Part shown: positions 1 to 64,000 of the stretch, piece by piece
Layout of the letters: every line of letters starts with the position of its first letter
How positions within the stretch are numbered: the first letter of the stretch is position 1
Source: Sinorhizobium alkalisoli
GTDB taxonomy: Bacteria > Pseudomonadota > Alphaproteobacteria > Rhizobiales > Rhizobiaceae
Assembly: GCF_008932245.1 (NCBI RefSeq)
Contig: NZ_CP034909.1
Span: 62,001 to 126,000 of the forward strand
DNA length: 64,000 nt
Reading direction: 5' to 3'
Notes under the pieces: model-generated
What the model was told of the DNA's origin: nothing
The model's input: only the letters and a program-made list of their open reading frames with translations
The model's database searches: none
Translations under genes and position numbers: made by a program

Positions 1-2225
1 TTGGTGCGGTCGAGGTCGGCATAGAGCTGCGGCACATTGATCTGGTAGCTCGAATAGAGTCCAGCCAACTCCGGCGCTTGCATCGCCTTGCCCAGGAAAG
101 CCTTCGCGGCATCGTCGAGGGCCCGGTAGCCGAGGCCGTTCCTGTCCTCGATCTGCAGCTTGAAACCGCCCGTCGTGCCGAGGCCTTGGACCGGCGGCGG
201 CGGGAACATGGCAATGAAGGCATCCTGGATCGCCCCGAATTGCTGGTTCAGCTGCATGGCGATCGCACCGCCGGAAAGCTCGGGCGTCGTGCGCTCCTCG
301 AAGGGCTTTAGGGAGACGAAGACGATGCCGGAATTCGAAGAATTCGTGAAGCCGTTGATCGAAAGGCCGGGGAAGGCGATGGCATGCTCGATGCCCGGAT
401 GCTTCATCGCGATGTCGCTCATGCGGCGAATCACGTCCTCCGTACGGTCGAGTGTGGCCGCATCCGGCAGCTGCGCGAACCCGATCAGATACTGCTTGTC
501 CTGCGCCGGCACGAAACCGCCGGGGACGGAGCGGAACAGGACGAGCGTGACACCGAGAAGCACGACATAGACGCCCATGATCAGCGACTTGCGCGTGAGA
601 ATACCGCCGACCCCTCGGCCATAGGCCCCGGAGCTCGCTCCGAAGAAGCGGTTGAAGCCGCGGAAGAACCAGCCGAAGGCCTTGTCCATCGCCCGCGTCA
701 GCAGATCCTTCGGCGCACGATGATCCTTGAGCAGAAGCGCGGCGAGCGCCGGCGAGAGCGTCAGGGAGTTGAAGGCGGAGATCACAGTCGAGATCGCGAT
801 GGTCAGTGCGAACTGGCGGTAGAACTGGCCGGTGAGCCCGGTGATGAAGGCGAGCGGCACGAAGACCGCAACCAGCACTAGGGCGATCGCGATGATCGGA
901 CCGGAGACCTCCTGCATGGCGCGATAGGTGGCCTGGACCGGAGACAAGCCCTGCTCGATGTTGCGCTCGACGTTCTCGACGACGACGATCGCGTCATCCA
1001 CGACGATGCCGATCGCCAGCACCAGTCCGAAGAGGCTCAGCGCGTTGATCGAGAACCCGAAGACATACATAACCGCGAAGGTGCCGACGATCGAGACGGG
1101 AACGGCGACGAGCGGGATGACGGAGGCGCGCCAGGTCTGCAGGAAGACGATCACCACGAGCACCACCAGCGCGATCGCCTCGAGCAGGGTGTGTACCACC
1201 GATTCGATCGACGCCCGGACAAACTGCGTCGTATCGTAGACGATCTCGTAATCGACGCCTTCCGGCATGGTCTGCTTCAGTTCGGCCATGACCTTGTGGA
1301 CGTTCTCGGAAATCTGGATGGCGTTCGAACCCGGGGCCTGGAAAACGCCCATGCCGACGGCGGCGCTGTTGTCGAGGAGCGAGCGCAGCGAGTAGTCGGC
1401 AGCACCCATCTCGATGCGCGCGACGTCGCCAAGACGCGTAATCTCGCCATTGGCGCCGGACTTGACGACGATCTCGGCGAAGTCCTCGGGCGTTTTCAGA
1501 CGCCCTTGCGCATTGACCGAGAGCTGCAGGTCGAGCCCTGGGACGGAGGGCGAGGCGCCGATTACGCCGGCGGCCGCCTGGACGTTCTGCCCGCGGATGG
1601 CATTGGCGATGTCGCTCGCCGCAAGCCCGCGCGCGGCGGCCTTTTCCGGGTCGATCCAGACACGCATCGAATAGTCGCCGCCGCCGAAGATCTGCACCTG
1701 GCCGACGCCCTCGACCCGCGCCAGCCGGTCCTTCACCTTGAGCACGCCGTAGTTGCGCAGATAGTTGATGTCGTATTGCCCGTTCGGCGAAATGAGATGC
1801 ACGACGAGCGTCAGGTCGGGCGAGCTCTTGACGGTAGTGACACCGAGGCGGCGCACCTCCTCCGGCAACCGCGGCTCGGCCTGCGATACGCGGTTCTGCA
1901 CCAGCTGTTGCGCCTGGTCCGGATCGGTGCCGAGTTCGAAGGTGACGGTCAGCGTCATCAGTCCGTCGGCAGTCGCCTGGCTCTGCATGTAGAGCATGCC
2001 CTCGACGCCGTTGATCTGCTCTTCGAGCGGTGTCGCGACAGTCTCGGCGATAACGGCGGGGTTGGCGCCGGGATACTGGGCGCGAACGACGATCTGCGGG
2101 GGCACCACCTCCGGGTATTCGGAGATGGGCAGGCCGGTCATGCCGATCAGGCCCGCGACGAAGATCAGGACGGAGAGAACGCCCGCGAAGACCGGGCGGT
2201 CGACGAAATAGCGTGAGAAGTTCAT
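1..2225 (-). CDS. RND multidrug efflux permease (AcrB/HAE1 type), 3' end outside window
   Basis: Inner-membrane proton-driven drug exporter that works with the adaptor encoded just upstream and an outer-membrane channel. The ATG is at 2225 and the frame stays open to base 1, giving about 741 of the usual 1040-1060 residues, so the C-terminal third is missing. Translation begins MNFSRYFVDRPVFAGV, the typical HAE1 start with TM1. It continues through the first periplasmic pore and docking region. In TM4 the reverse strand near 1000-1020 reads GIVVDDAIVVVEN, containing the two adjacent aspartates that relay protons in this family. It is the third gene of a minus-strand operon, 115 bases after the adaptor. 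Family assignment is secure; the substrate cannot be told. Confidence 0.93.
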   Translation of the reverse strand, partial: MNFSRYFVDRPVFAGVLSVLIFVAGLIGMTGLPISEYPEVVPPQIVVRAQYPGANPAVIAETVATPLEEQINGVEGMLYMQSQATADGLMTLTVTFELGTDPDQAQQLVQNRVSQAEPRLPEEVRRLGVTTVKSSPDLTLVVHLISPNGQYDINYLRNYGVLKVKDRLARVEGVGQVQIFGGGDYSMRVWIDPEKAAARGLAASDIANAIRGQNVQAAAGVIGASPSVPGLDLQLSVNAQGRLKTPEDFAEIVVKSGANGEITRLGDVARIEMGAADYSLRSLLDNSAAVGMGVFQAPGSNAIQISENVHKVMAELKQTMPEGVDYEIVYDTTQFVRASIESVVHTLLEAIALVVLVVIVFLQTWRASVIPLVAVPVSIVGTFAVMYVFGFSINALSLFGLVLAIGIVVDDAIVVVENVERNIEQGLSPVQATYRAMQEVSGPIIAIALVLVAVFVPLAFITGLTGQFYRQFALTIAISTVISAFNSLTLSPALAALLLKDHRAPKDLLTRAMDKAFGWFFRGFNRFFGASSGAYGRGVGGILTRKSLIMGVYVVLLGVTLVLFRSVPGGFVPAQDKQYLIGFAQLPDAATLDRTEDVIRRMSDIAMKHPGIEHAIAFPGLSINGFTNSSNSGIVFVSLKPFEERTTPELSGGAIAMQLNQQFGAIQDAFIAMFPPPPVQGLGTTGGFKLQIEDRNGLGYRALDDAAKAFLGKAMQAPELAGLYSSYQINVPQLYADLDRT

Positions 2226-2268
2226 GTCATCCCCCTTTGGGACAAGTCAGGCACGCGGCGGGGCTTTT

Positions 2269-2290
2269 GCGGACAAGAATGCTTGTCCGC
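2269..2290 (-). other. Hairpin between efflux adaptor and permease genes
   Basis: A perfect 9-base inverted repeat (GCGGACAAG / CTTGTCCGC) with a 4-base loop lies in the 115-base gap between the two pump genes. On the minus strand it is followed by a short A-rich stretch rather than a U tract. It therefore looks more like an intercistronic processing or stability hairpin than a full terminator. Confidence 0.45.
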
Positions 2291-2340
2291 CGGCTCGGCG
2301 CATGCAGATTTGTGTTCGGACGCCCCCTTGGGACGATAGG

Positions 2341-3528
2341 CTATGGCTTCGCGATCGACGCCGTCGTTTGCTCGACCGGCTGCGGCGCGACGATCACGCC
2401 GGGGCGCACGCGCTGCAGCCCGTTGACAACGATGGTCTCGCCGGGAGCCAGGCCGTTCTCGACGATTCTCAGGCCATCGGCGGTCGGGCCGAGTGTCACC
2501 TGCCGGTATTCGACCGTGTTGTCGGGGCCGACGACCAGCACGAATTTCTTGTCCTGGTCCGATCCGATCGCGCGATCGCTGATCACCAGCTTCTCCCCCG
2601 GCTCCGGGTCGCCGATGCGGATGCGGACGAACTGGCCCGGGATCAAACGCCCGTCGGCATTGGCGAGCGCCGCACGGAGACGGATGGTGCCGGTCGCCGC
2701 GTCCACTTCATTGTCGATCAGCTGGATGTGGCCTTCGATCGGCGTGCCCTCGTCGGCGGCGGTGCCGATCTGGACCGGAATGCGCTCGATTGCATCCGTT
2801 CCGGAAAGCTTGGCAAGTGTGGCGGCGGCGACTTCCTCGTTGACGTTGAAGCTCGCATAGATCGGATCGATCGAGACGATTGTCGTCAACACCGGCGAAG
2901 CCGTGCCGGCTGCAACGAGATTGCCGGCCGTCACCTCGAGCGCTCCGACGCGCCCGGTAATCGGTGCCCGCACCTCCGTATACTGCAGGTCGAGCTGCGC
3001 GGAACGGAGCGCCGCCTTGGCCGATCGGACATTCGCCTGCGCCTCGTCATAAGCGCTTAGCCTCTGATCCACGCCGCTTTGCGGGATCGCATTGGTGGCA
3101 ACGAGCTTGCGACCGCGCTCGAGCTCGGTGTTTGCAAGCGCAACCCTTGCTTCTGCGGCCGCGACCTCCGCCTCGGCGCGCTCGACGGCGGCGGCATAGG
3201 GCGCGGGATCGATCGTCAGGAGCAGGTCGCCCTTCTCGACCAGCGCCCCCTCGCGGAAGTTGGCACTCAGGATAGCGCCGCCGACGCGGGGGCGAATCTC
3301 GACTCGCTCAATCGCTTCAAGACGACCCGAGAAGCTCTCCCAGGTCGTGATCCGGCGCGTCTCCGCCTTGGCAACGGAAACAGGGATTGCCTGCGGTGCC
3401 GCCGCGGCCGTGGCGTCCGCCTGGGATCGGGTGGGCAGGCCGAATACAACAGCAGCACCGCCGGTGATGGACAACAGGATACTGAGGCCGGCACCCCAAA
3501 GGGCCCGGCGGGCAATGGTCGACGTCAT
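2341..3528 (-). CDS. RND efflux periplasmic adaptor (membrane fusion protein, AcrA/MexE type)
   Basis: Periplasmic adaptor that couples the inner-membrane RND permease to an outer-membrane channel. The 395 residues match the family length. An N-terminal hydrophobic segment (residues 10-32) serves as signal or anchor. It is followed by a biotinyl-lipoyl-like half around residues 60-95 (IEIRPRVGG, then GDLLLTIDPAPY). A long Ala/Glu-rich coiled-coil hairpin spans about 95-165, and the second lipoyl half contains APITGRVG. The beta-barrel and membrane-proximal domains follow. The gene lies between a hydrolase-like gene (39-base gap) and the permease (115-base gap) on the same strand, so the three probably form one transcript. 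Confidence 0.93.
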   Translation of the reverse strand: MTSTIARRALWGAGLSILLSITGGAAVVFGLPTRSQADATAAAAPQAIPVSVAKAETRRITTWESFSGRLEAIERVEIRPRVGGAILSANFREGALVEKGDLLLTIDPAPYAAAVERAEAEVAAAEARVALANTELERGRKLVATNAIPQSGVDQRLSAYDEAQANVRSAKAALRSAQLDLQYTEVRAPITGRVGALEVTAGNLVAAGTASPVLTTIVSIDPIYASFNVNEEVAAATLAKLSGTDAIERIPVQIGTAADEGTPIEGHIQLIDNEVDAATGTIRLRAALANADGRLIPGQFVRIRIGDPEPGEKLVISDRAIGSDQDKKFVLVVGPDNTVEYRQVTLGPTADGLRIVENGLAPGETIVVNGLQRVRPGVIVAPQPVEQTTASIAKP

Positions 3529-3567
3529 GTTTTCTCCTTGCCGGTTGGGAGCCGGCTTTGGTTTCGA

Positions 3568-4383
3568 TTACTGCCTGGTCGGCTTCGCCCCCGCCGCTTG
3601 AAAGAAGCGGGAGAAAAGGCCGGAAATGATTTCTTGCTGCGAAAGCCAGTGATGCTCGGCCGTGCCATTCGCCGTCAGCCAGGCTGCGCGCCCCGGCAGC
3701 AGGTGGAACTCGACCCGAACATCGGCCTTGCGCAGCCGCTCGGCGTAGGCCTCGGCCTCGTCACGCATCGGACATTCCTCGCTGGTGATGATCAGCGCCG
3801 GAACAAGACCGCCAAGCCGCGTGCAATGGCCGGGTGCCGCATAGGGGTGGGTCAGGCCGCTGTCTTCGCCGAGATATTGCTGCCAGCCGTTAGCGATCGA
3901 CTGCGCCGAGCTCTGCGGACAGAACTTGCGGAACGACGGCGTAGCGAGACATGGATCGAGCAGCGGCGAGAGGAGAATCTGACCCTTGAGATCGGTCAGG
4001 TACTGGTCCCGCGCCATCAGTGCCAGACCGGCCGCTAGATTGCCGCCCGCCTCCTCGCCGGCGACGAACAGCATCGATTTCTTGTGCGCGAATTGCGGGC
4101 AGCGGCCACGCATCGACGCGAGCATCGAATAGGCGACGTCGATCGCCGCAGGGAATGGATTGAGACAGGCGGAGGGATAGTCAGGCGCGACGACGACGGC
4201 GCCGGCGGCGGCCAATGCAGTCGCCACCTTTTCGCCTGCGGCGACCGTCTCTCCGACAAAGCTCCCGCCGTGAAGGTGCAGCACGACCGGCGGCGGCGAC
4301 AGCAGGGACCCGCCGCGATAGACGCGCGCACCGCACGAACCGCGGTGCGTTTGCATCGTCTCTTCGGTAAAATGCGTCTCCAT
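3568..4383 (-). CDS. alpha/beta-hydrolase-fold protein with catalytic residues replaced
   Basis: Resembles the HSL-type carboxylesterase family (alpha/beta-hydrolase 3), 271 residues from the ATG at 4383. I chose this start over an upstream one at 4506 because GGAGG sits at normal distance before it. The oxyanion-hole motif HGGSF is present at residues 38-42. The nucleophile elbow normally written GDSAG reads G109-E-E-A-G113, so the catalytic serine is glutamate. The usual GxxHxF near the end reads GRAAWL, so the histidine is alanine. The acid D208 remains. I infer it is not a serine esterase and may be a binding or regulatory protein. It is first in the efflux operon and divergent from a LysR regulator. 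Confidence 0.8.
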   Translation of the reverse strand: METHFTEETMQTHRGSCGARVYRGGSLLSPPPVVLHLHGGSFVGETVAAGEKVATALAAAGAVVVAPDYPSACLNPFPAAIDVAYSMLASMRGRCPQFAHKKSMLFVAGEEAGGNLAAGLALMARDQYLTDLKGQILLSPLLDPCLATPSFRKFCPQSSAQSIANGWQQYLGEDSGLTHPYAAPGHCTRLGGLVPALIITSEECPMRDEAEAYAERLRKADVRVEFHLLPGRAAWLTANGTAEHHWLSQQEIISGLFSRFFQAAGAKPTRQ

Positions 4384-4431
4384 CTCTTGCCTCCGCGCTG
4401 GGTGAATCCCTAAATGAGGGACAACCCGCGA

Positions 4432-4492
4432 TATTCCAATCATACCATTGTCTTTCGTTTGGAATAGTCCGTAGAATTCGACTACACTATTC
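4432..4492. promoter_or_regulatory. Probable LysR operator region between divergent genes
   Basis: The 136-base gap between the hydrolase-like gene and the LysR gene is AT-rich. It carries inverted half-sites TATTCCAA (4432-4439) and TTGGAATA (4459-4466), then CTATTC (4487-4492), which again mirrors GGAATAG. LysR proteins usually bind such dyads between themselves and a divergent target. Binding by the neighbouring regulator is inferred from position only. Confidence 0.5.
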
Positions 4493-4519
4493 GGTATTTC
4501 GAACAATTCGGTTGTTGAA

Positions 4520-5428
4520 ATGGATCAGCTCACGGCCATGCGCGTGTTTCTACGGGTGGTGGAAACCGGTAATTTCACTCGCGCTTCCGCCTCCCTCAAC
4601 ATGCCTAAAGCAACAGTCACCAATCTGATCCAGGGCCTGGAGGCGCATCTGCGCACCAAGCTTCTGAACCGCACGACCCGGCGGGTGCTGGTGACGCCAG
4701 ACGGCGCTCTCTACTACGAACGCGCCGCCCGCCTCCTCTCCGACCTCGACGAACTGGACGGCAGCCTGTCGACTGCGCAAAGACTGCCCAAGGGGCGGCT
4801 GCGGGTAGAAACGGCGAGCGCCTTTGCCAACCTGATCATCATCCCGGCGCTACCCGAATTTCACAGGAAATATCCGGATATCCAGATCGATCTCGGCGTT
4901 TCCGACCGTACCGTCGATTATCTCGCGGAGAATGTCGACTGCGCCATCCGTGCCGGCACGCTGACGGACCAGTCGCTGATTGCCCGCCGCATCACGGAAA
5001 TGAAGTTCATATCTTGCGCTTCGCCGGATTTTCTCGGCCGGCACGCGATGCCCGGACATCCGACCGATCTCGAGAAGAATTGCTATGTCGTCGGCTATTT
5101 CCTGCCGAAGACGGGGCGGCAGATGCCGTTCCATTTCCGCCGCGGCAATGAAGAGATCGAAGTAAACGGCCGTTATGTCGTGGCCGCCAACGAATCGACG
5201 AGCTATCTCGCCGCCGCCCGCGCAGGCCTTGGCATCATCCAGGCGCCGCTATTCATGGTGCGCGGCGATCTCCGCGCCGGCACTCTCATCCCGGTGCTCC
5301 CCGATTGGGAGATCGACCCGACGCCCATCTATCTCGTCTATCCGCCGAACCGGCACCTGAGCAGCCGCCTGCGTGTCTTCGCCGATTGGGTAGTGAAGGC
5401 AGTGGCGCAGGCGCAGATGGAGGGCTGA
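4520..5428 (+). CDS. LysR-family transcriptional regulator
   Basis: 302 residues, the standard LTTR length. An N-terminal winged HTH spans residues 1-60 ([20 protein letters not shown], then [20 protein letters not shown]). A periplasmic-binding-like effector domain follows from about 90 to 295. The HTH resembles the PA0477/AaeR-like subgroup that often sits beside efflux or aromatic-compound genes. It is transcribed divergently from the hydrolase-RND operon, which is its most likely target. It ends 11 bases before the convergent helicase stop codon. Confidence 0.92.
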
Positions 5429-5439
5429 ATCAAACCGGC

Positions 5440-7317
5440 CTATCGCTGCTGCGGCTTGTTGGGTTTGGATTTTGGCTTGAAGCCGCCGCGCTCTTTTTGG
5501 GCGCCCGGATAGGATTTCTTCTTGCCAGGCAGTGTCTCTCCGGGCCTCTCTGGGCGGATCTCCTGCCCCGGGTTCTTTTTGCCTTTGTGCCCCGGCTTGA
5601 ACTCTGACGCTTCGCGCTCCACCCGTGGAGGCCGTTTTCTTGTGAACTCCGCCTTGTCCGACGATGGCCGAGAGAAGTCCGGCGTGCCTGTCAGCGGTGT
5701 GACGCGGATGCTCTTTTCCAGTGTGCGACCGGGGCCGATTGCCTCCAGCAAACTTTCCGCGCCGTCCGCCGACAGTTCGACAAAGGTCTCCTGCGGCTGC
5801 AGGCGGATCGCGCCGATCTGGCGCTTGGAAAGCCCGCCCTGGCGGCAAAGCATGGGGATCAGCCAGCGCGGCTCGGCGTTCTGCTTGCGTCCGACCGAAA
5901 GCGCGAACCAGCGGCCGTCGGGGAAATCCGGCCAAACCGGCGCCGCGTCGTCGCGCAGCGAAAAAGGACCGTCCTGCCTGGTTTTCCGGCGATCGTCGGC
6001 GAGGGACACTTCCGAGAGGTCCTCCGGTGCCGACCGTCGGGCGCGGAACTGGCGCAGGAAAGCGGCAGCCAGTCTTTCCGCACCCTGACGCTCGATCAGC
6101 GCCTGCACGATTGCCCGTTCGTCGTCGCGCAATGGCTCGTCGAAGGCGGCATCGGCAAGAAGGCGCTCCTCGTCGCGTCGCGTCACCTCGTCGGCCGAGG
6201 GCGGTTTCGCCCAGGTTGCGGTGATGCGTGCGCTTTCGAGCAGCCGCTCCGCCCGCCGGCGTGCGTTGACCGGTACGATCAGCGCGCTCACGCCCTTTTG
6301 CCCCGCCCGGCCGGTACGACCGCTGCGATGCAGCAGCGTATCCGGGTTGGTCGGCAGGTCGGCATGGATGACGAGTTCGAGCCCCGGCAGGTCGATGCCG
6401 CGCGCGGCGACATCGGTCGCGATGCAGACGCGGGCGCGTCCATCACGCATCGCCTGGAGCGCATGGGTACGCTCGTTCTGGCTGAGTTCCCCCGAAAGGG
6501 CCACCACCGAGAAACCGCGATTGTTGAAGCGGGCCGTCAGATGGTTGACCGCAGCGCGTGTCGAACAGAAGACGATTGCGTTGCGCGCCTCGTAAAAGCG
6601 CAGCACGTTGATGATGGCGTTCTCGCGGTCGCTCGGGACGACGAGAAGGGACCGATACTCGATGTCGCCATGCTGCTTCTCTTCCGAAGCGATGCCGATG
6701 CGCACGGCGTCGCGCTGGTAGTTTTTGGCGAGCGTCGCGATCGCGCGCGGCACGGTCGCGGAGAACATCAGCGTCCGCCGCTCGGCCGGCGCCGCCTCGA
6801 GGATAAACTCCAGATCTTCGCGGAAGCCGAGATCGAGCATCTCGTCGGCCTCGTCCAGAACCACGGCCCGCAGAGCCGAAATGTCGAGAGAGTCGCGGCG
6901 GATGTGGTCGCAGAGCCGGCCGGGCGTCCCGACGACGATATGCGCGCCGCGCTCAAGCGCCCGCCGCTCGCTGCGGATATCCATGCCGCCGACGCAGGAG
7001 GCGATCGTTGCGCCCGCCGGCGCATAGAGCCATTCGAGCTCGCGCTTGACCTGCAGCGCCAATTCGCGCGTCGGTGCGATGACGAGCGCCAGCGGTGCAG
7101 CCGGCCCGCCGAACTGCTTCGCCTCGTCAAGCAGGGTCGGGGCCATCGCCAGGCCGAAGGCAACGGTTTTGCCGGATCCGGTCCGGGCGGAAACCAGGAC
7201 ATCGCTGCCCTCGATCGCCGGGTCGAGCATTGCCTGTTGGACGGGCGTCAGCGTTTCGTAACCGCGTTTTGCCAACGCCTCGGCGATCGCCGGCGCGATC
7301 CCTTCGAATTCTTTCAT
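5440..7317 (-). CDS. DEAD-box ATP-dependent RNA helicase with DbpA-type RNA-binding domain
   Basis: RNA-unwinding ATPase of 625 residues. The Q motif (PVQQAM, near 26), motif I ARTGSGKT (44-51), PTRELA, TPGR, DEAD (near 157), SAT, RGID and the motif VI string HRSGRTGRAGQKG are all visible in order. After the helicase core comes a domain starting near residue 470 (RWFALSVGRK, later KRQIGAIRL) like the DbpA C-terminal RNA-binding fold. A basic Lys/Pro/Gly-rich tail of about 60 residues ends the protein. That architecture points to ribosome assembly or cold-adapted RNA remodelling. It converges with the LysR gene; no terminator is obvious in the 11-base gap. Confidence 0.95.
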   Translation of the reverse strand: MKEFEGIAPAIAEALAKRGYETLTPVQQAMLDPAIEGSDVLVSARTGSGKTVAFGLAMAPTLLDEAKQFGGPAAPLALVIAPTRELALQVKRELEWLYAPAGATIASCVGGMDIRSERRALERGAHIVVGTPGRLCDHIRRDSLDISALRAVVLDEADEMLDLGFREDLEFILEAAPAERRTLMFSATVPRAIATLAKNYQRDAVRIGIASEEKQHGDIEYRSLLVVPSDRENAIINVLRFYEARNAIVFCSTRAAVNHLTARFNNRGFSVVALSGELSQNERTHALQAMRDGRARVCIATDVAARGIDLPGLELVIHADLPTNPDTLLHRSGRTGRAGQKGVSALIVPVNARRRAERLLESARITATWAKPPSADEVTRRDEERLLADAAFDEPLRDDERAIVQALIERQGAERLAAAFLRQFRARRSAPEDLSEVSLADDRRKTRQDGPFSLRDDAAPVWPDFPDGRWFALSVGRKQNAEPRWLIPMLCRQGGLSKRQIGAIRLQPQETFVELSADGAESLLEAIGPGRTLEKSIRVTPLTGTPDFSRPSSDKAEFTRKRPPRVEREASEFKPGHKGKKNPGQEIRPERPGETLPGKKKSYPGAQKERGGFKPKSKPNKPQQR

Positions 7318-7465
7318 GTCTCGTCTTTCGGATTTCGGTCTTCGCGCCGAGAGACGAGCGAGCCCTTGAACAGGTCGTCATCAGGCGTCGATTGCCGCGG
7401 CCAACACGTCGCGGCCAGTTCAATTGGGCCGCTACATACGCGCTGGCAGCACGAATGTACAGGGG

Positions 7466-7851
7466 CTAACGTCGGGGGGCGTTTCGGTCCCCGCCGAACT
7501 CGTTGGCGCCCTGGGAGCCCGGCCAAAGACAGAGGGCGATGAAGACGATCGGGCTCAAGACCGGAATGAAGAGGCAGAGCGCCAGCGGGCCGGGATAGCC
7601 GATATCGTGCAGACGTTTGATCGCCAGCATGACCAGCGAGACGGTCGACAGGAATCCGGAAGCGACCAGCGCCAGCGTCCAGAGCGTCAGAGCCGCGTCC
7701 TGGCCCTCATATTTCAAGACCTGCGCCAGCAGGAAACCGCCCGTGAAGAGCCAGAAAAGCCAGGAGAGCAAGAACGGCAGGCGGCCGATCCGGCCGGAGG
7801 GGCTGAAGAACAGCCAGGTCATACTCGGCTGCCGCCCCTCCTCCGCCATCA

Positions 7852-7852
<1 letters not shown>
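7466..7852 (-). CDS. DUF805 membrane protein
   Basis: A 128-residue inner-membrane protein with about three to four hydrophobic segments. The DUF805 signature KRLHDIGYPG (near residues 77-86) precedes the last membrane span. The C-terminal NEFGGD motif is also typical. Its ATG at 7852 overlaps the dapD stop codon as ATGA, so translation is probably coupled to dapD. No molecular function is known for the family; the coupling to lysine/peptidoglycan precursor synthesis is positional only. Confidence 0.88.
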
Positions 7853-8709
<857 letters not shown>

Positions 8710-9025
8710 CGGAATTCCTTATTGGTCAGCGGTTGTCCAGCAAGCTCTACTGCATAAATCCCGAAATCGGAATCGATTCAAGGACGGAAATGGAATGGCA
8801 ATCCAGTGGGGCGTCGCGAGCGACACACGGCAGAAAGACGTATGTTCCCATCGCCTCGGGCAGAAAGTTGAGGACCTTTTACGCCGCTCCTCCACTCTCT
8901 TCCACTGGGGGACTTGGCAAGCCTCCCCGTTTCCGGCAGAGAGACCCACTTATGGCTGAGGAGATTTATGAGGGCGTGTCCGGACGAGATGTCGGCTATC
9001 CGGAACGCGACGGGAAAGGCGAAAC
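8710..9025. other. 316-base intergenic region, divergent promoters for dapD and the LOG gene
   Basis: No convincing ORF. The stretch 8741-8790 (CTCTACTGCAT followed by an imperfect ATCGGAATCGAT palindrome) resembles one module of the mosaic repeat at 41641-41765, including the shared string CTCTACTGCAT. It may be a degraded copy. Promoters for both divergent genes must lie here, but I see no strong hexamers. Confidence 0.4.
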
Positions 9026-9925
9026 ATGGGACGCATGAAAAAGCGAAGCCTTCGCCGCAGAGGCGGGGTCTGGGATCCGCTGGCGGACAGCCAGCAAAGC
9101 AGGCAACGCGCCTCCACCGTCCCGCTCACGGCGCAATCCGCTTCGCCGACCTATCGTCTCGCCTATGTCGACGACGATTTCCTATGCCGTGAGGAATTGC
9201 GCCCGGTACGTCTGCAGCTCGAACTATTGAAGACGGAGATGATGCTCGCGGAGCGCGGCATCAACTCTACCATCGTCATGTTCGGAGGCGCGCGGATTCC
9301 CGAACCCGGCGGCCCTGCCTGGGCGGCCAAGAACGAAACGCAGCGCAAGAATCTGGAGGCGGCGTCGGTCTATTACACCGAGGCGCGCAAGTTTGCCCGG
9401 CTCTGCTCGGAGCAGTCGGCCAAGCTCGGCCACAAGGAGTATGTCGTGGTGACCGGCGGCGGCCCGGGCGTCATGGAGGCGGGAAACCGCGGCGCGGCCG
9501 ACGCCGGCGCCCCGTCGATCGGCTTCAATATCGTGCTGCCGCACGAGCAGGCGCCGAACAGCTACGTTACGCCCGAACTATCGTTCAATTTCCACTACTT
9601 CGCCATCCGCAAGATGCACTTCCTGCTGCGCGCCAGGGCCGTCGCAGTTTTCCCGGGCGGCTTCGGCACGCTCGACGAACTGTTCGAGACGGTGACGCTG
9701 ATGCAGACGGGGCGCCTGGCGCTCGTGCCGCTCCTGCTCTTCGGCGAAAAATTCTGGCGCTCGATCATCAATTTCCAGGCTCTGGCGGATTTCGGCACGA
9801 TCGCGCCGAACGATATCGATCTCGTCCACTTCGTCGAAACTGCGGAAGAGGCCTGGGACGTCATCGTGCGCTTCTACGAGACGGTTGACCCGAAGTCGAT
9901 GCCCATGGCATCGGGCCGGCGATAG
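9026..9925 (+). CDS. LOG-family (TIGR00730-like) Rossmann-fold protein
   Basis: 299 residues with the 'lysine decarboxylase'-like motif PGGFGTLDELFE (about 210-221) and VVTGGGPGVMEAGNRGA (about 148-164). These bind nucleotide and phosphate in cytokinin riboside 5'-monophosphate phosphoribohydrolases. It is longer than small LOG proteins because of an N-terminal extension of about 80 residues, as in the larger bacterial subgroup. It probably cleaves nucleoside monophosphates to base plus ribose 5-phosphate; substrate not determinable. An alternative ATG lies three codons downstream. Confidence 0.85.
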   Translation: MGRMKKRSLRRRGGVWDPLADSQQSRQRASTVPLTAQSASPTYRLAYVDDDFLCREELRPVRLQLELLKTEMMLAERGINSTIVMFGGARIPEPGGPAWAAKNETQRKNLEAASVYYTEARKFARLCSEQSAKLGHKEYVVVTGGGPGVMEAGNRGAADAGAPSIGFNIVLPHEQAPNSYVTPELSFNFHYFAIRKMHFLLRARAVAVFPGGFGTLDELFETVTLMQTGRLALVPLLLFGEKFWRSIINFQALADFGTIAPNDIDLVHFVETAEEAWDVIVRFYETVDPKSMPMASGRR

Positions 9926-9926
9926 A

Positions 9927-9998
9927 GCATCTTGCAGTCAGGTGGAATCACCTGACGTTGCAAGCCAGGCCAGACGGCTGGAGCGGCAGCTTCTCCGG
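9927..9998. repeat. RIME-like intergenic repeat, short copy
   Basis: Directly after the LOG stop codon. Positions 9933-9958 are identical over 26 bases to 54807-54832, built around the palindrome CAGGTGGAATCACCTG. Both copies are followed by a GAGCGGCAG string. It ends just before the HAD gene on the other strand and could serve as a transcript end for both convergent genes. Confidence 0.7.
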
Positions 9999-10006
9999 CT
10001 TACTCT

Positions 10007-10720
10007 TTACACGGTCGCAACGACGCGGCTGAGGAAGCCCGTCAGATCCTCGGTGACGTAGTCGATCTGCTCATCCGCGTCGCTCGACGTCTCCCACGCT
10101 TCGACGAATTCATATTCGAGATTGCGCGGCACCAGCAGCACGGTCTTCATGCCAAGTGCCTTCGGGACGACCAGGTTGCGTGGCAGGTCCTCGAACATCA
10201 CCGCGTTCCGGGTATCCACCCGATGCAGGCTCATGAACTTGTCATAGGTGTCGCCGGCGGGCTTCGGGACGAAATCGGCGGCGACGATATCGAAGATTTC
10301 ATCGAAATGATCGAGAATGCCGAGGGCGCGCGCCGTCATCTCCGCATGGGCGGTGCTGCCGTTGGTGAAGATGAACTTGCGCCCGGGCAAGGCCCGGATC
10401 GCCTCGCCAAGCGCCGGATCCGCGGGAACCACGCTGTAGTCGATCGCGTGTGCCCGCTCGAGAAAGTCGTTCGGATCGACGCCGTGATGGATCATCAGCC
10501 CCTGAAGCGTGGTGCCGTGATCGCGGTAATAGGCCTTCTGCAGCTTCTTCGCCTCCGCCGGATCGAGCGACAGCAGTTCTGCCACGTAAGCCGTCATGTT
10601 GCGGTCGATCTGGGCGAAGAGATTGACGTGGTGCGGATAGAGCGTGTTGTCGAGATCGAAGACCCAGTCGGTGACATGGGAGAATTCGGCACGGGTGGGC
10701 AGGCGATCGAGCTTCTTCAT
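10007..10720 (-). CDS. HAD-superfamily pyrimidine 5'-nucleotidase-like phosphatase
   Basis: 237 residues with HAD motif I DLDNTLYPHH (about 22-31), motif II TNGS (about 119-122), the motif III lysine in VPKPAGD and motif IV FEDLPRN. The DLDNTLYPH form is characteristic of the SDT1/PPM-type pyrimidine 5'-nucleotidase family (TIGR01993). It probably dephosphorylates UMP/CMP or damaged pyrimidine nucleotides in the cytoplasm. It is divergent from the EamA exporter. Rhizobial relatives often lie near dapD/argB, as here. Confidence 0.9.
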   Translation of the reverse strand: MKKLDRLPTRAEFSHVTDWVFDLDNTLYPHHVNLFAQIDRNMTAYVAELLSLDPAEAKKLQKAYYRDHGTTLQGLMIHHGVDPNDFLERAHAIDYSVVPADPALGEAIRALPGRKFIFTNGSTAHAEMTARALGILDHFDEIFDIVAADFVPKPAGDTYDKFMSLHRVDTRNAVMFEDLPRNLVVPKALGMKTVLLVPRNLEYEFVEAWETSSDADEQIDYVTEDLTGFLSRVVATV

Positions 10721-10824
10721 CGCCGCCTTATGGCATGGCCGGCGAGCGAAGGAAAACGGAATTCTTTTTTCGCCACCAATGGCTGGAGATGGATTGCCGC
10801 CCCCGCTCGTGCTAGCCCGCCTAT

Positions 10825-11736
10825 ATGGAAACCTGGGTTCTCATCACCATCGCCGCGGCATTCCTCCAGAATGTCCGCTCCGCCATGCAGAAACACTTAA
10901 AGGGCGTCATGGGAACGACGGGCGCCACTTTCGTACGCTTCGGCTTCGGCCTGCCCTTCGCGCTTTTCTACCTGGCCTTTCTCTACCGGTCGGGGCATGC
11001 CTTGCCGGTGCCGGGCGGCACGTTTCTTCTCTGGGCGACCATTGGCGGACTGGCGCAGATCGCGGCCACATTCCTGCTCGTCCACCTGTTCTCCTTCCGC
11101 AACTTCGCTGTCGGCACCGCCTATTCCCGTACGGAGCCGGCGCAGGCTGCCCTGTTCGGCCTGCTCTTCCTGGGCGAGAAAGCGAGCCCCGGCGCAGTCG
11201 TTGCGATCGCCATTTCCGTCGTCGGCGTTATGCTCATTTCCGTTGCTCGCACCACTTTGAGCATCCGGTCCCTACTAACCTCGGTCTTCAGTCGCACCGC
11301 GGGGACTGGTCTGCTCTCCGGCACTTTGTTCGGGCTCTCCGCCGTCTCCTACCGCTCCGCATCGCTGGCGCTGGCGCCGAGCCTGCCCGCTCCCGACTAC
11401 CTGATGCAGGCAGGCTTTACCTTGAGTTTCGTCATCCTGCTGCAGACGCTCGCGATGCTGGCCTGGATCGTCCTGCGGGAACCGGACGAACTCGGCCGCA
11501 TTCGCGGCGCATGGAAGCCCGCGGCTCTCGTCGGTTTCGTAGGCGCATCGGCATCGTTCGGCTGGTTTTCGGCAATGACCTTGCAACAGGCGGCGATGGT
11601 CAAAGTGGTGGCCCAGGTGGAGATGCTCTTCACCTTCGCCTCGTCCTTCTTCGTCTTCCGCGAATGGATCACCCGGCTCGAACTGATCGGCTGCCTGCTT
11701 ATCGTGCTCGGCGTGGTGACGCTGCTCGTGCTCTGA
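10825..11736 (+). CDS. EamA/DMT-family transporter
   Basis: A 303-residue polytopic protein with about ten hydrophobic segments arranged as two EamA repeats (roughly 3-140 and 155-300). The second repeat ends in LIGCLLIVLGVVTLLVL. Drug/metabolite transporters export small metabolites or amino acids; substrate unknown. Glu-rich loops such as SRTEPAQAALFG follow the DMT pattern. No partner gene is adjacent, so it is probably monocistronic. Confidence 0.88.
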   Translation: METWVLITIAAAFLQNVRSAMQKHLKGVMGTTGATFVRFGFGLPFALFYLAFLYRSGHALPVPGGTFLLWATIGGLAQIAATFLLVHLFSFRNFAVGTAYSRTEPAQAALFGLLFLGEKASPGAVVAIAISVVGVMLISVARTTLSIRSLLTSVFSRTAGTGLLSGTLFGLSAVSYRSASLALAPSLPAPDYLMQAGFTLSFVILLQTLAMLAWIVLREPDELGRIRGAWKPAALVGFVGASASFGWFSAMTLQQAAMVKVVAQVEMLFTFASSFFVFREWITRLELIGCLLIVLGVVTLLVL

Positions 11737-11906
11737 GCGGCCGGATTCAGGAAAATGGATGCCCGAATTTCGGCGGACGGCACACGTGCAGGATGCTACA
11801 AAGCCGTATGATCTGCCGAACGGCGGCCTTGGCGATCATCGTACGGGGCAAATGGTAGCCGGACTCTATCGCGCCAGTTTTTACTCGTGGTTCAGGAGGA
11901 TATGTG

Positions 11907-12683
11907 ATGACACAGGAGGAAAGGGCGCTTGCCTTTGCAGCGCTCCACCGCAAGGGTGACCCGATCATTCTCTACAATATCTGGGATGCGGGCAGCGCCC
12001 GCTGTGTGGCCGAAGCGGGCGCCAAAGCGCTGGCGACCGGAAGCTGGTCGGTCGCGGCAGCCCATGGCTTTTCCGATGGGCAGAAGATACCGCTCCCGCT
12101 GCTGGTCGAGGTCGCCCGCGAAATCCTCGCCGCGACCGATCTCCCGCTTTCGGTGGACTTCGAAGGCGCCTATTCGGAAGATCCGGCGCAGGGGGCCGCC
12201 AATGTCGCACAGCTTATCGATGCCGGTGTTATCGGCATCAATTTCGAGGATCAGATCGTCGGCAAAAGCGGCATCCATCCGACCGACAGGCAGGTTGCAA
12301 GGATCCGCGCCATTCGCGAAATGGCGGAGCGCCAGAGCGTTTCGCTGTTCATCAACGCCCGCACCGATCTCTTCCTGAAGGAAAGCGACGAGACCCGCCA
12401 CGGGGATCTCATCAACGAGGCGATCACCCGCGCCAGGGCCTATGCAGGCGCGGGCGCCAGCGGCTTCTTCGCGCCGGGACTGGCCGATGCCGACCTGATC
12501 GGCCGGCTGTGCGCGGCCTCCCCGCTGCCGGTGAACGTGATGATGAAGCCCGACGCGCCGGACGTTTCCACGCTCGCCGCCGCCGGCGTCGGCCGCATCA
12601 GCTACGGTCCGTTCCCCTATCGGGCGATGGTCGCCTGGCTGCGCGCAGAGGCGGAGAAGGTCTATGGGGGTGGAGGAAAATAG
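11907..12683 (+). CDS. Isocitrate lyase / PEP mutase family protein (phosphonomutase-like)
   Basis: 258 residues from ATG 11907, preceded by CAGGAGGA at ideal distance (a GTG three bases upstream is possible). The fold is the PEP mutase/ICL TIM barrel. Visible landmarks are SWSVAAAHGF, then SVDFEGAYSE for the metal-binding Asp/Glu, then GINFEDQ and INARTDLFL. The catalytic loop Cys of isocitrate lyases (KKCGH) is not present, so it is more likely a carbon-carbon or carbon-phosphorus lyase-type homologue than ICL. Exact reaction unknown. Confidence 0.85.
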   Translation: MTQEERALAFAALHRKGDPIILYNIWDAGSARCVAEAGAKALATGSWSVAAAHGFSDGQKIPLPLLVEVAREILAATDLPLSVDFEGAYSEDPAQGAANVAQLIDAGVIGINFEDQIVGKSGIHPTDRQVARIRAIREMAERQSVSLFINARTDLFLKESDETRHGDLINEAITRARAYAGAGASGFFAPGLADADLIGRLCAASPLPVNVMMKPDAPDVSTLAAAGVGRISYGPFPYRAMVAWLRAEAEKVYGGGGK

Positions 12684-12753
12684 ACTGATTCCCCAGGCGA
12701 ATTTTATAGGTCCTGACCCTAGATCCTGCAGCCGATGCCGAAGCGGCGCCCTG

Positions 12754-13641
12754 CTACGGCACGATCAGCGTGCCGGCGCCGCGTTCGGTGAAGATTTCCA
12801 GGAGTACGGCGTGTGCGGTCTTGCCGTTGAGGATGACCACGCCCTGCACGCCGGCCTTGATCGCGTCGATGCAGGTCTCGACCTTCGGAATCATGCCGCC
12901 GGATATCGTGCCGTCGGCGATCAGTCCGCGCGCTTCGGCGACCGAGAGCTCCTTGATGAGCTCGCCGTTCCTGTTGAGAACGCCGGGCACATCCGTCAGG
13001 AACAGAAGGCGCGTCGCGTTTAGTGCGCCGGCGATTGCGCCGGCGAAGGTATCGGCATTGATGTTGTAGGTATGGCCGTCGCGGCCGGGGGCGACCGGCG
13101 CGATGACCGGGATCATCTCGGAGCGTGCGAGCAGATCGAGCAGTGTACGGTCCACTTCGACCACGTCGCCGACGAAGCCGAGATCGAGCACGCGCTCGAT
13201 GTTCGAGTCCGGATCGCGGATGGTCTTCTTGGCCTTTTCCGCAAAGACCATGTTGCCGTCCTTGCCGCAAAGGCCGATCGCCCATTCGCCGGTCTGGTTG
13301 ATCAGCGCGACGATCTCCTTGTTGATCGAGCCCGCAAGCACCATTTCGACGATCTCGACGGTCTTCTGATCGGTGACGCGAAGCCCGCCTTCGAATTTCG
13401 ATTCGATGCCCATCTTGTTCAGCATGGCACCGATCTGGGGACCGCCCCCATGGACGACGATCGGATTGACGCCGGACTGCTTCAAGAGCGCGACGTCGCT
13501 GGCGAAGGCCCGGCCGAGTTCGGGATTGCCCATCGCATGCCCGCCATACTTCACGACGATCGTCTTGTTCTCGTAGCGCTGCATATAGGGCAGGGCCTGC
13601 GCGAGCAGGCGTGCCTGGATTTCACTTTCTGATGCGGACAT
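12754..13641 (-). CDS. argB: Acetylglutamate kinase
   Basis: Phosphorylates N-acetyl-L-glutamate, step two of arginine synthesis. 295 residues from the ATG at 13641, preferred over a TTG six codons upstream because GAGGG precedes it at good spacing. Amino-acid-kinase landmarks are [10 protein letters not shown] (nucleotide side), [14 protein letters not shown], then [13 protein letters not shown] and [11 protein letters not shown]. In related genomes it directly follows ysxC; here two extra genes separate them. Confidence 0.97.
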
Positions 13642-13908
13642 GGCGGACCCTCGAAACAAACCGGCTGCTGTTTAGCGCAAACTTATGGCGGATGGAATGA
13701 TCCCGGCGCAACATAACGCCGTAATGACGGCCGTGGAATGGCGCCTGCCAGCACCATTGCCTGCCTGCGGGCGGGGGTCGAGACCTCGAATCGAGATCAG
13801 CCGAAATCCCATTGGAACACGATTGACGGGGCTCATGATTTGACTGATCCTGCCTTGCATGCGGAAAATCGGGCACGGCCTCCGGATATCGAGAGAGTGC
13901 ATGGAGCG

Positions 13909-14616
13909 ATGACGACGCAGAAGCCCGAAAGCGGGGATTCCCGCCGCGATGAAGTAATCGCGGGGGAATACGTGCTGGGCGTTCTATCCGACGAAGACCG
14001 CCGGAAGGTCGAGGCGCGCATGGCCTCGGACAGTGATTTTGCGGCCATGGTCATCCGCTGGCAGAATAATCTCGCTTCCTTCGACGACGCCTACGAACAG
14101 GTCGCCCGTTCCGTGCGCGGATCGGCACCGGGCGAGCAGGCGATAGTCGACACGCCACAGCGCCCGCCCGGTCTGTGGCAGTCGCTGCCTCTCTGGCGCA
14201 GCCTCGCGCTTGCATCGCTCGCCGCAGTCGTTGTTCTTGCCGCCTCGTCGGTCGGCCTTTTCGGCGGGGGTACGGGCGGAGCGTCGCTGGTGGCTGACCT
14301 TTCCGGAGAGGGCAACGCCATCGACCTTGTCGCACGCTTCGATCCCGCATCCGGACGCCTGATGGTGACCCCGGTTGCCGCCAGTCAGACGGAAGAAAAG
14401 GCTCTGGAACTCTGGTTGATCAGAGGCACTGCCCCGGCGGTCTCGCTTGGCGTGCTGCCACAATCCGGCGAAGGGGAAATCCCGCTGTCGTCGGGCGACC
14501 GCGGCAAGGTCACCTCGGGCGCCACACTCGCCGTCAGTGTCGAGCCGCCCGGCGGATCGCCGACCGGCTCGCCCAGCGGCGCGGTCATTGCCCGCGGGAC
14601 CGTGCGTTATCGCTGA
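13909..14616 (+). CDS. Anti-sigma factor, RskA/anti-sigma-K type, without adjacent sigma gene
   Basis: 235 residues from ATG 13909; the open frame reaches back to 13738 but that part has no SD and no similarity I recognise. The N-terminal cytoplasmic anti-sigma domain contains GEYVLGVLSDEDRRKVEARM. One membrane span lies near residues 95-118 (ALASLAAVVVLAASSVGLF). The periplasmic RskA domain contains KALELWLI and a final GTVRYR. Such proteins bind and silence an ECF sigma factor normally encoded immediately upstream, but upstream here is argB on the opposite strand. Partner unknown. Confidence 0.85.
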   Translation: MTTQKPESGDSRRDEVIAGEYVLGVLSDEDRRKVEARMASDSDFAAMVIRWQNNLASFDDAYEQVARSVRGSAPGEQAIVDTPQRPPGLWQSLPLWRSLALASLAAVVVLAASSVGLFGGGTGGASLVADLSGEGNAIDLVARFDPASGRLMVTPVAASQTEEKALELWLIRGTAPAVSLGVLPQSGEGEIPLSSGDRGKVTSGATLAVSVEPPGGSPTGSPSGAVIARGTVRYR

Positions 14617-14629
14617 CTTAGCCGCGTTT

Positions 14630-15169
14630 TCAAAAAGTGCCCGGCTGCGGCGACGGCGTCTGCGCGTCCATGAGTGCCGCCTGCAGCTTCTGTTCCTGCT
14701 CCGGCGAAAGCGATGTCTTGAGGACGCGGCCGCGCAGCCCGGACAATTCTGCAAGCACCTTTTCCGGCTGCACCTTGCGCACCAGAATGAAAAGAGCCGA
14801 GGAATTGTTCGGGATGGTATTGCCGAGCGACTTGATGAAGTTGTCGTCGATGCCGTAGTCGACAAGCGATCCGGAGAGGGCGCCGGCACCGGCGCCGAGC
14901 GCGCCGCCGATCGCAAAGCCGGCGAGGGGGTTCAGGAACAGCAGCCCGACGAGTCCACCCCAGAGCGAGCCGGAAAGAAGGCCCGATGTTGCCCCGGCGG
15001 CCGTGAGGTTGAAGCTCTGCTTAAGATGTACTTTGCCGTCGGCGTCGCGCACGACGACGACCGCATCTTCGAGGTCGATCAGATATTCCTTCCTGAGGCT
15101 GCTGAGCTTCAAGAGAACCTTGTCGGCCTCTTCCGTCGAATCGAATCCTATGACGATCAAATCGGACAT
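14630..15169 (-). CDS. DUF1269 (YfjD-like) glycine-rich membrane-associated protein
   Basis: 179 residues, start preceded by AGGAGGAAGAG. The N-terminal alpha/beta half contains LIVIGFDSTEEAD and LIDLEDAVVVVRD. A Gly/Ala-rich hydrophobic stretch at about 58-105 (SGLLSGSLWGGLVGLLFLN) follows, and then a second alpha/beta half. This matches DUF1269, a family of unknown function. It converges with the anti-sigma gene (13-base gap) and both lie between ysxC and argB. Confidence 0.85.
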   Translation of the reverse strand: MSDLIVIGFDSTEEADKVLLKLSSLRKEYLIDLEDAVVVVRDADGKVHLKQSFNLTAAGATSGLLSGSLWGGLVGLLFLNPLAGFAIGGALGAGAGALSGSLVDYGIDDNFIKSLGNTIPNNSSALFILVRKVQPEKVLAELSGLRGRVLKTSLSPEQEQKLQAALMDAQTPSPQPGTF

Positions 15170-15276
15170 CTCTTCCTCCTGCTCTTGAGACGACGAATCA
15201 ACGTCGCCAGCCGGAGATAGGGCGGCTCTAGGGCCAGTGAAGATGTCCGGAATGCTTCAGGTGTCGGGCGACCCGG

Positions 15277-15930
15277 TCAGCGCGCGACGGCAAGATCGAT
15301 CGCGGCGCGCAGCTCCTCTATGCCGGCGCCTTTCTCCGAGGATGTCGACAGCACCTCCGGATAGGCGGCCGGACGCTTCTTGATCTTTTCGAGCGTTTCG
15401 GCGACGAGCGGCGGCACCCCGGCTGCCTTGATCTTGTCGGTCTTGGTGAGCACGATCTGGTAGGAGACCGCCGCCTTGTCGAGAAGCGACAATACCTCCT
15501 CGTCGTTCTTCTTGATGCCGTGGCGGGCATCGATCAGCACATAGACGCGCTTCAGCGTCGAACGACCGCGCAGATAATCGAAGACGAGTTTTGTCCAGGC
15601 GTCGACCTGTTCCTTGGGCGCCTGGGCATAGCCGTAGCCTGGCATGTCGACGAGTGCGATCGGCGGGAGGTCGCCGGCCTCTCCGGAATAGCCATCCGGC
15701 ACGAAATAGTTGAGCTCCTGCGTGCGTCCCGGCGTGTTGGAGGTACGCGCAAGTCCCTTCTGGCCGACGAGCGCATTGATCAGCGACGACTTGCCGACGT
15801 TGGAGCGGCCGGCAAAGGCGATCTCCGTCGGACCCTCGGGCGGCAGGAATTTCATCGACGGAACGCCGCGGATGAATATCCACGGCCGACCGAAGGTGGC
15901 GGCGACGTTCCGGTTGCTGTTTTCGGTCAT
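15277..15930 (-). CDS. ysxC: Ribosome-biogenesis GTPase YsxC/EngB
   Basis: 217 residues. GTPase motifs: G1 GRSNVGKSS (about 41-49), G2/G3 region [12 protein letters not shown] and DMPGYGYA, G4 TKTDK, and a C-terminal SSEKGAG (G5). It assists large-subunit ribosome assembly. The gene follows yidC on the same strand with 158 bases between; a terminator-like hairpin sits in that gap, so part of the transcript may end before it. Confidence 0.95.
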
Positions 15931-16033
15931 GTCCTGACATTCCTTATTGCCCAGTCGGGATCAGGCTTTTGGCGCCGCTTGTCAAGCGTGGCGGGCCGCT
16001 CGCATGGTTTCGGACAGCGCGCGCCGGCAGGAC

Positions 16034-16067
16034 AAAAAAGCCCCGGATGACTTTCGTTCCGGGGCTT
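16034..16067 (-). terminator. Rho-independent terminator after yidC
   Basis: Inverted repeat AAGCCCCGGA / TCCGGGGCTT with a 10-base loop. On the minus strand it is followed by a run of T residues. It lies 21 bases after the yidC stop codon and before ysxC, so it ends or attenuates the rpmH-rnpA-yidC transcript. Confidence 0.85.
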
Positions 16068-16088
16068 CGAGGCGAAGTGGGCTGCCGG

Positions 16089-17876
16089 CTATTCCGCCGG
16101 CTTGGGTCTCTTCGAAAACAGCGACTTCAGATTGTCGAAGAGCTCGATCCTCACGCCTTGGCGCTTCATGATGATCGACTGCTGGATGATCGACAGCAGG
16201 TTGTTCCAGGCCCAATAGATCACCAGTCCGGCGGGGAACGACGCCAGCATGAAGGTGAATACCACCGGCATCCAGGTGAACAGCATTGCCTGGGTCGGGT
16301 CCGGAGGCGTCGGGTTCATGCGCATCTGCAGGAACATGGTGATGCCCATCAGGATCGGCCAGACGCCGAGATGCAGGAAGACAGGCACGTCGTAAGGCAG
16401 CAGTCCGAAGAGGTTGAAGATCGTCGTCGGATCCGGCGCGGAAAGGTCCTGGATCCAGCCGAAGAAAGGTGCATGGCGCATCTCGATGGTGACATAGATC
16501 ACCTTGTAGAGCGCGAAGAACACCGGAATCTGGATGAGGATCGGCCAGCAACCCGCCAGAGGATTGATCTTCTCATCCTTGTAGAGCTGCATCATCGCCT
16601 GCTGCAGCCCCATGCGGTCGTCGCCGAACTTCTTCTTCAGTTCCTCCATCTTCGGCTGGACCTTCTTCATATTCGCCATCGAGGCATATTGCTTGTTGGC
16701 GAGAGGGAAGAAGATCAGCTTGACCACGATCGTGGTGATCAGGATCGCGATGCCGAAATTGCCGAAAAGACGGAAGAAGAAGTCCATCATCTTGAACATC
16801 GGCTTTGTGATGAAGTAGAACCAGCCCCAGTCGATCAGCTTGTCGAAATTCGGGATCGAATAGGCGACTTCGTAATTGTCGACGACCGGGACTTCCTTGG
16901 CGCCCGCAAAGACGAGGTTTTTGACCTCTGCCGACTGGCCTCCAGCGACGGTGATCGTATCGCTCTTATAGTCGCTCTGGTAGCGGGCCCGGCCGTCCGT
17001 GAAATGCGAGAAACGCGTGTCGAAGGGCGTCTCCTGTGGTGGGACGATCGTGGCTGCCCAGTACTTGTCGGTGATGCCGAGCCAGCCGCCTGTCGACTTG
17101 CCGGGCTCGATGGTGGTTTCGTCCTCGGCGTCCGAATAGTCGACCTCCCGCAGACTGTCGCCGGTTACGCCGACGAATCCCTCGTGCAGGACATAGATGC
17201 TCGGCGTCGCCGGCTTGTTGAAGCGGGTGATGCGGCCGTAGGAGGAAAGCGAGATCGGCGCGGCGCTGTCGTTTTTGATGCTGTCGACCACCTCGAACAT
17301 GTAGCGATCGTCGACCGAGATCGTCCGGGCGAAGATGACGCCCTTATCATTCGTATAGGTGAGCGTTACCGGCGTCGCGGGTGTCAGCTTGTCGCCGCGG
17401 GAGAGCGTCCAGACCGTCTGCGGTCCGGGTACCGCTCCCGTCGCGTCGCTGCCGATGTAGCCGAGTTCGGTGAAGTAGCCGTCCGCCGTTTCAGCAGGGC
17501 TGAAGAGCGTGATGATCGGGCTCTTCGGATCGACGGTTTCACGATAGCCCTTGAGCTTCAGGTCGTCGAAGCGTGCGCCGGTCAGGTTGATGGAGCCGGA
17601 AAGGGCAGGCGTGTCGATCGCAATGCGCGCGGACTTGGCGACCGCCTGTTCGCGGCTTTCGCCAGCGCCCGGAATGGCGCCGCCGGGCAGGGCTTGTCCC
17701 GGTGCCGCCTGCTGGCCGCCCTGCTGAGCTTCAATCTGCTGCGCCTGCTGCTGCGCCTGTTCCGCGGCAATGCGGTCCTTCTCGATCCTCGGATTGACAT
17801 AGAAGAACTGCCAAGCAACGAGGATCAGTACGGACAGGGCAATCGCCACGAAATAATTGCGGTTGTTTTCCATCAT
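16089..17876 (-). CDS. yidC: Membrane protein insertase YidC
   Basis: Inserts and folds inner-membrane proteins, alone or with SecYEG. 595 residues. There is an N-terminal TM ([19 protein letters not shown]), a Gln/Ala-rich linker, then a large periplasmic beta domain (about 80-350). The conserved five-TM core has [31 protein letters not shown] cytosolic loop residues, [22 protein letters not shown] and a basic C-terminus. Its ATG overlaps the rnpA stop, the usual coupling. Confidence 0.97.
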
Positions 17877-18268
17877 GCTTTCCTGGAACCGGCTGGCGGC
17901 CGTTTCGGTTTCGGCTTGCTTTCGATGCGATCCTCGAGCGCCCGAGTCAATGCGTCAAAAGGAGCATTCAGGAGATCGCGTCGGGCGACAATCACATAGT
18001 CGTGTCCGGGTTTCATTGCAAACCCGGCGGTAAGCCGCACGGCTTCCTTTAACCGTCGACGCATACGATTGCGCTCGACGGCGTTGCCGTGTTTCTTGGT
18101 GACGGTAAAGCCGACACGGGGCTGCGCTTCCGGATCATCCCTGTCGAGCACTTCGAGGAGGAACATCGGCCCTTTGCGACTTTCTCCAGCCCTGACGGCC
18201 AAAAACTGCGGACGGCTTTTCAGCCGTCCGACAGGAAGCTTGTGTCTGTCTGTCATATGCCCGCACAT
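17873..18268 (-). CDS. rnpA: Ribonuclease P protein component
   Basis: Basic protein subunit that helps RNase P RNA bind precursor tRNA. 131 residues; another in-frame ATG at 18256 would remove four residues, and neither has a strong SD, so the start is uncertain. The family signature [15 protein letters not shown] is central and [10 protein letters not shown] precedes it. A short basic C-terminal extension ([10 protein letters not shown]) is present. It lies 21 bases after rpmH and overlaps yidC. Confidence 0.95.
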
Positions 18269-18289
18269 GTGGATTCGGGCAGGCTCGGC

Positions 18290-18424
18290 TCAGGCCGAGA
18301 GACGCTTGCGGCCACGGGCCCGGCGGGCTCCGAGAACCTTGCGGCCACCCTTGGTAGCCATACGTGCACGGAAGCCGTGACGGCGCTTGCGAACAAGCTT
18401 GGACGGTTGGTAGGTACGCTTCAT
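18290..18424 (-). CDS. rpmH: 50S ribosomal protein L34
   Basis: A 44-residue gene read directly from the reverse strand: it begins [18 protein letters not shown], continues [13 protein letters not shown] and ends [10 protein letters not shown]. This is a full-length L34. It heads the conserved rpmH-rnpA-yidC run. Confidence 0.98.
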
Positions 18425-18557
18425 TTATTTAAATACCGCGGTGTGCGGCCCTTCTTGAGTTTGCATTATGCAAGGAGCGTTTACGTTACGGGCATAGCTC
18501 CGCCCCGGGGCGGTATGACCGAACGTGGCGGCTTATAGGGACAAAAGCCCGGCAAAG
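18425..18557 (-). promoter_or_regulatory. rpmH leader/promoter region
   Basis: 133 bases upstream of rpmH. It holds the 13-base palindrome TTGCATTATGCAA (about 18460-18472) and an AT-rich ATTTAAATA just before the start codon. The rpmH promoter should be here; no exact hexamers can be assigned with confidence. Confidence 0.4.
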
Positions 18558-18917
18558 TCAATTCCCGCCGGTGGCCGACGATGCGCCCCGGCTGACTGGC
18601 ATCGGCTTCTGCCGGCGGCGCAAGACACCGGAAGCGCCTCGGATCTTGCGGATCGAGAACATCTTCCTGGCCGGCGAAACGGACTGACCCCTTTTGTCGC
18701 CGCTTGGCCGGATGATGGGAACGGTGGCGCGTGCTTTCGGCGGTGGTTGGACGCCGTCGGCCGCGACCAAGGGCAGCAGTTCTGATCGGCTGGCCTCGCG
18801 TCTCTTCGATTTGCCGGAGCCGCCGATCCACAGGACCGGCCGCTTCCGCCGTCTCACGGCAAAGTGACTTGTTCCGCCCGCCCGTTCGCGCTGTCTTCGA
18901 GGGTACGGATCATTCAT
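18558..18917 (-). CDS. Small basic hypothetical protein upstream of rpmH
   Basis: A possible 119-residue protein starting at ATG 18917 and divergent from the TVP38 gene. I recognise no domain. It is very rich in Arg/Lys/Ser (for example SARKM, LRRRQKPMPVSRG). Third codon positions are mostly G or C, as in the real genes nearby, which favours coding over a chance frame. Overlapping ORFs on the other strand have less natural composition. Low certainty. Confidence 0.4.
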   Translation of the reverse strand: MNDPYPRRQRERAGGTSHFAVRRRKRPVLWIGGSGKSKRREASRSELLPLVAADGVQPPPKARATVPIIRPSGDKRGQSVSPARKMFSIRKIRGASGVLRRRQKPMPVSRGASSATGGN

Positions 18918-18963
18918 CCGCTTCCATTCATGGCGGGCGGACCTCGCCGAAGGCAAAACCGAA

Positions 18964-19764
18964 ATGGGCCCTGAACTGAGCGACGGCGCGGAAGACGAAG
19001 CCTCCGTGAACGCATCGCCGAGCCGGACTGGCGGCGAAGCCGGCGGCGGTCGCTCGCCGTGGCGCTTCGCGCCGTTTGCGCTGCTCGTCGCTGGCGGAGT
19101 GGCCTGCTATACACTGGGCCTCCAGCGATACTTGACCCTGTCGGCGTTGGTCGACCACAGCGAGGCGCTCAGCGCCTATGTCGGCGCCTATCCTGTTCGA
19201 TCGGCGCTCACCTTCTTTTCCGTCTATGTCATCGTTGTGGTCTTCTCGATTCCCGCGGCATCGGTGCTGACGATTACCGCCGGCTTTCTGTTCGGCTGCC
19301 TTCTTGGAAGCGTCATCGCGATCGCCGCCGCTTCCCTGGGGGCCTGCCTTCTGTTTGTGGCGGCACGCGGAGCCCTGAGAGACCTGCTGCGACGGCGCGC
19401 CGGGCGCTTCATCGAGCGCCTTGCCGCCGGCTTTCGCCGCGATGCCTTCCATTACCTGCTGATCCTGCGCCTCGTGCCGGTTTTTCCCTTCTTCATCGTC
19501 AATATCGCGCCGGCCTTCTTCGACGTGAAGCTGCGCACCTTTGCCGCGGCGACCCTTCTCGGCATCGTGCCCGGCACCTTCGCCTATGCCTGGCTCGGCT
19601 GCGGTCTTGACGAGGTGATCGCCCATGCGGCGGCAGGCGTGCGCACGTTGTCTCCGTTGGATTTCGCGACACGACACATTTCTCTGGCGCTTCTCGCGCT
19701 GGCGCTGATTGCGGCGCTGCCTCTCGTCTACAGGCGAATACAGCTGCGCCGGAGGGAAAACTGA
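18964..19764 (+). CDS. TVP38/TMEM64 (DedA-like VTT domain) membrane protein
   Basis: 266 residues with about six hydrophobic segments. The VTT/SNARE-associated signature is visible as SIPAASVLTITAGFLFG (about 93-110), the re-entrant ILRLVPVFPFFIVN (about 165-178) and GIVPGTFAYAWLG. Homologues act as lipid scramblases or proton-coupled transporters. The flavoprotein reductase gene starts 15 bases later, a pairing seen in many proteobacteria where a fused or adjacent mercuric-reductase-like protein follows TVP38. Confidence 0.9.
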   Translation: MGPELSDGAEDEASVNASPSRTGGEAGGGRSPWRFAPFALLVAGGVACYTLGLQRYLTLSALVDHSEALSAYVGAYPVRSALTFFSVYVIVVVFSIPAASVLTITAGFLFGCLLGSVIAIAAASLGACLLFVAARGALRDLLRRRAGRFIERLAAGFRRDAFHYLLILRLVPVFPFFIVNIAPAFFDVKLRTFAAATLLGIVPGTFAYAWLGCGLDEVIAHAAAGVRTLSPLDFATRHISLALLALALIAALPLVYRRIQLRRREN

Positions 19765-19779
19765 CGTGGGGCATGGAGC

Positions 19780-21204
19780 GTGGCAAGGATACTCAAACCG
19801 GACATTTGCGTGATCGGCGGCGGCGCCGCCGGCCTTTCCGTGGCCGCGGGCGCGGCCGCTTTCGGCGTGCCGGTCGTTCTCATCGAGCACGGCAAGATGG
19901 GCGGCGACTGCCTGAATTACGGCTGTGTGCCCTCCAAGGCGCTGATCGCGGCGGCGAAACATGCGCAGGCCATCCGCAAGGCCGGAGCGTTCGGTCTCGT
20001 TGCCGCGGAGCCGGTCGGCGATAACGAACGGCTCAAGGACCGGATCAGCCGGGTCATCGCAGACATTGCACCGCATGATTCCGTCGAGCGGTTCACGAGC
20101 CTCGGCGTCGAGGTGATTACGGAGACGGCGCGGTTCGTCGACGAGCGGACTCTGGCGGCCGGCGACTGCCTCGTCCGGGCCCGGCGCTTCGTCATCGCCA
20201 CGGGTTCCTCGCCCGCCATTCCCGCGATTGCGGGTCTCGCGGAGACGCCATTCCTCACCAACGAGACGCTGTTCGAGCTGGAACAGGTACCCCGCCATCT
20301 AATCGTCATCGGCGCCGGCCCGGTGGGACTGGAGATGGCGCAGGCCTATTGCCGGCTGGGTGCGCGCGTGACCGTCATCGAGGGCGCTACGGCGCTCGCG
20401 AAGGAAGATCCTGAACTGAAGGCGATCGTGCTCGACGCGCTGCGCGCCGAGGGTGTCGTCCTCCACCAGCGAACGACGATCCATTCCGTGACGAGCAGCG
20501 AGGACGGCGTAATTCTGCGCTGCGAAGATCAAAGCGGAAGCCTCGATATCAAAGGCAACCACCTTTTGCTCGCGACCGGCCGCACTGCCAATCACGATTC
20601 GCTCAATCTCGCCGCCGCGGGCATTCGGCACGATGCCGCGCGCATCGAAATCGGCGCGAATCTGCGCACCAGCAACCCTCGGGTGTATGCGATCGGCGAT
20701 GCGGCCGGCGGCCAGCAATTCACCCACGCCGCCGGCTACCATGCGCGGCTTGTCCTGCAACAGATCCTCTTCCGGCTGCCGGCACGAGAGATCCGCGCCA
20801 TGATACCGCGGGTCACCTTCACTGATCCGGAGCTCGCCCATGCCGGCCTGACGGAAGAGGAGGCGCGGGAGAAGTCCGGAAGCGTTGACGTCGTTCGCTG
20901 CGATTATTCAGCCAATGACCGTGTTCGCATCGATGGCCATGGATGCGGACAGATGAAGCTGGTGATCGGCCGACGCGGACGGATTCTCGGCGCCGGCATC
21001 GCCGGGGCAGGGGCGGGGGAAATGATCGACATCTGGGCCCTTGCCATTGCCAACCGTTTGACGCTCAAGAGCTTCCGCGACCATGTAGCACCCTATCCCA
21101 CCCTTTCCGAGATTGGAAAACAGGCAGCGATCTCCTATTATTCTCCCATGGCACGAAATCGCTTCGTCCGCACCGCAATCCGCATCTTGCGGCGCTTCGG
21201 CTGA
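19780..21204 (+). CDS. FAD-dependent pyridine nucleotide-disulfide oxidoreductase (mercuric reductase/Lpd-like)
   Basis: 474 residues, GTG start. FAD-binding GGGAAG (13-18) and the redox-active disulfide GGDCLNYGCVPSKAL with C44 and C49 are present. An NAD(P)-binding GAGPVGLEMA lies near 183, and the FAD ribityl motif YAIGDAAG near 306. A C-terminal dimerisation domain follows. It lacks the N-terminal HMA domain and C-terminal cysteines of true mercuric reductase, so it is more likely a general disulfide reductase. Operon with the TVP38 gene before and the histidine kinase 21 bases after. Confidence 0.9.
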   Translation: MARILKPDICVIGGGAAGLSVAAGAAAFGVPVVLIEHGKMGGDCLNYGCVPSKALIAAAKHAQAIRKAGAFGLVAAEPVGDNERLKDRISRVIADIAPHDSVERFTSLGVEVITETARFVDERTLAAGDCLVRARRFVIATGSSPAIPAIAGLAETPFLTNETLFELEQVPRHLIVIGAGPVGLEMAQAYCRLGARVTVIEGATALAKEDPELKAIVLDALRAEGVVLHQRTTIHSVTSSEDGVILRCEDQSGSLDIKGNHLLLATGRTANHDSLNLAAAGIRHDAARIEIGANLRTSNPRVYAIGDAAGGQQFTHAAGYHARLVLQQILFRLPAREIRAMIPRVTFTDPELAHAGLTEEEAREKSGSVDVVRCDYSANDRVRIDGHGCGQMKLVIGRRGRILGAGIAGAGAGEMIDIWALAIANRLTLKSFRDHVAPYPTLSEIGKQAAISYYSPMARNRFVRTAIRILRRFG

Positions 21205-21225
21205 CGGCAGGGAAATTCTTCAAGC

Positions 21226-22707
21226 ATGATAGAAGAGGCACGCCACGAGAATGCGACGGCGCCGCCCCGCGCGGCCGTCGGTTTTCTGCGCGGGCTCTCC
21301 GGCAAGCTGCTTCTGCTGACGGTCGCCTTCGTCATGCTCGCGGAAGTGCTGATCTTCGTGCCCTCCGTCGCCAATATGCGTATCCGCTGGCTTGAGGATC
21401 GGCTGAACACCGTCGCGGCCGCGGCCGTCGTCGTCGACGGTTTGCAGAACATCGAGCTGCCGCGCGCCGTGCAGCGCGAGACGTTGATGGCAACCGGCAC
21501 CAAGGCGATCGTCATCCGACGCAAGGATGCGTCGCGGATGATCGCCAGCGTGGATATGCCGCCTCAAGTCGACGGCGAATACGACATCGCCAATTTCACG
21601 GCGCTCGGCGCGGTGCGCGACGCTTTCGACACGCTGCTTTTCGGCGGTCATCGCATCATGCGTGTCTATGGACCGCTCGGCGAAAGCGATGCGACCATTG
21701 AACTGGTGATGAAGGATGCGGGCCTGCGCAAGGCGATGCTTGTTTATTCGCGCAACGTTTTCCTGCTGTCGATCGTCATCTCGCTGATCACGGCATCGCT
21801 GATCTTTCTCGCGATCAACCGCATGCTGATACTGCCGATCAGGCGCCTGACGACGAGCATGCAGGAATTCTCCGGCGAGCCATCGAACCCCGAACGCATC
21901 CTCGTACCGCCCGAGGGCGGGGACGAACTGGCGGTCGCCGGCCAGCACCTCGCCAGCATGCAGCGCGAGTTGCAGAGAACTTTGAAGCAGCAGAAAAGCC
22001 TCGCCGAACTCGGCCTGGCCGTTTCGAAGATCAATCACGACATGCGCAACATCCTGTCCTCGGCGCAGTTGATATCGGACCGGCTTGCCGATGTCGATGA
22101 TCCGGTCGTGAAGCGTTTTGCACCGACATTGCTGAGGACCATCGACCGCGCGGTCGGCTACACGCAGGAAGTCCTTTCCTATGGACGCACCGCGGAAGCG
22201 GAGCCGCGCCGTCGCTTCGTCGCGCTTCGCCCGCTCGTCGACGATGTCTCGGAACTCCTGGCGATCGATGGCCAAAGCGGCATTGAATTCCAAAACCAGG
22301 TTCGCGACGACGTTATGGTGGATGCGGACAGCGAGCAGCTTTTCCGGGTCATCCACAATATCTGCCGCAATGCGGTCGAAGCGCTGGCGAACCACGAGCC
22401 GGAGGATGGGCGCGGTCGGGCGATCTGCGTTTCGGCGGTCCGAACGGGCAGCGTGGTGACGATCTCGATCGACGATACGGGGCCCGGCATGCCGGCAAGG
22501 GCTCGCGAAAACCTGTTCGCCGCCTTTCGCGGCTCGGCCCGCTCCGGCGGCACGGGGCTCGGCCTTGCAATTGCCCGCGAATTGGTGCTCGCCCATGGCG
22601 GTACGATCGCGCTCGTGGAGAAGCCGACACCCGGCACGCTCTTCCGCATAGAGTTGCCGGACCGCCCCGTCCGCCTCGACGCATTCCGCGCGAAAGGACG
22701 CTCTTGA
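21226..22707 (+). CDS. Membrane sensor histidine kinase, no adjacent response regulator
   Basis: 493 residues. TM1 lies at about 27-46, an extracytoplasmic sensor of about 125 residues follows, TM2 is at about 177-198, and then a HAMP-like linker. In the DHp domain H271 lies in SKINHDMRN. This HDMRN form (not HELRTP) places it with the HPK4-like group. ATP-binding motifs: N box NICRNAVEAL, G1 DDTGPGMP, G2 GGTGLGLA. No response regulator gene flanks it. It follows the reductase gene closely, so sensing may relate to membrane or redox state; that is inference. Confidence 0.9.
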   Translation: MIEEARHENATAPPRAAVGFLRGLSGKLLLLTVAFVMLAEVLIFVPSVANMRIRWLEDRLNTVAAAAVVVDGLQNIELPRAVQRETLMATGTKAIVIRRKDASRMIASVDMPPQVDGEYDIANFTALGAVRDAFDTLLFGGHRIMRVYGPLGESDATIELVMKDAGLRKAMLVYSRNVFLLSIVISLITASLIFLAINRMLILPIRRLTTSMQEFSGEPSNPERILVPPEGGDELAVAGQHLASMQRELQRTLKQQKSLAELGLAVSKINHDMRNILSSAQLISDRLADVDDPVVKRFAPTLLRTIDRAVGYTQEVLSYGRTAEAEPRRRFVALRPLVDDVSELLAIDGQSGIEFQNQVRDDVMVDADSEQLFRVIHNICRNAVEALANHEPEDGRGRAICVSAVRTGSVVTISIDDTGPGMPARARENLFAAFRGSARSGGTGLGLAIARELVLAHGGTIALVEKPTPGTLFRIELPDRPVRLDAFRAKGRS

Positions 22708-22790
22708 GCCTCGGCTTTGCCGGATCCGGTAAAGGCGCCGGGATGCGCGAGCCTGACCGTCGCAAAAATGAAATTTTTCCCGAAAGGTGC

Positions 22791-22819
22791 TTGCAATCCC
22801 CGAAAGGACGCTTTAGAGG
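22791..22819 (+). promoter_or_regulatory. Candidate tRNA-Arg promoter
   Basis: TTGCAA (22791-22796), 17 bases, then TAGAGG (22814-22819), ending about 37 bases before the tRNA. Spacing is ideal; the hexamers are moderate matches. Confidence 0.4.
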
Positions 22820-22856
22820 ATCGCCACGCAAGCGGTGGTCACCGCTTCCAAGACAC

Positions 22857-22933
22857 GCACCCGTAGCTCAGCTGGATAGAGCACCAGACTACGAATCTGG
22901 GGGTCAGGAGTTCGAATCTCTTCGGGTGCGCCA
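22857..22933 (+). tRNA. tRNA-Arg (anticodon ACG)
   Basis: 77 bases including encoded CCA. Acceptor stem GCACCCG pairs with CGGGTGC (22923-22929). The D-arm is GCTCAGCTGGATAGAGC. Anticodon stem CCAGA/TCTGG encloses loop CTACGAA with anticodon ACG, and the T-loop is TTCGAAT. It reads CGU and, after A34 deamination, other CGN codons. An accessory islet begins directly downstream. Confidence 0.97.
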
Positions 22934-23333
22934 TTTCTCCAGCATGCTTGTCGATTGCCACGCTATTCTGCCTTTTTTGCCACTATGTTGCCCTTAGGGC
23001 AGCAGCGTTGACCTATCTCACGGAACAAAAACATTCCAGTTCAGCCGCGCGTATACCGAGCGATTCGCCTAAAATCAACTCGCCAGAATTGCGGTCAAGA
23101 TTGCTGAGCGGCGCGATTGGATGTTCCGTCGTTGCTGAATGGCATAACGTGGTCGATCAACAGGTTGAGCGCTGGCAGGCGCACAAGGCGGGCGACATTC
23201 TCGACTGGCCTAGACCACCCGCCTTAGTAGACGTGACTGTGTGATGACCTTAGAAACCTGTTGCGCGTGAGGCACGAGCTATGGGAAGTACGCATGACCG
23301 CATTCATTTCGAATTCGCTGTGAGCGTCACGGC
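22934..23333. other. 400-base stretch after tRNA-Arg with no assignable gene
   Basis: An open plus-strand frame from 22948 to 23244 (98 codons) resembles nothing I know and lacks a good SD. Base composition is visibly more AT-rich than the flanking core genes. I found neither an integrase nor a HicA toxin in any frame. It is probably the decayed left part of an insertion at the tRNA. Confidence 0.5.
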
Positions 23334-23882
23334 ATGAGCGTCTATCTCGCACTCGTCGAACCCGGCAACGCGACGACGGCTTACGGCATCGTTTTTCCTG
23401 ATCTTCCCGGCGTGCATTCCGCCGCCGATGAAGCGGCAGACATTCTGCCGAACGCCCTCGAAGCGTTGCAGCTATGGGCGGAAGACGAGGACATGCCTTT
23501 GCCTTCCGACATGGCGGCGATCATGAATCGCGATGACATTCGCAAGGCGCTCGCCGCAGGTGCAGTTCTACTGGCGGTGCCATTCACGAGGAAGGCTACG
23601 GGAAGGAAGCCATCCGGTTTCAACATCGGTGACGAATTCATTATGGCGAACGGCTGGCGCTGGCGGGTGACGGATATCGGCACGCGGGTGGTGGTCGCCA
23701 TCCGCATCCAGCCTGTCGTGCTTCAATCGAAACGCAACGGCAAGATCACGCGAGAGGAAATCACCCAAACCGAGGCGGAGCAGGATGGCTGGTTTGACGG
23801 GCCGCCTTACGCCGTAGCTGAACAGGTCTTCGACGAATACGATTTAGACGGCATCGAAGAGATATGCCGCAAGGGAGCATGA
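23334..23882 (+). CDS. HicB-like antitoxin N-terminus fused to an unrelated domain
   Basis: 182 residues. Residues 1-85 follow the HicB pattern: YGIVFPDLPGVHSA (17-30), then NALEALQLWAED (40-51) and LPSDMAAIM, with the sheet-ending VPF. Where HicB would continue into its ribbon-helix-helix DNA-binding part, the sequence switches at about residues 88-98. The new segment has GDEFIMANGWRWRVTDIGTRV and then WFDGPPYAVAEQVFDEYD (153-170), which resembles short stand-alone rhizobial hypothetical proteins I recall. No hicA toxin gene is adjacent. The stop overlaps the next start as TGATG. Confidence 0.72.
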   Translation: MSVYLALVEPGNATTAYGIVFPDLPGVHSAADEAADILPNALEALQLWAEDEDMPLPSDMAAIMNRDDIRKALAAGAVLLAVPFTRKATGRKPSGFNIGDEFIMANGWRWRVTDIGTRVVVAIRIQPVVLQSKRNGKITREEITQTEAEQDGWFDGPPYAVAEQVFDEYDLDGIEEICRKGA

Positions 23883-24030
23883 TGGCGCGCTCACCGCGTC
23901 GCATGAAGACATTCCATTTCGACACTCAAGATTTCATCAAGACCGCCGAAAGACAGGCCGGCTATCTGGAGCCGTTTTTGAGGTCGGCGACCCTGAAATG
24001 ATCGCGGTGGCTATTGATGATGGGCGGTAG
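23882..24030 (+). pseudogene. HigA-like addiction-module antidote, frameshifted and truncated
   Basis: The frame from 23882 (or ATG 23903) reads MKTFHFDTQDFI, then TAERQAGYLE. This matches the N-terminus of the HI1420-type HigA antidote family. After GYLE the frame changes and stops at 24001. Shifting by one base at about 23971 restores FEVGDPEMIAVAID, the conserved next segment, which then stops at 24028-24030. A single lost base in GAGGCC plus a 3' deletion explains both. The XRE DNA-binding domain is missing. Confidence 0.65.
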
Positions 24031-24055
24031 GTGGTCTGGCAACGATCACATATCC

Positions 24056-24283
24056 TCACTTGCGCATCAGATGAGGAGAGGCAGCCACGGTATACCGCTG
24101 CTTGCCATCCTTTTCTCCGTACCATGGATCCCCAAATAACTTGCTCGATTGCGGCTCAGTCAAGCTGAGATCGAGCGCTCGCAAAGCCGCGCGCTCGCGC
24201 CGATGCTCCTTCAGCTTGAAACGCTTATCGCTTTCGGCGGTCGTTATGCCAGTGATCGGTGTCCTACGTCGGGATCGCGCCAT
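24056..24283 (-). CDS. Short conserved rhizobial hypothetical protein
   Basis: 75 residues starting MARSRRRTPITGITTAES, with RFKLKEHRRERAALRA in the middle and FGDPWYGEKDGKQ plus LMRK at the end. I recall similar 70-80-residue proteins scattered in rhizobial genomes, often near accessory DNA. The function is unknown. It lies in the islet after tRNA-Arg and is oriented towards the HigA remnant. Confidence 0.6.
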   Translation of the reverse strand: MARSRRRTPITGITTAESDKRFKLKEHRRERAALRALDLSLTEPQSSKLFGDPWYGEKDGKQRYTVAASPHLMRK

Positions 24284-24448
24284 GTCTTATCCCCTCGCTT
24301 TCACATGAGATACCAGAAGCCGGTTGTTAGCCAATACCGAATCGAGCACGCGAGAATACAAAACGCGCTGCGCGGCTCAACACGCCTTCACCTGTTTGAA
24401 ACGAATTTCATAGCGATAAGCCTTGCGCTTTGTCACAAAGGCCGCTCT

Positions 24449-24486
24449 CCACCTCTTCCCGGATCGATGTCGATCGGAAGAGGTGG
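24449..24486. other. Long hairpin downstream of the ybaK-like gene
   Basis: CCACCTCTTCC (24449-24459) pairs with GGAAGAGGTGG (24476-24486). An inner GATCGA/TCGATC stem lies within, with a two-base bulge and a two-base loop. It lies 26 bases past the ybaK-like stop codon. There is no U tract, so it may be a 3' stability element or a factor-dependent end. Confidence 0.5.
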
Positions 24487-24511
24487 TGCAATAGATCCCG
24501 CCTGTTCCGCG

Positions 24512-24985
24512 TCAGACCGATGGATGGCTGAAGCGGGCGACTTGCGCATCCTTCATCAGGTTGCGGAAATTGGTGCCGCTCATATGCACCAGCGTCCGGT
24601 GATCGCCGCCTTCGAAATAGACATCGCTCGCCCGGTCGAGGCTTTCGTCGAGTATGACCGGTACACCATAGGCCGATCCGATCGGCGGCACCGCGCCGAT
24701 TTCGCAGTCGGAGAAAAGCGAACTGACCTCATCCTCTGAGGCGAGGCCCAAGCGCCTGTTCATGACGTCCTGCAACGTCGAGAGCTCGACGCGATGCGAG
24801 GCGGGAACGACGGCCAGTACATAGCCCATTTCGTGGTGCACGACCACGGACTTGGCCAGCCTGCTGCCCGGAACATGGGCGGCCTCGGCGGTCTGGCTCG
24901 ATGTTGCGGTACGGTGATGCGCGACGGTGTCGTAGCTGACCCCTTCGCTGTCGATATAGTCCTGGAGTTTCTTAGCGATCGTCAT
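24512..24985 (-). CDS. YbaK/ProX-type aminoacyl-tRNA deacylase domain protein
   Basis: 157 residues, single-domain YbaK fold. Landmarks are YDTVAHHRTATSSQTAEAAHVP near the N-terminus, the central LAKSVVVHHEMGYVLAVVPA with the conserved lysine (K45), and GAVPPIGSAYGVPVILDESL. Family members hydrolyse mischarged tRNAs such as Cys-tRNA(Pro) or Ala-tRNA(Pro). Which tRNA is targeted is not visible. Not obviously in an operon. Confidence 0.88.
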   Translation of the reverse strand: MTIAKKLQDYIDSEGVSYDTVAHHRTATSSQTAEAAHVPGSRLAKSVVVHHEMGYVLAVVPASHRVELSTLQDVMNRRLGLASEDEVSSLFSDCEIGAVPPIGSAYGVPVILDESLDRASDVYFEGGDHRTLVHMSGTNFRNLMKDAQVARFSHPSV

Positions 24986-25176
24986 CTTAGTCGCCCCTTC
25001 TGATAAGTCGCGACGCGCGCAACCATTCTGCCCTGATCGCCCTGGAAGTCAACGATGAATGGGTCGGAACGCCGGCGCTGGGTTGGTCGGGAGTTATCGG
25101 ATCCACGGATAGATGCGCCAGCGGCATCGGCCCCGTTCGTTGTCTCGCAGACGTCGCTGCGTCGCAGGGGGCGGCC

Positions 25177-25605
25177 TCATTTTCCGGCAAGGATGTCGAT
25201 CGTCCGGGCATCCCGTATTCCTTCGAAATAGCGCTCCAGTGCCCGGGCGAAGGCGCCGACGGTCGGGGCTGCGGCCTCGAAAAGGGTCATCGACGAGCGA
25301 AATTTGAGATCGTCCGGCCTGCCGAAGATCTCGAGGGCGCCGCGTCCCTTGAGGGCGTTGACCGCTTCGGTGCACTCTAGGATACGGCGGCCGAGAAGCG
25401 GGTGCCGCAGATAGGCGATGGCCTCGTCCATGCTCGAGAGCGCGTAATATTGTGCCGTCGGCGAATGGCCGAGGCCCCGGATCTGCGGAAAGATGAACCA
25501 CATCCAGTGGCTTCTCTTGGCACCGGCCCGAAGTTCCGCCAGCGCAATGTCGTATACGCCCTCTTGCGCTTTGAGGAATCGTTCGAGATCGAAGGCCTCG
25601 CTCAT
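25177..25605 (-). CDS. DUF1810 family protein
   Basis: 142 residues from ATG 25605 (an upstream start at 25632 is less likely). The DUF1810 core is clear: RFLKAQEGVYDIALAEL, SHWMWFIFPQ, GLGHSPTAQYYAL and FGRPDDLKFRSSMTLF. Calpastatin-like fold proteins of this family are widespread and uncharacterised. The gene lies between ybaK-like and yigZ on the same strand, with gaps near 200 bases on both sides. Confidence 0.88.
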   Translation of the reverse strand: MSEAFDLERFLKAQEGVYDIALAELRAGAKRSHWMWFIFPQIRGLGHSPTAQYYALSSMDEAIAYLRHPLLGRRILECTEAVNALKGRGALEIFGRPDDLKFRSSMTLFEAAAPTVGAFARALERYFEGIRDARTIDILAGK

Positions 25606-25868
25606 GGTTGCAGTCCTGGCGCCGGTCACCACGCGCCCACTCTGCCTCTCGGCAGCGGCTGTCGATGCGGCTCCGATTTTTCATCACCGCTGACGACCAT
25701 GAACCTTGATCAGCCGCTCGTAAAGGTCGGCAATGGCGGCCTCAGCGCATCGGGATTGGCGACGGAAACGGCATCCCGTTCGGGAATTCAACGCAAAGCG
25801 TCCTGCGGCGGCTGCCGGAAAATACTGTAAGATGATCTGCGACGAGAATGGTGCCGATGAAAAGCCGC

Positions 25869-26453
25869 TTAGTTCTCCAGTGAGACGATCGCCTTGCCGC
25901 GGCTGAGATCGGTGACGAGCGCCAGCACGTCGTCCACCAGATCTTTTCGCATCTCGATCGTGAGCACGGCTCCGGTGTCCGTGAAGCTCTCTGTGGTAAC
26001 CGTGACGCCGCGGCTGGCAAGTCGCGCCTTTATCAGGGCCAGGTCGGAGAAGTCACAGGCGACCGTCGCGCCTTGCCTGTCCACGAGTTCGATCCTCTCG
26101 GCCGTTTTGAGGCAGAGTGCGGCGGTGCCGCCATAGGCGCGCATCAGCCCGCCGCTGCCGAGCAGGATGCCGCCGAACCAGCGTGTGACGAGGACCGCGA
26201 CCCGATCGAGCTTCTGCCCGTCGATCGCGGCAAGGATCGGCTTGCCCGCCGTACCGCTCGGCTCGCCGTCGTCGCTGAAGCGATAGGACTGTCCGAGTCG
26301 CCAGGCCCAGCAATTGTGGTTGGCGGCGGGGGCGGAATGGGCTGCAAGGAAGGCCCTTGCCGATGACTCGTCCTCAATGGGGCCGGCGATCGCGAGAAAG
26401 CGGCTCTTCTTGATTTCCTGTGTCGAGGTCTCGATGCGCCGGAGCGTGAACAT
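25869..26453 (-). CDS. yigZ: IMPACT/YigZ family protein
   Basis: 194 residues from the ATG at 26453; the upstream frame lacks the family start. N-terminal IMPACT domain motifs: IKKSRFLAIAGPI, NHNCWAWRLG, YRFSDDGEPSGTAGKPI and VTRWFGGILLGSGGLMRAYG. A C-terminal ferredoxin-like DUF1949 follows. Family members are linked to translation regulation through GCN1-like or ribosome interactions; the bacterial role is unsettled. Confidence 0.93.
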   Translation of the reverse strand: MFTLRRIETSTQEIKKSRFLAIAGPIEDESSARAFLAAHSAPAANHNCWAWRLGQSYRFSDDGEPSGTAGKPILAAIDGQKLDRVAVLVTRWFGGILLGSGGLMRAYGGTAALCLKTAERIELVDRQGATVACDFSDLALIKARLASRGVTVTTESFTDTGAVLTIEMRKDLVDDVLALVTDLSRGKAIVSLEN

Positions 26454-26540
26454 CCGCTTTTCCGTGTTTTGGCGGTGATAGCGGATTGGGAGAGGGCGCG
26501 CCAGCAGGGCATTGATTTGCCCCACCTCGCAGCCGTGACA

Positions 26541-26564
26541 CCCCGCATGCGATCGCATGCGGGG
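26541..26564. repeat. Perfect 24-base palindrome between putA and yigZ
   Basis: CCCCGCATGCGA followed immediately by its exact reverse complement, with no spacer. It lies 41 bases beyond the putA stop and 88 bases before the yigZ ATG. It could be a very stable hairpin ending the putA transcript, or a protein-binding or methylation-rich site. No U tract follows. Confidence 0.6.
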
Positions 26565-26604
26565 AGAGGATCGAGAAAGGCATTCTGGAGAAATCGCGGT
26601 GCGA

Positions 26605-29600
26605 TCACCCGATTGCCATCAGGCTCGCATTGCCGCCGGCGGCCGCCGTATTGATCGACGTGGAAACCTCCTCGACCAGCCAGTTCAGGCAATAGGCGTC
26701 CGGATTGCGGGTGACTACCTCGCTCGACGCCGCCTGGACGAGGAGCAATGGGCCGGGCAGGGCGGCGAGGGCCTTGTTGACCGCACGGATGCGTTCGCCA
26801 TCCCCTTCGACCAGCGCGCCGGCGAAGGGGCCGTCGGCCGCCCAATCATTCGACCAGGAGACACGGGCGGCGACGCTGTGCGGCAAGCCTGCGAGCGAGG
26901 ATTGCAGGCCCGAGCTGGCGTCGACGACGACGCTGTTGCCGGTGGCAAGCGCCGCTGCGAGCTGATGGTAAAGGCCGCTCTCGGTCGCCGGAACAGTGAG
27001 GATACGCCCGCGCGGATGGAGCGCATAGAGGTTGCGCTCGCCGACCGGACCGGGCAGTTCCACGTCGAGGCCCAAGGCCGAATTGCTGCCGGCATTGCGT
27101 GCGGCTTCGGCCTCCGCCGCCGCGCCCTTGCCGTCGAGCCATTTGGCGAAATCGCGCAGAACCGGATCCGTATGCACGGAGCTGTGCTGCGGCGGCACCG
27201 GCGGGCTCGTCACCAGCCGCCCGAGATAGAGCGGGCCGCCGGCCTTTGGCCCCGTGCCGGAAAGGCCGCGGCCGCCGAAGGGCTGCACGCCCACGACCGC
27301 GCCGATGATGTTGCGGTTGACATAGAAGTTGCCCGCCTTGATGCGGTCGGTGACATGGGCGATGGTTTCGTCCAGGCGCGTATGCAGACCGAAGGTGAGG
27401 CCGTAGCCGGTGGCGTTGATATCGTCGATCAGCCGGTCGATATCCTCGCGGCGATAGCGGATGACGTGCAGCACGGGTCCGAAGACCTCGCGTTTGAGGT
27501 CGGACATCTTCTCGAGCTCGATGATGGTCGGCGGCACGAAGGTGCCGTGGCCGGTCTCCGCGGCAAGACCGATCTGCTCCACCTTGCGGCCGAGCCGGCG
27601 CATCCCGTCGATATGCTTTTCGATGCCCGCCTTGGCCTCCGCGGTGATTACCGGACCGACATCCACGGAAAGCCGGTCGGTGCGGCCGATCTCCAACTCG
27701 TGCAGCGCCCCTTTCAGCATGGTCAGAATGCGGTCGGCGACGTCCTCCTGTAGGCAGAGCACGCGCAGCGCCGAGCAACGCTGGCCGGCGCTGTCGAAGG
27801 CCGATGCGATCACGTCGCCGACGACCTGCTCGGCAAGGGCGGAGGAGTCCACGATCATCGCATTCTGGCCGCCGGTCTCGGCGATCAGCGGGATCGGCCG
27901 GCCGGCCGGCGAGAGCCTTTCGGCGAGTTGCGCCTGGATCAGCCGCGCAACCTCGGTCGAGCCGGTGAACATCACGCCGGCGATCTCCGGTGCGCCGACG
28001 AGCGCCGCGCCGACACGGCCGTCGCCGGTGAGAAGCTGCAGCGCGCCCGCCAGGACGCCGGCCTCATGCAGGATGCGGACGCCCTCGGCGGCGATCAGCG
28101 GCGTCTCTTCCGCCGGCTTGGCGAGTACCGGGTTCCCCGTCACGAGAGCGGCGGCAATCTGGCCTGTGAAGATCGCCAGCGGGAAGTTCCAGGGGCTGAT
28201 GCAGACGATGGGCCCGAGCGGTGCGTGGGCAGGGCCAAGCGTGCGGCGCGTCTGTTCGGCATAATAGCGCAGGAAATCGATCGCCTCGCGCACCTCGGCA
28301 ATGGCGTTGGGCAGCGATTTGCCGGCCTCGCGCATGATGAGGCCCAGAAGCGTCGGCATCCGCGCCTGCATGAGATCGGCGGCCCGGTCTAGGCAGGCCG
28401 CCCGTTCCGTCGGAGAGACCGCCGCCCAGCCTGGCGCCGCTTCCGAGGCAAGCTGGGCCGCCCGCCGTGCATCCGCGTCCGACGTCTCGGTCACCGAGCC
28501 GACCACGTCGCGATGGTCGCCGGGATTGGAGATAGCCCGGGTCTCGCCCGAAGCCGCGCCTGTGGCAAGCTGCGGCGCGGCGGCCCAATTGACGGCGGCG
28601 CTTGCCTTCAACATCTCCGTCAGCGACGCGAGCGTCGCCTCGTTGGAGAGGTCGAGCCCGGCGGAATTCGTGCGCGACTCGCCGAAGAGCCGGGCGGGCA
28701 GCGCGATCTTGTCGTGTTTGGCGCCGACGACCGGCATGGCACGGACGAGCTCCACCGGATCGGCGATGAGCTCGCTGATGGAGACCTTCGGATCGGCGAT
28801 GCGGTGGACGAAGGAGGAATTGGCGCCGTTTTCGAGCAGGCGACGCACGAGATAGGCAAGCAGCGTCTCATGCGTGCCGACGGGCGCGTAGATACGGCAG
28901 GGCCTGTTGAGCTTGTCCGGACCGACGACCTCCTCGTAAAGCGGCTCGCCCATGCCGTGCAGGCACTGGAACTCGTAAGTGCCGACGCGAAAGTCCGTGC
29001 CCGCCATGTGGTGGATCGTGGCAAGCGTCTGGGCATTGTGGGTTGCAAATTGCGGGAAGATCACGTCGGTGGCCTGAAGCAGCTTGCGGGCGCAGGCGAC
29101 ATAGGAAACGTCGGTGTGGATCTTACGCGTGAAGACCGGGAAATCCTCAAGACCGTCGATCTGCGCCCGCTTGATCTCGGCATCCCAGTAGGCACCCTTG
29201 ACGAGTCTCACCATCATGCGCCGGCCGGAGCGCCGCGCAAGATCGATGATGTAGTCGAGCACGAAGGGGCAGCGTTTGCCATAGGCCTGCACGACGAAGC
29301 CCATGCCGTTCCAACCGGCAAGATCGGCGTCCATGCAGAGCTCTTCGAGGAGGTCGAGCGACAGTTCGAGCCGATCCGCTTCCTCGGCATCGATGTTGAA
29401 GCCGATGTCATATTGTTTGGCGAGCGCGGCGAGCGCCTTCACCCGCGGCAGCAGCTCGCTCATCACACGCGCCGCCTGCGCTCGCGCGTAACGCGGGTGC
29501 AGCGCGGAGAGCTTGATCGAAATGCCGGGGCCCTCATAGATGCCGCGGCCGGCGGACGCCTTGCCGATCGCATGGATGGCGGCCTCGTAGTCCTTGTAAT

Positions 29601-30312
29601 AGCGCTCCGCATCGGCGGCCGTGGTCGCGGCTTCGCCGAGCATGTCATAGGAATAGGTGAAGCCCTTCCTCTCAAGTTCCTTCGAGCGCTGCAGTGCTTC
29701 CTTGATCGTCTCGCCGGTGACGAACTGTTCGCCCATCATCCGCATTGCCATGTCGACGCCGCGACGGATCACCGGTTCGCCGCATCGGGCGATGAGCCGC
29801 GTCAGCGCCGCTGAAAGGCTGCGGTCGTTGACGGTCGAGGTCAGCTTGCCGGTGACGACAAGACCCCAGGTGGCGGCGTTGACGAACAGCGAGCGGCCGC
29901 CGCCGAGATGCGCTTTCCAGTCGCCGTCGGAAATCTTGTCGCGGATCAGCGCATCGCGCGTCGCCGTGTCGGGAATGCGCAATAGCGCCTCCGCCAGGCA
30001 CATCAGCGCGACGCCCTCCTGGCTTGAAAGCGAATATTCCTGCACCAGGCCTTCGACGCCCGAGCCCGAATGCTTGGCCCGCAGCGCCTCGACCAGCTTT
30101 CGGGCTGTTTTCGCGGCGGCTGCCCGCGTCTCCGGCGGCAATGTGGCCGCCTCGACGAGTGGCGGCAGGCATTCCGGCTCCGGCCGGCGATAGGCGGCGG
30201 TGATCGCCCGGCGAAGCGTGCTCTGCGGCCGGATCGGCGGCGCGAAGTCGGCAAAGGGAGCGGGGGCGGATTCGTCCGCCGGGGCTGATGTCTGAAGATG
30301 CGTTTGGCTCAT
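26605..30312 (-). CDS. putA: Bifunctional proline dehydrogenase / delta-1-pyrroline-5-carboxylate dehydrogenase
   Basis: Oxidises proline to glutamate in two steps, passing electrons to the membrane quinone pool. 1235 residues from ATG 30312 (the frame extends to 30354 without support). The PRODH barrel spans about 100-480 and includes MVRLVKGAYWDAEIKRAQ and CLHGMGEPLYEEV. The ALDH domain spans about 560-1000 with PWNFPLAIFTGQI, FTGSTEV, the base in AETGGQN and the catalytic Cys in GQRCSA. A C-terminal ALDH-like extra domain follows. There is no N-terminal ribbon-helix-helix, so it does not repress its own gene as in enterics. The expected Lrp-type regulator PutR is not adjacent. Confidence 0.96.
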   Translation of the reverse strand: MSQTHLQTSAPADESAPAPFADFAPPIRPQSTLRRAITAAYRRPEPECLPPLVEAATLPPETRAAAAKTARKLVEALRAKHSGSGVEGLVQEYSLSSQEGVALMCLAEALLRIPDTATRDALIRDKISDGDWKAHLGGGRSLFVNAATWGLVVTGKLTSTVNDRSLSAALTRLIARCGEPVIRRGVDMAMRMMGEQFVTGETIKEALQRSKELERKGFTYSYDMLGEAATTAADAERYYKDYEAAIHAIGKASAGRGIYEGPGISIKLSALHPRYARAQAARVMSELLPRVKALAALAKQYDIGFNIDAEEADRLELSLDLLEELCMDADLAGWNGMGFVVQAYGKRCPFVLDYIIDLARRSGRRMMVRLVKGAYWDAEIKRAQIDGLEDFPVFTRKIHTDVSYVACARKLLQATDVIFPQFATHNAQTLATIHHMAGTDFRVGTYEFQCLHGMGEPLYEEVVGPDKLNRPCRIYAPVGTHETLLAYLVRRLLENGANSSFVHRIADPKVSISELIADPVELVRAMPVVGAKHDKIALPARLFGESRTNSAGLDLSNEATLASLTEMLKASAAVNWAAAPQLATGAASGETRAISNPGDHRDVVGSVTETSDADARRAAQLASEAAPGWAAVSPTERAACLDRAADLMQARMPTLLGLIMREAGKSLPNAIAEVREAIDFLRYYAEQTRRTLGPAHAPLGPIVCISPWNFPLAIFTGQIAAALVTGNPVLAKPAEETPLIAAEGVRILHEAGVLAGALQLLTGDGRVGAALVGAPEIAGVMFTGSTEVARLIQAQLAERLSPAGRPIPLIAETGGQNAMIVDSSALAEQVVGDVIASAFDSAGQRCSALRVLCLQEDVADRILTMLKGALHELEIGRTDRLSVDVGPVITAEAKAGIEKHIDGMRRLGRKVEQIGLAAETGHGTFVPPTIIELEKMSDLKREVFGPVLHVIRYRREDIDRLIDDINATGYGLTFGLHTRLDETIAHVTDRIKAGNFYVNRNIIGAVVGVQPFGGRGLSGTGPKAGGPLYLGRLVTSPPVPPQHSSVHTDPVLRDFAKWLDGKGAAAEAEAARNAGSNSALGLDVELPGPVGERNLYALHPRGRILTVPATESGLYHQLAAALATGNSVVVDASSGLQSSLAGLPHSVAARVSWSNDWAADGPFAGALVEGDGERIRAVNKALAALPGPLLLVQAASSEVVTRNPDAYCLNWLVEEVSTSINTAAAGGNASLMAIG

Positions 30313-30500
30313 TGGATGCGGTCCTTCACACCGGGCGCGCAGGGCGGCTGGCACCCCGCGATTTCGTGGCTAGAAGATACGCCTTCTCAAGCCGAACATC
30401 TATCCGCCAAATTCCATCGTTCTTGGTTTATATCGCTAGAGATGGCAAAACAGGCCGGGCAATGTACGGAGTATATCGGGAATGCCCGTATATTAGTTCC

Positions 30501-30815
30501 TCAAGCGGCGCTCCCGAACAGGCGCTCGCGCGCCATCAGGCATTCTTCGTCGCCGGGCATGCATGTCCGGCAGACGATCGGCCGAACGGCATAGATGGCG
30601 CAGCCGACCGACTTTCCAAGGGTGCCGGCGAGTGCCGTGCAGCGATCGTTGACGCAGCGCATTCCGCCGAGATCGGACGCGACGAATTGCGCCGGAATGC
30701 GGTCGAGTTCCGCCTCCGTCTCCAGCGAAAATCGCGGCCAATCGGCCGAATAGGCGCAGCATGCGCCGCAGCTCTGGCAGTCGAAATTCTGTGCGGCAGA
30801 AATGGCGGTGGTCAT
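30501..30815 (-). CDS. YkgJ-family cysteine cluster protein
   Basis: 104 residues carrying the zinc/iron-chelating YkgJ pattern. CQSCGACC is near the start (13-20), CVNDRCTAL in the middle, then VGCAIYAVRPIVCRTCMPGDEEC. Function unknown; members are proposed to bind metal clusters. It lies upstream of putA on the same strand with a 188-base AT-rich gap, which must hold the putA promoter. Confidence 0.9.
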   Translation of the reverse strand: MTTAISAAQNFDCQSCGACCAYSADWPRFSLETEAELDRIPAQFVASDLGGMRCVNDRCTALAGTLGKSVGCAIYAVRPIVCRTCMPGDEECLMARERLFGSAA

Positions 30816-30825
30816 GACGCCAGCC

Positions 30826-30932
30826 TAGCGCATCGGCCCGAAAACCGGAACCGATTTTCGGAAAGCTCGATGCGCAGATTCAACGAGTTACAGCGACCTT
30901 GGCGCGTCCAAAAATGGCGCGCGGCGCTGTAG
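30826..30932. repeat. RIME-like mosaic repeat, copy 2
   Basis: Begins TAGCGCATCGGCCCGAAAA. It has a GGAACC-centred palindrome (GAAAACCG / CGATTTTCG), then ATTCAACGAGTTACAGCGAC and a second dyad GCGCGTC / GGCGCGCGGCGCTGT. It matches 54899-55003 almost base for base and shares its last module with 41722-41765. It fills most of the gap between the YkgJ gene and the Sel1 gene. Confidence 0.8.
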
Positions 30933-31029
30933 CACGACCCCGAACGGGTCGGAATGCCGTCGCCCTCGCACGGAACGCGTCTTATGTGATGCTGAGACGG
31001 CAGCCGATCTGCCGGATTCGCCTCTTCCG

Positions 31030-31647
31030 TCAATTGAGGCGCCCGTTCCTTCCCAGATGGGCGGCGCGAACCACGTCGCCCACCGCGCTCCGATGCGCGC
31101 TGAGCGTTTGGCCGCCTCCGGCCTGGGTCAACCACTGCGCCGCTAGCGCCTCATCGACGGTCGTGCCGATGCCCTCGCGGTAGGCGATACCGAGATGGTA
31201 GGCGGCAAGGCTGTTTCCTGCGGCGGCGGCACGCCTGTAAAACTCGAGAGCCGCCTCCGGATCGCCGCGTTCCGCAAGCCGGACACCGTAATTGACCATG
31301 GCGAGCGAGTGGCCGTTTTCTGCGGCCTCTCCGAGAATGCCAAGCGACTTCAGCTTTTCCCCGGCCCGCTCGAGAACACGGGCCAGTTGGAACTGCATGC
31401 GCGGGCCACCCTGCTGATTATAGGCTTCGCGGCAGGCGGACAGCGCGATCCCGATGCGGATATCCTCGGAGGCGACGGGCGGAAAGGCCGGATTGCGCTC
31501 GCGATCGACTTCGCTGCCTGCCTCCTTGTCGCATAGCTCGGACACGGAGAGATCGTTGGCACGCGCCGGCGCCACCGCCACAATGAAGGCGGCTGCCGCG
31601 ACAACGCACGAGTTGGCGATCGGCATATGGGATTTCGTGCGCTTCAT
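31030..31647 (-). CDS. Exported Sel1-repeat protein, likely cAMP-Clr target (SMc02178-like)
   Basis: 205 residues from ATG 31647, followed by a signal peptide (IANSCVVAAAAFIVAVAPARA). Two Sel1-like repeats occupy the C-terminal half: NGHSLAMVNYGVRLAERGD and AGNSLAAYHLGIAYREGIG. By position beside cyaD1 and clr it corresponds to S. meliloti SMc02178, which I recall as the standard Clr-dependent reporter gene. A Clr-like box lies 52-67 bases upstream. Its biochemical role is unknown; periplasmic location is inferred. Confidence 0.82.
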   Translation of the reverse strand: MKRTKSHMPIANSCVVAAAAFIVAVAPARANDLSVSELCDKEAGSEVDRERNPAFPPVASEDIRIGIALSACREAYNQQGGPRMQFQLARVLERAGEKLKSLGILGEAAENGHSLAMVNYGVRLAERGDPEAALEFYRRAAAAGNSLAAYHLGIAYREGIGTTVDEALAAQWLTQAGGGQTLSAHRSAVGDVVRAAHLGRNGRLN

Positions 31648-31698
31648 CGACGTTACCTCAATCGTTGTCAAAGGGTAAAACCGTCTTGCTGCCGCGGC

Positions 31699-31714
31699 TG
31701 TTCCGGGGGAAACT
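31699..31714 (-). promoter_or_regulatory. Candidate Clr (CRP-like) binding site
   Basis: TGTTCC-GGGG-GAAACT, a CRP-type dyad. It matches the published S. meliloti Clr consensus as I remember it (HGTYHC-N4-GRWACA) at all but the last position. It lies in the 145-base gap between the divergent Sel1 and FecR-like genes. Confidence 0.55.
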
Positions 31715-31792
31715 GCCGGCCTGTCGGCGGATCTCCGCGAATGGGCCGGTCTCGGAAACAGGGAGCGCTGCGATGAGGCGGCGGGGAAATCG

Positions 31793-32410
31793 ATGCGGCA
31801 CCGATATTTCGCAAGGCGCGCATTACTCGGCGGCGCACTCCTCGTCGGCCTCGCCGGCGGATTTCCGGCGGCGCAGGCAGCGGTGATCGGCAAGGCGCAG
31901 AGAATTCGCGGGAATGTTCGTCGTCGTCAAGGTGTAGAGGAGGAGCGGCTTGCCGCAGGCGGCGCCGTTCTCGACCGGGACTATGTCGCCACCAGCATCA
32001 ACAGCTTTGCCGATCTTGCGCTCAGTGAGACGCGCATCCTGCTGGGGCCGCAGACGGAACTCCTGATCGACCGCTTCATCGCCGGCAAGGGCGGAACGCT
32101 GGAACTCGGGGTCGGCCGCATGGTCTTCGAGCGGCCGGAGGGGGCGCCGAGGATCGACCTGGCGGTGCGGACCGCCTTTGGCATGATCGGCGTGCGCGGC
32201 ACAAAATTCTTCTGCGGCCCCAGCCGCTCGGCCGCCTTCGCCGTCTTCGTCGAGTACGGCGCTGTCACGGTCCGAGGCGGCGGCGCCGTGCGGACGGTCT
32301 CCGCTGGCGAGGGCGTGGATTTCGAGCGGCCCGGCGCGCCTGCGAGTGTGCCGACGCGCTGGGGGCAGGCGCGCATTCGCGAAGCCTATGCAAGCGTCGG
32401 GTCACGGTAG
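31793..32410 (+). CDS. Exported FecR-domain protein
   Basis: 205 residues with an N-terminal signal peptide carrying two arginines (FARRALLGGALLVGLAGG), possibly Tat-type. The FecR domain spans about 55-150, with DYVATSINSFADLALSE, LGPQTELLIDRF and the conserved FGMIGVRGTKFF. CHASE2-type cyclases often have a FecR-domain neighbour, so it probably contributes to sensing in the cell envelope. Its 3' end overlaps the convergent cyclase gene by nine bases. Confidence 0.85.
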   Translation: MRHRYFARRALLGGALLVGLAGGFPAAQAAVIGKAQRIRGNVRRRQGVEEERLAAGGAVLDRDYVATSINSFADLALSETRILLGPQTELLIDRFIAGKGGTLELGVGRMVFERPEGAPRIDLAVRTAFGMIGVRGTKFFCGPSRSAAFAVFVEYGAVTVRGGGAVRTVSAGEGVDFERPGAPASVPTRWGQARIREAYASVGSR

Positions 32411-34303
32411 CGGCCCGCGAGACCACTGCATGCCTCCGCGCGTCGCCGTAGGGACCGTGAAAAGTTCCATGGTGCCGAAGCCCCGGATGTCGTGCTGGCC
32501 GAGGGATTGCATTGCGATGCTGCATTCCCCGGCGGCGGCCGGGCCGATGCAGATTGCAGTTCCGAGGAACTTGTTCGCCTCCTGAAGCCGGGCGGCGAGA
32601 TTCACGGCGTCGCCATGGGCCGTGTAATCCAGTTTTCCGCCAGCACCGACTTCCCCGAGCACCGCCGGCCCCGTCTCTATGCCGATGCGCGTCCGGCCGA
32701 ACCCCTGTTTTGCGAATTGCGGCCGCTTGCGCATCTCCTCCGTCAGAGCGTGAATGGCCAGCGCGCAGGCGACTGCCGCGTCGACGTGGTCCTTCAGATC
32801 CTCCGGCGCATTGAATAGGGCGTGCACCGCATCGCCCACCACCTTGTCGACCATGCCGCCATGGCGGGAGACGAGCGCATTCACCTCGGCGAAATAGATG
32901 TCGAGCAGTGCCACGAGGTCGCGCGGGGCGAGCTTTTGCGACAACGCCGAGAAGCCCTCGATATCGGTGAAGAGGGCGGTCACGACGCGTTCTTCGCCCG
33001 CGACGCGGCCATTGTCCGGTTCATCGATATAGCGGGCCACCACGGACTGCGGCAGATATTGCGAGAATTTCTGCCGGGCGAGCGCCTCTGCACGGCGCAC
33101 GCGGCCAAGCTGCAGCGCGCTTGTGACGACGAGGACCGCCGACAGGGCCGCCGAAATGCTGAGTGCATCGACGAGCAAGCCGGTTGCCGCGTAGATGGCG
33201 CCGACGCCGGCGGTGACGGCAACGATGCCGATGAAGGCGGATGCGAGCGCCGCCAAGGGGCGGAGCTTCGTTGCGCCATAGGCGGCGAGAACACCGGCGG
33301 CGAAGCTGAACAGCGCCTCGTAAAACGGCAGGCCGCCGCCGCGATAGGGTACAAAGCCCGTCATGATCGCATTTGCGACGTCGGCATGGATTTGCACCGA
33401 TGGCTCGAGCGGCATGGAAGCGGTCGGTCTTAACCCGCCGAGGCTCGGCACGCTGCTGCCGATGAACACGAGCTTGCCGGCAAGCCGGCTTTCCTCGATC
33501 CGGTCAGCCATGATCTCGGCCGCCGACAGCGTGCGTGCGGCAATCGTCTCCTGCGAACTGGCGACGAAGCGAAGATTGCCGCTCTCGTCGAGGGGAATGA
33601 CGGCGTGGTCGAGCCGGAGCCATGCGGGTTCTCCGCCGAGCACCGGTGTGCTGCTTCCGGCGGCGAGCCGGCCCGCTTCGATGCCGAGAGCCGGATAGGC
33701 GTTGTTTCCGAGGATGGCGAAGGCCTGCGTGCGCCGGACACGCGCGTCCTTGTCGCCGACGAGAAACGCGGCGGTCGCCGCCTTCGACCGTTCCATGAAT
33801 GCGGGACAGGAGGTTTCCGCGCCTTGAATGAACCAGGTCCCGGGAACCGCGAGCGGCCGCTGCAGGGCGAGTGGCGGAACGGGTCGCGGGCGTTCCAGCA
33901 CGTGCTCGGCAGCCAGGAAGCCCAGGACAACCGGCGCGTCGCCGATCGCCGAAGCAAGCGCCCGATTGCCGGGCGCGGCCGGATCGCAGTCGGAACTGAA
34001 GACGAAGTCGACGGCGATCGTCTGCGCCCCGGTTGCCGCAAGGTGCATGAGAAGGCTGGCGGTCGCGGCCCTGTCCCAGGAGCCTGCGCTCGTTTCATAT
34101 GCCTCGCGATCGATATCGATGACGACGATCCCCGGTGAACGGGGCGAGGCGACCATCTGGGTGAGACTGTCGAAGAAGAGCTCGCGCTGGGTACCGAACA
34201 CGGCCTCCGCATAGAGGTAGAGCATGACCGCCGCCGAGAGGCTCGCGATGATCCCGCCTGCAAGCGGGCTGGAGCGATGATGCAGCCAGCGTGTCCGGCT
34301 CAA
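32402..34303 (-). CDS. cyaD1: CHASE2-domain receptor adenylate cyclase, class III
   Basis: Makes 3',5'-cAMP in response to an envelope signal. 633 residues from TTG 34303. I chose this because GGAGGAGG precedes it at 9 bases, whereas the ATG at 34405 would overlap clr by 97 bases. One TM lies near the N-terminus, then a CHASE2 domain (about 45-330) with IVVIDIDREAYE. Three or so TMs follow (about 330-410). The cyclase domain has LFTDIEGFS (metal Asp), MVDKVVGDAVHALF and YTAHGDAVNLAARLQ. It corresponds to S. meliloti CyaD1, one of the cyclases acting with Clr during infection of Medicago. It lies five bases after clr. Confidence 0.88.
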   Translation of the reverse strand: MSRTRWLHHRSSPLAGGIIASLSAAVMLYLYAEAVFGTQRELFFDSLTQMVASPRSPGIVVIDIDREAYETSAGSWDRAATASLLMHLAATGAQTIAVDFVFSSDCDPAAPGNRALASAIGDAPVVLGFLAAEHVLERPRPVPPLALQRPLAVPGTWFIQGAETSCPAFMERSKAATAAFLVGDKDARVRRTQAFAILGNNAYPALGIEAGRLAAGSSTPVLGGEPAWLRLDHAVIPLDESGNLRFVASSQETIAARTLSAAEIMADRIEESRLAGKLVFIGSSVPSLGGLRPTASMPLEPSVQIHADVANAIMTGFVPYRGGGLPFYEALFSFAAGVLAAYGATKLRPLAALASAFIGIVAVTAGVGAIYAATGLLVDALSISAALSAVLVVTSALQLGRVRRAEALARQKFSQYLPQSVVARYIDEPDNGRVAGEERVVTALFTDIEGFSALSQKLAPRDLVALLDIYFAEVNALVSRHGGMVDKVVGDAVHALFNAPEDLKDHVDAAVACALAIHALTEEMRKRPQFAKQGFGRTRIGIETGPAVLGEVGAGGKLDYTAHGDAVNLAARLQEANKFLGTAICIGPAAAGECSIAMQSLGQHDIRGFGTMELFTVPTATRGGMQWSRGPLP

Positions 34304-34308
34304 ACGGC

Positions 34309-35013
34309 CTAGTCCTCCTCCGGATCGGCTATGTTCAGCAGGCGCTCGATATTGCAGGAGACGATCCCGTCCGAGCGGCTGAGGGCGCCGTTCTCCTCGA
34401 GCCACAAGATAGCCCGGTTCACCTTGGGCCGGCTCGCACCGAGAATGGATGCAATATCGGTCTGGCTGAGTGCCAGGCGGAGATTGGCGCTTTCGGGCAG
34501 CTCATTGCCATGGATCTGTCTCAGCGTCGCCAGGAAGAAGCGCGCAACGCGGGCGTTGAGATCGTAGAGCGCGATCGTCTCCAGCCTCTCGGTCGTATCG
34601 CGCAATTGTGCACAGAGGAAGCGGATTACGGCCTCGGCCGATTTGGGCCTTCGCGTGATCAGGCCGACGAAATCCTTCTTGCCGATCACATAGCCTTCGG
34701 CGGCGGTGACCGCGGTGGCATCCGCCGAGCGTGGCTGGTCGTCGAGCACGGCCATTTCGCCGAAGAGCGCACCGGCCTCGTGCTGGCGTAGTATGAGCTC
34801 GCGGCCCTGGGGCGTGAACAGCGAGATCTTGATCCGTCCGGAAACGACGACAATCATGTAGTTGCCCTCGTCGCCACGCTGGAAAATGACGGTGCCCGCG
34901 GCCCATTTCCGATAGCTGGCGAGATCGGCAAGTTCGCAAAGCGTGTCCCTGTCAAACTCTTCGAATATCGGGAAGGACCGCCAGAAAGCGGGACTCCGGT
35001 TAACTTCGGCCAT
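34309..35013 (-). CDS. clr: Crp/Fnr-family cAMP-responsive regulator
   Basis: 234 residues. The cyclic-nucleotide domain (about 15-130) has the phosphate-binding cassette GEMAVLDDQPRSADATAV with the essential Arg-Ser pair. There is no Fnr-type cysteine cluster. The C-terminal winged HTH contains LALSQTDIASILGASRPKVNRAI. Position before cyaD1 and the sequence features match S. meliloti Clr, which activates symbiosis-linked genes in planta when bound to cAMP. It is co-transcribed with the cyclase and divergent from the DoxX gene. Confidence 0.88.
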   Translation of the reverse strand: MAEVNRSPAFWRSFPIFEEFDRDTLCELADLASYRKWAAGTVIFQRGDEGNYMIVVVSGRIKISLFTPQGRELILRQHEAGALFGEMAVLDDQPRSADATAVTAAEGYVIGKKDFVGLITRRPKSAEAVIRFLCAQLRDTTERLETIALYDLNARVARFFLATLRQIHGNELPESANLRLALSQTDIASILGASRPKVNRAILWLEENGALSRSDGIVSCNIERLLNIADPEED

Positions 35014-35243
35014 GAGATTCCCCCGTGCGTGTCCGCTGCCGTGCGTACGCGCGGCGATTCTTTATGGTGTCGTCCTCTCTTGCAATAGAAAAAGCACGTC
35101 AGCGCCGGGGGAGATCCCGCGTGTTGACGAAAGCACGCGTCTGTCTTCGTGGGGTGAACGATCTGTTTCCGTGGCGGCGGCTAGATCAATCGGAAAATGC
35201 TGGTACTTCTGTTGCCAACTTGTTTCCAACAGGAGCCTCGCGC

Positions 35244-35684
35244 ATGTCCCCGAATGTCATCGTCCTCATCGGGCGCATTCTTCTCTCGATCATCTTCATC
35301 ACCTCCGGCTTCGGCAAGCTCGGCGATCCGTCCGGAACCGCCGGCATGATCACCAATGCCGGATGGCCGGCGGCGACCCTGCTCGCCTATCTCGCCGGCG
35401 TCTTCGAATTGGCCGCAGGCCTTGCCGTCCTCGTCGGCTTCCAGACGCGGATCGCCTCTTACCTGCTCGCCGCTTTCTGCCTGGTCACCGCCTTCGTGTT
35501 TCATGGCAGCGCCATCAACATTCCGGGTTTCCCTGATGCTGCAAACGGCTTGTTGTCGCTCTTCAACCAGATCATGATGATGAAGAACATCACGATCGCC
35601 GGCGCCTTCCTCGTGCTGGCCGGATTTGGTCCCGGCGCCTTCTCCATCGACGCGCGCTTCGGCAAATCGCTCGTGACCGCCTGA
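35244..35684 (+). CDS. DoxX-family membrane protein
   Basis: 146 residues from ATG 35244, which has AGGAG eight bases upstream; the longer frame from 35025 lacks one. Four TM segments are visible: IVLIGRILLSIIFITSGFGKL, LLAYLAGVFELAAGLAVLVG, YLLAAFCLVTAFVFH and ITIAGAFLVLAGFGPGA. Members of the family take part in redox or quinone-linked membrane processes; the specific role is unknown. It is followed by a strong terminator. Confidence 0.9.
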   Translation: MSPNVIVLIGRILLSIIFITSGFGKLGDPSGTAGMITNAGWPAATLLAYLAGVFELAAGLAVLVGFQTRIASYLLAAFCLVTAFVFHGSAINIPGFPDAANGLLSLFNQIMMMKNITIAGAFLVLAGFGPGAFSIDARFGKSLVTA

Positions 35685-35708
35685 GTGCCTGAGCCACTAT
35701 CGGAAGAA

Positions 35709-35739
35709 GAACCCGCCGGCGACTCCGGCGGGTTTTTTG
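35709..35739 (+). terminator. Rho-independent terminator after the DoxX gene
   Basis: AACCCGCCGG / CCGGCGGGTT stem with a 5-base loop followed by TTTTT. It also sits at the 3' end of the convergent RbsD/FucU gene. Confidence 0.92.
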
Positions 35740-36174
35740 TCATCTGCTCGGGTAAATCACGCCTTTGCGCAGGATGACATTGCCGTAGAGCCGCGGTTCG
35801 CTCGTCTGCACAACGGTATGGGCAGCCTTCACCCGCGGATAGAAGTCGGCGCCGAGGAGTGGCACGACCGGCCGGTCCGGCTCATGCCTGCGGCAGCACT
35901 CGATGATGTCCCGATGCACCGCGTCGAGCACCTCCTTGTCCTGCCCGACGGTCGCGCGGAAGATCGCTTCGGGCACGAAATCGTCGATTGGTAGAACGCT
36001 CAAGATGGCATCGAGAACGCGGATCAGGTGATGCCCATCGAGCCGCACCAGCCGGCGCGCATGCTCCTGTCCCGGATAGTTGCCGTCGACGAGGGCGATT
36101 TCGTCGCCGTGCCCCATCGCCCTCAGCGCCGAAAGCAATTCCGGGCTGAGGATGGGGTCGATTCCTTTTAACAT
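35740..36174 (-). CDS. RbsD/FucU-family sugar mutarotase
   Basis: 144 residues. The family start LKGIDPILSPELLSALRAMGHGDEI carries the active-site His (H22), and the C-terminal RLYGNVILRKGVI is the conserved ligand loop. FucU/RbsD enzymes interconvert sugar anomers. It lies 39 bases after frcR on the same strand and so belongs with the fructose genes, where it could equilibrate imported hexose anomers. The exact sugar is not proven. Confidence 0.9.
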   Translation of the reverse strand: MLKGIDPILSPELLSALRAMGHGDEIALVDGNYPGQEHARRLVRLDGHHLIRVLDAILSVLPIDDFVPEAIFRATVGQDKEVLDAVHRDIIECCRRHEPDRPVVPLLGADFYPRVKAAHTVVQTSEPRLYGNVILRKGVIYPSR

Positions 36175-36213
36175 CGGCCGGGTGCCTTTCGTTTCGAGAT
36201 CAACATGGTCTGT

Positions 36214-37443
36214 TCAAAGCTCCTTGAAGAGAACATTGGTGTCGAGCAGGTAGCGTGAAAAGAGCGGCAGGCTCGCGCCGCCGATCGCCCGGGCGTGGCT
36301 TCCAACCGCGCCCTCGACGAGGTCGGGAACCGTCACGCCCTGCAGGTCGAGCGTCTTGAGCGCCTTGCGCGTCGCCGCAAGGAGCCGTGACTTCACCCAT
36401 GGCGGGAAGCCGCCGTCGATCACGGCGGCGGAGAAGTCGATGATCGAGGCGGCCGACACGACGGCCTGGGCGAGAGCGGCCGCCGAATCCTGAATCCAGA
36501 TTTCGAGCGGTTCGCCGAAGTCGATCCAGTCGTCCGCCGAGTACCAGAGCGGCTTCGGATCGACGCCATGTTCGCGCAGAAGCTTCTCGAGTACGAAAAC
36601 CGAGGCGATTTTCAGCAATTGCGTCGTCCTGCCGTCCTTGCCGGAAACCGGCAGCGGACCGACGGCACCGGCAGTGCCGGTGCGGCCGGAGAACAGGGCG
36701 GAATTGATGACGACGCCACCGCCAATGAACGAGCCGATATAGAAATAGACGAAGTCCGGATAGTTGGCGCCGACGCCGAAAGCGAGTTCCGCACCGCAGG
36801 CGCTGGTGCCGTCGTTCTGCAGGAAGACCGGATATCGACTCCTGCCAGAGACCGCCGCAGTCAGGTCGAAATCGCGCCACTTGTCCATCGCTTCGCGCGG
36901 CGCGCCGACCTCCTCGGCCCAGTTCCAGAGTTCGAAGGGCGTGGCGATGCCAATGCCGGCAATGCGCTTGCGCTCATCCGGCTTGAGCTGCGCCTGCAGC
37001 TTCTCCGTACCGTCGATGATGAAGGCGACCAGGTCCGCGGGCAGCGGGTAGGCATGGATCTGGTGAAGATGCAGCCGAATCGATCCGACGAAATCCATCA
37101 GCACCAGATCGGTGCTGCGCCGGCCGATCTTGACGCCGAAGGAAAACACCGCATCGGGGTTGAGGCGCATTGGGATCGAGGGCTGGCCGACACGCCCGCG
37201 CACGGGATCGCCGCGGATGAGCAAGCCGTCCGCTTCGAGCGCCCGCATGATGACGGAGACGGTTTGCGCCGACAGCCCGGAACGGCGCGCGATCTCCGCC
37301 TTCGAAAGGCTGCCGTGGCGACGCACCAGCGACATGACCAGCCGCTCGTTATAGGCACGCACGCGCGTCTGGTTCGCCCCGCCGCTCGGGTCGATCACAT
37401 CCGGCTGTAAGGCCCCCCTGAGGGGATCTCCTGTCACTGACAT
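36214..37443 (-). CDS. frcR: ROK-family transcriptional regulator of fructose uptake
   Basis: 409 residues from ATG 37443, which has GGGAGGAG at normal spacing; an upstream frame to 37632 is rejected. The N-terminal winged HTH contains RRHGSLSKAEIARRSGLSAQTVSVIMRALEADGLL. The ROK domain contains AGIGIATPFELW and a C-terminal AIIDFSAAVIDG-like segment. The usual ROK zinc cysteines are not obvious. Its divergent position opposite frcB matches S. meliloti FrcR. The likely operator is in the shared 338-base gap. Confidence 0.9.
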   Translation of the reverse strand: MSVTGDPLRGALQPDVIDPSGGANQTRVRAYNERLVMSLVRRHGSLSKAEIARRSGLSAQTVSVIMRALEADGLLIRGDPVRGRVGQPSIPMRLNPDAVFSFGVKIGRRSTDLVLMDFVGSIRLHLHQIHAYPLPADLVAFIIDGTEKLQAQLKPDERKRIAGIGIATPFELWNWAEEVGAPREAMDKWRDFDLTAAVSGRSRYPVFLQNDGTSACGAELAFGVGANYPDFVYFYIGSFIGGGVVINSALFSGRTGTAGAVGPLPVSGKDGRTTQLLKIASVFVLEKLLREHGVDPKPLWYSADDWIDFGEPLEIWIQDSAAALAQAVVSAASIIDFSAAVIDGGFPPWVKSRLLAATRKALKTLDLQGVTVPDLVEGAVGSHARAIGGASLPLFSRYLLDTNVLFKEL

Positions 37444-37781
37444 GCCACGGTCTCCTCCCGTCGGCAGCACGATCCTCAAATCGGGCAACTGAGAATCACG
37501 CGATCTTTTCAAGGCATTGAGGCTTCGCCAAACGGCACCCGCCCAAAACGCCTCCTTTTTCTTCATCTGCGCGTTTCGTGCTCGCCTCACCCGCGAGCTC
37601 GAGTCCGGCCAGCCCTTCGCAGCATGCCACATCCAGATAATAATTCAATTTGATTTATTTATTGACACTCCCGAGATTTGGTGTTTGAGTGATCGTCGGA
37701 AGCGCCGCTCGCGGAGGAGAAACTGCGATGGCGAAGCCCGGAGCCGGTGCGCCGGCATGTTCAAAACCTTGGGAGGGTTTT
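37444..37781. promoter_or_regulatory. frcR-frcB divergent control region
   Basis: 338 bases with no gene. A near-palindromic AT-rich block at 37636-37660 (ATAATAATTCAA then TTTGATTTATTTA) looks like a ROK operator. It lies just before a TTGACA at 37662-37667, the best -35 candidate for frcB; the -10 is weak. Repressor binding here would block frcBCAK transcription. Confidence 0.5.
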
Positions 37782-38807
37782 ATGAAGAAAACTGTACTGT
37801 CTGCTGCCATGGGCGCGCTTGCTCTCGGCGTTGCCTTCGCCACGCCGTCTCAAGCGGCCGATGTTTCCGCCTGCCTTATCACCAAGACCGACACCAATCC
37901 CTTTTTCGTAAAGATGAAGGAAGGTGCGACCGCCAAGGCTCAGGAACTCGGCGTCACGCTCAAGTCCTATGCCGGCAAGATCGACGGTGATTCCGAAAGC
38001 CAGGTTGCCGCAATCGAGACCTGCATAGCCGATGGCGCCAAGGGTATCCTGCTTACCGCGTCCGACACCAAGGGCATCGTGCCGAGCGTGCAGAAGGCGC
38101 GCGACGCCGGTCTTCTGGTCATTGCGCTCGACACGCCGCTCGAGCCGATCGATGCCGCCGACGCCACCTTCGCGACCGATAACCTGCTTGCCGGCAAGCT
38201 GATCGGCCAGTGGGCGGCCGCAACGCTCGGCGATGCCGCCAAGGATGCTCGCGTCGCCTTCCTCGATCTGACGCCGGCGCAGCCCTCCGTCGACGTTCTG
38301 CGCGATCAGGGCTTTATGATCGGCTTCGGCATCGACCCCAAGGATCCGAACAAGATCGGCGACGAGGACGATCCGCGCATCGTCGGCCATGATGTCACCA
38401 ACGGCAACGAAGAGGGCGGGCGTACCGCGATGGAGAACCTTCTGCAGAAGGACCCGACCATCAATGTCGTCCATACGATTAACGAGCCGGCTGCCGCTGG
38501 TGCCTATGAGGCGCTGAAGGCGGTCGGTCGCGAGAGCGACGTGCTGATCGTTTCCGTCGATGGTGGTTGCCCGGGTGTCAAGAACGTCGCCGAAGGCGTC
38601 ATCGGCGCGACGTCGCAACAGTACCCGCTGATGATGGCGGCGCTGGGGATCGAGGCGATCAAGAAGTTTGCAGATACCGGCGAGAAGCCGGCCCCGACCG
38701 AAGGAAAGAACTTCTTTGACACCGGCGTTGCGCTCGTCACCGACAAGCCGGCCTCTGGCGTCGAGTCGATCGACACCAAGGAAGGCATGGAGAAATGCTG
38801 GGGTTGA
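37782..38807 (+). CDS. frcB: Fructose ABC transporter periplasmic binding protein
   Basis: 341 residues with GGGAGGG before the ATG. Signal peptide [18 protein letters not shown] to about residue 24 (SQAAD). It is a type I sugar-binding fold: [39 protein letters not shown] and [14 protein letters not shown]. meliloti FrcB is a high-affinity fructose (also ribose/mannose) binder. First gene of frcBCAK; a strong hairpin separates it from frcC. Confidence 0.95.
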
Positions 38808-38840
38808 TCGCCCCTCGATTTCGGATCGAAGCATCTCAGA

Positions 38841-38864
38841 GAGGGGCGGCTGCCAGCCGCCCTT
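38841..38864 (+). other. Intercistronic hairpin between frcB and frcC
   Basis: GGGCGGCT / AGCCGCCC with a 3-base loop, 34 bases after the frcB stop, no U tract. Such hairpins often protect the upstream binding-protein mRNA from 3' decay and so raise FrcB over the membrane parts. Confidence 0.65.
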
Positions 38865-39084
38865 CGCGTAAGCACCAAGTCTTTGACAAGCCGTAAGACC
38901 TGGGCAACTTTTGTGGGGCGGGATGGAGGAACTTGCAAAGCGTTTCCGCTTGCGTCCCGCTCCGGCTTCTTCGGTCATGCCATCGAGATCGGCAAAGTTC
39001 CGAACCTCGCCGCGATGACCGGGGGCCGCGCATCCTGAAGCAATGCGACCCCCTTTGGGAGTGGGGTTCACGGGAGGAATCTCC

Positions 39085-40167
39085 ATGAGCGAGCCAAACA
39101 CAGCCGCACAGCCATCCCAGGAATTCGAAAAGGTCCTGGTTAACAGTTCGACGGAGGTGGCGTCCTTCGATACGCACGACAAGACGCCGCTCCAGAAGCT
39201 CCAGCACTTTCTTCATTCCAGCCCGGCCGCCGTGCCGCTGATCGTGCTGGTCCTGTCGCTGGCGGCGTTCGGCGCCATTCTCGGAGGCAAGTTCTTCTCC
39301 GCCTTCTCGATGACGCTGATCCTCCAGCAAGTAGCGATCGTCGGTATCGTCGGGGCGGCCCAGACGCTCGTCGTGCTGACGGCGGGCATCGACCTCTCAG
39401 TCGGCGCCATCATGGTGCTCTCGTCCGTTATCATGGGGCAGTTCACCTTCCGCTACGGACTGCCGCCGACGCTGTCGGTTCTCTGTGGCCTCGGCGTTGG
39501 CGCACTCTGCGGCTACATCAACGGCATGCTCGTCGCGCGCATGAAGCTGCCGCCATTTATCGTCACGCTCGGCATGTGGCAGATCGTGCTCGCGTCCAAC
39601 TTCCTCTACTCGGCCAACGAGACGATCCGTTCCCAGGATATCTCCGCCAACGCGCCGATCCTGCAGTTTTTCGGCCAGAACATTCGCATTGGCAATGCGG
39701 TTTTCACCTATGGCGTCATCGCCATGGTGCTTCTCGTCTCGCTGCTCTGGTACGTCCTCAATCGCACCGCCTGGGGCCGTTACGTCTATGCGGTCGGCGA
39801 TGACCCGGAGGCGGCCAAGCTGGCCGGCGTCGACGTCAAGCGCATGCTCGTCACCGTCTACACGCTGTCGGGACTGATCTGCGCCCTTGCCGGCTGGACC
39901 CTCATTGGCCGCATCGGCTCAGTCTCGCCGACCGCAGGCCAGTTCGCCAACATCGAATCGATCACCGCTGTGGTGATCGGCGGCATCTCGCTCTTCGGCG
40001 GACGCGGCTCCATTCTCGGCATGCTCTTCGGCGCGCTGATCGTCGGCGTCTTCTCCCTTGGGCTTCGGCTGATGGGGACCGATCCGCAATGGACTTATCT
40101 GTTGATCGGCTTGCTGATCATCACCGCCGTTGCAATCGACCAGTGGATCAGAAAGGTAGCAGCGTGA
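39085..40167 (+). CDS. frcC: Fructose ABC transporter permease
   Basis: 360 residues from ATG 39085 with GGGAGGAAT upstream. A cytoplasmic N-terminus of about 55 residues is followed by roughly ten membrane segments of the RbsC/BPD_transp_2 family. TLVVLTAGIDLSVGAIM is the hallmark loop of these sugar permeases, and later GGISLFGGRGSILGMLFGALIVG appears. It forms the inner-membrane channel for FrcBCA. Its stop overlaps the frcA start (TGATG). Confidence 0.95.
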   Translation: MSEPNTAAQPSQEFEKVLVNSSTEVASFDTHDKTPLQKLQHFLHSSPAAVPLIVLVLSLAAFGAILGGKFFSAFSMTLILQQVAIVGIVGAAQTLVVLTAGIDLSVGAIMVLSSVIMGQFTFRYGLPPTLSVLCGLGVGALCGYINGMLVARMKLPPFIVTLGMWQIVLASNFLYSANETIRSQDISANAPILQFFGQNIRIGNAVFTYGVIAMVLLVSLLWYVLNRTAWGRYVYAVGDDPEAAKLAGVDVKRMLVTVYTLSGLICALAGWTLIGRIGSVSPTAGQFANIESITAVVIGGISLFGGRGSILGMLFGALIVGVFSLGLRLMGTDPQWTYLLIGLLIITAVAIDQWIRKVAA

Positions 40168-40949
40168 TGGCACAGGAACCCATTCTCACAGCCCGCGGTC
40201 TCGTCAAGCGCTACGGCCGAGTGACCGCTCTCGACCACGCCGATTTCGATCTCTACCCGGGTGAAATCCTGGCCGTGATCGGCGACAATGGCGCCGGCAA
40301 GTCCTCCATGATCAAAGCGATCTCCGGCGCAGTCACGCCGGACGAGGGCGAGATCCGCCTCGAAGGCAAGCCCGTCCATTTCCGCTCGCCGATGGACGCG
40401 CGGAATGCCGGCATCGAGACGGTCTACCAGAACCTTGCCCTGTCGCCGGCGCTCTCCATCGCCGACAACATGTTCCTCGGCCGCGAGATCCGCAAACCAG
40501 GAATCATGGGCAGTTGGTTCCGCTCGCTCGATCGGGCGGCGATGGAAAAACAGGCGCGCGCCAAGCTCTCCGAGCTTGGCCTGATGACCATTCAGAACAT
40601 CAACCAGGCGGTGGAGACGCTTTCGGGTGGCCAACGCCAGGGCGTCGCCGTCGCCCGTGCGGCCGCCTTCGGGTCGAAGGTCGTCATCATGGACGAGCCG
40701 ACCGCCGCACTCGGTGTCAAGGAAAGCCGGCGCGTGCTGGAACTGATCCTCGACGTGCGCCGCCGCGGCCTGCCGATCGTCCTGATCTCGCACAACATGC
40801 CGCATGTCTTCGAAGTCGCGGATCGAATCCACATCCACCGCCTCGGCCGCCGCCTCTGCGTCATCAATCCGAAGGACTACACCATGTCGGATGCGGTCGC
40901 CTTCATGACCGGCGCAAAGGCACCTCCGGGCGAGGCGATCGCCGCATGA
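40167..40949 (+). CDS. frcA: Fructose ABC transporter ATP-binding protein
   Basis: 260 residues. Walker A GDNGAGKS (about 39-46), Q-loop in ETVYQNLAL, ABC signature LSGGQRQGV and Walker B VVIMDEPTAALG with the His switch ISHNMPHV. Unlike RbsA or AraG it carries a single ATPase domain, so two copies must serve one transporter. It overlaps frcC before it and frcK after it, so all four genes are translationally coupled. Confidence 0.96.
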   Translation: MAQEPILTARGLVKRYGRVTALDHADFDLYPGEILAVIGDNGAGKSSMIKAISGAVTPDEGEIRLEGKPVHFRSPMDARNAGIETVYQNLALSPALSIADNMFLGREIRKPGIMGSWFRSLDRAAMEKQARAKLSELGLMTIQNINQAVETLSGGQRQGVAVARAAAFGSKVVIMDEPTAALGVKESRRVLELILDVRRRGLPIVLISHNMPHVFEVADRIHIHRLGRRLCVINPKDYTMSDAVAFMTGAKAPPGEAIAA

Positions 40950-41566
40950 ACCTCCAGTCCTTGACGGACGAAATCCTGAAACGGGCGGCGGATGCCGGCC
41001 GTTTCATTGTCGCCATTGCCGGCCCGCCCGGGGCCGGCAAGTCGACGCTTTCGGAGGCCCTGGCCGCTTCGATTGCCGATGCGGGCGAATGCGTCGCGGT
41101 GCTTCCGATGGACGGCTTCCACATGGACAATGCCGTCCTCGATGAGAAGGGGCTCATCGCCCGCAAGGGATCGCCCGAGACCTTCGACGTGCGGGCGTTC
41201 GTTTCGACGCTTGCCGCCGTGCGCGCCAATGACGGTGAAGTGCTGGTTCCGGTCTTCGATCGGTCCCGCGAACTGGCGATCGCTTCGGCGAGGGTCATCG
41301 CGCCGCAGACGAGGATCATTCTCGTGGAGGGCAATTACCTGCTGCTCGACGAGGCACCCTGGAACGGACTCGCCGGCGCCTTCGATTATTCGATCTTCAT
41401 CGACCCGGGTATCGACGTGCTCGAACGGCGATTGCTCGAACGCTGGTACGACCACGGCTATGGCGACGAGCCGGCCCGCGAGAAGGCCTTCGGCAACGAT
41501 ATACCGAATGCCCGCCGCGTCATCGGCAGCCGCCGGCCGGTCGATCTCGTGATACGGGATTTCTGA
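40946..41566 (+). CDS. frcK: P-loop kinase of the uridine kinase/pantothenate kinase type
   Basis: 206 residues from ATG 40946, overlapping frcA as ATGA; a longer frame back to 40514 is only an out-of-frame extension. Walker A AGPPGAGKST (about 25-34), then LPMDGFHMDNAVL (substrate/metal Asp), the ILVEGNYLLLDE strand and a lid with RLLERWYDHGY. Coupling to the fructose importer suggests sugar or sugar-derived substrate, but a PfkB-type fructokinase is encoded nearby, so its substrate is open. Confidence 0.9.
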   Translation: MNLQSLTDEILKRAADAGRFIVAIAGPPGAGKSTLSEALAASIADAGECVAVLPMDGFHMDNAVLDEKGLIARKGSPETFDVRAFVSTLAAVRANDGEVLVPVFDRSRELAIASARVIAPQTRIILVEGNYLLLDEAPWNGLAGAFDYSIFIDPGIDVLERRLLERWYDHGYGDEPAREKAFGNDIPNARRVIGSRRPVDLVIRDF

Positions 41567-41640
41567 GAGATGCCATTGTCTTCGGCGGAGCAATGATGAT
41601 ATCGAGGCGCCGGTTTCACCACATGAGCGACCGCCTTTGA

Positions 41641-41765
41641 AGCGCATCGGCCGGCGCTCTACTGCATGTCTCCTTTAATCGACGTCGATTAATGGACAAA
41701 GACATGCAGCAATTCAAAGAGCCACAGCGACCTTTGCGCGTCTAATAAGACGCGCGGCGCTGTAG
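41641..41765. repeat. RIME-like mosaic repeat, copy 3 with a different central module
   Basis: Starts AGCGCATCGGCC like copies 2 and 4. Its middle is replaced by CTCTACTGCATGTCTCC, a TAATCGACGTCGATTA palindrome and GACATGCAGCAATTCAAAGAG. The final module (CACAGCGACCTTTGCGCGTC to GCGCGGCGCTGTAG) matches the other copies. It lies between frcK and pyrC and ends 45 bases before pyrC. Confidence 0.78.
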
Positions 41766-41809
41766 CGCCGCACGCGCCGAACGGGCGCGAGCATCGGGAG
41801 AACGCTGAC

Positions 41810-42847
41810 ATGCAAGAGCTCGTAATCAGACGCCCGGACGATTGGCATCTTCATCTTCGCGACGGAGGCATGCTGCGCGGTGTCATTGCCGACACGAGCC
41901 GCCATTTCGCGCGCGCCATCATCATGCCCAATCTGGTGCCGCCGGTGGTCACGTCCGCCGATGCGGCCGCCTATCGCGAGCGCATCCTCGCCGCCGTACC
42001 TGCAGGAGATCGCTTCCAGCCGCTGATGACACTTTACCTCACCGAGACCACCGATCCGAACGACGTGGAAGCGGGCTTCAAGAGCGGTCTCGTCAAGGCG
42101 GTGAAGCTCTATCCGGCTGGTGCGACGACCAATTCGTCGAGCGGCGTGCGGGACATCGAAAAGGCGATGCCGGTGCTGGAGCGCATGGCCGAGATCGGTG
42201 CACCGCTCTGCGTCCATGGCGAGGTGACGACGGCGGATGTCGATATCTTCGACCGCGAGGCCGTGTTCATCGAGAAGGTGCTCGATCCGCTTCGCCGCCG
42301 CCTGCCGGACCTGAGGATCACTATGGAACACGTGACGACGAAGGACGGCATCGACTATATCATGACGTCGAAGGCCAATCTCGCCGGCTCGATCACCACC
42401 CATCACCTGATCATCAACCGCAACGCCATTCTCGTCGGCGGCATCAAGCCGCACTACTACTGCCTGCCGGTCGCCAAGCGCGAAACGCACAGGCTGGCGC
42501 TGAGGGCGGCGGCGACTTCCGCCGACAAGCGCTTCTTCCTCGGCACGGATTCCGCTCCGCACGGCGATCCCATGAAGGAGTGCGCCTGTGGCTGTGCCGG
42601 CATCTACACCTCGATCAACACCTTGAGCTGTCTGGCGCATGTCTTCGAGGAAGAGGGCGCACTCGACCGGCTGGAGGCCTTCACGTCGCTGAACGGCCCC
42701 GCCTGGTACGGCCTGCCTGCCAACGAGGAGAAGATCACGCTGCGCAAGCAGGAGGAACGGCTTCGCTACCCCGCCAAGATCGAGACGGAAGCGGGTCCCA
42801 TCACAGTCTTCGATCCGATGTTCCCGCTCCACTGGGCCGTCGTCTGA
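41810..42847 (+). CDS. pyrC: Dihydroorotase
   Basis: Cyclises carbamoyl-aspartate to dihydroorotate in pyrimidine synthesis. 345 residues, class II (E. coli type). Metal ligands H13 and H15 lie in [10 protein letters not shown], the carboxylated bridging lysine near K99 in [11 protein letters not shown], further histidines in CVHGEV and TTHHLI, and the Asp in GTDSAPH. First of a pyrC-pyrE-frk run with gaps near 50 bases. Confidence 0.97.
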
Positions 42848-42894
42848 TCGGTTTTTTAGGGGATGACATCCGGTCAGCCCCGGAAGGAGAGGTC

Positions 42895-43593
42895 ATGTTT
42901 TCAAATGCGTTCACCGACAAGGCGGTGATGGCCGAACTGCTCGCGAAGATGCTCTGGGAAATCAGGGCCGTACACTTCCGCGCGGACGAGCCCTACAAGC
43001 TTGCCTCCGGCATGGCGAGCCCCGTCTATATCGACTGCCGCAAACTGATCTCCTATCCGCGCATCCGCTCGGCGGTCATGGATTTCGCCGCCGCGACGGT
43101 CCTCGGCGAGGCCGGCTTCGAGCAGTTCGACCTGGTTGCGGGCGGCGAAACCGCCGGCATTCCCTTTGCGGCGATGCTCGCCGAGCGTCTCGGGCTTCCG
43201 ATGATCTACGTGCGCAAGGCGCCGAAGGGGCATGGCCGCAACGCCCAGATCGAGGGCCACATGCCGGAGGGCGCGCGCGTGCTCGTGATCGAGGACCTGA
43301 CCACCGCGGGCGGTTCGATGTTCAAGTTCATCGATGCGATCCGGGCGGCCGGCGGTATCGTCGAGCATGGCGTTGCCCTCTTCTACTACGACATTTTCCC
43401 GGAAGCGCGTGCCAACATGAAGTCCAAGGGCGTCGACCTGCATTACATCGCCACCTGGCGCAACGTGCTTGCGGTCGCCCGTAAGCAGGTGCTCTTCGAC
43501 GAGAAGACGCTGAACGAAGTCGAGGCCTTCCTCGATGCGCCGCTCGACTGGTCGGCCCGCAATGGCGGCGTCAGCGCGCTTGCGGCCAATTGA
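42895..43593 (+). CDS. pyrE: Orotate phosphoribosyltransferase
   Basis: Makes orotidine 5'-phosphate from orotate and PRPP. 232 residues from ATG 42895 with GGAAGGAGAGG upstream. An open frame running into it from 41842 is the out-of-frame shadow of pyrC. The PRPP-binding motif [13 protein letters not shown] (about 122-134), the flexible-loop [14 protein letters not shown] and the substrate part [13 protein letters not shown] are present. Confidence 0.96.
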
Positions 43594-43641
43594 AAGCCGC
43601 GCCCGCTCAATCAATTTGAATACCCATAGGGAGGGACAGTC

Positions 43642-44568
43642 ATGATCGTTTGCTGCGGAGAGGCCTTGATCGATATGCTGCCGCGCGAGACGCCGTCCGG
43701 GGAAAGCGCCTTTGCGCCCTATGCGGGCGGCGCGATTTTCAACACGGCCATCGCGCTCGGGCGCCTTGGCATTCCGACCGGCTTCTTCACCGGCCTTTCC
43801 GATGACATGTTCGGCGACATACTGCGCGAGACGCTGAAAGCTGCGAATGTCGACTTCAGCCCCTCTGCCACCCTGCCGCTGCACACGACCCTCGCCTTCG
43901 TTAGGCTTGTCGATGGTCATGCGAGCTATGCCTTCTTCGACGAGAACACCGCCGGACGGATGATCACCATCGATCATCTTCCGGCGCTCGGCGATACCTG
44001 CGAGGCGTTGCATTTCGGCGCGATCAGCCTCATCCCCGAACCCTGCGGCTCGACCTACGAAGCACTGATGCGGCGGGAGCACGAAAAGCGAGTGATCTCC
44101 TTCGACCCCAATATTCGCCCGGGCTTCATCACGGACCGGCAGGCCCATCTTGCTCGCATGAACCGCATGGCGGCGATGTCCGACATCGTCAAGTTCTCCG
44201 ACGAGGATCTCGCCTGGTTCGGCATGGAGGGAAGCCACGACGCACTTGCGGCCGAATGGCTGGCGCGCGGCCCGAAGCTGGTGCTGATCACCAAGGGGGC
44301 GGAGGGCGCGGTCGGCTATACGCGCGATCATAAGGTCGAAGTCGCAGGAGAGCGGGTGAGCGTAGTCGACACGGTCGGTGCCGGCGACACTTTCGACGCC
44401 GGCGTGCTGGCCTCGCTGAAGCTCAACAATCGACTGACGAAGCAATCCGTGGCGAGCCTCGACGAGGCAGCCATTCGCGCCGCCCTGACGCTCGGCGCCA
44501 AGGCGGCGGCCGTCACGGTGTCGCGCGCCGGCGCAAATCCGCCCTGGCGGCACGAAATCGGACTTTGA
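43642..44568 (+). CDS. frk: PfkB-family fructokinase
   Basis: 308 residues, ATG after AGGGAGGGA. The PfkB signature at the C-terminus is DTVGAGDTFDAGVLASL with the catalytic Asp; the N-terminal substrate region is YAGGAIFNTAIALGRLG. It phosphorylates fructose brought in by FrcBCA to fructose 6-phosphate, which the convergent pgi gene product then uses. It follows pyrE by 48 bases. Confidence 0.92.
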   Translation: MIVCCGEALIDMLPRETPSGESAFAPYAGGAIFNTAIALGRLGIPTGFFTGLSDDMFGDILRETLKAANVDFSPSATLPLHTTLAFVRLVDGHASYAFFDENTAGRMITIDHLPALGDTCEALHFGAISLIPEPCGSTYEALMRREHEKRVISFDPNIRPGFITDRQAHLARMNRMAAMSDIVKFSDEDLAWFGMEGSHDALAAEWLARGPKLVLITKGAEGAVGYTRDHKVEVAGERVSVVDTVGAGDTFDAGVLASLKLNNRLTKQSVASLDEAAIRAALTLGAKAAAVTVSRAGANPPWRHEIGL

Positions 44569-44589
44569 TTGCCGAACAGGAGAGCCAGA

Positions 44590-44616
44590 CGAGGCGCCGA
44601 TACCATCGGCGCCTCG
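44590..44616. terminator. Bidirectional hairpin between frk and pgi
   Basis: CGAGGCGCCGA / TCGGCGCCTCG with a 5-base loop lies between the convergent stop codons. No clear U tract on either side, so terminator function is inferred from position and stem strength. Confidence 0.65.
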
Positions 44617-44628
44617 AATCGTTTCCGA

Positions 44629-46254
44629 TCAGCGCGCCGCCTGCAGGATTGCGGCAACGAGACCCGCGGTTGAAGAATCGTGGCCTTCGGCGCTCTCTTT
44701 GCCTTCGACCACCGGCAGCAGGCCGGTCGCGAGTTCCTTGCCGAGTTCGACACCCCACTGGTCGAAGGAGTTGATGTTGAAGAGCGCACCCTCGACGAAG
44801 ACGCGATGTTCATAAAGCGCGATCAGTCGGCCGAGCGCGAAAGGATCGAGCTGGTCGTAGACGAAGGTGAGCGACGGCCGGTTACCGGTGAAGACGCGGT
44901 GCGGCGCGATCCGGTTGGCCTTGGCCTCGTCCATGCCTTTGGCGGTAAGCTGTGCCTTTGCTTCGGCAAGCGTGCGGCCCTTCATCAGCGCCTCCGATTG
45001 CGCCAGGCAGTTGGCGATCAGGAGTTCGTGCTGGTGGCGCAGTGTCTTTTCGTGCCCGTTCGCGGCGATCATGAATTCGGCGGGAATGATGTCCGTTCCC
45101 TGGTGGATAAGCTGGTAGAAGGCATGCTGCCCGTTGGTGCCCGGCTCTCCCCAGACGACCGGTCCGGTCGCGAATTCGACCGGCGTGCTGTCGAGCGTGA
45201 CGGCCTTGCCGTTCGATTCCATATCGAGTTGCTGCAGATAGGCGGGGAAGCGCGAAAGGCGCTGGTCGTAAGGCAGGATCGCCCGTGACGGATAGCCAAG
45301 CACGGTGCGATGATAGAAACCGATGAGGCCAAGCAGCATCGGGATGTTCTCGCGAACCGGTGCGCCGCGGAAATGCTCGTCGATCGCATGGCCGCCGTCG
45401 AGGAATCGGCCGAAATCCTTCTTGCCGATCGCAATCATCAGCGGCAGGCCGATGGCCGACCAGATCGAATAGCGGCCGCCGACCCAGTCCCAGAAACCGA
45501 AGACGCGGGACGCATCGATGCCGAAGGCGGAGACCTTGTCGAGCGCCGTCGAAACGGCCGCGAAATGATTGCCGACGGCCGCTTCGCCGAGCTTGTCGGC
45601 AATGAAGGCGCGGGCGGTTGCCGCGTTGGTCATGGTTTCGATGGTCGTAAACGTCTTGGAAGCGACAATGAAGAGCGAGGTTTCGGGGTCGAGCAGCTTC
45701 AGCGTATCGGCAATATGGGCACCGTCGACATTGGACACGAAATGCAGCCGCGGGCCGTCATGGAAAGGGGCAAGAGCCAGCGTCGCCATTACAGGACCGA
45801 GGTCTGAGCCACCGATGCCGATATTGACGACGTCGGTGATCTCCCTGCCCGTGGCGCCCTTCAGGCTGCCGGATCGCACGTCCTCGGCAAAGCCGCCCAT
45901 TGCTTCTAGCACGGCATTGACGTCGGGCATGACATCCTTGCCGCCGACGAGGACCGGTCGGTTTCCTCGGTTTCTGAGCGCCGTGTGCAGCACGGCGCGT
46001 TCCTCGGTGATATTGATGATATCGCCGCGGAACATGGCGTCGCGCTTTTCCTCGACCCCGGCTGCCTTCGCCAGCGCTTCGAGCCCTTCCAGGACCCGGT
46101 CGTTCACCGCACATTTCGAATAGTCGAAGAGGAGATCGTCTAGCCTCGTGCTGAAGCGGGAAAAGCGGTTCGGATCGGCCGCGAAGGCGGCGCGGATATC
46201 GGTTGCATCGGTCTCGCGTGCACTGGCTTTCAGGCTTTCGACAAGCGCTTTCAT
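44629..46254 (-). CDS. pgi: Glucose-6-phosphate isomerase
   Basis: Interconverts glucose 6-phosphate and fructose 6-phosphate. 541 residues from ATG 46254 with AAGGAG before it. Landmarks are [13 protein letters not shown], the [15 protein letters not shown] segment, [21 protein letters not shown] and [17 protein letters not shown], with a catalytic Lys near the end (ELGKELA). It converges with frk and completes the fructose-to-hexose-phosphate route. Confidence 0.97.
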
Positions 46255-46392
46255 CGCAGGGCTCCTTGCATCGGAATTGGCTGCGATAGCTAGTCGGTTT
46301 AACCGCGGCAAATCAAGGGCGAGTGTGCGCTGCAGCGAAAAAAGGTCGCCTGCCGACGGCCTTCAACGCGATCGGTGCTCCGTTGGTTCTGG

Positions 46393-48093
46393 CTAACCGC
46401 GCAGGTCCTTGCGCAGGATCTTGCCGACATTCGATTTCGGCAGTTCGGGGCGGAACTCGACGAATTTCGGGCGCTTGTAATTGGTGAGGTTGTCGGAGCA
46501 GTGGCGCTTGACGTCCTCTTCCGTGAGGTCCTGGTCCTTGCGCACGACGAAGAGCTTGACGGCTTCGCCCGAATGCGGGTCGGCAACGCCGATGGCGGCG
46601 CATTCCAGAACGCCCGGATGAGTGGCCACGACCTCCTCGATCTCGTTGGGAAAGACGTTGAAGCCGGAAACGAGAATCATGTCCTTCTTGCGGTCGACGA
46701 TCTTCACGAGCCCGGCGGCATTCATGAAACCGACATCGCCGGTGCGAAAGAAGCCGTCCGGCGAGATCGCCCTTGCAGTTTCGTCGGGGCGCTGCCAGTA
46801 GCCGGCCATCACCTGGGGACCGCGGATGCAGATTTCGCCGATCTCGCCGACCGGCAATGCCTGACCGTCGTCGCCGCGAATTTCCACTTCGGTGGAGGGA
46901 AGCGGCATTCCGATGGTGCCGGTAAACTCGTCCGTATCGAGCCGGTTGGCGGTGGCAACCGGTGAGGTTTCCGACAGCCCGTAGCCCTCATGGATCGGGC
47001 AGCCGGTCATCTGAAGCCAGCGTTCCGCTACGGGCCTCTGCACCGCCATGCCGCCGCCGAAGGTCAGGATGAGCGAGGAGAAGTCGAGCTTCTGGAACTC
47101 GGGATTGTTCATCAGCGCATTGAACAGCGTATTGAGACCTGGGAAGATGTTCGTCCGGTATTTGCCAAGTTCCTTGACGAAGGCCGGAATGTCGCGCGGA
47201 TTGGGGATCAGGATGTTGTTGCCGCCGAGCGCCAATCCCATCAGCGAATTCACCGTCAGCGCGAAGATGTGATAGAGCGGCAGCGCGCACATGAAAGTCA
47301 GGCTTTCCGGTCGCGGCTTGCGCAGGAAGGCCGTGTTCAGCCAGATGTCCATCTGCGCCATGTTGGCGAGAAGATTGGCATGGGTGAGAGTGGCGCCCTT
47401 GGAAATGCCGGTCGTGCCGCCGGTATATTGCAGGAATGCGACGTCCCCGGACGTGACATTGGGGTTCCTGAGCGTGAGTGTCGCGCCTTTGGCAAGGACC
47501 GTCCTGAAGGAGAGATGCCCAGGAATCGACCAGGCGGGCACGAGCTTCTTCACCCGGCGCACGACAAGGTTGACCAGCAGGCCCTTCATGCCGAGCATAT
47601 CCCCCATGCTGGCGACGACCACATGCTTGACCGCGGTGCGGGCGACCACCTGCTCGACCGTGTGAGCGAAGTTTTCCAGAACGAAAATCGCCTTGGCGCC
47701 GGCATCGACAAGCTGATGCTCGAGCTCGCGGGGCGTATAGAGCGGATTGACGTTCACCACCGTGTAGCCGGCCCGCAGGATACCGTAGACGATCACCGGA
47801 TTCTGCAGAATGTTCGGCAGCATGACCGCGACCCTATCGCCCTTTGCGAGACCCAGCGACTGAAGCCAGGCACCGATCCTGCCGGAATGGGCGTTCAGAT
47901 CGGCGAAGGTCAGGGATTTGCCCATGCAGGTGAAGGCAGGGCGCCAGGAATATTGCGCAACGGCGTGATCGAAGAATGCGCCGATGGACTGATAGTTAAG
48001 TGGCCCGATATGGCCGGGCACGCCCGGCGGATAGGAATTGAGCCAGATCTTTTCCCCGCTGGACCCTGCCTGCTGCATGCTAGCTTCCGCCAT
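46393..48093 (-). CDS. fadD: Long-chain fatty acid CoA ligase
   Basis: Activates fatty acids to acyl-CoA for beta-oxidation. 566 residues from ATG 48093, with a purine-rich AGAGGGAGAGAGG before it. The AMP-binding motif YTGGTTGISKGA (about 215-226), HEGYGLSETSPV, RTGDVGF and the C-terminal lysine in KSNVGKILRK are visible. In S. meliloti, fadD mutants are known to swarm and to be impaired in symbiosis. An inverted-repeat operator shared with the gene at 52298 lies upstream. Confidence 0.96.
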   Translation of the reverse strand: MAEASMQQAGSSGEKIWLNSYPPGVPGHIGPLNYQSIGAFFDHAVAQYSWRPAFTCMGKSLTFADLNAHSGRIGAWLQSLGLAKGDRVAVMLPNILQNPVIVYGILRAGYTVVNVNPLYTPRELEHQLVDAGAKAIFVLENFAHTVEQVVARTAVKHVVVASMGDMLGMKGLLVNLVVRRVKKLVPAWSIPGHLSFRTVLAKGATLTLRNPNVTSGDVAFLQYTGGTTGISKGATLTHANLLANMAQMDIWLNTAFLRKPRPESLTFMCALPLYHIFALTVNSLMGLALGGNNILIPNPRDIPAFVKELGKYRTNIFPGLNTLFNALMNNPEFQKLDFSSLILTFGGGMAVQRPVAERWLQMTGCPIHEGYGLSETSPVATANRLDTDEFTGTIGMPLPSTEVEIRGDDGQALPVGEIGEICIRGPQVMAGYWQRPDETARAISPDGFFRTGDVGFMNAAGLVKIVDRKKDMILVSGFNVFPNEIEEVVATHPGVLECAAIGVADPHSGEAVKLFVVRKDQDLTEEDVKRHCSDNLTNYKRPKFVEFRPELPKSNVGKILRKDLRG

Positions 48094-48529
48094 GCCCTCT
48101 CTCCCTCTGGTCGCCAACGAACGGCTGTGCTCACGGCGGAGAAAAACCCTCCAGATCTTCCTCTCCGACGAAGATGCTGCTTTTGCTGCGCATCTTCAAG
48201 CAGTATTCCCGCTTATATGACCTTGACGTAAACGTCAATAAACACAAATAGCGAAGGGACGTCATCCCGCCTAAATCTGCCTGTCATGTGCTTCCGCTAC
48301 AGGAGGCGGAACGCGACGGAGCGCCGACAGTGAAGTGATCACGATGAAAGCGAATTGAATCGGCCTTCGATCAGCACGATGTATTGCAGGCATTCCTTAA
48401 CCGAAACCGAGAAGCATACGACGTCTTGCCGGATGGCCGGCAGCGGAAGCGAATGAACGCCGCCGGTGGGAGATGGGCTGGCAAGGCCATGGGTTTGCTG
48501 TAATGTTGCTAAAAGACGGAGGAATGCAG
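48094..48529. other. 436-base intergenic region between fadD and the AI-2E gene
   Basis: Holds the fadD promoter and operator at 48223-48238. The remainder, toward the plus-strand gene, shows no convincing ORF or repeat. Confidence 0.5.
48223..48238 (-). promoter_or_regulatory. Inverted-repeat operator at the fadD promoter
   Basis: On the fadD strand the site reads TTGACGTTTACGTCAA, a perfect 7-base dyad around TT. TATAAG follows 15 bases after TTGACG, so the site overlaps a plausible promoter. The same 12-base core TTGACGTTTACG recurs at 53325-53346. It resembles the motif I recall for LiuR/MerR-type regulators of fatty and branched-chain acid catabolism. Confidence 0.6.
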
Positions 48530-49708
48530 GTGCAGTTGGGCAATCGCGAGCGAGACAATCCCCCGGCGGAGCCACGGCTCTTCGGGCAGCCGGCCCATTC
48601 ACGCTCCGCCCTGGTCCTGCCAATCTCGGCGGCGCGCTGGCTGCTCGTGCTGGTGCTGCTCGCCGGCGTTTATTTCTTCCACGGCTTCGTGGTGCCGGTG
48701 CTTGCTGCCGTCGTCATCGGCTTTGCCAGCTGGCCGATCTACCGCCATCTGCTGCAGGCGGTAAACGGCAACCGCACGCTCGCCGCGACCATCGCCATCG
48801 TCCTGGTGGTCGCCTTCATCGTCGTGCCGATTTCGATCGCTGCGATCTATGCGGTGCAGGAGGTTCGCGACTGGCTCGTCTGGGCGGTGGCGACCAATGC
48901 GAACGGGGCACCGGTACCCGATTGGCTGGCAACCATACCCATGGCGGGCGACTGGCTCGGTGCGCAATGGGTGAAATATGTCGGCCATCCGGGGGCGCTC
49001 GGCGAGCTGGTGCAGCTCGTCAGCGGCTCGAATATCGGCAACATCTATCGCGGCGTGCTCGTCATCGGCGCCTCCGCCTTTCATGCCTTCCTGACACTGC
49101 TCTTCATGCTGATCACGCTGTTCTTCGTCTATCGTGACGGACAATCGTTTTCGCGGCAGCTCGACCGTCTCGGCGAACAGATCTTTCCGATGCGCTGGGA
49201 ACGACTGTCTCGTGTGGTGCCACTCACCATCAGCTCCACCGTGACCGGCATGGGCATCATCGCGATCGGCGAAGGCATTGTTCTCGGCGTCGCCTATTGG
49301 CTGGCCGGCATGCCTTCGCCGGTGACGCTCGGCATCATTACCGGCATCATGGCCCTCGTCCCGGGCGGTGCGCCGCTGTGCTTCACGCTGGTGTCGGCCT
49401 ATCTGATCGCCAGCGGATCACCCATCCACGGTGTCGCCCTGTTCGTGTGGGGCACGACGGAGCTCTTCATCGTCGACAAGACGCTGCGTCCGAGACTTGT
49501 CGGCGGCCCGATCAAGCTGCCCTTCCTGCCGACGTTCTTCGGCCTCGTCGGCGGCGTCAAGACCATGGGCTTCCTCGGCCTTTTCGTCGGCCCCGTCCTC
49601 ATGGCACTGCTTGTCGCCATCTGGCGTGAGTGGATGCGCGAAGTGACGGCCGACGCGTCTAACCAGGCGGAGGAACCGGTAAAGCGGCTGGATCTCTCCG
49701 CCAAGTAA
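48530..49708 (+). CDS. AI-2E/PerM-family transporter
   Basis: 392 residues from GTG 48530, chosen because GGAGG lies 7 bases before it; the ATG at 48524 is too close to the SD. About seven to eight membrane segments, with the family motifs LLFMLITLFFVYRDGQ and LALVPGGAPL-type (MALVPGGAPLCF) before DKTLRPRLVGG. Members export autoinducer-2, ions or other solutes; substrate unknown. It is the plus-strand neighbour upstream of the lipid cluster but separated by 143 bases. Confidence 0.88.
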   Translation: MQLGNRERDNPPAEPRLFGQPAHSRSALVLPISAARWLLVLVLLAGVYFFHGFVVPVLAAVVIGFASWPIYRHLLQAVNGNRTLAATIAIVLVVAFIVVPISIAAIYAVQEVRDWLVWAVATNANGAPVPDWLATIPMAGDWLGAQWVKYVGHPGALGELVQLVSGSNIGNIYRGVLVIGASAFHAFLTLLFMLITLFFVYRDGQSFSRQLDRLGEQIFPMRWERLSRVVPLTISSTVTGMGIIAIGEGIVLGVAYWLAGMPSPVTLGIITGIMALVPGGAPLCFTLVSAYLIASGSPIHGVALFVWGTTELFIVDKTLRPRLVGGPIKLPFLPTFFGLVGGVKTMGFLGLFVGPVLMALLVAIWREWMREVTADASNQAEEPVKRLDLSAK

Positions 49709-49851
49709 AGTCGGTGTGAGAGGTCGCCGACAGCGCCGTGCGTCTGGAACGCAGGTGTTGCAATGCCCCGCGGGCCCATATGGTCTTTTTCGCCAAGTTG
49801 TTTTAAGACTTGCTGCAATCGTAAAATTTGCACATTCGGTCTTGCGCGAAG

Positions 49852-50511
49852 ATGAATGAGGTTTCCGAGGCGGGCGAAAAGCCGAGTGCCGATCGCCGCC
49901 CGATTGCGGCGCGCCAGAGCGGTTTCGCGCGATGGCTGACGGCCCTCCTTCTCAAGACACCCATCACGCCGAACCAGATTTCGGTCCTCAGCATCGCCTT
50001 TGCGGCAATCGGGGCTGCTGCCATCCTCTTTGCGCCGCGTTGGCCGCTGCTTTATCTGATCGCCGTCCTCTGCACGCAGTTGCGTCTTCTCTGCAATTTG
50101 CTCGACGGGATGGTGGCCGTCGAGGGCGGGCGCGGTTCCGCCGTCGGCGCGCTCTATAACGAGTTTCCGGACCGAGTCGCCGACAGCGTGCTCATCGTTG
50201 CGCTCGGCTATGCTGCAGAAGCGGGTTGGCTCGGCTGGGCGGGTGCGCTCGCGGCGGCGCTCACAGCCTATGTGCGCGTCTTCGGGGGCTCGCTCGGCCA
50301 GGCGCAGGATTTCCGCGGGCCCATGGCGAAACAGCACCGTATGGCGCTCATAAGTCTTGCCTGCGTGCTGGCGCTATTTGAAGCGGCATTGACGACCGAG
50401 CGCCTCGTGCTCTACGGCGCCGCCTGGATCATCCTCGTGGGGTCGTTTCTCACCTGCCTGACCCGCACTAGAGCCATCGTCTCGCGCATCCCTGGAGCAA
50501 CCAGCCCGTGA
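49852..50511 (+). CDS. CDP-alcohol phosphatidyltransferase homologue (YnbA-like) with altered signature
   Basis: 219 residues from ATG 49852 (start uncertain, weak SD), with about six TM segments. The family signature DxxDGxxAR(x8)GxxxDxxxD reads NLLDGMVAV, eight residues, then GALYNEFPD. The first and third aspartates are asparagines and the Arg is valine. From memory, E. coli YnbA has the same NxxDG and LNE replacements, so this is a subfamily trait and not decay. It probably transfers an unknown head group to or from a CDP-lipid. First of three coupled genes. Confidence 0.82.
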   Translation: MNEVSEAGEKPSADRRPIAARQSGFARWLTALLLKTPITPNQISVLSIAFAAIGAAAILFAPRWPLLYLIAVLCTQLRLLCNLLDGMVAVEGGRGSAVGALYNEFPDRVADSVLIVALGYAAEAGWLGWAGALAAALTAYVRVFGGSLGQAQDFRGPMAKQHRMALISLACVLALFEAALTTERLVLYGAAWIILVGSFLTCLTRTRAIVSRIPGATSP

Positions 50512-51119
50512 TCGAGACCCTGCTGATCGCCCTCACACGCTTTCTCGTCGGCGGTCAGGCGCGATGGACGGGCGCTGGGCCGGAACCGCGCCAGCGCATC
50601 TATTTCGCCAATCACGCCAGCCACCTGGATACGCTGCTCATCTGGTCGGCGCTGCCGCGACCGTTGCGTGCGTCCACGCATCCGATCGCCGCCGCTGACT
50701 ATTGGGGCAGCGGCAACATCCGGCGCCACATTGCGCTTAAGGTGCTGAATGCCGTACTTGTGGAACGCTCCGCCAAGGGACCGCCGGGGGCGGCGTTGGC
50801 GCCTTTGCGCGGTGTCCTGTCGGAGGGAGGCTCTCTCATTCTCTTTCCCGAGGGCACCCGCGGCAGCGAGCGCCTTCCGGGCCCCTTCAAAAGCGGTCTC
50901 TATTGGCTGGCGCAGGATTTCCCGGATGCCGAGCTGATCCCGACCTATCTCGACAATCCCTCGCGCGCCTTTCCCAAGGGAGCTTTCTTGCCCGTTCCGA
51001 TCAGTTGCACGGTTCGTTTCGGCGCGCCGCTCGCCCGCCGCCAGGGCGAAGAGAAGGATGAATTTCTAGAGCGCGCCCGGCAGGCCGTGAGCGCACTTGC
51101 GTCGGACGCGATCGCGTGA
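50508..51119 (+). CDS. PlsC-type 1-acylglycerol-phosphate acyltransferase
   Basis: 203 residues, GTG start overlapping the previous stop (GTGA). HX4D motif NHASHLD (about 31-37), block III FPEGTRGSERLPGPFKSG (about 115-132) and the later PTYLDNP. This is the LPLAT fold that acylates lysophosphatidate-type acceptors. Placed between a CDP-alcohol transferase and a CdsA-like gene, it could supply the diacyl substrate for a dedicated phospholipid. Confidence 0.88.
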   Translation: MIETLLIALTRFLVGGQARWTGAGPEPRQRIYFANHASHLDTLLIWSALPRPLRASTHPIAAADYWGSGNIRRHIALKVLNAVLVERSAKGPPGAALAPLRGVLSEGGSLILFPEGTRGSERLPGPFKSGLYWLAQDFPDAELIPTYLDNPSRAFPKGAFLPVPISCTVRFGAPLARRQGEEKDEFLERARQAVSALASDAIA

Positions 51120-51126
51120 GGCCGCC

Positions 51127-52068
51127 ATGTCTTTGATGGACAAGCTTTTCATCCTCTTCGGCGGTATTTGCGGGCTACTCGCCATAGCCTCGATGATCGG
51201 CTTGGCGCTGTCGCGCAGCACCACGTCCGAAACCGGCCGGGCGACCGTCGACAATCTCAATGCCCGCATCGGGGCTTGGTGGGTGATGGTCGCGATCTTC
51301 GCCGTGAGCTTCGGCCTCGGCCGGGGAGCGACCGTGCTTCTCTTCGCGCTTACGTCATTCTATACGCTGCGGGAGTTCGTATCGCTGACGCCGACGCGTG
51401 CGGCCGATCATCTGCCCCTGGTCGGCGCCTTCTACCTGCTGCTGCCGCTTCAGTACTGGCTGGTCTGGATCGACTGGTATGCGCTGTTCACGATCCTGAT
51501 CCCGGTCTACGGTTTCCTGCTCCTTCCGAGCCTTGCGGCGTTGCGGGGCGATACCGGGCAATTTCTGCTGCGCGTCTCGCGCATTCAATGGGGGCTCATG
51601 CTGACGGTCTTTTGCATCAGCCACGCGCCCGCCCTGATCACGCTCGATATTGCCGGCTACGAGGGCCAGGAGTTCCTGTTGCTCTTCTTCCTGATCACCG
51701 TCGCGCAGTTCAGCGACGTGATGCAATATGTCTTCGGCAAGCTGATGGGGTGGACAAAAGTTGCGCCCGCGGTGAGCCCGTCAAAAACCGTAGAGGGCCT
51801 CGTCGGCGGCGGGCTCTCTGCCGTACTGGCGGGAGCCGGACTCTGGTGGATCACGCCTTTCACGCCGCTCGAGGCAGCGGCCATGGCGCTGGCGATTGTC
51901 GCCATGGGTTTCCTCGGCGGGCTGGCGCTCTCCGCCGTCAAACGCTCCATGGGTGTGAAGGATTGGGGCACGATGATCAGCGGTCATGGCGGGGTACTGG
52001 ATCGCATGGATTCGCTGAGTTTCGCCGCACCCGTCTTCTTCCACCTGACGCGGTATTTCTATACATGA
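51127..52068 (+). CDS. CdsA-like phosphatidate cytidylyltransferase (YnbB-like)
   Basis: 313 residues from ATG 51127, eight bases after the acyltransferase stop. About eight TM segments. The CDS signature at the C-terminus reads SAVKRSMGVKDWGTMISGHGG followed by LDRMDS, with SPSKTVEGLVGGG before it. These conserve the metal- and CTP-binding residues. The N-terminal region (RIGAWWVMVAIFAV, LTSFYTLREF) resembles E. coli YnbB rather than the essential CdsA. It would make a CDP-lipid for the first gene of this cluster. Confidence 0.88.
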   Translation: MSLMDKLFILFGGICGLLAIASMIGLALSRSTTSETGRATVDNLNARIGAWWVMVAIFAVSFGLGRGATVLLFALTSFYTLREFVSLTPTRAADHLPLVGAFYLLLPLQYWLVWIDWYALFTILIPVYGFLLLPSLAALRGDTGQFLLRVSRIQWGLMLTVFCISHAPALITLDIAGYEGQEFLLLFFLITVAQFSDVMQYVFGKLMGWTKVAPAVSPSKTVEGLVGGGLSAVLAGAGLWWITPFTPLEAAAMALAIVAMGFLGGLALSAVKRSMGVKDWGTMISGHGGVLDRMDSLSFAAPVFFHLTRYFYT

Positions 52069-52144
52069 CTCACTCGCTGGAGCAGCCAGTCCTGTGAGCC
52101 GTAACCTTGCGTCACGACCTATACGGCGATGTGCTTGAAAAGAA

Positions 52145-52220
52145 TGGTGCCGCTTACGTGACTCGAACACGTGACCCCATCATTACGAATGATGTGCTCT
52201 ACCGACTGAGCTAAAGCGGC
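52145..52220 (-). tRNA. tRNA-Thr (anticodon CGT)
   Basis: 76 bases including encoded CCA on the minus strand. Acceptor GCCGCTT pairs with AAGCGGC, D-arm GCTCAGTCGGTAGAGC. Anticodon stem CATCA/TGATG encloses loop TTCGTAA with anticodon CGT, and the T-arm contains TTCGAGT. Reads ACG. The start of the nitronate-monooxygenase-like gene's 3' region lies 78 bases away. Confidence 0.97.
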
Positions 52221-52297
52221 CCATGAGGCGGTTCCGCAGATGGCCGCGGAACGGATGTGAGGCGCTGATAAACGCAAAGCGGCAAGAATTCAAGCCA

Positions 52298-53308
52298 TCA
52301 GTTTCGAGAACCTGAAAATTCCTTGGAGGCGCGCCGCTCCCCTTGGGGCGAAAGCCCGAGGCGGGCGCGGGCGGCGTCGTATTCGCGCTTCAGCCGATCG
52401 ACCATTTGGGCGACTGGACCGATCTCACGGACCGCTCCGATTCCCTGGCCGCAGCCCCAGATATCCTTCCACGCCTTGGCGCCGTCGGCGGCATTGCCGA
52501 AGTCCATCTTGGACGGGTCTGCCTCCGGCAGGTTGTCCGGGTCCATGCCCGCGGCGCGGATCGAGGCCTTGAGATAATTGCCGTGGATGCCGGTAAAATA
52601 GTTGGAATAGACGATGTCGGCGGCGGCGCTGTCGACGATCATCTGCTTGTAGGCGTCGCTGGCTCGGGCCTCTTCGGTGGCGATGAAGGGCGAGCCGATA
52701 TAGGCCATGTCGGCGCCCATCGCCTCGGCAGCGAGGATTGCGCCGCCGGTGGCTATCGCGCCGGAGAGGAGCAGGGGCCCGTCGAACCAGGCGCGGATTT
52801 CCTGTACGAGTGCGAAGGGCGAGAGCGTGCCGGCATGGCCGCCGGCGCCGGCGGCGACCGCGATCAGTCCGTCGGCGCCCTTGCGGATCGCGGAGTTCGC
52901 ATGGCGGTTGTTGATGACGTCATGCAGCACGATCCCGCCATAGGAATGGATCGCATCGTTCACCTCCGGCACCGCGCCGAGCGAGGAGATGACGACAGGC
53001 ACCTTGTATTTGACGCAAAGCATCAGGTCGTGCTCGAGGCGGGCGTTCGACTTGTGGACGATCTGGTTCACGGCGAAAGGGGCGGCCGGACGGTCCGGGT
53101 TCTTGGCATCGTGCTCGGCGAGCGATTCGGTGATCTCGGCCAGCCAATCTTCGAGCTGCGCCTGCGGGCGCGCGTTCAGGGCCGGGAAGGCGCCGATGAC
53201 GCCCGCCTTGCATTGGGCAATCGTCAGCTTCGGATGCGAGACGATGAAGAGCGGTGCTGCGACAACGGGCAGTCTCGTCGTTCCGGAAAGGATTGGCGGC
53301 AACGGCAT
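52298..53308 (-). CDS. Nitronate monooxygenase-like FMN protein
   Basis: 336 residues of the NPD/2-nitropropane dioxygenase TIM-barrel family. FMN-binding parts are VVAAPLFIVSHP at the start, GLIAVAAGAGGHAG (about 145-158), LLLSGAIATGG and MGADMAYIGSPF. It oxidises alkyl nitronates or related substrates; close family members may act on acyl-CoA-like molecules. The promoter carries the same operator as fadD, which suggests a place in fatty acid catabolism. Confidence 0.88.
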   Translation of the reverse strand: MPLPPILSGTTRLPVVAAPLFIVSHPKLTIAQCKAGVIGAFPALNARPQAQLEDWLAEITESLAEHDAKNPDRPAAPFAVNQIVHKSNARLEHDLMLCVKYKVPVVISSLGAVPEVNDAIHSYGGIVLHDVINNRHANSAIRKGADGLIAVAAGAGGHAGTLSPFALVQEIRAWFDGPLLLSGAIATGGAILAAEAMGADMAYIGSPFIATEEARASDAYKQMIVDSAAADIVYSNYFTGIHGNYLKASIRAAGMDPDNLPEADPSKMDFGNAADGAKAWKDIWGCGQGIGAVREIGPVAQMVDRLKREYDAARARLGLSPQGERRASKEFSGSRN

Positions 53309-53317
53309 CAGGCACCT

Positions 53318-53346
53318 CTATAAATTGACGTTCGCGTAAACGTCAA
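53318..53346 (-). promoter_or_regulatory. Promoter with fadD-like operator
   Basis: On the gene's strand: TTGACG, 17 bases, TTATAG, an ideally spaced -35/-10 pair. The dyad TTGACGTT / AACGTCAA spans 53325-53346 and fills the spacer. The -10 ends only 9 bases before the ATG, so the transcript would be leaderless or nearly so. Confidence 0.62.
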
Positions 53347-53588
53347 AACAGATAGCAGCAAGCGGCGTGCTTTGCTAGGCCCGAGCTCGACGGCAATCGT
53401 CTCCCCGAGCGTTATCGGTAGAAGGGAATATCCGCACGTGTCAGCTTTTTCCCGTGCGAGGCAGAGGAAGACGCAGCTGGACTTGCAGTTTGCGAAAGCA
53501 GCGGTTACCCAATCCTTAATGAAACCAATGGCGCCGGGAAAGAGACCGGTGATCGTTGGCCCGAGGTCGATGCGCAGAAGGAGCTGAC

Positions 53589-54743
53589 GTGAGCGGACTT
53601 GAGACTGCCATCAGGAATGCGCTGGAGCGTTCGGACCGGAGCAATGCGGAGACCCGCGCGCGCATCTATCAGTCGGCACGCCAGGCGCTGGAAAACGGCC
53701 TGCAGAAGCAGCAGATCGAGGATCCGGAGTTCATCGCCAAACAGCGCCATCGGCTTGAAGCGATCATCCATGCAATCGAGACGGAGGAGCGTGCCGCCCT
53801 GAAGGCGCGCACGACGGCACCGCCCGTCGTCAGTTTTGGAGAAGGACGGCCGGGACAGGTGAAGGCAGGCGGCGGTGCCGCCGGCGTCGAGCCGCCGACG
53901 CGTCGCGAGCCGGCGTTCGAGGGTGCCCGGCCGGCTGCGCAGGCCGATGCGGGGCTGCAGGCGCTGCGAGCGGACCGGGACGGGCCCATGGTTTCCACGC
54001 GCCCGGCCGCCGAGGAGACGAGGCAGGCCGCCGGTGCCCACTCCACTCCCGCGGCGTCCGACCTCGGCGTCACGGACAAGCGTCCGCGCAAGCGCCGGCG
54101 CGGACGCTTGCTATCCTTTCTCATGGTTTTCACGACGCTCGCCGCCGCGGCAGGTGCCGCTGTCTGGTGGGTTCAGACAAACGACCTTCTGAGGCCGCCC
54201 GCCGATACCAATGTCGCCAACCCGCCTCCGAGCGTCGAGACGGAGGACTTCAGCGGTGCGGCCCTGCCGACGCTTGGCGAGCAGGAGGGTTTCTCTTCCG
54301 ATTGGATCGAGATATTCACGGCTGCAGAAGCCGCAGCAGTCAGGCCGGCTGCGCGCGCCAGGGCCGAACCAGTGGACGACGGCGGCGGCGCCCGCGTCCG
54401 CCTCACTTCGATGACCGTGACGGAAGACGGCGATGTGGCCATCGAAATTCCGGCGGATGTTTTGTCCGAACTCTCGGGCAAATCGTCTACTCTGGCCCTG
54501 AGCGTCAAGGCGTTGCCCGGCAAGGCGACGGAATTCGCCGTCGAGTGCGATTTCTCCACTCTGGGCGCCTGTGGCCGCCATCGGTTCACCGTTCACGACG
54601 AAAGGCTGGACATGCTGTTCAAGGTGTCCTTCGACCGGAGCCTCGCGCCGAACAGCCCCGGAAGGCTGCTGATTAACAGCGACGTCAGCGGCGGCGGCAA
54701 CAGCCTCGAGGTCTACGCGATCCGCGTGCTGCCCGGACAGTGA
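53589..54743 (+). CDS. Single-span membrane protein of unknown function
   Basis: 384 residues from GTG 53589, which has AGAAGGAG five bases upstream. The N-terminal helical segment (about 1-80, SGLETAIRNALERS through RHRLEAIIHAIETEERAAL) is probably coiled coil. A disordered Pro/Ala/Gly-rich linker of about 90 residues follows. A basic stop-transfer patch KRPRKRRRGR then precedes one TM (about 176-195, LLSFLMVFTTLAAAAGAAVWW). The C-terminal part is probably periplasmic and contains a paired-cysteine segment (CDFSTLGAC). I do not recognise the family. Confidence 0.8.
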   Translation: MSGLETAIRNALERSDRSNAETRARIYQSARQALENGLQKQQIEDPEFIAKQRHRLEAIIHAIETEERAALKARTTAPPVVSFGEGRPGQVKAGGGAAGVEPPTRREPAFEGARPAAQADAGLQALRADRDGPMVSTRPAAEETRQAAGAHSTPAASDLGVTDKRPRKRRRGRLLSFLMVFTTLAAAAGAAVWWVQTNDLLRPPADTNVANPPPSVETEDFSGAALPTLGEQEGFSSDWIEIFTAAEAAAVRPAARARAEPVDDGGGARVRLTSMTVTEDGDVAIEIPADVLSELSGKSSTLALSVKALPGKATEFAVECDFSTLGACGRHRFTVHDERLDMLFKVSFDRSLAPNSPGRLLINSDVSGGGNSLEVYAIRVLPGQ

Positions 54744-54796
54744 CAGGTGACCGCAGTCTCGCTGATCGAGTTCGAACCAAGCGCTGCGCGTCTGAT

Positions 54797-55005
54797 CGGA
54801 GCATTCTGCAGTCAGGTGGAATCACCTGACGTCGCACAAATGCGGCAAAAACAAGCGGGTAGAGCGGCAGCGCGAACGTATGTGAGCGCGCGCCGCTCTA
54901 GCGCATCGGCCCGAAAATCGTACCCGATTTTCGGAAAGCTCGATGCTCAGATTCAAAGAGTTACAGCGACCTTTGCGCGTCCGAAACGACGTGCGGCGCT
55001 GTAAA
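54797..55005. repeat. RIME-like composite repeat, copy 4
   Basis: Two modules in tandem. The first (54797-54898) carries the 26 bases shared with 9933-9958 and a second dyad around AGCGGCAGCGCG / CGCGCGCCGCT. The second (54899-55003) matches 30826-30932: GCGCATCGGCCCGAAAATCG, CGATTTTCGGAAAGC, then TTACAGCGACCTTTGCGCGT to GCGGCGCTGTA. It fills the gap between two convergent genes. Confidence 0.82.
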
Positions 55006-55042
55006 GCCGCGCGCGGCCGCGGCCCCTGCGCCGTGCCGTGTA

Positions 55043-55945
55043 TCACTTCAGGAAGCCCGGGCCGAAACCGAGGACCTTGTCGTCCACATCGCCTATCGCG
55101 GCCTTGTCCTTGCCGTCGTAATCGAGCGCCGAGAGCATGTGGCGGATCAGGTTGATCCGCGCACGGCGCTTGTCGTTGCCGCGGATCACGGTCCAGGGCG
55201 CGTGGCCCGTATGGGTATCCTTCAGCATCCGGTCGCGCTTCTCCGTGTAGTCGTCCCATTTTTGCAGGGCGGCGATGTCCATCGGTGACAGCTTCCAGAT
55301 CTTCAGCGGATCGTGCCGGCGATCGTGGAAACGCTTCAATTGCATCTCGCGGCCGATATTGAGCCAGAACTTGAAGAGATGGATGCCGTCCTCGGTGATC
55401 ATCTTCTCGAAACGCGGGACCTGCTTCAGGAAATGCTCGTACTGCTCCGACGTGCAGAAACCCATGACCGGCTCCACGCCGGCACGGTTGTACCAGGAGC
55501 GGTCGAAGAGAACCATTTCGCCCGCCGTCGGGAGCGTCGCGACGTAGCGCTGGAAGTACCACTGCCCACGCTCGGTCTCCGTGGGCTTCGTCAACGCGAC
55601 GATTCGCGCCGAGCGCGGGTTCATATAGGCCATCGTGGCGTGAATGGCGCCGCCCTTGCCGGCGGCGTCACGTCCCTCGAATACGGCCATCACGCGCTTG
55701 CCGGTCGCCTGCAGCCAGAACTGCACCTTGACGAGCTCGATTTGCAGCTTCTTCAGCGTCTCCTCGTATTCCTCCTCCTCGAGCTTCTTCCGATAGGGAT
55801 AGTCGTCCGAGGCGAAGGCTTCATCGTCGATCCATTTCGGCAGTTCCGGATCGTCGATGTCGAAAATCCGGGTCTTGCCGCCGATCTGGAGCTCGACCGA
55901 CCGGCTTCCCGGCTCGGCCGCGTTCGTTGCCTGTTCAAGTGACAT
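55043..55945 (-). CDS. ppk2: Polyphosphate kinase 2
   Basis: 300 residues from ATG 55945 with GGGAG upstream; two upstream ATGs lack an SD. Walker [14 protein letters not shown] (about 88-100), the Walker B and lid part [13 protein letters not shown], and the conserved [20 protein letters not shown]2 enzymes use polyphosphate to phosphorylate nucleoside diphosphates. It lies next to the Pho genes in divergent orientation, consistent with phosphate storage control. Confidence 0.95.
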
Positions 55946-56108
55946 TTGACGGTCTCCCGCTGCCATCGGATTTCGCCGAGGAGGCCACAATCACGTTGCG
56001 GATTCAAGCATGACGTGAAAATCATGTCATGAAACGCCGCTATCTCTCTGCCTTTACCGGCGAATCGTCGCAGTTCTGGGAGGCGGCAAACTGAGCGATG
56101 AGGGAATC

Positions 56109-57353
56109 GTGTTGGATAGCGCGAAGGAGCTCTGGCGGACCCTGCTGCCGAAGCTGAAGGCGGAACGCCCAATTCTCGGCCTTTCAGTGGTGCTGGCCCT
56201 GCTTGCGGCGCTTGCTGGCGTCCATGTCCTGGTCATTCTGCCGTTCTGGATTGTGTTCGTGGCGGTCATTCTCAACCGAAGCGAGCCGACGGAGCAGCCG
56301 TCGGCTCCTGCCGTGGCGGCTGCCGCCGAGGGCGGGAGCGATCCGCTGGTTCCGGTGTTGAACGCGCTCGATATGCCGGTGCTCGTCATCGCGGCGGACG
56401 AAACCGTCCTCTTCCAGAACAATGCCGCCGAGAAGACCTTTGGCAGGATCCCTCCCGATAGCTATCTTGCCGCCCGCGTGCGCTCCCCCGACATCCTAGA
56501 CATGGTGCGCGAGACCATCGCCACGGGCCAGGTCAATCAGATCGAGCATGCGGAGCGGCTGCCCTCGGACGCCGTTTATGTCGTGCGGGTAGCGCCCGCC
56601 GATATCGGCGGTGGCGATTTCGGCCGGCGCGTTTTCCTGCTCACTTACCGCGATATCTCCCAGGCCCGGCGCATCGATCGGATGCGGTCGGACTTCGTTG
56701 CAAATGCCAGCCACGAGCTGCGAACGCCGCTCGCATCCCTGCGCGGCTTCATCGAAACGCTGCAGGGGCCGGCCCGCAACGACCTGAAGGCACAGGAGAA
56801 ATTTTTCGGTATCATGCATGAGCAGGTCACGCGAATGAGCCGCCTCGTCGACGATCTCCTGTCCCTGTCGCGGCTCGAACTGAGGTCGCATATTGCACCG
56901 GACGAACCCGTCGACCTCGTTCCACTGCTCGGCCATGTCCGTGACGGCTTGGCGCCACTGGCCCGCGATCTCGATGTGACGATTTCGCTCGAGGCGCCCG
57001 AGACCCCGGTCGTCGTCAAGGGCGATCGCGACGAACTGATCGAGGTCTTCGAAAACCTGATCGAGAACGCCTGCAAGTACGGGCAGGAGGGCCAGAAGGT
57101 CGACGTGCGCCTGACCGGGGGCGGGGATGGGCAGGCGGAGGTGGTGGTCACGGACTACGGACCGGGCATCCCAGCCGAGCATGTGCCGCGCATTACCGAG
57201 CGCTTTTATCGGGTTAACGTGGAGGCGAGTCGTTCGAAGAAAGGGACCGGGCTTGGCCTGGCGATCGTCAAACACATTCTTACCCGTCATCGAGCCCGCC
57301 TGCTCATTCATTCCGAGATTGGCAAAGGCACGGTCTTTACGGTCCGCTTCTGA
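56109..57353 (+). CDS. phoR: Phosphate regulon sensor kinase
   Basis: 414 residues, GTG start at 56109 with GAGGGAA upstream. Two TM segments close together at the N-terminus (about 22-55) with almost no periplasmic loop, typical of PhoR. A PAS domain spans about 80-190 and the phospho-acceptor is H202 in NASHELRTP. N box ENLIENACKYG, G1 TDYGPGIP and G2 KGTGLGLAIVKH follow. It senses PstSCAB-PhoU state and controls PhoB, encoded at the end of this cluster. Confidence 0.95.
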   Translation: MLDSAKELWRTLLPKLKAERPILGLSVVLALLAALAGVHVLVILPFWIVFVAVILNRSEPTEQPSAPAVAAAAEGGSDPLVPVLNALDMPVLVIAADETVLFQNNAAEKTFGRIPPDSYLAARVRSPDILDMVRETIATGQVNQIEHAERLPSDAVYVVRVAPADIGGGDFGRRVFLLTYRDISQARRIDRMRSDFVANASHELRTPLASLRGFIETLQGPARNDLKAQEKFFGIMHEQVTRMSRLVDDLLSLSRLELRSHIAPDEPVDLVPLLGHVRDGLAPLARDLDVTISLEAPETPVVVKGDRDELIEVFENLIENACKYGQEGQKVDVRLTGGGDGQAEVVVTDYGPGIPAEHVPRITERFYRVNVEASRSKKGTGLGLAIVKHILTRHRARLLIHSEIGKGTVFTVRF

Positions 57354-57414
57354 CACAAAAATCCGGCGGGAAGCGGAGATATCTATAATTGCAAAGTATT
57401 TTCAATAACTTGGC

Positions 57415-57443
57415 CTGTCACAAATGTTTCACGAAATTGACAT
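57415..57443 (+). promoter_or_regulatory. Pho box upstream of pstS
   Basis: Three 7-base direct repeats spaced by 4: CTGTCAC (57415-57421), GTTTCAC (57426-57432), TTGACAT (57437-57443). The first two match the PhoB consensus closely. PhoB-P binding here would activate pstSCAB-phoU-phoB when phosphate is scarce. Confidence 0.9.
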
Positions 57444-57549
57444 AAAAGATGTGGCCATCGGCAGCTAACTAGGGGCCGCCGACGACACGGCGAGAAGAGC
57501 GCTGGGAACTGAAGGCGCACCAACACGAGCCCACTCCGGGAGAACATCT

Positions 57550-58590
57550 ATGAAAACTCTTAAATTCACTGTGGCGGCGCTGGCTGCCTCCGCCGTCTTC
57601 GCGGGCGTAGCAGCGGCTCGCGACCAGATCCAGATCGCTGGCTCCTCCACCGTTCTTCCCTACGCTTCCATCGTGGCCGAAGCCTTCGGCGAAAACACCG
57701 ACTTCCCGACCCCGGTCGTCGAGTCCGGTGGTTCGGGCGCGGGCCGCAAGAAGCTCTGTGAAGGCGTGGGCGAAAACACCATCGACATCGCGAATTCCTC
57801 CTCGCGCATCAAGCAGTCGGACATCGACAACTGCGCTGCTAACGGCGTGAAGGAAATCCAGGAAGTCCGCATCGGCTACGACGGCATCGTCTTTGCCTCG
57901 GACATCAATGGTCCGGAATATGCCTTCACCCCGGCCGATTGGCACTCCGCTCTGGCCGCCAAGGTCGTGAAGGACGGTCAGCTCGTCGACAACCCGTACA
58001 AGGCCTGGAACGAAATCCGCGCCGAGCTGCCGGCTCAGCCGATCCTCGCGTTCATCCCGGGCACGAAGCACGGCACCCGCGAAGTCTTCGACGAGAAGGT
58101 CATCGTCGCAGGTTGCGAGGAGAACGGCACGCTCGAAGCGCTGAAGGCGGCCAACAGCGGCGACGAGAAGGCAGCTGAAAAGGGCTGCATGGCTCTGCGC
58201 ACCGATGGCGTTTCGGTCGACATCGACGGCGACTACACCGAGACGCTCGCTCGCGTCGACGCCAACAAGAACGGCATCGGCGTTTTCGGTTTGTCCTTCT
58301 ACCAGAACAACACCGACAAGCTGCGTGTCGCCACCATGGGCGGCGTGACGCCGTCCGTAGAGACGATCGCTTCCGGCGAGTATCCGGTTTCCCGTCCGCT
58401 GTACTTCTACGTGAAGAACGCTCACCTGGACGTCATCCCGGGCCTGCAGGAATATGTCGAGTTCTTCGTATCGGACGAAATGGCTGGTCCGGAGGGCCCG
58501 CTGTCTGCCTACGGCCTGGTCTCCGATCCGGAACTTGCCAAGACGCAGGAAGCAGTCAAGGCGCGCACGCCGATGGGCCCGCTGAACTAA
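57550..58590 (+). CDS. pstS: Phosphate ABC transporter binding protein
   Basis: 346 residues with signal peptide TLKFTVAALAASAVFAGVAA. Phosphate-binding loops: IAGSSTVLPY, ESGGSGAG (the classic anion loop) and IANSSSRIK, then PGTKHGTREVFDE. Periplasmic high-affinity phosphate receptor. It is preceded by a Pho box and followed by a hairpin before pstC. Confidence 0.96.
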   Translation: MKTLKFTVAALAASAVFAGVAAARDQIQIAGSSTVLPYASIVAEAFGENTDFPTPVVESGGSGAGRKKLCEGVGENTIDIANSSSRIKQSDIDNCAANGVKEIQEVRIGYDGIVFASDINGPEYAFTPADWHSALAAKVVKDGQLVDNPYKAWNEIRAELPAQPILAFIPGTKHGTREVFDEKVIVAGCEENGTLEALKAANSGDEKAAEKGCMALRTDGVSVDIDGDYTETLARVDANKNGIGVFGLSFYQNNTDKLRVATMGGVTPSVETIASGEYPVSRPLYFYVKNAHLDVIPGLQEYVEFFVSDEMAGPEGPLSAYGLVSDPELAKTQEAVKARTPMGPLN

Positions 58591-58603
58591 AACTTGAAAA
58601 TGC

Positions 58604-58630
58604 CTGGCGGCGCAATGATTGCGTCGCCAG
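58604..58630 (+). other. Intercistronic hairpin between pstS and pstC
   Basis: CTGGCGGCGCAA / TTGCGTCGCCAG (one G-U pair) with a 3-base loop, 14 bases after pstS, no U tract. It probably stabilises pstS mRNA relative to the membrane components. Confidence 0.7.
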
Positions 58631-58660
58631 TCTTCAACCTTGTCAAAGGATGCGGGCAGG

Positions 58661-60121
58661 ATGAGTGTGAGCATCATTATCCTTGTCGTGCTGGCGCTTT
58701 CAGCACTCGGCTATTTCCTCGGCAGGCGGCGCGCCCTGTCTCTTGCGGCCGAGAGCGGCAGAAAACTTCACTCCCTTCCCGGCTATTACGGTCAGACCGT
58801 CGCCCTGTTCGTCGCGGTTCCGGCCTTTCTGCTCATGATCGCCTGGCTGTTCGTCCAGCCAATGGTTATCGACGCACGCGTCGACGGCATGATCCCGGAC
58901 AGTGTCATCCCCGAAGGTGGCGCGCGAAGCCTGGTCATTTCGGACGTGCGCCGCATCGCCGGCGGTCTTGATGCGGTGCTGGCCAGGAACTCTCTGGATG
59001 AAGGCGCGCTCACCGATGGCAGAGTCGACTTCTCCACCGTCCGCGGCCGCCTCGCCGAAGTCGGCATTGCGCTCGGGAACGACGTGCCGACCGAAGTCTT
59101 CGAAGCTGCAAAAGCTTATCGCCAAGGCGCCAAGATCGGCACGTTGGCCATGACTCTCGCTGTCCTCGTCCTCTCCGTCGGGCTTGGAGCTTGGTCCTTC
59201 ACGCGCATCCGCCCCGACATGCGCGCCCGCAATATCAGCGAGGCATTTATCAAATCCCTGTTGATCGGATCCTCGACGATCGCCATCCTGACCACCGTAG
59301 GCATCGTCGCGTCGCTGGTCTTCGAGAGCATCAACTTCTTCCGGATGTATCCGGCATCCGAGTTCTTCTTCTCCACCGTTTGGAACCCGCAGTTTCGCGG
59401 CGGTTCGGAGCTTGGCATCCTGCCGCTGCTCTGGGGCACGCTCTACGTATCGTTTGTGGCCCTCCTCGTGGCCGTCCCGATCGGTCTTTTGATTGCAATC
59501 TACCTTTCCGAATATGCGAGCAAGTCGCTGCGGAGCGTTGCCAAGCCGGCGATCGAGGTTCTCGCCGGCATTCCGACGATCGTCTATGGTCTCTTCGCCC
59601 TGATCACCGTCGGTCCTTTCCTGCGCGACTGGTTTGCCCAGCCGCTTGGCCTCGGCAACTCGTCCTCTTCGGTGCTGACTGCCGGTCTCGTGATGGGCAT
59701 CATGATCATCCCATTCGTCAGTTCGCTTTCCGACGACATCATGAACGCGGTGCCGCAATCGCTGCGCGACGGGTCCTATGGCCTTGGCGCGACGCAATCC
59801 GAGACGATCAAGAAGGTGATCCTGCCGGCAGCCCTGCCGGGCATTGTCGGCGCCATCCTGCTGGCGGCAAGCCGCGCGATCGGCGAGACGATGATCGTGG
59901 TCCTTGGCGCGGGCGCGGCCGCGAAACTTGATCTCAATCCCTTCGAGGCGATGACGACCGTGACGGTCAAGATTGTCAGCCAGCTGACCGGCGACACCGA
60001 ATTCGCAAGTCCCGAGACGCTGGTCGCTTTCGCCCTCGGTCTCACCCTCTTTGTCTTCACGCTCGGGCTGAACGTGCTGGCCCTCTACATCGTTCGCAAA
60101 TACCGGGAGCAGTACGAATGA
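58661..60121 (+). CDS. pstC: Phosphate ABC transporter permease PstC, full length
   Basis: 486 residues from ATG 58661. The N-terminal half (about 1-200) has three TM segments and a periplasmic insert absent from the ~320-residue E. coli protein. The permease core follows with ESINFFRMYP, IYLSEYAS, GIPTIVYGLFAL and the EAA loop around DGSYGLGATQSETIKKVILPAALPGI. The frame is open throughout. S. meliloti Rm1021 is known for a one-base deletion in this gene, so this sequence is not that allele. Confidence 0.95.
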   Translation: MSVSIIILVVLALSALGYFLGRRRALSLAAESGRKLHSLPGYYGQTVALFVAVPAFLLMIAWLFVQPMVIDARVDGMIPDSVIPEGGARSLVISDVRRIAGGLDAVLARNSLDEGALTDGRVDFSTVRGRLAEVGIALGNDVPTEVFEAAKAYRQGAKIGTLAMTLAVLVLSVGLGAWSFTRIRPDMRARNISEAFIKSLLIGSSTIAILTTVGIVASLVFESINFFRMYPASEFFFSTVWNPQFRGGSELGILPLLWGTLYVSFVALLVAVPIGLLIAIYLSEYASKSLRSVAKPAIEVLAGIPTIVYGLFALITVGPFLRDWFAQPLGLGNSSSSVLTAGLVMGIMIIPFVSSLSDDIMNAVPQSLRDGSYGLGATQSETIKKVILPAALPGIVGAILLAASRAIGETMIVVLGAGAAAKLDLNPFEAMTTVTVKIVSQLTGDTEFASPETLVAFALGLTLFVFTLGLNVLALYIVRKYREQYE

Positions 60122-61473
60122 TCGACATATCCGTGCCAGCCGATCGCGAAACAGTCTCGCCGTCGAAATCTATCCTGACCGTAGATGCGCGGACCCGCCA
60201 ACGCCATGCGGCGGAAGCCCGGTTTCGCCTGATGGGCAAGATCGCTGTGGCCATCAGTGTGCTCGCCCTGGTCGGCCTTTTGACGTCCATTCTCTCCAAC
60301 GGGCTGTCATCCTTCCGGCAGACCTACATAACACTGAACGTCTACCTCGATCCGGCCAAGCTGGACAAGCAGGGCAATCGCGCTCCCGAGGCTATCGCAA
60401 AGGTCACCACTTTTTCTTACGCGCCCCTGATACAGAAGGCGCTGACCGATGCCATGGCTGCAAAGGGCATTGCCATCGAGGGATTGAACGCCAAAAGCGC
60501 GTTCGAGCTGATTTCCAAGGAAGCCCCGGCCCACCTGCGCCGTTACGTGATTTCCGATCCGTCGGTCATCGGCGAAACGGTTTCCTTCGACCTCCTCGCC
60601 TCTGGTCGTATCGACGGGTACTACAAGGACCGCGTGACGATGGAGAGCGCTGAGCTCGACCGCAACATCTCCCCGGAGCAACTGATGCTTGCGGACGCGT
60701 TGAGGCAAGCCGGGATTCTGACGACAAAATTCAACTGGGATTTCTTCACGGCACCTGACTCGTCCGACACCCGTCCGGAAGCGTCCGGTCTGGGCGTCGC
60801 CATTCTCGGCTCGGCTTACATGATGCTGATCGTGCTGGTATTGTCGCTGCCACTCGGCGTGGCCGCTTCGATTTATCTCGAGGAATTTGCACCGCAGAAC
60901 CGCTTTACCGACCTCATCGAGGTCAATATCGCGAACCTCGCAGCCGTCCCCTCGATCGTATTCGGTATCCTGGGTCTGGCCGTGTTCATCAACTTTGTGG
61001 GGCTGCCTCAATCGGCTCCGATCGTTGGCGGGCTCGTCTTGACCCTGATGACCCTGCCGACGATCATCATCGCCACCCGCGCCGCGCTGAAGGCCGTGCC
61101 GCCCTCGATCCGCGACGCGGCACTCGGCGTCGGCGCATCGAAGATGCAGTCGATATTCCACCACGTGCTGCCGCTCGCCATGCCGGGAATCCTGACCGGT
61201 ACCATTATCGGTCTCGCCCAGGCCCTCGGCGAAACGGCACCGCTGCTGCTGATCGGCATGGTCGCCTTCGTTCGCGAATATCCCGCTGGACCGCCGGAAG
61301 GCTTTTTTGACCCGGCTTCCGCCTTGCCGGTTCAGGTTTATAACTGGACACAGCGCGGTGACCCCGCCTTCGTGGAGCGTGCTTCGGGTGCAATCATCGT
61401 GCTGCTGGTATTCCTGGTCGCAATGAATTTGATTGCAATCATTCTTCGCCGCCGCTTCGAGCGCCGTTGGTAG
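60118..61473 (+). CDS. pstA: Phosphate ABC transporter permease PstA
   Basis: 451 residues, start overlapping the pstC stop as ATGA. It too has a long N-terminal part (about 1-220) with one TM and a large periplasmic region, versus about 296 residues in E. coli. The core has YLEEFAPQNRFTD, NIANLAAVPSIVFGILGLAV and the EAA loop RDAALGVGASKMQSIFHHVLP. It pairs with PstC in the membrane. Confidence 0.95.
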   Translation: MIDISVPADRETVSPSKSILTVDARTRQRHAAEARFRLMGKIAVAISVLALVGLLTSILSNGLSSFRQTYITLNVYLDPAKLDKQGNRAPEAIAKVTTFSYAPLIQKALTDAMAAKGIAIEGLNAKSAFELISKEAPAHLRRYVISDPSVIGETVSFDLLASGRIDGYYKDRVTMESAELDRNISPEQLMLADALRQAGILTTKFNWDFFTAPDSSDTRPEASGLGVAILGSAYMMLIVLVLSLPLGVAASIYLEEFAPQNRFTDLIEVNIANLAAVPSIVFGILGLAVFINFVGLPQSAPIVGGLVLTLMTLPTIIIATRAALKAVPPSIRDAALGVGASKMQSIFHHVLPLAMPGILTGTIIGLAQALGETAPLLLIGMVAFVREYPAGPPEGFFDPASALPVQVYNWTQRGDPAFVERASGAIIVLLVFLVAMNLIAIILRRRFERRW

Positions 61474-61485
61474 AAAAGGAGCGCA

Positions 61486-62301
61486 ATGATGAACAATATG
61501 TCCGCTACGACAACGACGATGACGATGAAGGCCGCCGCCATGAACCAATCGAAAGTTTCCGCCCGCGGTGTGCAGGTCTATTATGGCGACAAACACGCCA
61601 TCAAGGATGTCGCCATCGAGATCCATCCCCGCTCCGTAACCGCCTTCATCGGCCCGTCCGGTTGCGGCAAGTCGACGTTCCTGCGCTGTATCAATCGTAT
61701 GAATGACACGATCAGCAGTTGCCGGGTCGAAGGCCATATCGCAATCGACGGGGAAGATATCTACGATCCGAAGGTGGATCCGGTGCAACTGCGTGCCAAG
61801 GTCGGCATGGTGTTCCAGAAGCCGAACCCGTTCCCGAAGTCGATCTATGAAAACGTCGCCTACGGTCCGCGCATCCATGGCCTCGCTTCGAGAAAATCCG
61901 AACTCGACGACATCGTCGCATCCGCCCTTCAAAAGGCCGGCCTCTGGAACGAAGTGAAGGATCGCCTGGATGCGCCGGGCACCGGCCTCTCCGGCGGCCA
62001 GCAGCAGCGCCTCTGCATCGCCCGGGCCGTTGCCGTCAGCCCGGAAGTCATCCTCATGGACGAGCCTTGCTCGGCGCTCGACCCGATCGCGACCGCCAAG
62101 GTCGAGGAACTGATCCACGAGCTTCGCGAGAACTTCACCATCGTTATCGTAACCCATTCGATGCAGCAGGCAGCCCGCGTGTCGCAGCGCACGGCGATGT
62201 TCCACCTCGGCAACCTGGTCGAAGTGGACGATACGGATAAGATCTTCACCAATCCGGACGACCAGCGCACGCAGGACTACATCATGGGCCGGTTCGGCTA
62301 G
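61486..62301 (+). CDS. pstB: Phosphate ABC transporter ATP-binding protein
   Basis: 271 residues, start preceded by AAAAGGAG. Walker [10 protein letters not shown] (about 55-63), Q-loop [17 protein letters not shown], signature [14 protein letters not shown], Walker [14 protein letters not shown] and His-switch VTHSM. Energises phosphate import and takes part in PhoR signalling. It has an N-terminal Thr/Met-rich tail (about 18 residues) before the ABC fold. Confidence 0.97.
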
Positions 62302-62351
62302 CGAACCCGACTCCACCGACGATCAATCGAGCGCGTCCCGAGGAATATAAG

Positions 62352-63065
62352 ATGACCCATCCACACATAATGTCCGCCTTCGACGACGAGTTGAAGTATC
62401 TCACGCGCCGCATCTCCGAGATGGGAGGGCTCGCCGAGCAAATGGTGGCCGACTCCGTCCGGGCCCTGGTCAATTCCGACCTGGCGCTCGCCCAGAAAGT
62501 CATCTCGGACGACGCCCTCCTCGACGAGGCCGAACGCCAGATCGGCGAGAAGGCGATCGTCACCATCGCCAAGCGCCAGCCCATGGCATCGGACCTGCGC
62601 GAAATCATGGGATCGATCCGTATAGCGGCCGACCTGGAGCGCGTCGGCGACCTCGGCAAGAACACCGCGAAACGCGTGATTGCGGTTGCCGGCTCTGGAA
62701 TCCCGCGCAAGCTCGCGCGCGGCCTCGAGCATTTGGCCGAACTCGCTTTGGTCCAGCTCAAGGAAGTGCTTGACGTCTTTGCCTCGCGCTCGCCGGAGAA
62801 GGCCAACAGCATTCGCCAGCGCGACGAGGAGATCGACGCGATCTACACGTCGCTCTTCCGCGAATTGCTCACCTACATGATGGAGGATCCGCGCAACATA
62901 ACACCCTGCACGCATCTTCTTTTCTGCGCCAAAAACATCGAGCGGATCGGCGACCATGCGACCAACATCGCCGAGACGATCTATTACATGGCGACAGGCG
63001 CCCAGCCGGAAGGCGAGCGGCCGAAGGATGATACGACAGCAACGATGGGGTCGGTGACGGACTGA
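62352..63065 (+). CDS. phoU: Phosphate signalling protein PhoU
   Basis: 237 residues with two three-helix PhoU repeats. The metal-binding E/DxxxD motifs appear as IRIAADLERVGDLGKN (about 80-95) and NIERIGDHATNIAE (about 194-207). It links PstSCAB to PhoR and restrains the regulon when phosphate is ample. It lies between pstB (50-base gap) and phoB. Confidence 0.96.
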   Translation: MTHPHIMSAFDDELKYLTRRISEMGGLAEQMVADSVRALVNSDLALAQKVISDDALLDEAERQIGEKAIVTIAKRQPMASDLREIMGSIRIAADLERVGDLGKNTAKRVIAVAGSGIPRKLARGLEHLAELALVQLKEVLDVFASRSPEKANSIRQRDEEIDAIYTSLFRELLTYMMEDPRNITPCTHLLFCAKNIERIGDHATNIAETIYYMATGAQPEGERPKDDTTATMGSVTD

Positions 63066-63126
63066 CACCGAAAGGGGAGAGGGGCGCCTTCCAACTGATG
63101 GACCGAGGCAAGGAGTTGTAGCTTAG

Positions 63127-63810
63127 ATGTTGCCGAAGATAGCTGTTGTCGAAGACGAGGAGGCGCTGAGCGTGCTGCTGCGCTACAACCTCGAAGCCGA
63201 GGGCTTCGAGGTCGATACTATTCTTCGCGGCGACGAGGCTGAAATCCGCCTGCAGGAACGTCTGCCCGACCTCTTGATCCTCGACTGGATGTTGCCCGGC
63301 GTTTCCGGCATCGAGCTTTGCCGCAGACTTCGACAAAGACCGGAAACGGAGCGGTTGCCGATCATCATGCTGACGGCGCGCGGCGAGGAAAGCGAGCGCG
63401 TGCGAGGGCTCGCGACCGGCGCCGACGACTATGTCGTCAAGCCGTTTTCGACTCCGGAACTGATGGCGCGGGTCAAGGCGATGTTGAGGCGCGCCAAACC
63501 GGAGGTCCTGTCGACGGTGCTCCGCTGCGGCGACATCGAACTCGACCGCGAGACGCATCGCGTCCATCGCCGCAGCCGTGAGGTTCGGCTCGGGCCGACG
63601 GAGTTCCGGCTGCTGGAGTTTCTGATGTCTTCGCCGGGACGCGTCTTTTCCCGCTCGCAACTGCTTGACGGTGTCTGGGGCCACGACATCTACGTGGACG
63701 AACGCACGGTCGATGTCCATGTCGGCCGCCTGCGCAAGGCGCTGAACCTCTCCAACATGCCCGACGTGATCAGGACGGTGCGCGGCGCCGGCTACTCGCT
63801 CGAGGGGTAA
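63127..63810 (+). CDS. phoB: Phosphate regulon response regulator
   Basis: 227 residues, OmpR/PhoB type. Receiver domain: acidic pair E9/D10 in VVEDEE, phospho-acceptor D53 in LLILDWMLPG, T83 in MLTARG and K105 in VVKPF. The DNA-binding winged helix has GPTEFRLLEFLMSSPGRVFSRSQLLD and DVHVGRLRKAL. It binds Pho boxes such as that at 57415. Last gene of the cluster, followed by a terminator. Confidence 0.97.
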   Translation: MLPKIAVVEDEEALSVLLRYNLEAEGFEVDTILRGDEAEIRLQERLPDLLILDWMLPGVSGIELCRRLRQRPETERLPIIMLTARGEESERVRGLATGADDYVVKPFSTPELMARVKAMLRRAKPEVLSTVLRCGDIELDRETHRVHRRSREVRLGPTEFRLLEFLMSSPGRVFSRSQLLDGVWGHDIYVDERTVDVHVGRLRKALNLSNMPDVIRTVRGAGYSLEG

Positions 63811-63835
63811 GTTCGAAAATCAATGCTGTTTCCAA

Positions 63836-63862
63836 CAAAAAAGGGCCCATGGGCCCTTTTGC
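63836..63862. terminator. Bidirectional rho-independent terminator between phoB and gcrA
   Basis: AAAAGGGCCC / GGGCCCTTTT with a 2-base loop, flanked by A-run and T-run, so it can end transcription from both sides. Confidence 0.9.
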
Positions 63863-63887
63863 GTTGTTGCGCGATCGAGATCGAACG

Positions 63888-64000
63888 TCAGCGGATGCGC
63901 CGGCGTTCCGCCGAAGGCTGGTAGGCAAGCCGCGCATGATAGTTGCAATAGGGCGAGGATTCCGGCGAGTCGTTGCCGCAGAAGTGAAACTCCTCCTTTA
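63888..64000 (-). CDS. gcrA: GcrA cell-cycle regulator, 3' end only
   Basis: The last 37 codons on the minus strand, running off the window: FHFCGNDSPES, then YCNYHARLAYQPSAERRRIR and stop at 63888. The CG...YC.YH.RLAYQP.AERRR pattern is the C-terminus of GcrA, the sigma-70 partner that activates CcrM-methylated promoters in alphaproteobacteria. gcrA next to phoB is the S. meliloti order as I remember it. Confidence 0.85.
   Translation of the reverse strand, partial: KEEFHFCGNDSPESSPYCNYHARLAYQPSAERRRIR

Follow-up and report, generated by a model that had tools for sequence, protein, structure and literature searches.

A YnbA/YnbB-type operon, widespread in Proteobacteria, for the probable synthesis of a membrane lipid not yet named

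Many Proteobacteria share a three-gene operon whose product is probably a membrane lipid not yet named. We found this operon in a 64,000-nucleotide stretch of DNA (the window) of a 6.13-Mb genome (G000) whose closest named homologues belong to Sinorhizobium/Ensifer. It encodes YA, a protein with the predicted fold of a class-I CDP-alcohol phosphotransferase (CDP-AP), ACT, a PlsC-like acyltransferase, and YB, a YnbB-type CDP-diacylglycerol (CDP-DAG) synthase homologue. The observation behind the original prediction, namely this gene set together with Asn at the first and third signature Asp of its first product, is confirmed and is stronger than first stated. The operon is conserved and has relatives both in E. 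coli K-12 and in Sinorhizobium, a genus amenable to laboratory work. Its linkage gives YnbB, so far discussed as a backup for MPIase, partners that any account of the role of YnbB must explain.

Organization of the operon

The operon lies on the plus strand, downstream of a gene for an AI-2E-family transporter (48473-49708) and an intergenic region (49709..49851). YA (49852..50511, 219 aa) starts with ATG at 49852 and stops at 50511, the mechanical open reading frame beginning at TTG 49828. ACT (50508..51119, 203 aa) starts with GTG at 50508 and overlaps YA by 4 nt, while YB (51127..52068, 313 aa) starts with ATG at 51127 after a gap of 7 nt. A tRNA-Thr gene on the minus strand (52145-52220) closes the region. 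No consensus sigma-70 promoter was found in 49600-52350. These coordinates, along with matches of ACT to PF01553 and of YB to PF01148, bear out the description of three overlapping or nearly abutting genes for a CDP-alcohol transferase homologue, a PlsC protein and a CdsA-like enzyme. In S. meliloti, the gene adjoining tRNA-Thr is SMc02151 (PMC2573895; cf. PMC5127829), and from this position we infer that SMc02151 is the YB homologue.

Two further genes nearby deserve mention. A 395-aa predicted protein (53556-54743), encoded between nitronate monooxygenase-like and PPK2 genes, had no Pfam or NCBIfam match, and a family similar to it occurs in five of the clustered neighbouring Sinorhizobium loci. 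Just beyond the window, about 19 kb downstream of YA (G000:C1:131027-131458), another CDP-AP of about 204 aa carries Asp signature residues.

The signature of YA and its conservation

The superfamily motif D1xxD2G1xxAR...G2xxxD3xxxD4 contains four Asp residues. YA fails this motif and reads N-LL-DG-MV-A-V-E...G-ALY-N-EFP-D, in which N82 (codon AAT, 50095..50097) replaces Asp 1 (D68 of MtPgsA1), N103 (codon AAC, 50158..50160) replaces Asp 3 (D89) and V90 stands in place of Arg; all codons are given on the plus strand. Asp 2 (D85, 50104..50106; D71) is kept, as is Asp 4 (D107, corresponding to the proposed base D93), which is followed by R108, the equivalent of R94 in phosphatidylinositol-phosphate synthase (PIPS; both codons 50170..50175). 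The basic residues of the PIPS pocket also recur in YA, five of six being kept on mapping: besides R108, these are R142 (50275..50277; PIPS K135), K160-x-x-R163 (50329..50340), equivalent to the phosphate-acceptor motif R152-x-x-R155, and R205 (50464..50466; PIPS R195).

Of 133 distinct YA-like rows taken from the fetched loci, 131 show this N-D-N-D pattern; L166 reads A-D-N-D, and the remaining row (L003) is an unrelated CDP-AP of G000 that was left in the counts. Asp 2, Asp 4 and R205 occur in 133/133 rows, K160 and R163 in 132/133 each, and E91, E104, D111 and T201 join K160, R163 and R205 as near-fixed residues. E104 (50161..50163), directly after Asp 3, is Glu in 128/133 and Asp in 4/133 rows, and in PSS and PIPS this position lies on the acceptor side (PMC8633023, PMC6506517). 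Beyond the fetched loci, the pattern N..DG..A....G...N...D was matched by 119 of the best 120 of 7868 YA homologues, a list that includes the YA of the window itself (P0001); in the one misfit Ser replaces the Ala, and both Asn are present. R78 (50083..50085) is Arg in 132/133 rows and in none of seven reference CDP-APs (PIPS, AF2299, two PgsA and three further enzymes of G000); two enzymes of G000 are labelled PssA and Pcs. All seven references have Asp at position 1; at position 3, five have Asp and the other two are misaligned in the alignment used.

The codon of N82 is AAT in 64 rows and AAC in 67, and the median dN/dS across 21 loci was low (YA 0.14, ACT 0.14, YB 0.10, from 209, 210 and 210 of 210 pairs), from which it follows that the Asn is kept by purifying selection. 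With one fixed departure from the motif that defines CDP-alcohol phosphotransferases, YA would therefore test the need for the dinuclear metal site.

The replacements are shared with E. coli YnbA, as stated in the original prediction: YnbA has the same N-D-N-D pattern and matched YA in BLASTP with 26% identity over 100 aa (E 2e-9, for a single comparison only). Likewise, the proposed resemblance of the third protein to YnbB is seen in 40% identity over 296 aligned columns. In a 38-row tree, a YnbA-type clade of E. coli and Pseudomonas-like members (R90, V108, G142; support 100/99) and a window-type clade (V/I/L90, R108, R142; 97/94) join at 88/83, while the wider root is unsure because the reference branches are long. 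In this tree YA belongs to a sister clade of YnbA, marked by R108/R142, and is not nested in the E. coli YnbA clade. An assignment of YA as an ordinary PgsA/PssA was rejected, since YA does not cluster with these enzymes but joins the YnbA rows, its fold and profile matches lying elsewhere too. The expected membership in the CDP-OH_P_transf family held in part: the predicted fold places YA in the CDP-AP superfamily, but its score against PF01066 (19.7 bits) is under the gathering score of 22, with E. coli YnbA at 39.2 bits.

Genomic context and co-occurrence

The triad proposed from one genome proved to be a conserved unit: YA-ACT-YB was found in this order on one strand in 76 of 80 named loci, which sample close kin because the search used patterns built on the subfamily of the window and retained the 80 best of 509 loci. 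The exceptions were a contig end (L098), a locus with only a YB fragment (L076) and two Pasteurellaceae loci (L069, L080), in which YA stands without ACT or YB within the stretch at hand. The titles of the 80 loci name genera that we assign to the alpha-, beta- and gammaproteobacteria, and one MAG titled Planctomycetota (L084).

Among 398 genomes of the phylum, a YnbB-type YB occurred in 56 of 57 genomes with YA vs 13 of 341 others (Fisher p ~2e-54, computed with N 399 although G000 is already among the 398, one table cell being one too large). For YA, a cut-off of at least 100 bits retained 57 of 62 genomes, the other five scoring 37-45 bits; for YB, at least 187 bits retained 69 of 98, and the other 29 (124-146 bits, matching mostly in the C-terminal half) are presumed to be CdsA. 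YB shares a contig with YA at 53 of 58 YA places, 52 of them within 6.4 kb. The gene orders comprise YA-ACT-YB, ACT-YB-YX-YA, YA-YB-ACT, YA-YnbC-YnbD-ACT-YB and, in E. coli, YA-YB-YnbC-YnbD. The YnbC methyltransferase family PF12147, which accompanies the operons of E. coli and the Pseudomonas-like members, was detected in 26/398 genomes, all 26 with YA, and was not found in G000. Besides YB, G000 has a second CTP_transf_1 enzyme.

Within the genus (33 genomes including G000), 21 genomes have a YA 77-100% identical to that of the window, 11 have one of 44-48% identity, G015 has none, and no genome has two. The order YA-ACT-YB was read in all 21 genomes with the window-type YA; among genomes of the second kind, eight showed both YB and YA, and ACT was also read in the two longer stretches (L147, L148). 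As the two kinds replace each other, a shared role is suggested. G102 seems to carry both YA types (281 bits beside YB on one contig, 137 bits beside the YnbC family on another), and in G310 a 128-bit YA is joined by a second, incomplete match (residues 4-60) next to YB; the types in these two genomes were judged by score and neighbours.

No further conserved neighbour that would name the head group was found in 81 clustered loci, the next commonest family, presumably an ABC ATPase by our reading of its sequence, occurring in just 14. The neighbours scanned at YB-only and type-III loci varied and shared no family. A small protein that we call YX (about 130 aa, four predicted transmembrane helices) is encoded immediately next to YA, for the most part in clusters of the order ACT-YB-YX-YA outside the window (e.g., L126:1110-1505, L027:1100-1492 and similar loci). 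It was present in 12 of 60 relatives, adjoining YA in 12/12, and in none of the 21 window-type-cluster genomes. YX had no significant match in Pfam and NCBIfam (L153 copy; Pfam only for the L147 copy), and its AlphaFold model (pLDDT 92.1) gave no significant PDB fold match (best E 1.0), which is not proof of a new fold.

Proposed pathway and alternative readings

From the observed linkage, co-occurrence and residue conservation, and from the predicted fold, we infer reactions, an acceptor, an order of steps and a change at the metal site that together would form the most likely mechanism. On balance, we favour a dedicated, non-housekeeping phospholipid branch, in keeping with the acylation, CDP-activation and head-group set suggested at the outset, which gains support from triad conservation and co-occurrence. 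ACT would acylate lysophosphatidic acid to phosphatidic acid, YB would convert this with CTP to CDP-DAG, and YA would move the phosphatidyl group onto an acceptor with a phosphate or other anionic group, yielding a minor phospholipid. YA retains Asp 2, Asp 4, the Gly/Ala of the nucleotide site and a PIPS-like basic acceptor pocket. With Asn at the metal-binding positions of Asp 1 and Asp 3, YA would therefore have to hold the metals or the CDP-DAG diphosphate differently, and the near-invariant R78 and E104 are candidate compensators for the lost Asp. In relatives of the E. coli and Pseudomonas-like kind, completion of the head group would fall to YnbD, which has dual-specificity and PAP2-like phosphatase domains, and to YnbC, a hydrolase/methyltransferase.

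Several findings speak against this pathway. ACT-YB pairs stand without YA in the fetched stretch at all seven YB-only loci read (L177-L183, from 13 YB-only genomes), so the pair may serve other consumers. Conversely, YA occurs without nearby ACT and YB at L069, L080 and one G453 locus, and YB is missing from the genome of the G344 YA-like protein, in which residue 82 is Ala. E. coli ynbABCD lacks an adjacent acyltransferase, and YnbB is reported not to replace CdsA for bulk phospholipid (PMC6362211). Moreover, the YnbA clade proper has V/I108 and G142 at two of the five basic positions, which weakens the argument for an anionic acceptor there.

It is less probable, though worth weighing, that YA is a CDP-DAG-binding pseudoenzyme with a regulatory, scaffolding or channelling role for ACT-YB, the output being extra CDP-DAG or phosphatidic acid. 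Two of four metal-binding Asp are gone in YA, and in PSS of M. jannaschii every substitution at a signature Asp left little or no activity, D62N (Asp 3) not being rescued by Mg2+ (PMC8633023); YA could therefore be catalytically dead. The YB-only loci fit this reading as well, for ACT-YB would then be a module of its own. Yet the full conservation of Asp 2, Asp 4 and R205 and the near-fixation of K160 and R163 argue for activity, as it seems unlikely to us that a dead enzyme would preserve both its acceptor site and a single, fixed set of replacements, and the association with YnbC/YnbD in the sister clade points to the processing of a product.

Literature on the E. coli proteins bears on a further, unlikely reading, in which YA-ACT-YB and YnbA/YnbB serve the glycolipid MPIase, YB supplying CDP-DAG and YA, or YB alone, joining it to GlcNAc-1-phosphate to give GlcNAc-PP-DAG. 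The function of ynbA/B had been described as unknown. This no longer applies to YnbB, a CdsA paralogue reported to synthesize CDP-DAG in vitro and to support MPIase rather than bulk phospholipid; overproduction of CdsA or YnbB raised MPIase (PMC6362211, PMC7018664). For YnbA, the open-access literature matches listed showed no experimental function, and none of them addressed YnbA activity or the YA-ACT-YB triad. An earlier annotation gave YnbA as a cholinephosphotransferase, a reaction since withdrawn from EcoCyc (PMC3781023), and an acid-tolerance transcriptome shows ynbA up 3-fold (PMC12871917). A phosphate nucleophile would fit a less negative active site with a phosphate-binding pocket. 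Against a role in MPIase, partially purified CdsA8 was reported to make GlcNAc-PP-DAG (PMC6362211), so YnbA is not obviously needed, and deletion of ynbB is reported to cause no significant change of the MPIase level. For phosphoglyceride-linked ECA, ynbB was dispensable (PMC8609368). A speculative and distinctly improbable variant would make YA the founder of an N-D-N-D subclass in which R78 and E104 partly replace the dinuclear metal site and CDP-DAG is joined to a phosphate nucleophile, e.g., a sugar-1-phosphate, to give a diacylglycerol-pyrophosphate-linked glycolipid primer. If true, this would be a diacylglycerol counterpart of WecA, with its own ACT and CDP-DAG synthase feeding it across Proteobacteria.

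Many JGI names among the listed homologues read phosphatidylglycerophosphate synthase, but a redundant enzyme of this kind is a very unlikely identity for YA. A PIPS or archaetidylinositol-phosphate synthase using inositol phosphate is hardly to be expected either: although these are the top NCBIfam matches of YA (archaetidylinositol-phosphate synthase 62.4 bits, PIPS 40.6 bits), PIPS is among the top PDB hits by profile and by fold, and the R155/R195 equivalents are kept, the scores stay below the equivalog cut-offs of 180 and 170 bits, and Asp 1 and Asp 3 are Asn. PIP synthase was rejected by precursor supply, since inositol-phosphate synthase (PF07994; present in 6/398 genomes) was found neither in G000 nor in any of the 62 YA genomes. 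By fold, profile and residues, YA nevertheless lies near PIPS.

Comparison with known systems

The phospholipid branch that we favour can be set beside four known systems. E. coli YnbA/YnbB (ynbABCD) share with YA-YB the N-D-N-D pattern, the equivalents of R78, E91, E104, K160, R163 and R205, and a YnbB-type partner adjoining; YnbA differs in having V and G where YA has R108 and R142, and AR where YA has AV. The E. coli cluster contains YnbC and YnbD, whereas the operon of the window has an acyltransferase and neither YnbC nor YnbD. From mycobacterial PgsA1/PIPS (PDB 6h53/6h59) and AF2299, YA differs in having Asn for Asp 1 and Asp 3, and it scores below their equivalog cut-offs in a genome in which no inositol-phosphate synthase was found; the phosphate-binding arginines R155 and R195 of PIPS nevertheless align with R163 and R205. 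YB is like CdsA in its PF01148 match (198.7 bits) and in an intact CdsA signature, but it matches the PRK11624 equivalog over residues 152-307 only (89.5 of 385 bits). ACT, finally, resembles PlsC in its PF01553 match (49.3 bits) and in the motifs NHx4D (here NHASHLD) and FPEGTR, and differs in falling under the TIGR00530 cut-off (43.4 of 102.95 bits).
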